From NCBI GenBank assembly GCA_022822275.1, contig JAJEBZ010000121.1, positions 1 to 34,456 on the forward strand: a DNA stretch of 34,456 bases, read 5' to 3'. Positions 1 to 34,456 of the stretch are shown here, piece after piece. Numbering within the stretch: the first letter of the stretch is position 1; each line of letters starts with the position of its first letter. Source of the stretch: Candidatus Poribacteria bacterium (GTDB lineage: Bacteria; Poribacteria; WGA-4E; WGA-3G). The translations under genes were made by a program, and so were the position numbers. The notes under the pieces are model-generated. The model was not told the origin of the DNA. It did not search any database and saw only the letters and a list, made by a program, of their open reading frames with translations.

Positions 1-343
1 TAACGTGAGTTTGATAAAACAATTCAATTTTGAATGTTGTGTTTCGTTGGCGTTCATCTTGGTTGGAAATCAGAACACAACCCTTGCTCCGTAGGAGCAA
101 TATGTTTATAGCAACTATCCAACGCGCAGCACCCCGCTCCGTAGGAGCGGTATGTGGGTTCAGCACACATAGCACTCCGATGGAGGGCAAGAACTTGAAA
201 ATCCGATTTTCTATAAACATAGCACTCCGCTGGAGTGCTGCGATTTAGTCAGCTTCAAATTTGGATAAGCGTGATATATCGTTTTGGCTTCCTTTAAATC
301 ATTGTGTCAAACCCACTTTAATATTATTATCAAACTCACGTTA
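1..343. repeat. Element bounded by 16-bp inverted repeats
   Basis: Positions 1-16 (TAACGTGAGTTTGATA) are repeated as an exact reverse complement at 328-343. Between them lie four short palindromes (84-100, 134-150, 173-187, 221-239) and no convincing gene. The pair could be the ends of a small non-autonomous mobile element. The window starts exactly at the left repeat, so a target-site duplication cannot be checked. No transposase is visible. Confidence 0.5.
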
Positions 344-647
344 AAGTACTAAATCCTATTACATCAGAAAATCCTGATACTAACTTACGTGTCCATTCAC
401 ATACCGCTCCGCTGGAGCGGAGGTCAGCATCATACCGTGTACTATAAACATACCGCTCCGCTGGAGCGAGGAAACAGATGAATGCTTACCTATTCTTCAT
501 TAAGTGTTTGAGCTGAAAGTGTTCAATTACATTGTCCAGATTGAAAATAGATCAATTGCTTTATAATCTTAAGTGCTAATCTTTCGCTCCAGCGGAGCGA
601 TATGTTTATAGAAAAAGTTGCTTTCTTCTTCCGCTCCAGCGGAGCGG
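84..647. repeat. Cluster of palindromic hairpin repeats with TATAAACATA flank
   Basis: At least seven near-identical palindromes occur at 84-100, 134-150, 221-239, 404-420, 453-469, 584-600 and 631-647, with a degenerate one at 173-187. The core is (C)CGCTCCGCTGGAGCG(G) or its variants with GTA in the loop. Most copies are flanked on one side by TATAAACATA or its complement, and copies occur in both orientations. Stem bases co-vary: TTGCTCC pairs with GGAGCAA and AGCACTCC pairs with GGAGTGCT. This indicates selection for the fold, or for a dyad, rather than for one sequence. The whole stretch to 735 holds no believable gene. Confidence 0.75.
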
Positions 648-735
648 TATGTGCAAGAATTCTGAACGTGCTGTGCGAAGACATCATATTGTTAGATAGC
701 AACTTGCACCACATTAGAAAATTCAGATACCAACT

Positions 736-945
736 TCATTCGTTTTTCCCGCGAAAGGCAGCTATAAACGCCTCTGGCAGTTCATCAAAATCATCGGCAA
801 TTTTCACTTTTCCCTTCCACTGTCCGCCCCGGCGCGGTTTCTTGTCACCAGGCTTTAAAGGTATGGATTTGGCAATAGGCATGTCCTTGCTATCAAATTT
901 ATTCTCTTTTCCCATGACTTTTGTTTTCATAGAATTGTACAACAT
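736..945 (-). CDS. Small antitoxin-like protein
   Basis: A small basic protein of about 70 residues. It ends in a segment of the form WKGKVKIADDFDELPEAF, which resembles the C-terminal tail of Phd/VapB-type and DUF2281-like antitoxins (a 'G...DDFD.PL..F' pattern). That resemblance is from memory of the family and is weak. The ATG at 943-945 is preferred because GAGG stands just upstream; a TTG at 987 and an ATG at 930 are alternatives. The gene follows the prepilin peptidase closely on the same strand. No PIN-domain or other toxin gene follows it; downstream DNA is only hairpin repeats. If it is an antitoxin, it is an orphan. Confidence 0.45.
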   Translation of the reverse strand: MLYNSMKTKVMGKENKFDSKDMPIAKSIPLKPGDKKPRRGGQWKGKVKIADDFDELPEAFIAAFRGKNE

Positions 946-977
946 AAACCTCAGAAATACAACACATTTAGAGAGCG

Positions 978-1781
978 TCAATTCCAACCAGCTAACTGCA
1001 AGTATTTTTCCCAGAGCGGATCACCCCATAACAACACAACTACAGCAGCACCAGCAAGAAAGGGACCGTAAGGGATCGGACTTTGGCGGTTTTTCCTGCC
1101 AGTTGCGATAAGTAACGTTCCAATAACCGCGCCGCTGAAGGCAGATAACGCTATTACCATCGGCAGCGCGGGAAACGCGCCGAGAAACAATCCGATGATC
1201 GCCATCAGTTTGACATCCCCCATGCCCATTGCTTTTTTACGCATAATTGCACTACCGATCAACGCAATCAACCATAACCCCAAACCACCTGCTAAAAACC
1301 CGATGAGTCGCCACTTCAAATAATCTATATCTTTACCTTGATATGCTATGACTCCCACTATACCCAACCCAAGTGCCAATCCTGTGAGACTGATAGAATT
1401 CGGGATAATAAGGTGTTGGGCATCAATAACAAAAATCGGTATCAGGACAGACACGAAAATGAGTGCATGCAGATATTCAAGTGTCATATCAAACTGATAA
1501 TACATCACGAGGAACAGCAATGCTGTGGTAAATTCAACAATCGGATAGATGACAGATATTTTCGCTTTGCAATGCCGACACTTTCCACGCAAAAGCAGAT
1601 AACTCAAAAGTGGGATATTGTCATACCATTTTATAGATTGATTACATTCGGGACAAAAGGAACGTCGCGGGGAATAAATAGATAAATCTGAGCGGGGGAT
1701 GCGGTAGATGCAAACATTGAGGAAGCTGCCGATTGCTAAGCCTAACAGGAAAATGAGTACTTGTATCCAAATTTCGTCCAC
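978..1781 (-). CDS. pilD: Prepilin peptidase (A24 family, PilD/GspO-like)
   Basis: A 267-residue inner-membrane aspartic protease that cleaves leader peptides of type IV pilins and type II secretion pseudopilins and N-methylates the new N-terminus. The N-terminal GSFLNVCIYRIP motif (residues 18-29) is diagnostic. Two Cys pairs (C43/C46 and C68/C71) form the zinc-binding cytoplasmic domain of the bifunctional enzymes. The two catalytic aspartates are D120 (in VIDAQHLIIPN) and D189 (in GMGDVK, the GxGD motif). Several hydrophobic membrane segments fill the rest, and the length is normal. It starts 3 bases beyond the stop of the GspG-like gene, so the two are surely co-transcribed, and that pseudopilin is the obvious nearby substrate. 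Confidence 0.93.
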   Translation of the reverse strand: MDEIWIQVLIFLLGLAIGSFLNVCIYRIPRSDLSIYSPRRSFCPECNQSIKWYDNIPLLSYLLLRGKCRHCKAKISVIYPIVEFTTALLFLVMYYQFDMTLEYLHALIFVSVLIPIFVIDAQHLIIPNSISLTGLALGLGIVGVIAYQGKDIDYLKWRLIGFLAGGLGLWLIALIGSAIMRKKAMGMGDVKLMAIIGLFLGAFPALPMVIALSAFSGAVIGTLLIATGRKNRQSPIPYGPFLAGAAVVVLLWGDPLWEKYLQLAGWN

Positions 1782-1784
1782 AGA

Positions 1785-2204
1785 TTACCACCAATATTTT
1801 TCGCTTTGCGTTGCATCTACATGGTAAACCTTGCTAATTTCAGCGATTCCACCTAAAAGATATTTTGCTGGTACGCGGGGATGATTCTTGTCAATTGCGA
1901 CCTTATAGTTTTCTTGTATCAGAATATAGCTTCCTCCCCAAGGCGTTTTTGGCACAGATTCCAGATAGGGACCACGCCATCCATCAACGCCAGGATCGTT
2001 GACAAGTTGATCAAAACTGGTGGGATACGTTTGCGTGTGTCTGTGGTATTTCTTAATTGCTGTTGCTAATATTTCAACGTCAACGTCTGCTTGACTAACC
2101 TTACGATATTCGGACCAAGGCGGATAAGACAACACACCAATGACAATCACCAGTGCAACCAAAATGATAAGTTTAATTAATGTTTTTCCCATGTTGATAT
2201 TCAA
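1785..2204 (-). CDS. GspG-like pseudopilin with altered N-terminus
   Basis: A 139-residue protein with one N-terminal hydrophobic helix (about residues 7-27) and a small periplasmic domain. The segment YPTSFDQLVNDPGVDGWRGPYL followed by PKTPWGGSY matches the GspG/pseudopilin C-terminal domain. The N-terminus MGKTLIKLIILVALVIVIG aligns with the prepilin pattern G|FTLIELLVVIAI, but Phe+1 is Lys and the usually invariant Glu+5 is Lys. It may therefore be processed poorly, or act as a minor or specialised pseudopilin. The prepilin peptidase gene follows 3 bases downstream. No other type II secretion genes (gspD, E, F) are in the window. Confidence 0.78.
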   Translation of the reverse strand: MNINMGKTLIKLIILVALVIVIGVLSYPPWSEYRKVSQADVDVEILATAIKKYHRHTQTYPTSFDQLVNDPGVDGWRGPYLESVPKTPWGGSYILIQENYKVAIDKNHPRVPAKYLLGGIAEISKVYHVDATQSEKYWW

Positions 2205-2281
2205 ATCAATATAGTGTTGTAGGTTGGGTTGAAACTGCGAAACTCAACTCTCAAGATTTGCTCCCCAATTGCGGATCCAAA

Positions 2282-3661
2282 TTAGTTTGCATCTGGACGA
2301 GAAATATCATATTTGTTCATTTTTTTATAGAGATTGCTTCTCTCAACTTCCAACACTTCAGCAGTTCTTCGGATATTCCAATCATTTTCAGTCAAGGCAG
2401 CAAGAATACACTCCGCTTCAGCGGTATCAACCATAGTGCTCAACGGTGTATTAGACTGATATGTGGGCGCAGCATCCGTTATGTGTGCTGCATCTTTGTC
2501 AAGTGGTAAAACTTCAGCAACGTCGGTCGGTAAGATGATCTCTCTATTCACCATAATCAGGAGACGTTCAACAATGTTTTTTAGTTCTCGGATGTTGCCA
2601 GGCCATCGGTAAGATTGGAAAATTTGGTATGCCTCAGATGCAAAAGTCTTTGGTGCAGATCCCATATCCTTTTGTAAGCGTTCTGCGAAATACTTTGCTA
2701 ACAGTGGGATATCCTCTATGCGGTCCCGCAGGGGTGGCACGTCGATAGGTACAATTTTGAGGCGATAGTATAGGTCATTACGGAACTGTCCACGTTCAAT
2801 TTCTGCTGGTAGATTTTTGTTTGTTGCTGCGATAATGCGGACATCAACATTCCGTATCTGCTGGCTTCCGAGTCTCTCTACCTCGCCATATTCCAGCACG
2901 CGCAAGACTTTTGCCTGTGCCTTTAGGCTCATATCTCCGATTTCATCAAGGAAAAGCGTGCCACCGTCAGCAAGTTCAAACCGTCCCTGCCGCATAGAAT
3001 CTGCCCCTGTAAATGCGCCGCGTTCATGTCCAAAAAGCTCGCTTTCGACGAGTTCTTCAGGCAATGCTGCACAGTTCAAAGGGATAAAGGGTTTATCTGC
3101 CCGTTTGCTATAATGATGAATTGCGTTTGCAACAAGTTGTTTTCCTGTGCCGTTTTCGCCAGAAATCAACACACCGAGATTGCTTGTTGCGACCTGACGG
3201 ATTTCTGCTCGGAGTTTGTTCATAGCGGCACTCTCACCGACCATTTCATCTTCAATATTAATTTGTGATTTCAGGATCTCATTTTCTTTTGCTAACCGCG
3301 AGAGTTCCAAAAATGGTTCTATATTGGATAGGATTTTGTCCATACTGACCGGTTTCGTTACATATCGCTTCGCGCCGAGTTCCATTGTTTTTGCGGCGAT
3401 TTCGATATCCTGTTGTGCGGACATCATCACCACATGTAACATGGGATGTCGGACCAGCATTTTCTGCAACGTCTCAACCCCATCCATACCATTCTCCATC
3501 ATAATATCCAACAGCACGAGGTCAATGTCACGAGCTGCACAAAGTTCCAACGCCTTTTCTCCACTCGCTGCAGTCAAGGTTTCATAACCTTTGAGACTTA
3601 ATCCTTGGGAAAGCATTTTTAGTATATTTTTTTCGTCATCTACAATGAGGATTGTATTCAT
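2282..3661 (-). CDS. NtrC-family sigma-54-dependent response regulator
   Basis: A 459-residue three-domain regulator. The receiver domain (1-120) has the acidic pair D8/D9, phospho-acceptor D52 and conserved K103. The AAA+ domain has Walker A GENGTGKQ (168-175), the sigma-54-contacting loop GAFTGA (215-220) and Walker B LFLDEIGD (236-243). A Fis-type helix-turn-helix lies at about 415-455 (ECILAALTENDWNIRRTAEVL). It is predicted to activate sigma-54 RNA polymerase when phosphorylated. The sensor kinase gene lies immediately upstream with a gap of about 56 bases, so the two are a cognate pair. Targets are unknown. It is in the NtrX/ZraR-like group, but I cannot name the orthologue. Confidence 0.93.
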   Translation of the reverse strand: MNTILIVDDEKNILKMLSQGLSLKGYETLTAASGEKALELCAARDIDLVLLDIMMENGMDGVETLQKMLVRHPMLHVVMMSAQQDIEIAAKTMELGAKRYVTKPVSMDKILSNIEPFLELSRLAKENEILKSQINIEDEMVGESAAMNKLRAEIRQVATSNLGVLISGENGTGKQLVANAIHHYSKRADKPFIPLNCAALPEELVESELFGHERGAFTGADSMRQGRFELADGGTLFLDEIGDMSLKAQAKVLRVLEYGEVERLGSQQIRNVDVRIIAATNKNLPAEIERGQFRNDLYYRLKIVPIDVPPLRDRIEDIPLLAKYFAERLQKDMGSAPKTFASEAYQIFQSYRWPGNIRELKNIVERLLIMVNREIILPTDVAEVLPLDKDAAHITDAAPTYQSNTPLSTMVDTAEAECILAALTENDWNIRRTAEVLEVERSNLYKKMNKYDISRPDAN

Positions 3662-3717
3662 ATTTTTGCCTCTATATTGGAAAAGTCATTTTTTATTGAC
3701 TCACGCCGCTCAAGTTT

Positions 3718-5673
3718 CTATTCCTGCGGCGTTGATTTTGTCATCAGTGGTATCAGTGCAGGTTGTGTGTCATTAAGGTATGAAGTTTCATCAAAAGTGA
3801 TACATATTTTTGTTCCGGCTTTCAGTTCCGATTCTACCGCTATCTCCCCACCGTGAACGGTAATAATTCGGCGGACAATTGCCATACCGAGTCCAGTGCC
3901 ATAAGATTTTGTGGTGTAGTCCGGGGTAAAAAGATTCTTCTGTGTCTCTTCAGACATGCCGTGTCCAGAATCTTGAACTTCCAAAGAGATATACCTTCCA
4001 CTATTAGATATGGTGTTGTTTTGAATTTGCTCGTCAGTATTGCGACCCGCATTTTTGTCAGATATTGGTGTCGTATAAGTCCGCAATGTCAGTGTCCCAC
4101 CATCTGGCATAGCCTCGATTGCGTTCTTCACAATGTTGCCGGCTGCGCGTTCCATCTGTTCACGATCTAAAGAAAGATGTGGTAAGTTACCTAACTGTTT
4201 TTCAACAGTTATCTTTTGCGTCTGAGATAATTTTATGTATAACTTTAAAACGGCTTCTACGATATCATTCAGATTCACTGGTTGTCGGTCAGGAACGGGT
4301 AATCGTGCATATTGATGGAACTCATCTATTAGTCCACGTATACGGTCTACTTCTTCAATAATTGTATCAGTGCATTCTTGAAATATACTATCAAAGATTT
4401 CAGGATTATCTTTTGCAGCTTGCAGATTCTCTACAGACAGCCGTATTGGAAATAGTGGGTTTTTGACTTCATGCGCGAGTTGTCGTGCGACATCCCGCCA
4501 CACAGCGATCCTTTCCGCAGTTCTATGTTCCTCCAAACTTCGTCTTAATGCGTGCGCCATTTTATTAAATCCATCTGCAAGTTCGCCGACCTCCCCTTTA
4601 GATTGAACGGCAAGTTGATACGTAAGATTACCTGCACCTATCTCACTCACCCCTTGCTGAAGTTGTGCGATGGGTCGTGTTATGCGTCTACTGACAAGGT
4701 AACTGCTGAGGTATACAAGGAAAACCCCTGCACCGACACTCCAGAGAATAATCATCCGCATGCGGGCTTGCCAGAGAATGCGATTATCATGAGAATAGGC
4801 GATAATTAACTCTACAAAAGGTAGTTGTTTTCTTTCAGAGAAAGGGGTGCTAAGAATGTCTGTGCGAGCAACTGTATAAGTCGGGCTGCGTCTTTCCTCC
4901 TCTGGGACTTCAGTGGATAGCTGTTGCGGAATATCCTCTAAAGAGACGACCAAATCCTCAACTGGTTTTCCAGCATCCGCATAAGCTTCCATTTGCTGTT
5001 CCCATTTATCTTTTAGCTCCAATCTATTCCCAGCGATATTGTTCAAGGGTATCCATTCCTCTTGTTCGTCCTTTTTTCGCACAAGAAAAATTGGATGTTC
5101 CGCGGGTTGGTTCAGCAATTCGCCTTCTAACCATTTTTGTAGTGATCTTCCACCTGTAACAAAACCCCAATCCCACCACTGTGTCACTTCAACGACCAAC
5201 TGTGGTTCCTCACCTGAATTGATCACCCGTTCGCGAATAGTGCCTTTTCCCTCCTTGAAAACTTCATCTGTTTCGGCATTTGCAATCTCATGAATTTTGT
5301 ATCCGATGCGTTTTTCATCTATCCGATTGCTTAGTACCAAAATTCCCTCATCATTACCGCATTCAAAGACATCAAAATCTGTTGTGGGAATATCCCGGGT
5401 ACCACCTCGTTCAGCCTTTCGTATTGCATTGTACACACCCCGATCTTCACCTATTGTTTTTACATTGTTGCGAATAGATTCAACGAATAGCGTGTACAAC
5501 TTGGAAATTGTTGCTTTTCTTTCTACGACATCTTTGTCCAATTGTTCGCTAAAAGTACGGTCTATGAGAAGACTGGCAATCCCAAAGATGACTGCGAACA
5601 TGATAAGGAACACAAAGCTGTAGGTAAAGAAAATCTTGTTTTGAAGCCGAAGCGAGGATAACCAGTAGAACAT
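3718..5673 (-). CDS. NtrY-like membrane sensor histidine kinase
   Basis: A 651-residue kinase. Membrane segment 1 spans about 14-37 and segment 2 about 305-327, enclosing a 270-residue periplasmic sensor region with no domain I recognise. A HAMP linker (about 327-380) follows. The HisKA motif AHEVKNPLFPIR carries the phospho-accepting His at 401; the HEVKNPL(T/F)PI form is typical of NtrY-type kinases. ATP-binding motifs are the N box NIVKNAIEAMPDGG, G1 DSGHGM and G2 GTGLGMAIVRRI. It pairs with the sigma-54 activator gene just downstream. The signal is unknown. Confidence 0.92.
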   Translation of the reverse strand: MFYWLSSLRLQNKIFFTYSFVFLIMFAVIFGIASLLIDRTFSEQLDKDVVERKATISKLYTLFVESIRNNVKTIGEDRGVYNAIRKAERGGTRDIPTTDFDVFECGNDEGILVLSNRIDEKRIGYKIHEIANAETDEVFKEGKGTIRERVINSGEEPQLVVEVTQWWDWGFVTGGRSLQKWLEGELLNQPAEHPIFLVRKKDEQEEWIPLNNIAGNRLELKDKWEQQMEAYADAGKPVEDLVVSLEDIPQQLSTEVPEEERRSPTYTVARTDILSTPFSERKQLPFVELIIAYSHDNRILWQARMRMIILWSVGAGVFLVYLSSYLVSRRITRPIAQLQQGVSEIGAGNLTYQLAVQSKGEVGELADGFNKMAHALRRSLEEHRTAERIAVWRDVARQLAHEVKNPLFPIRLSVENLQAAKDNPEIFDSIFQECTDTIIEEVDRIRGLIDEFHQYARLPVPDRQPVNLNDIVEAVLKLYIKLSQTQKITVEKQLGNLPHLSLDREQMERAAGNIVKNAIEAMPDGGTLTLRTYTTPISDKNAGRNTDEQIQNNTISNSGRYISLEVQDSGHGMSEETQKNLFTPDYTTKSYGTGLGMAIVRRIITVHGGEIAVESELKAGTKICITFDETSYLNDTQPALIPLMTKSTPQE

Positions 5674-5711
5674 ATTAACATCTCTCAGTTATTCAATTAC
5701 TCAATTAGCAC

Positions 5712-7148
5712 TTAATGCCTTTTCATGCTGCGCGCGATTTCTTCGGTGCGTTTTTTATATCCTTCAACTGCTGATTGATGATAGGTCAACTCTTCCGCAA
5801 GCGTCGGAACGTCATCGGTAAGATGTAGTTCCTGCAATCGACCTTTCACCGCAACCGTATCCATGAGGGTTCGCATCAATTGACATACATTCCGAATATC
5901 ACGGTGAGGTAACGTTAGCGTCACATTCGGAATGTCATTATCGGTAAAGTCTATCTCAGTGCCACGATAAGATGCAGTTTGGCTATCGTTCATTGAGAGT
6001 CCTTCAAACGCTTCTAATCCATTACCTTCATTTGTTCTTGGGATTGTTAGGTCTGCACCGAGGTCTTCCCAATGGATAAAAACAACTGCCTTGTCTTTTG
6101 GTCCAGCGAGAATTCCGTTGAGGATGGAGTGATTACTTGTCGGTCCTTTTGCAGCAATCACATTAGAACCGATGTTTCGTTCCTGAATAGATTCGGTATA
6201 AAGTTGCACAAACCACTCTCCAAGTCTGCTGTTGTCTGCATAGTTATAGAAAACGATGCTGCCCGCCCCGTAGTATTTCTCAACAGAGTCAAGCCATAAT
6301 GCCAGATGGTATGCAGTATTGTGGGGGTGTGCATAAGGCAGCTGAAAATCCTTATCTGCGTGTTGGACACCCTCAACCGCTGCGTTTATCCTATCTTTCG
6401 GTGTCTCTCCTGCACCTGCTGTCATTGCCAAAAAGAACAAACCGACAGGTGAAAAGGCGGAGAAACGGCCCCCGACTCCCTCTGGTACGGGAAGAACACC
6501 GTATAATTCAGATTCTTGATGCAATTGATAGAGAAGGCTTTTTGATGTCAATCCGGTCGTTGCGATGACCTGTTTTCGCCAGTTTACAACTTCTTTCTGG
6601 AGTCTGTCCTTGATAATCATTAGCGTTGCAAGCGTTTCACCTGTTTTCCCCGACTTGCTAATCACATTGAAAAGCGTTTTGTGGAGTAAGTTACGTGACT
6701 TTAACATCTCAAGCAGTGATTTAAGCCGAATCGGATCAAAGGTATCCCCTGTAAAATAGACCTCTGGGGAACCACTTCTTTCAGAACTTGACAAGAGGTT
6801 GTGATACGGATGATTAGCGATTTCGTGAAACACGCGCGCGCTCAAATCGGAACCACCGATACCAACAGTCACAAGCACAGAAAAATCATCTCTCGCTTTA
6901 GTAGATAACTCAAGGACATCTTGAATATGTTCTGTTTGGAGATGGCTGCGTGTCCACGCCCGCAAATGCTGTTCTAATACGGACAGTGGCGCGTTCGTTT
7001 CCTCTCTGAACAGTGTCTGTATTTCCTCCAAACGCGTATCAACCAAGCGTTCTTCATCTTCTTCTGCCGCTGTTTCTGCACAGACAAGCATTCTAAGTCT
7101 TATGCCTGAATCGTCTCCAAACTCTATCTGTTTTACCTCTGAATTCAT
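5712..7148 (-). CDS. pgi: Glucose-6-phosphate isomerase
   Basis: A 478-residue cytoplasmic enzyme interconverting glucose-6-phosphate and fructose-6-phosphate. The sugar-isomerase fold is shown by VGIGGSDLSARVF (95-107) and the phosphate-binding SKSGKTGETLATL (164-176, the SxSGxTxET motif). The PGI signature is GVGGRFSAFSPVGLFFL (224-240). The length fits the shorter bacterial form. A cupin of the mannose-6-phosphate isomerase type lies 31 bases upstream on the same strand, suggesting a hexose-phosphate pair. The kinase gene starts 38 bases downstream. A specialised isomerase of the same family (for example bifunctional phosphoglucose/phosphomannose) cannot be excluded. Confidence 0.9.
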   Translation of the reverse strand: MNSEVKQIEFGDDSGIRLRMLVCAETAAEEDEERLVDTRLEEIQTLFREETNAPLSVLEQHLRAWTRSHLQTEHIQDVLELSTKARDDFSVLVTVGIGGSDLSARVFHEIANHPYHNLLSSSERSGSPEVYFTGDTFDPIRLKSLLEMLKSRNLLHKTLFNVISKSGKTGETLATLMIIKDRLQKEVVNWRKQVIATTGLTSKSLLYQLHQESELYGVLPVPEGVGGRFSAFSPVGLFFLAMTAGAGETPKDRINAAVEGVQHADKDFQLPYAHPHNTAYHLALWLDSVEKYYGAGSIVFYNYADNSRLGEWFVQLYTESIQERNIGSNVIAAKGPTSNHSILNGILAGPKDKAVVFIHWEDLGADLTIPRTNEGNGLEAFEGLSMNDSQTASYRGTEIDFTDNDIPNVTLTLPHRDIRNVCQLMRTLMDTVAVKGRLQELHLTDDVPTLAEELTYHQSAVEGYKKRTEEIARSMKRH

Positions 7149-7179
7149 TTATATTTACCTACTTTTCTCCAAATATTTG

Positions 7180-7557
7180 CTATTTTGTTCTTCCATATTT
7201 GTCATCAATACGGACAATGTCATCCTCATCAAAGTTTCCAAAAGCGATTTCAAGTATTCTATAGTCTTTGTCTTCACCAATAAGTTGATGTTTCGCACCT
7301 TGAGGAATAAAGACTGGTTCCATCGGATTAGGATGTAGTATCTCATCTTCGAGCCGAATACATGCACCTTCGTCAAGCGGTATCCACAATTCACTACGAT
7401 GATGATGGTATTGATAACTCAACTGTTCGCCAGCGTGTACCTCCAATATCTTTACGGTTACTGGTTGGTTATGGACGTACTGTGTAAAACGTCCCCAAGG
7501 CTTTTCAGTTGTCAATATCTCTGCTAACACTTTGTTCGGGTCTTTTATAGAAGGCAT
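7180..7557 (-). CDS. Cupin-domain protein, mannose-6-phosphate isomerase type II-like
   Basis: A 125-residue single-domain cupin. It begins with KPWGRFTQYV, the PWG motif of the C-terminal isomerase domain of ManC/type II phosphomannose isomerases. The cupin metal ligands are visible as YQYHHHRSELWIPL (HxHxxE region) and the second motif PQGAKHQL. The family interconverts mannose-6-phosphate and fructose-6-phosphate, or acts as a sugar-binding cupin. Its position just upstream of pgi supports a hexose-phosphate role. It lacks the nucleotidyltransferase domain of full-length ManC, so isomerase activity is plausible but not certain. Confidence 0.8.
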   Translation of the reverse strand: MPSIKDPNKVLAEILTTEKPWGRFTQYVHNQPVTVKILEVHAGEQLSYQYHHHRSELWIPLDEGACIRLEDEILHPNPMEPVFIPQGAKHQLIGEDKDYRILEIAFGNFDEDDIVRIDDKYGRTK

Positions 7558-7681
7558 CTGTTCTACCGTGTGGGGTCGCCATAACCAGCGTTTTTTTGTA
7601 ATAGTTTAGCACACTTCAAGAGGTAAGACAAGCACAAAAGAATGCAACGGGTGTGTAAAGTTTTCGGCATCCTTTTTGTCA

Positions 7682-7945
7682 GAATCGCGGATTACACAGA
7701 TTACACAGATTTCGCGGATAAGACTTCTACATCTAATCGTCAGTCTTAGATAACACTTATCATAAGCAATACGATCCTATGCTGGGTGTCTTATATCAAA
7801 TTAACGGGATTTATCTTTTTTTGACGGTAGGTGCGGTTAGGAAACCGCAAATCAAGAAATCAACGGTATGAATGCTATATAGCATTCCCCGCCTACCAAT
7901 ACGGATCCCGTTAATTGGGGCATTATCTGTGCAATCTGTGTAATC
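7682..7945. repeat. Inverted-repeat element interrupted by a second element
   Basis: The 21-base string at 7690-7710 (repeated GATTACACA units) recurs in reverse complement at 7925-7945 with one mismatch. It belongs to the same family as the elements near 28700 and 29930 (shared CGCGGATTACACAGAT and AAGCAATACGAT). Between the arms lies a different element (7793-7925). This reads as one repeat inserted into another. The surrounding gap 7558-8027 contains no gene. Confidence 0.65.
7793..7925. repeat. Double-hairpin inverted-repeat element
   Basis: The ends carry AATTAACGGGAT (7799-7810) and its exact complement ATCCCGTTAATT (7905-7916). Inside are a second nested pair GGTAGG/CCTACC and two hairpins, GCGGTT-AGG-AACCGC and AATGC-TATATA-GCATT. 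The layout resembles a four-way cloverleaf. The same interior and one end recur at 14973-15086 in the opposite orientation. It looks like a non-autonomous mobile repeat. Confidence 0.7.
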
Positions 7946-7989
7946 AAATGTAACAAAATTTAGAGAACTAATTAATACCTAAAAAAGTT

Positions 7990-8018
7990 TTGACAAAAAT
8001 ATTTTAATCTGATATTAT
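7990..8018 (+). promoter_or_regulatory. Sigma-70-type promoter for the Nudix gene
   Basis: TTGACA at 7990-7995 is followed after 17 bases by TATTAT at 8013-8018 (with an overlapping TATAAT at 8016-8021). The predicted transcription start is about 8024-8027, at or just before the GTG start codon at 8028, with no room for a ribosome-binding site. This implies a leaderless mRNA. Confidence 0.7.
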
Positions 8019-8027
8019 AATTTTTAA

Positions 8028-8456
8028 GTGTATTGTTATGATTATCCGCGCCCCTCAGTTACTGTTGATATTGTGCTGCTGTCGGATGTGACTCAGAATC
8101 CGCAGATTTTATTAATTCGTAGGAAGAATCCGCCTTTCAAAGACTATTGGGCACTACCGGGTGGATTTTTGGATATGTCCGAAACGCTTGAGGAGAGCGC
8201 ACGCCGCGAATTGCGTGAGGAAACTGGTATATCAGACGTACAGTTGACGCAGGTAGGAACATTTGGACATCCCGACCGGGATCCACGCGGACGTGTCATA
8301 ACTATCGCTTACGTTGGAATTTTGAGTGCCGAACGACAAAAAGCCGTAGCCGGTTCCGATGCCGCAGCCGTTGCATGGTTTTCAACATCAGATTTGCCAC
8401 AACTCGCCTTTGACCATAAAAGGATTATTCAAGACACATTAGCAGGATTAAAATGA
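8028..8456 (+). CDS. Nudix hydrolase (ADP-ribose pyrophosphatase-like)
   Basis: A 142-residue hydrolase. The Nudix box GX5EX7REUXEEXGU is complete at residues 46-68 (G46, E52, R60, E61, E64, E65, G67). Family members split nucleoside diphosphates linked to another group, such as ADP-ribose or NADH. The start is GTG; the N-terminus YDYPRPSVTVDIV matches the usual beginning of this subfamily, which supports the start even though no Shine-Dalgarno is present. Its stop overlaps the next start as ATGA, showing translational coupling to the mutarotase gene. Substrate is unknown. Confidence 0.9.
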   Translation: MYCYDYPRPSVTVDIVLLSDVTQNPQILLIRRKNPPFKDYWALPGGFLDMSETLEESARRELREETGISDVQLTQVGTFGHPDRDPRGRVITIAYVGILSAERQKAVAGSDAAAVAWFSTSDLPQLAFDHKRIIQDTLAGLK

Positions 8457-8785
8457 AACACTACGGGTTAACATTGAACCTAAAAAACGATCCAGAGTTA
8501 ATTGAAAAATATAAAGCGTATCATAGGAACGCGTGGCAAGAAACATTGGCTGGTCTGAAAGCGGTCGGAATTACGAAAATGAACATTTACCTTTTGGGTA
8601 GGCGTTTATTTATGGCGATGGAGACTGTTGATACATTTGATATAAAACGCGACTTTCCTCGCTATCTTGAACAACATCCGAAGTGCAAAGAATGGGATGC
8701 ATTAATGCGGACTTTTCAGGAACCTGTAGAAGATGCCCAAGCGGATGAATGGTGGGCATTGATGGAACCCGTATTTGAATTATAA
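8453..8785 (+). CDS. L-rhamnose/L-fucose mutarotase family protein
   Basis: A 110-residue protein of the RhaM/DUF718 dimeric ferredoxin-like fold. Matching features are the N-terminal strand HYGLTLNLKND, the Y-x-x-x-H-x-x-x-W pattern (YKAYHRNAWQETLAGLKAVG), the strand NIYLLGRRLFMAMETVD, and the C-terminal WWALMEPVFEL. The family interconverts alpha and beta anomers of deoxyhexoses. The start overlaps the Nudix stop by four bases. A TIM-barrel isomerase/epimerase two genes downstream fits sugar catabolism. Whether the sugar is rhamnose or fucose cannot be told. Confidence 0.85.
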   Translation: MKHYGLTLNLKNDPELIEKYKAYHRNAWQETLAGLKAVGITKMNIYLLGRRLFMAMETVDTFDIKRDFPRYLEQHPKCKEWDALMRTFQEPVEDAQADEWWALMEPVFEL

Positions 8786-8847
8786 ATCTACAATAGAAAC
8801 ATTCCTGTATGTAATATTAAAAATTGGATCGTATATTGGAAAAAGCA

Positions 8848-9756
8848 ATGACTATTAGCTACGACTACATCGCATTCAGCGGTAGACTTTCAGATAGCAA
8901 ATGGACACTTGGGATGAAAGCACTTCAAGGCGAAGTGCCTTTGGACATCGTCTTTCCGAGTTTGCAGTCCTCCACCGATCCTGATGATCAGGACATTATA
9001 GGGGTTTTAACGAGAGAAGGTACATCAAGAGAAAGTACGGATGTGATGGAGCTCTACCGCTATCTTCGCCAGTTAAACCCGAAATCCAATCAAGCATTTG
9101 GTTATAATGAAATCGCGATACGTAATATCCATTCCCGTCTTAACACACTGAAAGTTGATGAAGAGCTCCGTGTCCAAATCAGTTTTTCCGAGCGTAAAGA
9201 GAACTATATCCCATCTTCGTATAACATCAAATTATTAGGTATTTTCCCGCTATCTCCTCCCGATACATCTGAGCCGGTATCTGATATTCCCGCAGAACCT
9301 GAAATAGGGATAGTCGAACCTGATGAGAATACACAAGATATGGAAGAGGTTGCAGATGCGTCTGTTATTCCTACAAGTTTCCCACCTACAGATCCAGAGG
9401 TGCCTGTCTATAAAACCACAAATACGTTGGAAAAGCTCATCGTTTTTACACGTACACTGCAAACTGAGTTAGATGAGGCGAAGCAGACGATTTCATCTAT
9501 GGCAGAAAAAATTCAATTTTTGGAAAATGACAAAGTTCGCCACCAAGAACTTGAAAGTTTAGTCCAATCTATCTATGATCGTCTCAACCATTTAGAGAAT
9601 TTTGATAGGCGTATTGGTTCGCTTGAAAATGACCGCCTTCAACTCGGTCAATTAAAACAGACCTTAGCAAAATACTTCAAGACCTCCAATCGGCAAACGC
9701 AAGCATTGCTCAACGAGGTTAGTGTTGAAACAGAAGATTTCAACACAGATAGTTAG
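8848..9756 (+). CDS. Unrecognised protein with C-terminal coiled coil
   Basis: About 302 residues from the ATG at 8848; GGA lies 8 bases upstream, which makes this start better than a TTG at 8824. I do not recognise the family. Three parts are visible: an N-terminal globular part (to about 130), a Pro/Glu/Asp-rich linker (about 135-190) and a Leu/Glu/Gln-rich region (about 195-280) with heptad spacing that should form a coiled coil. There is no signal peptide or membrane segment, so it is probably cytoplasmic. It sits between sugar-metabolism genes in the same plus-strand cluster. Confidence 0.75.
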   Translation: MTISYDYIAFSGRLSDSKWTLGMKALQGEVPLDIVFPSLQSSTDPDDQDIIGVLTREGTSRESTDVMELYRYLRQLNPKSNQAFGYNEIAIRNIHSRLNTLKVDEELRVQISFSERKENYIPSSYNIKLLGIFPLSPPDTSEPVSDIPAEPEIGIVEPDENTQDMEEVADASVIPTSFPPTDPEVPVYKTTNTLEKLIVFTRTLQTELDEAKQTISSMAEKIQFLENDKVRHQELESLVQSIYDRLNHLENFDRRIGSLENDRLQLGQLKQTLAKYFKTSNRQTQALLNEVSVETEDFNTDS

Positions 9757-9798
9757 ACCTCGATTAAAACAAAACCCTTTGGAAAGGATTGCCCCGCC

Positions 9799-10599
9799 AT
9801 GATGAAAATAGGTACGATGTCCTTGAATGTAAGAGGTACAACTGCAACCCAATTTGCCCAGATCGTGTATGATCTTGGCTTTGACGTGATTGAACTACAT
9901 TACAGAGCGTTTGAATCTACTGATGTCAACTATTTGCGTGATTTGAAGAAAGACCTCATGCGGAAAGGGCTTCCTCTGGGTTACATCGGTATCAGTAATA
10001 ACTTTGGCAAACCCGTTGCGGAACATCCTGAACAGGTTGCCCTTATCAAAAAATGGATTGACGTAGCTGCTTTTATGAGTTGTCCTATTGTCCGTGTTTT
10101 TGCTGCGAAGGTGCCTGCGGATTGCGAAGATGAGGAAACATTGTGGCAGCCGATGATTGAAGGTTTCAAGGAGGTCGCTGAATACGGTTATGAATCAGGT
10201 ATTCTTGTCGGTCTGCAAAACCACAACCACGATAATATTACACGCGATGGCGATGCTGTTTTGCGTGCCTTGAATGAAACCGACCATCCCTATTTTACAC
10301 ACATTTTAGATACGGGACAATATGCTGGTTCCCCTGGTGCGAGCGGACAACAAGACGCATCACATCCCGATTACGACTGCTATACAAGTATTGAGAAGAC
10401 AGCACCCTATGCTGTTTATGTTAGAACTAAGTTTTATGAGATTGATAGCGGGATAGAGGCATGGTTAGACTATCCAAGGGTTTTGGATATTTTGCGTAGC
10501 GTTGGTTACAATGGTTGCCTATCTGTTGTCTATGAAGGGAAATCCGATCCGATTGAATCCATGCGTAAAGCGAGAAGTTATCTGGAATCCTTACTATAA
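9799..10599 (+). CDS. TIM-barrel sugar phosphate isomerase/epimerase
   Basis: A 266-residue member of the xylose isomerase-like TIM barrel/AP endonuclease 2 superfamily. It begins KIGTMSLNVRGTTATQFAQIVYDLGFDVIELHY, with the typical first strands. Metal-ligand regions include LVGLQNHNHDN, FTHILDTGQYAG and the final LSVVYEGKSDPIESMRKARSYL. The family includes hexulose, inosose and tagatose epimerases and isomerases, and exact specificity is not readable. GGAAAGG lies 10-16 bases upstream of the ATG-ATG start. It is followed 9 bases later by the methyltransferase gene. Confidence 0.87.
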   Translation: MMKIGTMSLNVRGTTATQFAQIVYDLGFDVIELHYRAFESTDVNYLRDLKKDLMRKGLPLGYIGISNNFGKPVAEHPEQVALIKKWIDVAAFMSCPIVRVFAAKVPADCEDEETLWQPMIEGFKEVAEYGYESGILVGLQNHNHDNITRDGDAVLRALNETDHPYFTHILDTGQYAGSPGASGQQDASHPDYDCYTSIEKTAPYAVYVRTKFYEIDSGIEAWLDYPRVLDILRSVGYNGCLSVVYEGKSDPIESMRKARSYLESLL

Positions 10600-10608
10600 A
10601 TCAAAAAA

Positions 10609-11385
10609 ATGAAATCCATTCACGATTCTGTTCGTAATCAGTTTAGCCAACATGCGGATTATTATGCTCAGAGCAGCGTGCATGCAAAAGGACAAACGCT
10701 TCAAGTTATTCTTGACTTTGCGGCCCCAAAAGGCACGGAAAAGACTTTAGATATTGCCACAGGTACAGGGTTTACGGCGTTTGCACTTGCTCCCAAAGTT
10801 TCCGATGTCGTTGCCACAGACCTTACACCAGAGATGGTTGCGAAGGCAGCTGAGTTAGCGCGTGAACAAGGGCTAAATAACATCACATTTTCTGTTGCTG
10901 CTGCAGAGTCCTTACCGTTTTCAACTTCCTCGTTTGATTTAGTTACCTGTCGTCTTGCACCTCACCACTTTCAAGATGTTCGGAAGTTTTTAGGAGAGGT
11001 GTATCGTGTTTTACGGACAGGTGGCTGTTTTTGCCTTGTAGATTCGGTTTCTCCAGAATCGGAGAAGTTAATAGCGTGGCAAAATCGTGTAGAGAAATTG
11101 CGTGACGCTTCGCATGTGTTTGGGTATCCTCCCTCCCAGTGGGATAAAATGATTATGGATGTTGGCTTTGAGATAGATGCGTCAGCACACACTCGCAATG
11201 CCCAGATGTCGTTTTTGTGGTGGGTGCGTCCACATAAGAATCCACCGGAAGTGGTGCAGGAGATCCGAGATGCTTTCTCGGATCTCTCACCTGATGACGC
11301 GAAGACACATTATACAGTTGAACACGCGGATAATGATTTCTATTTTTCGTGGCCGATGTATGCGGTCAAAGCAAAACGGAATTAG
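10609..11385 (+). CDS. Class I SAM-dependent methyltransferase (UbiE-like)
   Basis: A 258-residue methyltransferase. Motif I is LDIATGTGFTAFAL (residues about 47-60), motif II is VVATDLTPEMV and post-I is ESLPFSTSSFDLVTCRLAPHHF. This is the Methyltransf_11/UbiE-like pattern for small-molecule methylation. The VRNQFSQHADYYAQSSVH opening is common in this subgroup. It is the last gene of the plus-strand cluster and is followed by a strong hairpin. Substrate is unknown. Confidence 0.87.
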   Translation: MKSIHDSVRNQFSQHADYYAQSSVHAKGQTLQVILDFAAPKGTEKTLDIATGTGFTAFALAPKVSDVVATDLTPEMVAKAAELAREQGLNNITFSVAAAESLPFSTSSFDLVTCRLAPHHFQDVRKFLGEVYRVLRTGGCFCLVDSVSPESEKLIAWQNRVEKLRDASHVFGYPPSQWDKMIMDVGFEIDASAHTRNAQMSFLWWVRPHKNPPEVVQEIRDAFSDLSPDDAKTHYTVEHADNDFYFSWPMYAVKAKRN

Positions 11386-11436
11386 GTCTGTTTTTTTACA
11401 ACACATCAATATATCGACTTTTTGCCCAAAAAAATA

Positions 11437-11476
11437 GCGCGATGAACTGGCAATAACAAACTGCCATTCATCGCGC
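11437..11476. terminator. Hairpin terminator after the methyltransferase gene
   Basis: GCGCGATGAACTGGCA pairs with TGCCATTCATCGCGC across a 9-base loop, with a single bulged base. An A-run lies upstream and ATTTTGTT downstream, so it can end transcription from the plus-strand cluster and possibly from the opposite strand. Confidence 0.7.
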
Positions 11477-11497
11477 ATTTTGTTATGGAATTAACTT

Positions 11498-11650
11498 ATA
11501 CCAAATTAACATGATTCGTCTTGTTTTCACGGGCGAGGAAACCTCGCTCTACGGACAGTTAGTTCGTTGGTTCATCAGAATACGCGTATGGTATTCTGAA
11601 TTGGTTCGGAAACCGCACCTTCCGCTATGAATCGCGTTAATTGGGTATTA
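11498..11650. repeat. Inverted-repeat element ending at the TonB-receptor stop codon
   Basis: The left end ATACCAAATTAACATGATTC (11498-11517) matches the complement of the right end at 11629-11648 with three mismatches. Interior hairpins include GCGAGGAAACCTCGC and CAGAATACGCGTATGGTATTCTG. The terminal TAATACC on the minus strand provides the TAA stop of the TonB receptor. A truncated copy of the left half lies at 22030-22090. Confidence 0.65.
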
Positions 11651-14611
11651 GAACGTTTGTGTCAAGCGTACCATTGCTAACCTGCCAATTTCTGGTGTGC
11701 CGACAAATTGCTGATGTTTGTGATCCAGCAGGTTTTGTACGGTCACAGACAAACGTGGTTTTGGCCCGAGCGGAATATCATAACCGGCACTTAAATCAAT
11801 GGTGTGGTACGATTCAACTTCACCGACATAAACTCCTGATTGGACGGGGAAACCTTGCACAAAACGCGCCCGGACCCCGACACCTAATCCGAGATTGATG
11901 TTCGTATATTGAATATTAGCACCGAATTTATTCTTTGGTGCGTTGAGTGGAATATCCGCCAGACCGTCTACATTTTCAAATAGGTCTTTGCTGGCAAACG
12001 AATAATTTGCGCCGAGACTCCAACTCGGTGTGAGGAAAAACGTGAAATTCAGGTCTAATCCGTTAAGTGAAATATCCCCGTAGTTTTGATAGGTGAGTAG
12101 AACTGCGTTTGGGTCCGATGCCTGTTCAGGAGTTACGGTACCATAAGGTATATTTTCTAAAATTGTAATCAATTCATCGACGGGAGTGCCGTTTCCATTT
12201 CCACCTTCAGCTGGATTTTCCTCATTCGGTGCGTCCAACGTCATGAGAGACTGTTTTATAGTAGCGTTTTGCGGTTCCTCTAATGCTGCTTCCAGCTGGT
12301 TTCCGAAAGCTTTTTGTAATGAGTCTTTATCAAGAAACACATTGGGGGTTTTAACGAACAACGGACCGAGGTAATCGTTAATTTTTGTGTGATAAACATC
12401 CGCAGAAAAAGCCAGTCTATTCAGAAGAATCCCTTTGTACCCGATCTCATAAGTTTGGGTGATCGTGGGTTTAAGTGGGTCTACATTGTTCACATTTTCA
12501 ACATCATCAAATCTTCCTGTCTGTAAATTAAGTGAGCGTAGGACTTTTTCTAACCCAACAACTTGCTCTGGTAGCAGGTTCGCGAAACCAGCCGATATGT
12601 CTGCTGCCATAGACGCTGCTAATCCTGAGAGGACAGGTTCAGGTATGCTTCCAAGGACTTCAGGGATCAACGTTTGAAGTTGTTCTGGTGGAATTGCTGC
12701 GATTGCCCCGGGGATTTGTAATTCTGCTGGTAGTAGTTGTGCGACACTTTCAGGCAAACTTGAAACTATCGCTTGTATTTCCTCTGGCGATAATCCTGCG
12801 ACGATTGCTGGTAAGTTCTCAGCGGTGAAGGTTTCCTTGAGTCCATCATCAAAGCTGCTTAAAACAGCACCACGTCCGACCCCCCACATGACATTGGTAA
12901 AAACTGGATCATTGAGAGGTATGAACTCATCTGGTTCACGATTTGCCAAGGGGGCAAAAAGTGAACGGAACATGGGTTGTCCATCTTCACTTCTTTTGAA
13001 GGTGAAACCAGTTTCTGGAGAAACACCTTGTGCGCGTATATCAATGCCAACCGTAAATGGGTCAGGTTCAGACAGAATATCAAGGAACAAGTTTGATGTA
13101 CCAGGTGTATTAAAAGCTCGGTTATAAGTCAGTCTAATGTTATGGTCATCATTTGGTTGGAATGCAAGTGCAATCCTGGGAGATAGGATCATGTCCTTTA
13201 AACGATCATGGTAATCTACTCGTCCTGCAGCGAGCAATTTCAACTGTGGTAGGATTTTGGTTTCAGACTGCAAATAACCACCTATTTCGTTAATGGTATC
13301 ATCTTCTTCATTGATTCCATTAATTGTGCCTTTAGTATCCGGTCGCGTAAGTAATACATCTAAACCGTAAGTAAACCTTTGTACATCTCCAATGGCGTAG
13401 CTATGTTGTATTTGCCCTACGTATAGTTTTGAATTGTCAAAGGTTGGCATCCCACTCCGCAAAACATAGGTATCCCCAGCATCGCTGAGATTCAAGAATG
13501 CTTGTGCAAATAGGTCTTTGTAAATGAGGCGTGCTTGAGCATAACCGTAATTCCAATTTTTTGCCTGCCCTGCACCTATACCTGTCAACTCAATACCGGA
13601 GGCTTGTGTTAGTCCGCTTGCAAGGATCACGGTTGCATCATCACTCGGACTATAATCAACACGGAATTCGCCCCGGGCGTGTGAGGTATCAAACAAAGGT
13701 TCCAGTTCTCCTTCAACGTCTTGCGTTAATCGTCCTTCTTCCCAATCATGTCCTCGTGTGTAATTCGCTGTGAGTTTATAGCCGATTGTGTCGTTGATAA
13801 CCCCGGCGTGGCGAAGTGAACCTGTGAGTATGCTTCTTTCACCGCCGCCAACACTGATAGTGGTGCCCTGCGAAGTAAATGGAGAACGGGTAAGAATATG
13901 CATCACCCCGTTGGCACTGTTCGGACCGTATAACGCTGCACCGGGACCTGAGACGACTTCAATCTGTTCAATATCTTCGCTGATAGTAGGTATAAGCGTG
14001 TATGCGTTCACACGCAGCGAAGGGACACTTGCAATGCGATTGTCTACCAGTGACAGCAGGTTACCCGAAAACACGTTGTTAAAACCTCTGACAACAACAT
14101 ACGAGGTGCCGATCCCTGATGTTACAACATCTACAGCCCGTAAAGATTTTAGGTGTTCCGTAACACTCAGTGCCACACGGTCTTGGATTTGTGAGTCACC
14201 AACAAGTGCCACCGATGCTGGTGCTTCAAGTACTTTCTCTTTCCGGCGTGATGCCGTGATGGATACTTGGTCAAGTTCAATAATCTCTGTGGAAAGTTTG
14301 ATTTCAACAGGTTTTGTTTCATCTGCAGTAAGTTGAATGTTTGTCATCTGTTTTTCAGCATATCTTTCTGCAGAAGCAGTAATCGTGTAACTTCCTGCGG
14401 CTAAATCAGTCAATTTGAGTGTACCGTTTGCGTCGCTAACCCCCCGTGTAGCATCCCCGGTTGGGGGTTTGACGATAACGGTAACATTGTTGAGTTTCTC
14501 TCCAGTTTGAGCGTCTGTAACTGTGATGTCTAACGTAGCGGCAATTGCTATATTCGAAACAGCGAATAAAAGAACCAACAACGTTATACTAATTGGTCTC
14601 AATCGTTTCAT
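11648..14611 (-). CDS. TonB-dependent outer-membrane receptor
   Basis: A 987-residue receptor. The signal peptide is residues 1-24 (LLVLLFAVSNIAIA). A carboxypeptidase-regulatory-like Ig domain covers about 25-108. A TonB-box-like DQVSITASR precedes the plug domain (about 120-240; VEVVSGPGAALYGPNSANGVMHILT). The beta-barrel runs to the C-terminus, which ends in the classic aromatic residue (RLTQTF). It should import a large ligand across the outer membrane using TonB energy. An unusual Ala/Leu/Pro-rich helical stretch (about 595-690) sits inside the barrel region. AAGGAG lies 9 bases before the ATG. No partner transporter genes adjoin it, so the ligand is unknown. Confidence 0.92.
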   Translation of the reverse strand: MKRLRPISITLLVLLFAVSNIAIAATLDITVTDAQTGEKLNNVTVIVKPPTGDATRGVSDANGTLKLTDLAAGSYTITASAERYAEKQMTNIQLTADETKPVEIKLSTEIIELDQVSITASRRKEKVLEAPASVALVGDSQIQDRVALSVTEHLKSLRAVDVVTSGIGTSYVVVRGFNNVFSGNLLSLVDNRIASVPSLRVNAYTLIPTISEDIEQIEVVSGPGAALYGPNSANGVMHILTRSPFTSQGTTISVGGGERSILTGSLRHAGVINDTIGYKLTANYTRGHDWEEGRLTQDVEGELEPLFDTSHARGEFRVDYSPSDDATVILASGLTQASGIELTGIGAGQAKNWNYGYAQARLIYKDLFAQAFLNLSDAGDTYVLRSGMPTFDNSKLYVGQIQHSYAIGDVQRFTYGLDVLLTRPDTKGTINGINEEDDTINEIGGYLQSETKILPQLKLLAAGRVDYHDRLKDMILSPRIALAFQPNDDHNIRLTYNRAFNTPGTSNLFLDILSEPDPFTVGIDIRAQGVSPETGFTFKRSEDGQPMFRSLFAPLANREPDEFIPLNDPVFTNVMWGVGRGAVLSSFDDGLKETFTAENLPAIVAGLSPEEIQAIVSSLPESVAQLLPAELQIPGAIAAIPPEQLQTLIPEVLGSIPEPVLSGLAASMAADISAGFANLLPEQVVGLEKVLRSLNLQTGRFDDVENVNNVDPLKPTITQTYEIGYKGILLNRLAFSADVYHTKINDYLGPLFVKTPNVFLDKDSLQKAFGNQLEAALEEPQNATIKQSLMTLDAPNEENPAEGGNGNGTPVDELITILENIPYGTVTPEQASDPNAVLLTYQNYGDISLNGLDLNFTFFLTPSWSLGANYSFASKDLFENVDGLADIPLNAPKNKFGANIQYTNINLGLGVGVRARFVQGFPVQSGVYVGEVESYHTIDLSAGYDIPLGPKPRLSVTVQNLLDHKHQQFVGTPEIGRLAMVRLTQTF

Positions 14612-15170
14612 TATAGTATCTCCTTTATGTGATAATACGGTTTAGCATTTATGACATTAGGTTGCATTTGACGAATTAAATACTCTAACTAAGGCGGTTT
14701 TTGCCTATTTCAGTATGTTTGAAACACATAAATTAAGCGTTAGTATCACAAATTACGGAAAAAATGTCAAACATATTCTGATATTGTGTTTTCGTTGTCT
14801 GAACCAAGATTTTCGGGATTATAGGATTTTCAGGTTTTTCCAGAGCAGTAACATGCTGCATGCTTCAGTTACACATATCGTCCCTACGGGACTAAAGAGA
14901 CTTTGTTAGACCATTTTCTATAAACACAGCGTCCCTACGGGACTGAAGAGCATTATTCAAAATCAAAATTCCTTAAATTGACGCTTATGGTGTGGTTAGG
15001 AAACCGCAAATCAACGGTATGAATGCCATTTAGGCATTCCCCGCCTACCGTCGAAAAGAAGATAAATCCCGTTAATTGGGTATTATATTATACAATATGT
15101 GGGAGTGAGGTTAGTTGTGTTTTTGTGTTTGGTTATTGGGATTTCCAATAGGTTTAAGGTGCGTTTGGAT
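14612..15170. other. Gene-free spacer with hairpins and a repeat element
   Basis: No gene is supported in this spacer. It contains two copies of the dyad GTCCCTACGGGAC (14880-14892 and 14931-14943), each followed by TRAAGAG. The second is preceded by TATAAACACAGC, the same flank as the palindromes at the window start. A larger double-hairpin element occupies 14973-15086. Confidence 0.6.
14973..15086. repeat. Second copy of the double-hairpin element
   Basis: It shares GTTAGGAAACCGCAAATC, CAACGGTATGAATGC, GCATTCCCCGCCTACC and GATAAATCCCGTTAATT with the element at 7793-7925. The end adjoining the CCTACC strand here corresponds to the opposite end of the 7793 copy in reverse complement. It therefore shows which interior segments are conserved. 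Confidence 0.65.
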
Positions 15171-18100
15171 TTATTCTGAAAGATCGTAGTGGAGCATACC
15201 ACGCTTCATTGTACCGACGTATAATGTATTTCCATCAATAGCCAGAGAAGTTACTTTATCAGGCATTTCTGATACGATTTGTTCCCATGTGCCGTTTACT
15301 AAGAGGTAGACACCTGTTTTCTCAGTAATTCCACAAAGCCATTTATCATCAGTAGCTAAGTGTTCCATAACGAGATTTTCTCCTGCTGCATCCGTGATAG
15401 CTTGCCATTGTATTCCATTACTTGACATAGTTACACCAGCATCCGTTGCTACATAGATTTTGGAGCCCAAGTATTTGATATCTTTGAAGGCGATGATAGA
15501 AAGTGGAAGTCTTGGTGTGATATCTGTCCAACTATCTCCTCTATCATGAGATACAAGGAGGTGTCCGTCCCGTTTGCCAACGTATACAGTATCACCTGAA
15601 GCAGCGAGTTTGAAGTTTTGCATGACCCTGAACATTTCAAGTGCTTTTCCTTTTGGTACACCAGCGGGAGACAAACCAGCGGGAAGATAAGTACCATTTG
15701 GTAACTTGATAGTTAGACCAATAGTCTCCTCTACACCGGTATCGTACCATTCTTTTTCACCTTGCTTCCATCTCAACAGTTTGAAGTTATATTCTAAGTA
15801 GAAAGTATCTCCACTTACTGCCAACGCTCCGTTTAGGCCTCTATCTATGAGATGCCGTTGTATTTGTACAATTTGCCCCTGCCTAAAGTGGTTCTGCGAA
15901 TCACTTTGTGCTACTTCTACCAAATCCTTGAAAAATTGAGTTGCCCCAACAAAGTTTTCTTTTTCTTGAAGTTCTTCAACAAACATCAACATTTTGGAGT
16001 CCAGGGTTGGCGGACCTTTTATCTGTTTTAACGTATTACCGTCATCAGAGATCTGATAGAGACTGACTTCATCGGCAACCCTTTCACCTTTTGCATAGAG
16101 TGTATCATCAGCGGTTATTATTCTGAGAATTCTCGGTTGATCATCCCTTACAGGTGCTGTCATCGGTACATCCAGTTTTATGGATTTCCAGGATTTGCCT
16201 TTGTCGGTAGTTTTTACTATTGTTCTCCAAGATTTTGCATAGACTGCTGGTTGTATTCCTTGCGATTTATCGCTTCCGTCATAAACGATTAGATTGTCAA
16301 TTATATTTCGCGCAAACCTCCTTTTAGCGGGCATCTTAATACTGTCCCATGACTTTCCGCCATCACTTGAACGTTTGAAACCGTCGTCACTACCAACATA
16401 GATGATATGGTCATTTAATACAGCTGCAGGCGAGTAGGACTCCATTGAAGGTGAAACATTGGGTTTCAATGGCGGCAGCCATGTATCCCCTGCATCAGTT
16501 GATGCGACCATACCTTTCTCCATTATCAAGATGTTCTCACCAGCAGCGATTAGCGTTGCATAGGGTGGAACTCCTTTTATTGGCCAAGCGTTTGTCGGTG
16601 TTATATCGTTCCATGTATTCCCTAAGTCAGTTGAACGAAATATCCACCATGTGCGTTGTTGTTCCTCATCTACTATGCTGCGAAAGTAGTCGCGATCTAA
16701 TACCATTACATACAAATAATCTTTCGTTCCTGCAACTGTATGTACATAAATTGCTTCAGGGGTTGGAAAATCTAATTTTTTCCAACTATCATTGTCCCTG
16801 CGATAGAATCCTTTGTCTGATGTAGCAAATAGTGTGTTTTGGACAACTGTGATAGAATTGGGTGTGTTTGGAAATTCATCGCTCATGTCCTTCCAAGTTT
16901 TGCCTTGGTCTTCAGAACGATAAATTGTTTTTGGAAAAATCAGATAGAAAGCATTTTCTGTTAACACCATATCCATCGGATACCAATTCCTTGCATTTGC
17001 TTCAACAGGTCCTTCCAGTTCATGTATCAAATCCCACGTTTTTCCGTCATCTTTAGAAGCATAGAGTGTATGATGCCACATCATATAGAGGATACCGTTC
17101 CACTTTTCCAGAAGTGTTTCGCCATCTATAAAGTTCTTTTTTAATGAACTCATATCAATGATATGTTCCCAACTTTCACCATCGTTTTCCAATTTGTAGA
17201 GGTGTCCACCCGTAGACAAAGTGTAAAGTTCACCTTCGGGTGTTGTCAGTAAATTCCTTGGATAAACGAAAGTTTGACGTTCATATTCTACCCACTGTTT
17301 TTTAGGCACAGAATTGTCTCCAGCGTTATCCTGAGCAGCTGCTAATGACACCTCATCTGGATTCTGTTGACTGTTATTCGTATTGCCGGGGGCATTTGAA
17401 TTACCGAGTTGGCGGCGCGCATCAGGTTTCGTATCAAGATTTAGTAAAAGTGGCGCGTCAATGAGTTCAACCGTCGTTTCAGTCTGTGCATCTAAGCTAT
17501 AGGGTTGTTGAAACCGGGCTGAGAATTGGCTGCTGATACCCAACATTATTACGATCAAGACAGCACCTGTTGCAGCAGCTACCCAAGGGATGATAGGTTT
17601 GCTGGAAGCGGGTGCGGTAGGTTTTAGACGAGCAACTTCTTTTAAGATATTGTCGGTCAGATTTGGTGATATTTGAAAATGTTCGAGTGCTTCTTTAATC
17701 ATGGTTTCCTCCTTCTGTAATCGGTTCCGTGCGCGTTGTAGACGACTTTTGATCGTTCCCGCAGAAACTCCGATAAACTTGCTTATCTCTTCGATTGTCA
17801 TCTCACCGAGATAGTGAAGTGTCATGACTGTGCGTTCACTCTCTTTCAATTTTGCGAGCAGTTTTTTGACAACTTCACGTTGTGTCTCAACGGCAGTTTT
17901 TGTCCGTTCCTCAACGACATGTTGGGAATAGAAATCTTTCTCTGGCATCGTGGTTTCTTCGTCTTCCAATGGTTGCGTTGGGATTCGTTTTTTGCGGTGC
18001 CATGTAGCACATAAGTTGGCAGTTATTACATAGAGCCACCCTGAAAAGAGGGTCGGTTCTCTCAGTGTGTGAAGTTCTTGAAAGACTTTTAGGAAGACCT

Positions 18101-18251
18101 CCTGTGTAATGTCTTGTGCGATATGGAAATCTTGAGTTTTTCGCCATGCAAGCGCGTGAACCTGTTTTTTATACTGATTTACAAGTTCGGTGAATGCTGC
18201 TTCATCGTCAGCGAGAATTCGTTGGATGAGTTCTACAATATTATTTTCCAT
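15171..18251 (-). CDS. ECF sigma factor fused to membrane-anchored BNR/sortilin-like propeller
   Basis: A single 1026-residue reading frame. Residues 1-180 are an ECF sigma factor: region 2 (DFHIAQDITQEVFLKVFQEL; FSGWLYVITANL) and region 4 helix-turn-helix (MTIEEISKFIGVSAGTIKSRLQRARNRL). Residues 180-218 form a short linker with ISPNLTDNILKEVARLKP. One membrane helix covers about 220-242 (VAAATGAVLIVIMLGI). The rest is predicted to be outside the cytoplasm: a low-complexity Asn/Gln region, then seven or more Asp boxes (SKDDGKTW, SEDQGKTW, STDLGNTW, STDAGDTW, SSDGGKSW, TTDKGKSW, SHDRGDSW), typical of sortilin/BNR propellers. It may be a one-protein transmembrane sensor that must be cleaved or recruits polymerase at the membrane. 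No clear Shine-Dalgarno is seen. Confidence 0.9.
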   Translation of the reverse strand: MENNIVELIQRILADDEAAFTELVNQYKKQVHALAWRKTQDFHIAQDITQEVFLKVFQELHTLREPTLFSGWLYVITANLCATWHRKKRIPTQPLEDEETTMPEKDFYSQHVVEERTKTAVETQREVVKKLLAKLKESERTVMTLHYLGEMTIEEISKFIGVSAGTIKSRLQRARNRLQKEETMIKEALEHFQISPNLTDNILKEVARLKPTAPASSKPIIPWVAAATGAVLIVIMLGISSQFSARFQQPYSLDAQTETTVELIDAPLLLNLDTKPDARRQLGNSNAPGNTNNSQQNPDEVSLAAAQDNAGDNSVPKKQWVEYERQTFVYPRNLLTTPEGELYTLSTGGHLYKLENDGESWEHIIDMSSLKKNFIDGETLLEKWNGILYMMWHHTLYASKDDGKTWDLIHELEGPVEANARNWYPMDMVLTENAFYLIFPKTIYRSEDQGKTWKDMSDEFPNTPNSITVVQNTLFATSDKGFYRRDNDSWKKLDFPTPEAIYVHTVAGTKDYLYVMVLDRDYFRSIVDEEQQRTWWIFRSTDLGNTWNDITPTNAWPIKGVPPYATLIAAGENILIMEKGMVASTDAGDTWLPPLKPNVSPSMESYSPAAVLNDHIIYVGSDDGFKRSSDGGKSWDSIKMPAKRRFARNIIDNLIVYDGSDKSQGIQPAVYAKSWRTIVKTTDKGKSWKSIKLDVPMTAPVRDDQPRILRIITADDTLYAKGERVADEVSLYQISDDGNTLKQIKGPPTLDSKMLMFVEELQEKENFVGATQFFKDLVEVAQSDSQNHFRQGQIVQIQRHLIDRGLNGALAVSGDTFYLEYNFKLLRWKQGEKEWYDTGVEETIGLTIKLPNGTYLPAGLSPAGVPKGKALEMFRVMQNFKLAASGDTVYVGKRDGHLLVSHDRGDSWTDITPRLPLSIIAFKDIKYLGSKIYVATDAGVTMSSNGIQWQAITDAAGENLVMEHLATDDKWLCGITEKTGVYLLVNGTWEQIVSEMPDKVTSLAIDGNTLYVGTMKRGMLHYDLSE

Positions 18252-18316
18252 AGCGTGACACCGTAAGCGATAATTTGATTATTCGCATATTGTAATATAG
18301 TAGATTTTAGAATTAA

Positions 18317-18409
18317 TTGGACATCATGTTAGGTTAGGTTCGGTTAGGAAACCGAACCTACCGGGGGTGTTGTAGCACAACCTAACAGGTTGTGCTACAA
18401 AATGTCCAA
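18317..18409. repeat. Double-hairpin element with TTGGACAT ends
   Basis: The ends are TTGGACAT (18317-18324) and ATGTCCAA (18402-18409). Inside are two perfect hairpins: an 11-base stem at 18335-18360 (TAGGTTCGGTT) and a 14-base stem at 18370-18400 (TTGTAGCACAACCT). The plan, outer stem plus two inner hairpins, matches the element at 7793-7925, although the sequence differs. It lies upstream of the sigma-propeller gene in the otherwise gene-free 18252-18653. Confidence 0.7.
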
Positions 18410-18523
18410 ATAATCATATACTATACTATATTGACGCAAATTATATGCAAAACGGTTGCATAATTCTGAAAAGATGAGAAATCTTTCCACAAGAAAAGTC
18501 CTGCTACGAGATGTTGGGATTGC

Positions 18524-18645
18524 AACTCGCTCCTACAGAAGAAAATCAGGCGGACAAAATCCTATTACAAGAGGACAAAAGGTCGCGAGTAAAACTCGCT
18601 CCTACAGAAGAAAATCAGGCGGGCAACATCCTACTACAAGAGGAT
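18524..18645. repeat. Tandem direct repeat, 69-bp period
   Basis: AACTCGCTCCTACAGAAG begins at 18524 and again at 18593, and about 53 bases of similarity continue through ATCCTATTACAAGAGGA/ATCCTACTACAAGAGGA. It lies just beyond the pafA 3' end. A reading frame crosses it, but I see no sign of a real gene. Confidence 0.6.
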
Positions 18646-18653
18646 ATACCCTG

Positions 18654-20114
18654 CTATAATCTTTGTCGGAGTCTGAGGGTTCTGAGCCATCTTTGTGCTT
18701 GAGGTATTGAGGTGTCAAAGGGTTCTTTCATTTCGAAGCATTCTGTTTGTCCGGCGTAGATGTGGTGCCAGTCGACAATGCAAGGCATCTTTTGCTTCTT
18801 TAGGTTTCGCATCAGATAGCCTCGAACTCTTGCCCGGGTGTCACGGGGGGCATTGCTGATTGCATGGCTAATTTGCTGGTCGGTGATGACACGTCTCATG
18901 CAACCTTCGCTTTGAAGTGCATAGAAGATGCTGCTATTGGGGTCAATATTGTGGTATTCTAAATCAAGGCTTTTGAGCCATGGGTCGTCCCATGTCAAGT
19001 CCTCTTCTGCGATTAATGCGTCAAGGAACCATTTTTTGGCTGCCCAATCCAGACGTGTGGTGAGGCGTGTCCAGTCTATTTCCAGGTCATTCAGCACGGT
19101 TTCCCATTCGGTGAGTATCCATTCCGTTGTTTCGTCAGGCTGGATCAATGTGTCTTGGACAAAATTGAGGTATTCACGTTGAATGTCAATAGCGGAGATA
19201 GTTTTTCCGTTCTGTAGTTCCACCTCCCACGTAAGGGATGTATCTCGTGAGATATGTTTGATAGCGGCGATAGGGTCTAAGAGGTCGAGATGGGGTATAG
19301 GAAGTTTTTCACCGTAAAGTTGATAATACCGTTCAATTGCGTCAAGGACGAGTGCGGTAGTTCCGACCTTCAGTGCGTTTGCGTATTCTGACATGTTGGT
19401 ATCGCCGACGAGGAGATGGAGTCTGCGATATTTGGTATAGTCGCTGAGCGGTTCGTCCCGTGTATTGATAATTGCGCGGCTAAACTGGATCCATTCATAG
19501 ATTTCGGTGACGATGTGGTCTGCCCTTTGTGAGATTTGGTATCCGCTGAAGTCGTCGACGGTATATTGTCCATCGCCAAATTCCAGGATGTCGTCGTATC
19601 CGCCGACTCTCCCTGCTCCTGCGAAGATTTGTCGTGTAACAAAGAAGGGTAGCAATGTTGGAATAACGATTTTATAGAAGGGGACATCGCGTCGTGCTTG
19701 GAAGTTTTCGTGGCATCCGAAAGTTGCGCCTGTGTAATGGTCTATATTATTTTTGTAGAATGCGACGTGTGCGGAAATGCCGGTGTCTTGTAGGATTGCG
19801 GTGATGACGTGTTCAATGGCTTTATCGTAAGCGATAAGGTCGAAAAGCGTTGCGCATTCTGGTGTGGCATATTCAAGGTGCCCCATGTCGATATAGAGTC
19901 TGCCTCCGTTGAAGAGGAATCCGCCATTACCGGGCGGTTCACCCCAATCACGATAGTGGAGATCGGGGATACCGAGTTCAAGTGTTTTGAAGGTATAGTC
20001 TCTGACCCGTGCAGCAATGCCTTCAGGTGAGACTTTGATGCGTTGTGTCTGTATAGTTTGTGATTGGATCATGCACCCGAATTCGGTTTCGATTCCCATT
20101 ATTCTGTGTGTCAT
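18654..20114 (-). CDS. pafA: Pup/UBact-protein ligase, PafA-like
   Basis: A 486-residue member of the PafA/Dop carboxylate-amine ligase family. It joins the C-terminal Glu of the Pup-like tag to target lysines using ATP. The N-terminus RIMGIETEFG (4-13) matches PafA closely, with the magnesium/ATP glutamates E9 and E11. The catalytic Asp is D76 in NGGRLYIDMGHLEYATPEC; the usual SHPEY is HLEY here. Other shared blocks are FYKNNIDHYTGATFGCHENF, PFFVTRQIFAGAGRVGG, SQRADHI, INTRDEPLSDYTKYRRLHLLVGDTNMSE and LKVGTTALVLD. The C-terminal CIVDWHHIYAGQ...KEPF matches PafA rather than Dop. Unlike the paralogue at 23991 it has no Dop loop. It is separated from prcA by the restriction-modification pair. 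Confidence 0.9.
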   Translation of the reverse strand: MTHRIMGIETEFGCMIQSQTIQTQRIKVSPEGIAARVRDYTFKTLELGIPDLHYRDWGEPPGNGGFLFNGGRLYIDMGHLEYATPECATLFDLIAYDKAIEHVITAILQDTGISAHVAFYKNNIDHYTGATFGCHENFQARRDVPFYKIVIPTLLPFFVTRQIFAGAGRVGGYDDILEFGDGQYTVDDFSGYQISQRADHIVTEIYEWIQFSRAIINTRDEPLSDYTKYRRLHLLVGDTNMSEYANALKVGTTALVLDAIERYYQLYGEKLPIPHLDLLDPIAAIKHISRDTSLTWEVELQNGKTISAIDIQREYLNFVQDTLIQPDETTEWILTEWETVLNDLEIDWTRLTTRLDWAAKKWFLDALIAEEDLTWDDPWLKSLDLEYHNIDPNSSIFYALQSEGCMRRVITDQQISHAISNAPRDTRARVRGYLMRNLKKQKMPCIVDWHHIYAGQTECFEMKEPFDTSIPQAQRWLRTLRLRQRL

Positions 20115-20120
20115 GGGTTT

Positions 20121-20158
20121 TTCCTCAATTGGTTAAAGGTTCCTCAATTGGTTAAAGG
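20121..20158. repeat. 19-bp tandem duplication spanning the pafA ribosome-binding site
   Basis: TTCCTCAATTGGTTAAAGG occurs twice back to back (20121-20139 and 20140-20158). On the minus strand each copy holds TTGAGGAA, so the pafA leader carries two candidate ribosome-binding sites, the nearer one about 7 bases from the ATG. Next to it, 20167-20181 is an odd palindrome (TTGCATTTAATGCAA) overlapping the end of the endonuclease gene. Confidence 0.75.
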
Positions 20159-20182
20159 TTAATATCTTGCATTTAATGCAAT

Positions 20183-20902
20183 TCAATCAGTGCTTTTTGC
20201 AAAATGTTCTTCCTGATACTTTGAGAAGTAATATAAAACAGAACGTTCTGCAATGTCTTTCATAATGTTAAACATTTCCTCAGCTGTCCATTCATCTTCA
20301 CGAAAATAGAAACTACCACGGTTGAAACGACCATCTTCCTCGTTGAAGAGATATGTTTTATTCAGTTTACCAAACATTGACATGGTCGATACCTTATCCA
20401 GGGTTGTGGAGGTTTCCTCAAAGTCGCAACCATATCCAAAACAAACAAAAGGGAAGATGCTTTCACGTAATAATGCGGTGCGAAAACCTATTAAGTTTTT
20501 TCCGAGACGCTCAATTGCGTTTCCTTTTGATTGCTTACGTAATCCTTCTTTTTTTCTTAAATCGTTTGTTCCTTGTCTTTTAACCTCAGAAATCAAAATT
20601 GGATAGGTTAAACTACTATCCGTTCTGCTCTTTATAGCAAGAATGCCTCCATCTGGTCTCATACTGGTGTTATCAAATAGGCAATGTAAATCGGTGCCAG
20701 GGTAAAATGGTATTAGTTCCTTAATGATGTCTTTCAATAACCATTGTTTCTTATGAGTCAAAGTAATTCTTTCTGCAAATTTGTCATCCAAATATAAAAC
20801 AACTTGTTTAAGTGCCTTGATAAGTTCAGTTTCTTGTTTTTTTGAATTTACGTTGATGATAGTGTCTTTTCGCAGTTCTCGTAGTTGGTCTTTATTTGCC
20901 AT
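20183..20902 (-). CDS. EcoRI-family type II restriction endonuclease
   Basis: A 239-residue protein with the EcoRI active site. D84 in MRPDGGILAI corresponds to EcoRI Asp91 (KPDGGIVEV). E106 and K108 in LISEVKRQG correspond to Glu111 and Lys113 (VAEAKHQG). The recognition-helix segment GNAIER (127-132) is identical to EcoRI residues that read the DNA bases, and LRESIFPFVCF matches LSESHFPYVLF. The predicted target is therefore GAATTC, cut on both strands. It is shorter than EcoRI (277 residues). GAGAGGAA precedes the ATG. The start overlaps the methyltransferase stop by 11 bases. The region is visibly richer in A+T than the proteasome genes around it, suggesting acquisition by transfer. Confidence 0.88.
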   Translation of the reverse strand: MANKDQLRELRKDTIINVNSKKQETELIKALKQVVLYLDDKFAERITLTHKKQWLLKDIIKELIPFYPGTDLHCLFDNTSMRPDGGILAIKSRTDSSLTYPILISEVKRQGTNDLRKKEGLRKQSKGNAIERLGKNLIGFRTALLRESIFPFVCFGYGCDFEETSTTLDKVSTMSMFGKLNKTYLFNEEDGRFNRGSFYFREDEWTAEEMFNIMKDIAERSVLYYFSKYQEEHFAKSTD

Positions 20903-22007
20903 TGAAATTCCTCTCTACAAGAAACATTTGCTCAGTGACATGGAGATTTCGGTTTCTTAGATTTCTTGAACCTCGGAAGGTGTTGTAAACGATCTCAAAT
21001 TCGTTAACAGAACCGATTTCTTTAAGCATTAACCGCATTTCTTCAGGATTGATAAATCCTTCATTATTAAATGATATAAGAAAAAACTTTGTGTCAATTG
21101 AATGTAGTAACTCATTAAATAGTTTTTTTGACTTTGTCTTTACGTTGTAACCTGAACGTTTCCAATCTTTTGGGATACCTGATATTCTGCTTATGTTTAC
21201 AGGTTCTTTGTAATGCACTAGTAAGTTCAACATGAAGTAGTTTGAACCGTAAGGATGTTGATTGTAAGGAGGATCAATATACGTAAGATCTAAATTCTTG
21301 ACTTGACTAACAACTTTATTTGTATCGTCATGAAAGACTTCGTAATCACATTCAAATTGACTCAATATAGGCGGTTCTAAAGTAATTTGCCCTTTTATAC
21401 GAGTTAGGGCATTAGATTTTGTACCGCCATATTGTCCTATTCCAGTATGTCTGTTTTTATAGAATCCCTTAAATACACCTGATGTGTTAGAATGAATAGA
21501 AGCCTTGCTAAGAAGTGGTGCTAATAGAGAATCACGATATTCTAATGGATATTCCTCAATTAACCTCCGGTAGTTGTCTAATCTACGGGCATTTTCCTGT
21601 GTATAAAAGACTCTATCATTTAAGGTAATATTCATTTCATCTTTAGGGGCGTAAAGTTTTTCAATAAAACCTTTAGGAAACTGTTCGTTTACGCGATTGT
21701 TAATTTCCTTGACAATTTTAGAAATAGAAAATAAATCAACTGAGCTGCGGTTCTGTAGATAACACCGAGCAATTGTAGCAGCATAATCCTCAAAATCGTT
21801 GCTTGCTATATAAGAAGCATAAGCCTTCATAAAACGGGAGACTACACCAGAACCGCTAAATGCGTCAAATACACGAAGGTGAGACTTACCGGTTCGCTTT
21901 TTCACTTCAATTATTGCTTTGTTTATATGACTCAGCAATGAACGCTTATTCCCTATGTATGTGATAAGTTGATTTGAAAGATAATCAATGTCTTCTATTT
22001 TTATCAT
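20892..22007 (-). CDS. Adenine-specific DNA methyltransferase (D12-like), R-M partner
   Basis: A 371-residue N6-adenine methyltransferase. Motif X is TYIGNKRSLL (16-25), motif I FDAFSGSGVVS (47-57) and motif IV DPPYNQHPYGSNY (245-257), in the order expected for the D12/alpha class. It presumably methylates the site cut by the endonuclease whose gene overlaps its 3' end by 11 bases, protecting host DNA. From memory it does not resemble M.EcoRI itself, which belongs to a separate family, so the pair looks mixed. The ribosome-binding site is weak. A truncated intergenic repeat (22030-22090) lies immediately upstream. Codon use is AT-rich compared with flanking proteasome genes. Confidence 0.87.
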   Translation of the reverse strand: MIKIEDIDYLSNQLITYIGNKRSLLSHINKAIIEVKKRTGKSHLRVFDAFSGSGVVSRFMKAYASYIASNDFEDYAATIARCYLQNRSSVDLFSISKIVKEINNRVNEQFPKGFIEKLYAPKDEMNITLNDRVFYTQENARRLDNYRRLIEEYPLEYRDSLLAPLLSKASIHSNTSGVFKGFYKNRHTGIGQYGGTKSNALTRIKGQITLEPPILSQFECDYEVFHDDTNKVVSQVKNLDLTYIDPPYNQHPYGSNYFMLNLLVHYKEPVNISRISGIPKDWKRSGYNVKTKSKKLFNELLHSIDTKFFLISFNNEGFINPEEMRLMLKEIGSVNEFEIVYNTFRGSRNLRNRNLHVTEQMFLVERNFNGK

Positions 22008-22029
22008 GTTAAATTACTCAATATTATGT

Positions 22030-22090
22030 AATACCAAATTAACCTGATTCGTCCTGTTTGCATAGGCGTGGAAATCTCGCCCTACGGACA
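22030..22090. repeat. Truncated intergenic repeat at the R-M/prcA border
   Basis: It begins ATACCAAATTAACCTGATTC and continues with a GGCGTGGAAATCTCGCCCTACGGAC-like hairpin, matching the left half of the element at 11498-11650. The right half is missing and the sequence runs straight into the 3' end of prcA. On the minus strand its GTCCGTAGGGCGAG supplies the last codons and the TAG stop of prcA. Confidence 0.65.
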
Positions 22091-22861
22091 ATTTTTTGGT
22101 CCAAGTGCGGTTTGGATTTCGTCTTGTGTTAGCAGTCGGAATTTGGTATCTGCGGGTAGGTTTGTATCTAATATCCCCACCTCAATTTCGCCATCCTCTA
22201 ATTCTGTTTTTATGATTTCGTGTATCTGTTCGTCTGTGACTTCGGTGTTGTCTTCTGCGTCCTCAAAGCGTTTGCTTAGCCCTTTTCCGACAGCCCAAGT
22301 ATTGAGTGCTAACTGAAGTGCGGTGTTGAGGTCGCGTTCTGCATCAGTTTGTGTGGCAGTCAGGTATTCTTGCATTGCATTTTCGATTTCCAAAGTGCCG
22401 CCAATCACAGCTGAGTCGTGTTGTACCTTTACGTTGCCGTCATAGTTGATATGTGTGAATTGTGTTTTGGCATCCCCATTTCCGATTTCCACGAGTAGCA
22501 TTTTGATGATGTATGCTTCCCCGACGATTGCCTCAAATGCCTGTTTGAAGGTATGTGCTAAGACATAATGTGTGAGTCTATGTAGGTTTACATCTTCGGT
22601 AGCACTTTGGAAGGATTGTACGCTTGCGGTATCGGTTACGAGCATGCGTAGTCGTTCAATGTCTGCGGGGTGTCCGATAGCGGAAAGGGCGATTCGGTCA
22701 TGAACTTCAAATATTTTCTGTGCCCCTTTTGTAACAGTCAATAGGAGGCTGCCTTGTGCATAAGGGAGCCCGACGACGGGGCTTCCGAGTCTGAGTTGGT
22801 CTTCGATGTAGTCGCGCCGGTCCTGAATTGCTTCAATCCAACGATACGGCAGGTCGCGCAT
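22082..22861 (-). CDS. prcA: 20S proteasome alpha subunit
   Basis: A structural, non-catalytic ring subunit of the bacterial 20S proteasome. From the ATG at 22861 it has 259 residues, beginning MRDLPYRWIEAIQDRRDYIEDQL. The alpha-type core appears in SPVVGLPYAQGSLLLTVTKGAQKIFEVHDRIALSAIGHPADIERL. The start is chosen because the prcB TAA overlaps it as TAATG, which implies translational coupling; an upstream in-frame start would give seven more residues. The last residues (NCP) and the stop lie in a repeat-derived sequence, so the native C-terminus may have been altered. Confidence 0.9.
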   Translation of the reverse strand: MRDLPYRWIEAIQDRRDYIEDQLRLGSPVVGLPYAQGSLLLTVTKGAQKIFEVHDRIALSAIGHPADIERLRMLVTDTASVQSFQSATEDVNLHRLTHYVLAHTFKQAFEAIVGEAYIIKMLLVEIGNGDAKTQFTHINYDGNVKVQHDSAVIGGTLEIENAMQEYLTATQTDAERDLNTALQLALNTWAVGKGLSKRFEDAEDNTEVTDEQIHEIIKTELEDGEIEVGILDTNLPADTKFRLLTQDEIQTALGPKNCP

Positions 22862-23727
22862 TATGTAGCCTCCGCGTAGCAATCTTTTAGGTATTTATCG
22901 GGGAGTGTTTCCACACCCTGTTGTGTTATGGTTTTGACAGTGGGGAAGATTTCTGCTTTTGCGTTGTATCCACTGGTAGCAGCGTCATATTCGCTTGCGG
23001 TGTCGAGTAGTCTTAGAATGGTGATTGTTGCGGTGCGTTGGTCCATCTGTTCTAAGCGTGTATCTCCCCATCGGTCGAGGTAACGCAGGACTCCGCGTAT
23101 CCAGACTGAGCCGGAACCTGTTGTGGCGAAATCGACGTTCTCAAAGTGTGCGCCGAGTGCGTCGTAGAAGTATATTTTACCGCCATTCTCAGATTCATCA
23201 GTTTGTGGAGCGTATAAGGCGAAAATGGGGATAACCGCACCGATGCCTTGCATTGCCATTGGCAGATTATCACGGATAAGCCGTGAAAGCGTTCGGAGTT
23301 TACCTTCCACACTGAGTTCTTGGAGTTGGCTGCGTCGGAAATATTGGAAGGAGTGTTTTAGGACTCTTGCGATCTCGTACGCCATTGCTGGTGCGCCCGA
23401 GATTGCGAGTACGGAGTGTGAATCGATTGGAAGGACTTTCTCAGCCCGGTCATGAACGACAGAAGTGCCTGCGGTTGCGCGCCGGTCGCCTGCGATGATA
23501 ATGCCGTCATTGTAACGCATTGCGACAACTGTTGTGGCTTCCGTGAATTCTAACGTAGGAGCTTGCGTTGGTATTTGAAAAGCGTCCCGCATAGCATTTT
23601 TTGTGCCGTGTAAAGTATCAAGTGTTGCGTTTAGTTTGCCATCTGATGCGTTGCGGGTAGTTTTCGTCTCACCGTGCGAGGTGTCTGCGTGTTTCAGTAG
23701 GCTGAGAAAGTCACCTTTATGGTTCAT
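22861..23727 (-). CDS. prcB: 20S proteasome beta subunit (catalytic)
   Basis: A 288-residue proteasome beta subunit made as a pro-protein. The predicted active N-terminal threonine is T65 (EA|TTVVAMRYNDG). The partner residues fall at the canonical spacing: D81 (Asp17, in AGDRR) and K97 (Lys33). The residue before the cleavage site is Ala rather than the usual Gly. The 64-residue propeptide is similar in length to that of actinobacterial PrcB. The SGAPAMAYEIARVLKHSFQYFRRSQ block matches the family. Its ATG overlaps the UBact TAA stop as TAATG, and its own TAA overlaps the prcA ATG in the same way. Confidence 0.93.
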   Translation of the reverse strand: MNHKGDFLSLLKHADTSHGETKTTRNASDGKLNATLDTLHGTKNAMRDAFQIPTQAPTLEFTEATTVVAMRYNDGIIIAGDRRATAGTSVVHDRAEKVLPIDSHSVLAISGAPAMAYEIARVLKHSFQYFRRSQLQELSVEGKLRTLSRLIRDNLPMAMQGIGAVIPIFALYAPQTDESENGGKIYFYDALGAHFENVDFATTGSGSVWIRGVLRYLDRWGDTRLEQMDQRTATITILRLLDTASEYDAATSGYNAKAEIFPTVKTITQQGVETLPDKYLKDCYAEAT

Positions 23728-23729
23728 TA
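23725..23729 (-). promoter_or_regulatory. TAATG stop-start overlap, UBact/prcB
   Basis: The stop of the tag gene and the start of prcB share one A. The same arrangement recurs at 22859-22863 between prcB and prcA. This should tie synthesis of the tag and the two core subunits together by translational coupling. Confidence 0.8.
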
Positions 23730-23924
23730 TTCCCCTGTCCTTTGTCGGTATCGCCTTGATTGGTCTTTGTCGACGCGTCGCATCCGTTTTAGGAGTTCTT
23801 GTGTGTCGGGTCTATTGACATCAGGGCGTTTTGGTGCGTTGCTATCGTCTCCGCCATCATCGGGCCCGATTGGTTTTACGGGTCTCTGTTTTCGTTCTGG
23901 GAAGTAGACAGTTTGGGCTTTCAT
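23727..23924 (-). CDS. ubact: UBact/Pup-like protein tag
   Basis: A 65-residue, highly charged and probably disordered protein lying exactly where pup lies in actinobacteria (dop, pup, prcB, prcA order). It ends RRYRQRTGE: the C-terminal Gly-Glu is the conjugation site in Pup-type tags, and the RxRQRxGE ending is characteristic of the Pup homologue named UBact in several Gram-negative phyla. Because the last residue is already Glu, no deamidation by Dop is needed. Residues 40-58 (DTQELLKRMRRVDKDQSRR) could form the helix that docks on the ATPase coiled coil. AAAGGAG lies 8 bases upstream of the ATG, a strong ribosome-binding site. Confidence 0.93.
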   Translation of the reverse strand: MKAQTVYFPERKQRPVKPIGPDDGGDDSNAPKRPDVNRPDTQELLKRMRRVDKDQSRRYRQRTGE

Positions 23925-23990
23925 TGGTATATCTCCTTTTTTTGCTTTTTTGAAGCAGCTTAATCTTACAAACTTCTCCTACAAGATAGG

Positions 23991-25508
23991 TTAGCTTAAA
24001 CCGAGTTTTTCAACGAGGGTTTGGGGGTTAGGGGATAAGTCAAGAGCTTCATTATATTTTTGTGCGATTTCAGGATTTGCGAGTGAGTTCATGTTTACAG
24101 TAACAGGTTTTCCATTAATTTCAAACGTAATGCTGTCCCATTGGACAGTTTTGATTGCGTCTTCAAATTTGTTTAGTGATTTTCCACGGAAGTATGCGCG
24201 CGTGTCCGAGGGTGGTGTGTGCATAGCGTTATGCACCTGTTCGTCGGTTACGACTCGTTGCATTTGTAATCCGTAGTACAAACCTTCTTCTAAATCGATG
24301 TTGTGGTATTCTAAATCGATGCTTTGTAGCCATGGGTCGTCCCATGCGATGTCTTCAGCTTCAACAAATGTTTCCAGTAGCCATTTTTTTGCGACCCAAT
24401 CGAGGCGGTCGGTAAGTGTCATGGGATCGTTTTCGAGTGCGTTGAGTGTTTCCTCCCATTCTTTCAGTACCCATTCGGTATCACTATTTTGGTTTGCGAG
24501 ATGTTTTTGTGCGAGTTCCAGGTATTCTCTTTGATGGTCAATAGCGGAGATCATTTTTCCATCAACTTTTTGTAACATCCATCGATACGTTTGGTCGTGC
24601 GAAATGGTTTTGATGGTATCGATGGGATTTGCGATTGCGAAAGATGCGGGTATAAGCCGCTGTTCAATTAGGTCAATTACGAGAGCAGTTGTTCCGACCT
24701 TGAGTGCAGTTGCGTATTCGGACATGTTTGCGTCCCCGACGATTCCGTGAAGTCTACGATATGTTGCGGGGTCAGCGTGTGGTTCGTCTCGTGTGTTGAC
24801 GATTGGTCGTTTGTGCATTGTGTCCACACTTGCTTCGACGTGAAAGAAGTCGGCGCGTTGTGTAAGTTGAAAATGTCCGGGCGTTGCGAGTCCTGCTTCA
24901 GTTTCAATCCCTATTTTGCCAGCACCTGCGAAAATTTGTCGTGTTACAAAAAACGGGAGGATGCTTGCTTTTAGGTAATTAAAAGGCACTTCTCGTGCCA
25001 TTAGGTAGTTATCGTGGCATCCGTAGCTATGTCCATAAAAGTCGGTATTGTTTTTGTATAATAGGACGCGTTGTCCGAGTTCACTACTTCGTCTTTCAGC
25101 GCATTTATGGAGTATTCTTTCCCCCGCTTTGTCGTGTGCGACGAGGTCAAAGAGGTTTTGGCATTCAGGAGTTGCGTATTCAGGGTGTGCGTGGTCGTTG
25201 TAGAGTCTTGCGCCGTTGACAAGTATTCGGTCACTTTTGATTTCTCGGAATGAGCGTCCCGGTTGATTTGCGAATCGTTCTCTGTCTCGTTTTTCTTCCT
25301 CCACTTCGTCGGGGTGGTTGTTGAGTTGTTTTGCTCGGAATCCGCGTTCATCTCGGAACGGGTCTTCTCCGTCATAATCCCATAGGGGCAAAAATGGTTC
25401 TCTACGATAATTTTTTATAAGTTCGATGGACTCCTTAACGGGGTCGATCTGTTCAGCATTTTCGAGCGTGATACCGTATTCGGTTTCTATTCCAAAAAGT
25501 CTGTGCAT
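23991..25508 (-). CDS. dop: Depupylase, Dop-like
   Basis: A 505-residue paralogue of the ligase. It removes the tag from proteins and, in species with Gln-ending Pup, deamidates it. The N-terminus LFGIETEYGI has the ATP/Mg glutamates. The catalytic Asp is D105 in NGARLYNDHAHPEYATPEC; DHAHPEY is the Dop form. The insert at about 42-85 (WDYDGEDPFRDERGF and following) matches the Dop loop that distinguishes Dop from PafA. Further shared blocks are LYKNNTDFYGHSYGCHDNYL, PFFVTRQIFAGAGKIG, IVNTRDEPHADPATYRRLHGIVGDANMSE and VQWDSITFE. It lies between the ATPase and the tag genes. Deamidation should be dispensable here because the tag ends in Glu. Confidence 0.92.
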   Translation of the reverse strand: MHRLFGIETEYGITLENAEQIDPVKESIELIKNYRREPFLPLWDYDGEDPFRDERGFRAKQLNNHPDEVEEEKRDRERFANQPGRSFREIKSDRILVNGARLYNDHAHPEYATPECQNLFDLVAHDKAGERILHKCAERRSSELGQRVLLYKNNTDFYGHSYGCHDNYLMAREVPFNYLKASILPFFVTRQIFAGAGKIGIETEAGLATPGHFQLTQRADFFHVEASVDTMHKRPIVNTRDEPHADPATYRRLHGIVGDANMSEYATALKVGTTALVIDLIEQRLIPASFAIANPIDTIKTISHDQTYRWMLQKVDGKMISAIDHQREYLELAQKHLANQNSDTEWVLKEWEETLNALENDPMTLTDRLDWVAKKWLLETFVEAEDIAWDDPWLQSIDLEYHNIDLEEGLYYGLQMQRVVTDEQVHNAMHTPPSDTRAYFRGKSLNKFEDAIKTVQWDSITFEINGKPVTVNMNSLANPEIAQKYNEALDLSPNPQTLVEKLGLS

Positions 25509-25568
25509 GCTTTATTTCTTTCTTTGGTGTTCCAATAATTGCGTGATGTTCTGGGCTGAAGTCATGAA

Positions 25569-27452
25569 CTAAATCACCGGGCTGGGTGTTTTTCGGTGTT
25601 CCCTTTTTTCAGATTGAATAGGTGTAACTTTTACGACATTGACTGGGTCGTAATCCAATAGTTTTAGCCAATCCTCTGTAGCTTCTGTGGGCGGGAAGAT
25701 ATCATTTTCGCTGAATTCTGCGTTGAGAGCGTCTATGAGATCATCTGAGGAGATGCCGGTTTCTGTATCTGGGTCAGCGATTGCGCGTTTCATTGCGGTT
25801 TCTTTCGCTCTTTGTACGATAGATTCAATGATTGCGCCGCTGCAGAGATGTCCACGGTAGAGGATATCACGGCGTCCGCTTCGTAGTGCGACTTCGAGGA
25901 ATCGGTTTTCAGTTGATTCACGAAACATTTCGTCAACGACCTGTGTAATCAACCCGTCAATGACATCTTTATCAGCAATATCTTCTGTAACGTTTTCGAT
26001 GGGCAGTTCTGGTGTAAGATAGATACTGAATATATCTTTTGCCGCCTCTTTATTGGGTCGTGTTACTTTTATTTTTCTATCGATTCTACCTGGTCGGAGG
26101 ATTGCTGGGTCAATTAAGTCGGGTCGGTTTGTTGCGAGTATGATGACGACCTCTTGCAAAGGTTCGATGCCGTCCATTTCTGCGCAGAACATTGGTACGA
26201 GAGTGTTAGAGATACTGTGTGATCGCATAGCGCGTCGAGTTCCCAAAATAGATTCGGCTTCATCGATAAAGACAAATGCGAGTTTGCCTTCATCTCGTTT
26301 TTCGCGTGCTGCGAGGAAGATTTCTCTGACTTTCCGTTCCGATTCTCCCAACCACATGTTTAGTATTTCGGGCCCTTTGATGTGTAGGAAAGTGCCTTCG
26401 ATTTCTTCACCGGTTTCAGTTTTGAGGCGTTCCGTAAGGTTGTAGGCAGTAGCTTTTCCGATTAGGGTTTTGCCGCAACCTGGTGGGCCGTGGAGTAGAA
26501 AACCTTTCGGTACAGTATATTGAAATCGTTTGAAGAGTTCAGGGTGCAATATTGGTTGTTCAATCGTGTCTTTAATTCGTTGTATAGTTTCGTCAAGTCC
26601 ACCGACTTTTGACCATGGGATTTGTGGTACTGCTTCAAGGGCGTAGTCGTTGCGTTCTTTTGCTTCGATACGTTCTATTGCGACTTTTAGGCTGGCATCG
26701 AGTCGGACTTCGTCTCCAGTCTTTAGTTTTATATCTATGAGGTTTGCGGCGCGTTCGATAATAACGGATTGTAGGCTTGGTTCAGAACCGACTCGGAGTC
26801 TACCGTCTGGTAGTATGTCGGCAATTTTTGCGATTGGTCCAGATTCGTTATATCCGAGTTCGCCGATGACGACAAATGCTTCGTTTAGGAGGACGTTAAC
26901 GCCTTTTTTGAGTTTTTCGGTTTCCAGTTTTGGGTCGATATTTGCATAGTATTCGGAACCGCCGATGGTAACGCGTGCGGTTTCGTCTGTTGGGACTGCC
27001 AGGAGCGTTCCGATGCGGTTCGCTGGTGCTGTCAGTTTTTCGATTTGTTCTTCCATCTCAGTGAGTATGACTTTTGCTTCCTGTTCGATGGCACGGACTC
27101 TGTGTCGGAATTCGCCTTCATCGTTGATGATAGATCGGCGCAATTCAATCAACCAGCGTCTTCTTCTATCTTCCACTGGGGTATCTGATATGATCTGATG
27201 TATTAGTTGTAAGGAATAACCGGAACTTGCGACATCTTCCTCAATAACATCGTCATCAATTGGGTCGTACTCGTATTGGTTCTGTTCGGTGGGTCGTCGA
27301 GAATATCCGAGATTTGTTGTATCTTCTTCAATATTCTCATCTTCATCGCGTTCCAACTGATCATCGGTTTCAATTGATTTTTGGTTGTAGCGACTTCTGC
27401 GATCCTTACTATACTTCTCTTTATCGTCTTTATACTTCTCTTTATCGTTCAT
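25569..27452 (-). CDS. mpa: Proteasome-associated AAA+ ATPase (Mpa/ARC-like)
   Basis: A 627-residue ATPase that unfolds tagged proteins and feeds them into the 20S core. In order: an acidic, probably disordered N-terminal tail of about 85 residues; a coiled coil (about 105-142), which in Mpa binds Pup; tandem OB-fold domains (about 145-260; LLAVPTDETARVTIGGSEYYA); and the AAA+ module with Walker A GPPGCGKT (322-329), Walker B FVFIDEAES (393-401) and ATNRPDLIDPAILRPGRID. The protein ends TPSPVI and lacks the QYL/HbYX-type tail with which Mpa docks on the core. GAGGAGC lies about 8 bases upstream of the start. It is the first gene of the operon. Confidence 0.92.
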   Translation of the reverse strand: MNDKEKYKDDKEKYSKDRRSRYNQKSIETDDQLERDEDENIEEDTTNLGYSRRPTEQNQYEYDPIDDDVIEEDVASSGYSLQLIHQIISDTPVEDRRRRWLIELRRSIINDEGEFRHRVRAIEQEAKVILTEMEEQIEKLTAPANRIGTLLAVPTDETARVTIGGSEYYANIDPKLETEKLKKGVNVLLNEAFVVIGELGYNESGPIAKIADILPDGRLRVGSEPSLQSVIIERAANLIDIKLKTGDEVRLDASLKVAIERIEAKERNDYALEAVPQIPWSKVGGLDETIQRIKDTIEQPILHPELFKRFQYTVPKGFLLHGPPGCGKTLIGKATAYNLTERLKTETGEEIEGTFLHIKGPEILNMWLGESERKVREIFLAAREKRDEGKLAFVFIDEAESILGTRRAMRSHSISNTLVPMFCAEMDGIEPLQEVVIILATNRPDLIDPAILRPGRIDRKIKVTRPNKEAAKDIFSIYLTPELPIENVTEDIADKDVIDGLITQVVDEMFRESTENRFLEVALRSGRRDILYRGHLCSGAIIESIVQRAKETAMKRAIADPDTETGISSDDLIDALNAEFSENDIFPPTEATEDWLKLLDYDPVNVVKVTPIQSEKREHRKTPSPVI

Positions 27453-27814
27453 TTTGAACGCTCCTCAGACAGAAAAGGGTGACTATGCGAAAGAGTTTAC
27501 CACATTTCCAAGTTATTTTGTGAATTTTATTTCATGTTAGCAAATATATCAACAATATTTTGTTTTTGTAGCAGATTCTGTTAAAACGTTGGCTCAATTG
27601 TGGCAATTGTCATTAGTTTATCATATTTATTGCAAAAGGTGCAAGTTAAAAGTTGATGTTTAAAGTTTTTTGTATCTTTTGTTTGTTTGAAAGCGGTTTA
27701 ATTTTAGTTGCATTGATAAGGTCTTACATTATGCTAAACGACGAAACGCGTTTGTAGTCGTGTTATCAATTTGGACTACAAACGCGTTTATTTTGGTATA
27801 TTTTGGCGATAGTG
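27453..27814. other. AT-rich spacer upstream of the proteasome operon
   Basis: No gene is seen. The stretch should hold the promoter of the mpa operon; it is so AT-rich that I cannot single out one. Its far end carries the perfect 16-base hairpin at 27744-27789. Confidence 0.55.
27744..27789. terminator. Perfect 16-base-pair hairpin between ECF sigma gene and mpa operon
   Basis: AAACGCGTTTGTAGTC (27744-27759) pairs exactly with 27774-27789 around a 14-base loop. It lies just past the stop of the ECF sigma gene transcribed toward it. The T-run after the hairpin on that strand is poor (only GTTT), so termination is likely but not textbook. Confidence 0.5.
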
Positions 27815-28456
27815 CTATGTTTCTCCGTTCCATTCCAATGGCCGGTTATCCAGATAGGGTTGCAGCAATTCACGAAGTCTTCGGTGTGCGTGATGTAGGT
27901 GTGTTTTGACTGTTCCCTCAGAACGATTTATTCGGGCAGCGATTTCTTTTATCTTTAGTTTCTGGTCATAGCGGAGTTTGAAAACGTGCTGTTGTTTCGC
28001 GGGAAGTTGTTGTACTGCCTTGTTAATAATATCTCCGAGTTCCTCCATCTCAACGAGATGAGACGGTGATGGGTATTTGCTAATCAGCAACATTTCTTCG
28101 GGTCTTCCAGTTAATTCGTCAAAGGTGATAGTTTTATTCCTATTCTGTTGTCGCAGATAGTCAATACAACAATTTATAGCGATTCGATATAGCCAGCTGT
28201 AGAATGCGGAGTCGCGTTTGAATTTGGGTAATGCTTTATAGGCTTTTAGGAAGACATCTTGGCATAGGTCTTTTGTTGTTTCTGTGTCTTTGATGTGTCT
28301 ATAGATGAGATTTGCTATGCGTGTTTGGTATTTCAGGACGAGTGTGTTGAAAGCTGCTGTATCCCCGTTCTGAAAGCGGGTTACTAAGTCGTGTTCATCG
28401 ATTAGTTCAATTTCATCTGTCGATAATAAATAGGGGTGTCTTTTTGTGTCTGGCAT
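27815..28456 (-). CDS. ECF-family RNA polymerase sigma factor
   Basis: About 213 residues starting at the ATG at 28456. GAGGAG lies 7 bases upstream, better than an in-frame GTG at 28471. Region 2 is visible as ETTKDLCQDVFLKAYKALPKFKRDSAFYSWLYRIAINCCIDYLRQQ, and the region 4 helix-turn-helix as KIKEIAARINRSEGTVKTHLHHAHRRLRELL. It resembles the RpoE/SigW-like group. No anti-sigma factor gene follows: downstream is a hairpin and then the proteasome operon on the same strand. It could be a regulator of that operon, but nothing in the sequence shows it. Confidence 0.9.
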   Translation of the reverse strand: MPDTKRHPYLLSTDEIELIDEHDLVTRFQNGDTAAFNTLVLKYQTRIANLIYRHIKDTETTKDLCQDVFLKAYKALPKFKRDSAFYSWLYRIAINCCIDYLRQQNRNKTITFDELTGRPEEMLLISKYPSPSHLVEMEELGDIINKAVQQLPAKQQHVFKLRYDQKLKIKEIAARINRSEGTVKTHLHHAHRRLRELLQPYLDNRPLEWNGET

Positions 28457-28636
28457 TCGAATTCTCCTCACTATGCGGACGCATAGGTTGCTATTTTAAT
28501 TGTATATTTACCTTTTTGAATTGTTTTAATTTATACACCTGTCTTGGTAAAAAGTTCCTTGTTTCTATTTGGTTAGACAACTCATTTTGTGTTTTTGTTC
28601 AAATACCCGGAAGATAGTTGTTATGATGGTCAAATT

Positions 28637-28807
28637 GTCCTACCAAATCCACGTTGAACGAGTGCGTGGCATTTGGTAGAGGACGCGGATTTTTTGTTTG
28701 AATCGCGGAGGACGCGGATTACACAGATTTCGCGGATAAGACATCTGCATCAACAGTCATTTCTGAGGATAAGACGCACATAGACAGATCGCGTTAATTT
28801 GGTATTA
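28637..28807. repeat. Hairpin and CGGATT-type repeat ending at a stop codon
   Basis: A long imperfect hairpin covers 28637-28684 (GTCCTACCAAAT pairs with ATTTGGTAGAGGAC). It is followed by GGACGCGGATTACACAGAT, shared with the elements near 7690 and 29930. The right end GATCGCGTTAATTTGGTAT matches the end of the 11498-11650 element. Its minus-strand TAATACC provides the stop codon of the next gene. The remainder of 28472-28804 holds no gene. Confidence 0.6.
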
Positions 28808-29542
28808 GGTCCTTTGGTTGTTATCGGTTATGGCTTTTTGGGTGCCGGTAATTTGTTCAGTCGTGTTAGGTGTAACATCTATAGCATGTTGGTTTTCATT
28901 GATTGCGTTGTATGTAGCGATTGTTTTCAGAATGTTGTGTGCTAAGTTTAGATGTTTTATCAGTTCTTTTGGATTCTGTTCGTGGAAAACAGTATCTTTG
29001 ACATAACCGTAGAGTGTTTCTAATTCCATGACGATTTTATCATCAACATTTGATTTTTCACCTCGGTAGTATTCGAAGTATTCATTTCGTGTTTGTGTAA
29101 AGAGTTGACGGTATTTTACGGGGAATTGGTTGTGGGTGATGTTTAATCTGCAAAGTCGAGTGGATAAGTTAGTTTTTAGATCCATAGTGTATGCCTGAAC
29201 GTGTTCTGTAAGGTTGATAGCTTGTTGATGTTCGGTGATTTGCCTTTGCGTGACGTTATTTTGTCCCTCTTGAGCCATTTTTATTAGACTTTCCAATTCG
29301 GTTTGTAACATTGAGCTCCGTTCGATCATGTTATAAGTGGAATTGTTTATTACGTCTACGATTATCTCCTTCATTAAATCTTCTACGATTTTTATTGGGA
29401 TTTTTTCGGAATATTCTTTTGTGCATGCAACTGCTATATCATATAAAAATTCTTCCATAAATGCTTTAACAACATCGGATCTTTTCATATACTTTGCGAA
29501 ACATCTTACGGCAAATTCTTTGTGTTTTTCTTCAAATTTCAT
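28805..29542 (-). CDS. Unrecognised cytoplasmic helical protein
   Basis: About 245 residues from the ATG at 29542, preceded by GGAGG 9 bases upstream; an upstream in-frame start is less likely. I do not recognise it with confidence. The N-terminus (KFEEKHKEFAVRCFAKYMKRSDVVKAFMEEF) vaguely recalls the helix-turn-helix beginning of DUF2280-type proteins. The rest is mostly helical and Gln/Asn/Thr-rich, with no signal peptide or membrane segment. Four copies of GAAAACATTT lie upstream, which would fit a DNA-binding, self-regulating protein, but that is inference. The TAA stop is the first codon of a repeat end. Confidence 0.7.
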   Translation of the reverse strand: MKFEEKHKEFAVRCFAKYMKRSDVVKAFMEEFLYDIAVACTKEYSEKIPIKIVEDLMKEIIVDVINNSTYNMIERSSMLQTELESLIKMAQEGQNNVTQRQITEHQQAINLTEHVQAYTMDLKTNLSTRLCRLNITHNQFPVKYRQLFTQTRNEYFEYYRGEKSNVDDKIVMELETLYGYVKDTVFHEQNPKELIKHLNLAHNILKTIATYNAINENQHAIDVTPNTTEQITGTQKAITDNNQRT

Positions 29543-29559
29543 GGGTTGATTCCTCCTTA

Positions 29560-29779
29560 AAATGTTTTCAAATGAAAACATTTTTCGTTTTTTTGAAAAC
29601 ATTTAATATTTGGACTAAAACGCAGTTGTAGTAAGGGTTTATAGGCATTATTTCTGCGAATATTTGATTAACAAAAAAATTAATTTTCGGAAAGTGTAAC
29701 ATTTTGTATTTTTTCTTTTTAGTTTGAGAATTTGGGTTGATTTTATACATAATGTTAATACTGGTTATGGAAAACATTT
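29560..29779. promoter_or_regulatory. Four GAAAACATTT boxes upstream of the 28805-29542 gene
   Basis: GAAAACATTT occurs at 29574-29583, 29595-29604 and 29770-29779, and inverted at 29560-29569. The first inverted pair makes a dyad around the ribosome-binding region. This looks like an operator cluster. The DNA is very AT-rich, so chance contributes. Confidence 0.4.
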
Positions 29780-29924
29780 TATTCTATACGTGTTATGTAA
29801 TTCTAATTATAACATATATAAAATAGTGTTGTCAAGTAAATTTTGATAAAATGTGAATATTTTTTCTTTTTTTTTTTTGAAATTTTATTATATTTGGGAT
29901 ATGTGTGCAATATTTTGTTTTTTG

Positions 29925-30184
29925 TCTGAATCACGGATTTCGCGGATTACGCGGAGTGCGCGGATAAGATACCTGCCTGAGATCGTAATGGTAGCAGATA
30001 AGTGTTCTCTAAGCAATACGATTAGATGCAGAGGTCTTCTCCGCGAAATCCGTGTAATCCGAGAAATCCGCGATTCCGTACACATCTGAATCACGGATTT
30101 CGCGGAGTGCGCGGATAAGATACCTGCCTGAGATCGTAATGGTAGCAGATAAATGTTCTCTAAGCAATACGATTAGATGCAGAG
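29925..30184. repeat. CGGATT-type element with partial tandem copy
   Basis: The unit starting TCTGAATCACGGATTTCGCG at 29925-30033 recurs at 30085-30184 with one roughly 9-base deletion and a few substitutions. The spacer 30034-30084 carries the complement of the CGGATTTCGCGGATTAC motif. So the first unit forms an element with inverted ends (about 29928 to 30076), and the second copy lacks its right end. The gap 29543-30253 has no supported gene; 29605-29920 is AT-rich DNA in which I see nothing beyond the boxes noted. Confidence 0.7.
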
Positions 30185-30191
30185 CTTTTGC

Positions 30192-30220
30192 TTGACAAGT
30201 GTGTTTATCTGATGTAAAGT
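30192..30220 (+). promoter_or_regulatory. Candidate sigma-70 promoter for the sensor kinase
   Basis: TTGACA at 30192-30197 is followed after 17 bases by TAAAGT at 30215-30220, 33 bases before the ATG at 30254. The -35 box begins eight bases after the end of the repeat at 30184. Confidence 0.55.
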
Positions 30221-30253
30221 GTTTATATTGCTTTGTCCCTTAAGGAATATCAC

Positions 30254-31642
30254 ATGCGCCGCTTCAGCATCCAGACCAAAATTGTTCTTCCTTTTTTATT
30301 GCTATTCGGAGTTATTAGCGTCATTGTGCCGTTGTTGACGGTGGAGTTGTTCGCTTGGAAATATAGTGAACAGTTTACGCGTGAGACACAAGGTTGGCTT
30401 GAAGTCATTATAGAAACAGGTTTTATTACGGAAGATATTGAGAAGGTCAAGGATGCTTATAGTGTAGAGGTCATGATTTTTGGTTCGGATTTTACGATGA
30501 ATGCGAGTACATTGCGCGATCTCCCCGATTCTGAACAGCAACTTGAAGTTCTTGCTGAAAGCATGCGTTTGGAACAGGTGAAACAATCGTTCCAAAAAGG
30601 CGAGGCTACACATGTCACACACGATGTTACACTTGGTGGGAAACATTACAAGGTATTTTATCATTTGTTATCCTTTGGTAGATATTATTGCTTGCTGCGT
30701 CCGATGGATGAAATCAGCGAGGCGAAGCGTACACTGACGTTGTATATGTTAGGCATTGCGATTCTTGTGATGACACTTGTTGCGTTGATCAGCCATCGTA
30801 TTGGAAAGAACATAACAGAACCGATAACAGATTTAGTTGGTTTTACTGAACAGGTTGCTGAGGGCAACCTTGATGAGCAGTGTGCGATTAAAACGCAGGA
30901 CGAGATTGGTGATTTAGCCGTTGCGTTCAATCAGATGACACAGGACTTGAAGCAATCTCGGGACAAGTTGATTCAAGCGGAGCGTTTAGCGACAGCGGGC
31001 AAGATGTCAGCGTCTTTTGCGCATGAGATTAGAAATCCTTTATCGTCTATGCGGATGTTGTCGCAGATGTTATTGCAGAGGCCGCATGTGTCAGATGAAC
31101 AGCGTCAATCGTTGGAATATATCCTTGAGGAGATTGAGCGGATTGACACGATTGTGAAAGGTTTGATGGATTTTGCGCGTCCAACAAGACTTAACCTTGA
31201 ACGACAATCATTAGTGCCAGTATTACAAAGTGTTTTAGCGTTGATGGAAGCGAACTTAACACATCATCAGATTCAGTTGGTTTTAGAACTTGACACTGAA
31301 CTCCCGGCCTTTGCGTTTGATTCAGACAAGATTAAACAGGCGTTTATGAATGTTGTTTTGAATGCGATGGAGGCGATGTCTGAAGGTGGCACTATCACTG
31401 TGTCTGCCTTCAAACAGGAAGATTCGGTGTGCATAAAAGTTATAGATACAGGTATTGGCATATCTGAAGAGGATATTGAACATTTGTTTGAGCCGTTTTT
31501 TACACGGAAAACGAAAGGGACAGGACTTGGATTGGCAAATGTAAAACGTATTCTTGCGGAACATGCGGGTACAGTTGAGATTGCAAGCGTGCTGGGTGAA
31601 GGCACTACGGTGTTGATGTGGTTACCGTTGAATATGCGGTAG
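30254..31642 (+). CDS. Orphan membrane sensor histidine kinase
   Basis: A 462-residue kinase starting at the ATG at 30254, with AAGGA 7 bases upstream. The first membrane helix spans about 10-31 and the second about 163-183, enclosing a roughly 130-residue periplasmic sensor region. HAMP covers about 183-235. The phospho-accepting His is H257 in SASFAHEIRNPLSSMRML. The ATP-binding region has NVVLNAMEAMSEGG, DTGIGI and GTGLGLANVKRI. It resembles NtrB/ZraS-type kinases that partner sigma-54 activators. No response regulator gene lies next to it; the nearest is at 2282-3661, which has its own kinase. Confidence 0.92.
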   Translation: MRRFSIQTKIVLPFLLLFGVISVIVPLLTVELFAWKYSEQFTRETQGWLEVIIETGFITEDIEKVKDAYSVEVMIFGSDFTMNASTLRDLPDSEQQLEVLAESMRLEQVKQSFQKGEATHVTHDVTLGGKHYKVFYHLLSFGRYYCLLRPMDEISEAKRTLTLYMLGIAILVMTLVALISHRIGKNITEPITDLVGFTEQVAEGNLDEQCAIKTQDEIGDLAVAFNQMTQDLKQSRDKLIQAERLATAGKMSASFAHEIRNPLSSMRMLSQMLLQRPHVSDEQRQSLEYILEEIERIDTIVKGLMDFARPTRLNLERQSLVPVLQSVLALMEANLTHHQIQLVLELDTELPAFAFDSDKIKQAFMNVVLNAMEAMSEGGTITVSAFKQEDSVCIKVIDTGIGISEEDIEHLFEPFFTRKTKGTGLGLANVKRILAEHAGTVEIASVLGEGTTVLMWLPLNMR

Positions 31643-31688
31643 ACATCTTAGCCGATAAGTGCCTTTGGTGTTAAGATGAGCAGAAAAA

Positions 31689-31716
31689 CACAAGTGCCTA
31701 TAAAAAGGCACTTGTG
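31689..31716 (-). terminator. Intrinsic terminator of the TolB-like gene
   Basis: CACAAGTGCCT pairs with AGGCACTTGTG. On the minus strand the stem is followed by TTTTTCTG. A nearly identical terminator lies at 32762-32791. It also stands just past the 3' end of the convergent kinase gene. Confidence 0.75.
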
Positions 31717-31733
31717 CGTAAAAAAAGAAATTA

Positions 31734-32738
31734 TCACTCCGCTTTCAACTCTCCCCACCGAATACTCAACTTCCCTGCGGAAAATACCGAAAGAGGCCCC
31801 GCAATCCAATGGGGATCGTAGTCGCTACCAGACAAATGCTTGGTAAGGTTTGTCAACTTACGTGCATCCAAGTCATACCGGTAAATATCAGAAAACGTCC
31901 CTTCAACTGTATAGCCTGCCCTCAAAGAAAGTAAAACAGTCCTATCATCGCCCATCCAACACATACGGTTAGATATGGTTGTCTTTCCTGGAAACCGATG
32001 TTCTTCACTACGTTTAGTAAGTGTATCAATAACGAACAAACGCATAGCAACAGCACCTGTAAATATATCGTGAGTTCGTTCCTGTTCTTTGTAAATTATG
32101 TATCTTCCCGATGGAGACCAATGTGGTGTTCCACGGAAAAAGCGGATCGGTTTTGCCTGTGTTAACCGTTTTTTTGGACGGCCATCATCCGCATCCATTA
32201 CCCAAATGTTATCGCCCTCTGCTCCTTCATGATGATAAGCGATCTGCTTACCATTAGGCGACAAATCCATGCTCTTTGACCATTCACTCACTATATTATC
32301 TGTCAATTGCCTCAAGTTACCACTCGCTAAGTCTAACACATAGATATTCCATATCCCCGAACGGACGCTGTTGAATGCTAACAGGCTACCATCTCGAGAC
32401 AATGCGGGGAACTGATCAGTTGGATGGTTCTCCATAAATGTGCGTTCTTCACCGGTCTCTACATCAAGAATTAAGAATGTCGAATTAGAACCAACCCTTT
32501 CTCCGCTTGTGAAATCTCTAAAAAATAAAACTTCTCTTCCATTAGGCAACCAACTCGGTTCACCATCCCAATATTCTGAATGTGATACCTGTTTAACATC
32601 ACTACCATCGTCCTCCATTACAAAGAGTTGTAAGCTCGGATCGTCTCCGCGTCTGGAGGTGAAAACAATTTTTGCCTCTAAAATACAAACACTCAGCTGA
32701 AGCAAGATTAGACAGAATAGACACAACTTGGTTTTCAC
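31734..32738 (-). CDS. Secreted TolB-like (PD40) beta-propeller protein
   Basis: A 334-residue protein with a signal peptide (about 1-22, KTKLCLFCLILLQLSVCILEA). Repeated PD40/TolB blades follow: WLPNGREVLFF, LSRDGSLLAFNS, LSPNGKQIAYHH and WSPSGRYIIYKE. It is probably periplasmic or extracellular and acts in protein or ligand binding. It is not TolB itself: no N-terminal TolB domain is seen and no tol/pal genes are nearby. The start is GTG at 32738, with AAGGAGG 6 bases upstream, a very strong ribosome-binding site. It is transcribed with the same polarity as the Ig-like gene upstream, but a terminator separates them. Confidence 0.82.
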   Translation of the reverse strand: MKTKLCLFCLILLQLSVCILEAKIVFTSRRGDDPSLQLFVMEDDGSDVKQVSHSEYWDGEPSWLPNGREVLFFRDFTSGERVGSNSTFLILDVETGEERTFMENHPTDQFPALSRDGSLLAFNSVRSGIWNIYVLDLASGNLRQLTDNIVSEWSKSMDLSPNGKQIAYHHEGAEGDNIWVMDADDGRPKKRLTQAKPIRFFRGTPHWSPSGRYIIYKEQERTHDIFTGAVAMRLFVIDTLTKRSEEHRFPGKTTISNRMCWMGDDRTVLLSLRAGYTVEGTFSDIYRYDLDARKLTNLTKHLSGSDYDPHWIAGPLSVFSAGKLSIRWGELKAE

Positions 32739-32761
32739 AAATAACCTCCTTTAGTGGAAAA

Positions 32762-32791
32762 ACACAAGTGCCTATAAAAAGACACTTGTGT
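32762..32791 (-). terminator. Intrinsic terminator of the Ig-like protein gene
   Basis: ACACAAGTG pairs with CACTTGTGT around an A-rich loop. On the minus strand it is followed by TTTTTCC. It shares about 28 of 30 bases with the terminator at 31689-31716, so one is a duplicate of the other. Confidence 0.75.
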
Positions 32792-32811
32792 GTAAAAAAG
32801 ATAAATGACAG

Positions 32812-33999
32812 TTAGAAATCATCTTCAGGTACACGGAAGTCCGAAAAATCTTCGTCCTCCCATTTATCGTTCACGCTAAAATCATCTAAATTATTTACCT
32901 CTAAGGATATAAGTGCCTGTACCCTAAAGACATCATTACGATTCCATCCGTTATTCCTTCGAACGGATGTATGTGAGTCAGAGAAAGACTTATTTACAGG
33001 CTCACCCTTCGCTACATCCCCTTGAATAAAAATTGGATCCGCACTATACTCTGTAGAGATCCAGGTAGCATGCTTTCTGCCTATATCATTTGGATTGATA
33101 CGGACGACACTATATGAAAAACGGATAGTATAGCGTTTACTTTCATCTGTACGATTATATAGCCACGCGTAAGCACTAGCATAGTTGCCCTTGTGAGGGG
33201 GAAAATCAAAAGGCCGTTCTATATCTTCCCACCCTATACTTGACACCTCAACACATCCAGTTACACCTGTATTTGTTGTCTCATACACAGTCAACGTATA
33301 AGACGCGGCTGCCGAAGGAGCACCAGTCCACGGGAAAGCGATAGCAGTTATCGTATAATCTGTCCCGCATGGTGCCCCAGTAAGCCCATTAACGGTAAAC
33401 CACGCTTGCTGGAGATTGGGGTATTCCTCATAACCGTAATAGGTGTCATAATATTCACCATCAACGTACAATTTAACATAATGATATGGTTCTGACACTA
33501 ATACATAAGCGTGATGCGGTATATTATCAACATGCTCATACGGGATAGACGGCCGTTCCCACGGGAGTCCACCTCCAGGGCGTATCTCTAAAATTTCAAA
33601 AGTGTAGACAGTGAGCGTATAGGTAGCAGTATCTAAGACACTCGGATTTTCAGCTGTGCCAATTGACAAGGCTTCTGCCCTTATTATATAAGTTGTTCCT
33701 GTCCTGCTTCCAGTAAGATTACTAAAACCGTAATAGGCTTCTGTATCTTCTGGTTTACCACCCTCATTAGTTCCTACGTAAACACCGTCAACATACCAAC
33801 TTACCGCATAATACGGTTCGTCGGTACTTAAACTTGCACCGTGGGGTAGATAATCATACCAAGAGTCATAATATACTTCAATTGAGGATCCGTCTGCTGG
33901 ATCCATTTCTACAATTTCAAAGGCATAAGAGTTACTTACATAACTGATGCAAATGAATAGGATCGTGAGTGCGATTAGGGTTGACTTGAACTTAAACAT
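32812..33999 (-). CDS. Secreted protein with two tandem Ig-like domains
   Basis: A 395-residue protein I cannot name. The signal peptide is about residues 1-26 (LIALTILFICISYVSNSYA). Two homologous Tyr-rich beta-sandwich-like repeats follow. The first begins FEIVEMDPADG (27) and ends TATYTLTVY; the second begins FEILEIRPGGG (about 132) and ends AASYTLTVY. Each contains a YVDGxY strand and an N/VxGLTGxxxGTxYxI block. A third, unrelated beta-rich domain occupies about 250-375, and the tail is acidic (EDEDFSDFRVPEDDF). It is probably extracellular or periplasmic. AAGGAG lies 7 bases upstream of the ATG. Confidence 0.8.
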   Translation of the reverse strand: MFKFKSTLIALTILFICISYVSNSYAFEIVEMDPADGSSIEVYYDSWYDYLPHGASLSTDEPYYAVSWYVDGVYVGTNEGGKPEDTEAYYGFSNLTGSRTGTTYIIRAEALSIGTAENPSVLDTATYTLTVYTFEILEIRPGGGLPWERPSIPYEHVDNIPHHAYVLVSEPYHYVKLYVDGEYYDTYYGYEEYPNLQQAWFTVNGLTGAPCGTDYTITAIAFPWTGAPSAAASYTLTVYETTNTGVTGCVEVSSIGWEDIERPFDFPPHKGNYASAYAWLYNRTDESKRYTIRFSYSVVRINPNDIGRKHATWISTEYSADPIFIQGDVAKGEPVNKSFSDSHTSVRRNNGWNRNDVFRVQALISLEVNNLDDFSVNDKWEDEDFSDFRVPEDDF

Positions 34000-34043
34000 T
34001 TTTATCTCCTTTTGGCACTACATATTAGTGCCGGATTTTAAAT

Positions 34044-34060
34044 CAACGTCTGGGACGTTG
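34044..34060 (+). repeat. Small hairpin with T-run, upstream of the Ig-like gene
   Basis: CAACGTC pairs with GACGTTG around TGG, followed by GTTTTT on the plus strand. No plus-strand gene precedes it, so it is more likely another short dyad repeat than a working terminator. Confidence 0.35.
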
Positions 34061-34191
34061 GTTTTTCCTGCTGATTGAAATCAATAGGTGGAACGTTAGG
34101 AGATGTACTCTATTTTAGCACGTCTCCTGTTTGTGTGTAAACAAAAAACAAACATTATATCGTTGAGGTGGTAGTAGCGTCTTTTCTGTTT

Positions 34192-34456
34192 CTAATTCGG
34201 CAGAGACACACCGAAATGCTCCCGCACTTTTCTGACGATGGCGCGTTTTCGAGACTTCGCTGTGTTTTCAGGGACGCCTAACTTTTCGCCAATCTCAGCG
34301 GATGTCCATTTCTCTATCCACAATTCAACGACATCTCTATAGATAGGGTCCATTGCATCTATTACTTCAAACACCTCGTTGTAGCGAAGTTCCTTGCATG
34401 CTTCCTGATCTAAGGCAGCCGCGTGCTGTTCTTGTGCGGTTACCAATAAATCTTGG
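34192..34456 (-). CDS. Sigma factor C-terminal region (cut by window end)
   Basis: The frame stays open to the window edge (codons for QDLLVTAQEQ precede the first in-frame start), so this is the 3' part of a longer gene. The visible 88 residues hold a sigma-70 region 4-type helix-turn-helix: VIDAMDPIYRDVVELWIEKWTSAEIGEKLGVPENTAKSRKRAIVRKVREHFG. Region 2 would lie outside the window. An ECF-type sigma factor is most likely; a LuxR/SARP-like regulator with a similar helix-turn-helix is possible. Confidence 0.75.
   Translation of the reverse strand, partial: QDLLVTAQEQHAAALDQEACKELRYNEVFEVIDAMDPIYRDVVELWIEKWTSAEIGEKLGVPENTAKSRKRAIVRKVREHFGVSLPN

Follow-up and report, generated by a model that had tools for sequence, protein, structure and literature searches.

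The window, which is the whole stretch of 34,456 nucleotides analyzed here from a Candidatus Poribacteria genome, carries a six-gene UBact proteasome operon on its minus strand. The following features were assigned.

25569-27452, minus strand: UBact-type proteasomal AAA+ ATPase, a homologue of Mpa/ARC (Pfam PF00004, PF17758, PF16450)
23991-25508, minus strand: Dop-type depupylase/deamidase homologue with a Dop-loop insertion (PF03136, Pup_ligase, 559.5 bits)
23727-23924, minus strand: UBact tag of 65 amino acids, C-terminus RTGE, net charge +6 (PF20513, 66.7 bits)
22861-23727, minus strand: PrcB, 20S proteasome beta subunit with propeptide (PF00227, Proteasome, 78.3 bits)
22082-22861, minus strand: PrcA, 20S proteasome alpha subunit, ATG start (PF00227, 26.4 bits; cut-off, 22.4)
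20892-22007, minus strand: D12-class N6-adenine DNA methyltransferase, between prcA and pafA (PF02086, 63 bits)
20183-20902, minus strand: type II restriction endonuclease of the EcoRI family, in the same orientation as the operon (PF02963, 50.3 bits)
20121-20158, minus strand: 19-base perfect tandem duplication, CCTTTAACCAATTGAGGAA twice, read directly from the sequence
18654-20114, minus strand: PafA-type UBact ligase without a Dop-loop (PF03136, Pup_ligase, 453.8 bits)

Identity of the UBact operon

The window ATPase contains the AAA domain and both proteasomal OB domains above the curated Pfam cut-offs, and its best match in the PDB was Mpa (5KWA, 347.7 bits). It consists of an acidic N-terminal region, the OB domains and the AAA module, and its C-terminus is PSPVI and not the Mpa-type [YF][LF]. 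The Dop homologue scored higher against Dop (4B0R, 420 bits) than against PafA (4B0T, 265 bits) in the PDB, and higher with the NCBIfam Dop profile (488.6 bits; cut-off, 492.3) than with the PafA profile (391 bits). By NCBIfam score alone, the PafA is ambiguous (Dop, 360 bits; PafA, 356 bits); it was called a ligase because of the missing Dop-loop, its operon position and its place in the ligase tree described below, and not because of its sequence score. The best PDB match of its structural model (pLDDT 85.0) was the PafA-Pup complex 4BJR. The catalytic Asp and the metal-binding motifs are conserved in both PafA and Dop, and in PafA the RDEPH motif is altered to RDEPL. RDEPH was invariant in the canonical enzymes aligned, while RDEPL was found in 21/21 Poribacterial UBact PafAs and in 10 of the 14 UBact PafAs of other phyla. 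The altered motif near the active site of the UBact ligase could change its activity.

In PrcB, Thr1 is residue 65, and the alignment to Rhodococcus PrcB (1Q5Q) runs from the mature N-terminus; Thr1, Asp17 and Lys33 are all conserved. PrcA, for which a TTG start at 22882 is a possible alternative, gave the weakest Pfam match of the set. Its AlphaFold2 model was confident (pLDDT 90.4), and in the PDB the model was closest in fold to chains of the M. tuberculosis proteasome (TMt about 0.89). The window thus contains linked PafA- and Dop-type genes with their catalytic residues as well as a linked 20S core and proteasomal ATPase.

The tag scored 74.6 bits with the NCBIfam UBact equivalog NF033388 (cut-off, 35) and also matched PF20513 above its cut-off; with its RTGE terminus, it fits the family ending R[TS]G[EQ]. 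In contrast, all five NCBIfam equivalog cut-offs of the canonical Pup system were missed by the operon (PafA, 356 versus 551; Dop, 488.6 versus 492.3; ATPase [pup_AAA], 450.7 versus 504.75; PrcA, 67 versus 139; PrcB, 163 versus 191.9), indicating that the window set is of the UBact type and not a canonical Pup set.

A previous sequence-only reading of this DNA had proposed that a Gram-negative lineage here carries a complete UBact operon. This was confirmed: all six genes lie on the minus strand at the stated positions, and profile matches, catalytic residues and predicted folds are all intact. The HMM searches that it suggested gave matches to the Pfam families Pup_ligase, UBact and Proteasome, all above the curated cut-offs, and neither a lack of UBact profile matches for the 65-residue protein nor a loss of ligase or core catalytic residues was found. 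The canonical order on one strand holds for ATPase, Dop, tag, PrcB, PrcA and PafA, but two genes intervene between prcA and pafA. The tag had also been described as ready for conjugation without deamidation. A tag ending in Glu indeed needs no deamidation in principle, but this is not special to UBact: Gln was the C-terminal residue of 2/30 Poribacterial UBact tags, and of the 26 Pup tags examined across the phylum, 11 ended in Glu. The presence of outer-membrane proteins nearby was borne out by a TonB-dependent receptor at 11648-14611, which supports a diderm host. The operon does represent Gram-negative UBact, but as an example of pupylation outside the actinobacteria it is not new, since UBact operons in Gram-negative bacteria have reportedly been described already.

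Two genes for sigma factors flank the operon. An ECF sigma factor gene (27815-28471, same strand) lies directly upstream, with a homologue in the same position in a related genome (G042, locus L118), and may encode a regulator. Directly downstream, 15171-18251 encodes a 1026-aa protein with an N-terminal ECF sigma factor and C-terminal sortilin/BNR beta-propeller repeats (Pfam), possibly a one-piece sensor-sigma factor. The CCTTTAACCAATTGAGGAA duplication spans the ribosome-binding region just upstream of the pafA start.

Restriction-modification genes within the operon

The endonuclease encoded between prcA and pafA matched EcoRI (1QPS) with 42.4 bits, with the PD...ExK motif aligned. The GC content of the insert is 34-37%, versus 46-49% for the flanking operon genes. 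Among the relatives read out, only one (G030) has the pair in the same place, and its methyltransferase shares 91% identity with that of the window. The EcoRI-family nuclease was present in 18/85 genomes of the phylum. The foreign genes in these UBact operons appear to be mobile defence genes that have inserted there.

In the operon of the sister species G030, a TnpB-like gene has been added beside the pair (L239, 12584-14071). In another genome, G028, the UBact operon has a reading frame of about 1,009 amino acids between its prcB and prcA genes (L111, 5231-8294); this frame resembles a combined restriction enzyme and adenine methyltransferase and is unrelated to the pair in the window. GAATTC was not avoided in 45 kb of the genome's own sequence (16 sites observed, 13.8 expected), and prediction of the nuclease recognition site from palindrome avoidance was dropped, as neither GAATTC nor CAATTG gave a signal.

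The Pup-type cluster and the distribution of both sets

The genome contains four Pup_ligase genes, two on the contig of the window and two on another contig, C285. The latter carries recA, ATPase, Dop, Pup, PrcB, PrcA and PafA. Its Pup ends in GGQ and fits the canonical ending GG[QE]. The cluster exceeded the canonical NCBIfam cut-offs for ATPase (713.8 bits), Dop (569.5), PrcB (282), PrcA (233) and Pup (49.2), and its PafA (524.9 bits) was just below the equivalog cut-off of 551.3. Within the genome, one UBact and one Pup were above cut-off, and two PrcB/PrcA pairs were present along with a separate HslV-like gene (contig C92, 4655-5167), which encodes a third proteasome-related protease. While the sequence-only reading was correct on the completeness of the UBact operon, it missed both the restriction-modification cassette and this second cluster.

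Both sets are retained across the phylum. The UBact tag was found in 76 and the canonical Pup tag in 78 of the 85 Candidatus Poribacteria genomes, and 71/85 had both; Pup_ligase was present in 83/85, with at least four copies in 70. All six single-contig genomes had both tags, roughly 0.85-1.2 Mb apart. Of the 20 genomes read out, most keep the six-gene synteny of both clusters. In three deep-branching members of the class (G011, G009 and G008; loci L114, L116 and L117), the UBact cluster consists of tag, PrcB, PrcA and PafA, and ATPase and Dop are not alongside. Many Verrucomicrobia also have a reduced local UBact cluster.

Outside the Poribacteria, canonical Pup was found in 0/48 UBact-bearing genomes (Verrucomicrobia, Latescibacterota, Armatimonadetes and others), a sample chosen for resemblance to the tag of Poribacteria, which may miss rarer dual cases. 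Most of those checked had exactly two Pup_ligase copies.

Relation between the two sets

In a tree of 110 ligase-family proteins, the Poribacterial proteins formed four groups. PafA of the Pup set, including that of C285, grouped with actinobacterial PafA (support 99) and Dop of the Pup set with actinobacterial Dop (support 91), whereas PafA and Dop of the UBact set grouped with UBact PafA (support 100) and UBact Dop (support 93) of other phyla. No protein crossed between the UBact and Pup sets in this tree. Recent duplication within the Poribacteria was therefore rejected, because the outside lineage with which a set groups is not the same for the two sets. The deep joins of the tree were weak. 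A single origin of all Dops was not rejected (AU test, P = 0.37), and the orthology of UBact Dop and canonical Dop accordingly rests on best scores and the Dop-loop.

The catalytic residues of both sets are intact. For the twelve genes of both sets in four species pairs, dN/dS was mostly 0.02-0.13, indicating that both are maintained by strong purifying selection. The outlier was PrcB of the UBact set in the pair G039-G040 (0.47), with very few synonymous changes.

The two sets also differ in charge. The isoelectric points of the tags in the same 21 genomes were 9.6-11.1 for UBact and 4.05-4.5 for Pup, with no overlap. Those of PafA differed in the complementary direction, at 4.6-5.3 in the UBact set and 6.4-9.0 in the Pup set. 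Global PafA charge is only suggestive, however, because actinobacterial PafA, which uses acidic Pup, has a pI of 5.7; as proof of insulation it was weakened by this control. The ATPase N-terminal region is acidic in the UBact set, in contrast to a long coiled coil in the Pup set. At the C-terminus, [VIA][IV] is the ending of all 34 UBact-type ATPases read, both Poribacterial and from other phyla, and [YF][LF] that of all 20 Pup-type ATPases read.

In the account that we propose, PafA would link UBact, through its C-terminal Glu, to lysines of the substrate by an isopeptide bond, with glutamine-synthetase-type chemistry, and the Dop homologue would take the tag off. The ATPase hexamer may recognize the basic, disordered tag via its acidic N-terminal region, unfold the substrate and thread it into the PrcA/PrcB 20S core. 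A second pathway of the Pup type, encoded elsewhere on the chromosome, would act in parallel, using a separate ATPase, Dop, tag, PrcB, PrcA and PafA, and differences in tag charge and in the surfaces of ATPase, core and ligase may keep the two at least partly separate. This cell probably has two tag-proteasome pathways of separate ancestry that run in parallel and are insulated from each other at least in part. We infer that both systems conjugate, that tags and cores are not shared and that different substrates or conditions are served.

The main alternative is that both systems are active and not insulated, so that tags, ligases and cores cross-react in one mixed pool and the second set serves mainly as dosage or back-up. 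The enzymes and subunits of the two sets are homologous, with 32-44% identity; both tags end in G-E/Q, and the active sites are conserved in both Dops, all of which favour this view, and the core subunits of the two sets might mix. We nevertheless consider a single pool unlikely given the opposite, nonoverlapping tag charges, the different C-termini and divergent N-terminal regions of the ATPases and the lack of gene exchange between the sets in the ligase tree. It is even less probable that only one system degrades and the other is nondegradative or specialized, for instance in regulatory tagging or phage response. The penultimate Tyr/Phe of Pup-type ATPases is absent from the UBact type, and foreign restriction genes lie within the UBact operon in three genomes read; both points favour such a role, but each set retains, under purifying selection, an ATPase and a 20S core whose catalytic residues are intact. 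That the second cluster is a binning artefact of this metagenome-assembled genome, and the window part of an ordinary UBact genome, is hardly credible: although C285 is a short contig (10.6 kb) in a bin of 320 contigs with 1.8% contamination, the one full-length recA in the bin lies on it, 71/85 genomes and all six single-contig genomes have both clusters, and in the tree the bin's own sequences are placed among the closest relatives. The single-contig genomes and the recA linkage led us to reject contamination as the origin of the second set.

The two parallel pathways may go further and form a mutually insulated, natural orthogonal pair, in which an acidic and a basic tag each have their own ligase, depupylase, unfoldase and 20S core, kept phylum-wide. 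We lean toward this stronger reading, with somewhat less confidence than for partial insulation. Tag-directed proteasome systems outside eukaryotes are usually thought to occur once per organism. A full-text literature search gave no description of UBact and Pup in one organism, although the founding UBact paper was outside its coverage and a prior mention is possible. The UBact operon alone is ordinary, and it is the paired systems that make the locus interesting. A phylum with two complete, oppositely charged sets is a natural test of recognition among tag, ligase, depupylase, unfoldase and core, and a Gln-ended tag (Pup) can be compared with a Glu-ended tag (UBact) in the same host background. 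The pair also raises the question why two degradation codes should be necessary in one bacterium, and it is a source of candidate orthogonal components for bacterial targeted protein degradation.

Compared with known systems, the restriction-modification pair resembles EcoRI-type type II systems in its endonuclease, including PD...ExK, and in the adjoining adenine methyltransferase, but differs in that, in two sister species, it lies within a proteasome operon. The operon itself is like the UBact conjugation system attributed to Lehmann et al. 2017 (BBRC 483:946-950), as cited in PMC12751074, in tag family, gene content and operon order and in exceeding the UBact equivalog profile; the difference is that a complete Pup system coexists here, whereas Pup was absent from all 48 of the UBact genomes of other phyla tested. 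With the actinobacterial Pup-proteasome (Iyer 2008, PMC2588565; Hecht 2020, PMC7947786), the window set shares the same six functions and chemistry. The C285 cluster groups with the actinobacterial set in the tree and reaches most of its equivalog cut-offs, whereas the window set is below every canonical cut-off and has a basic tag and another ATPase C-terminus.
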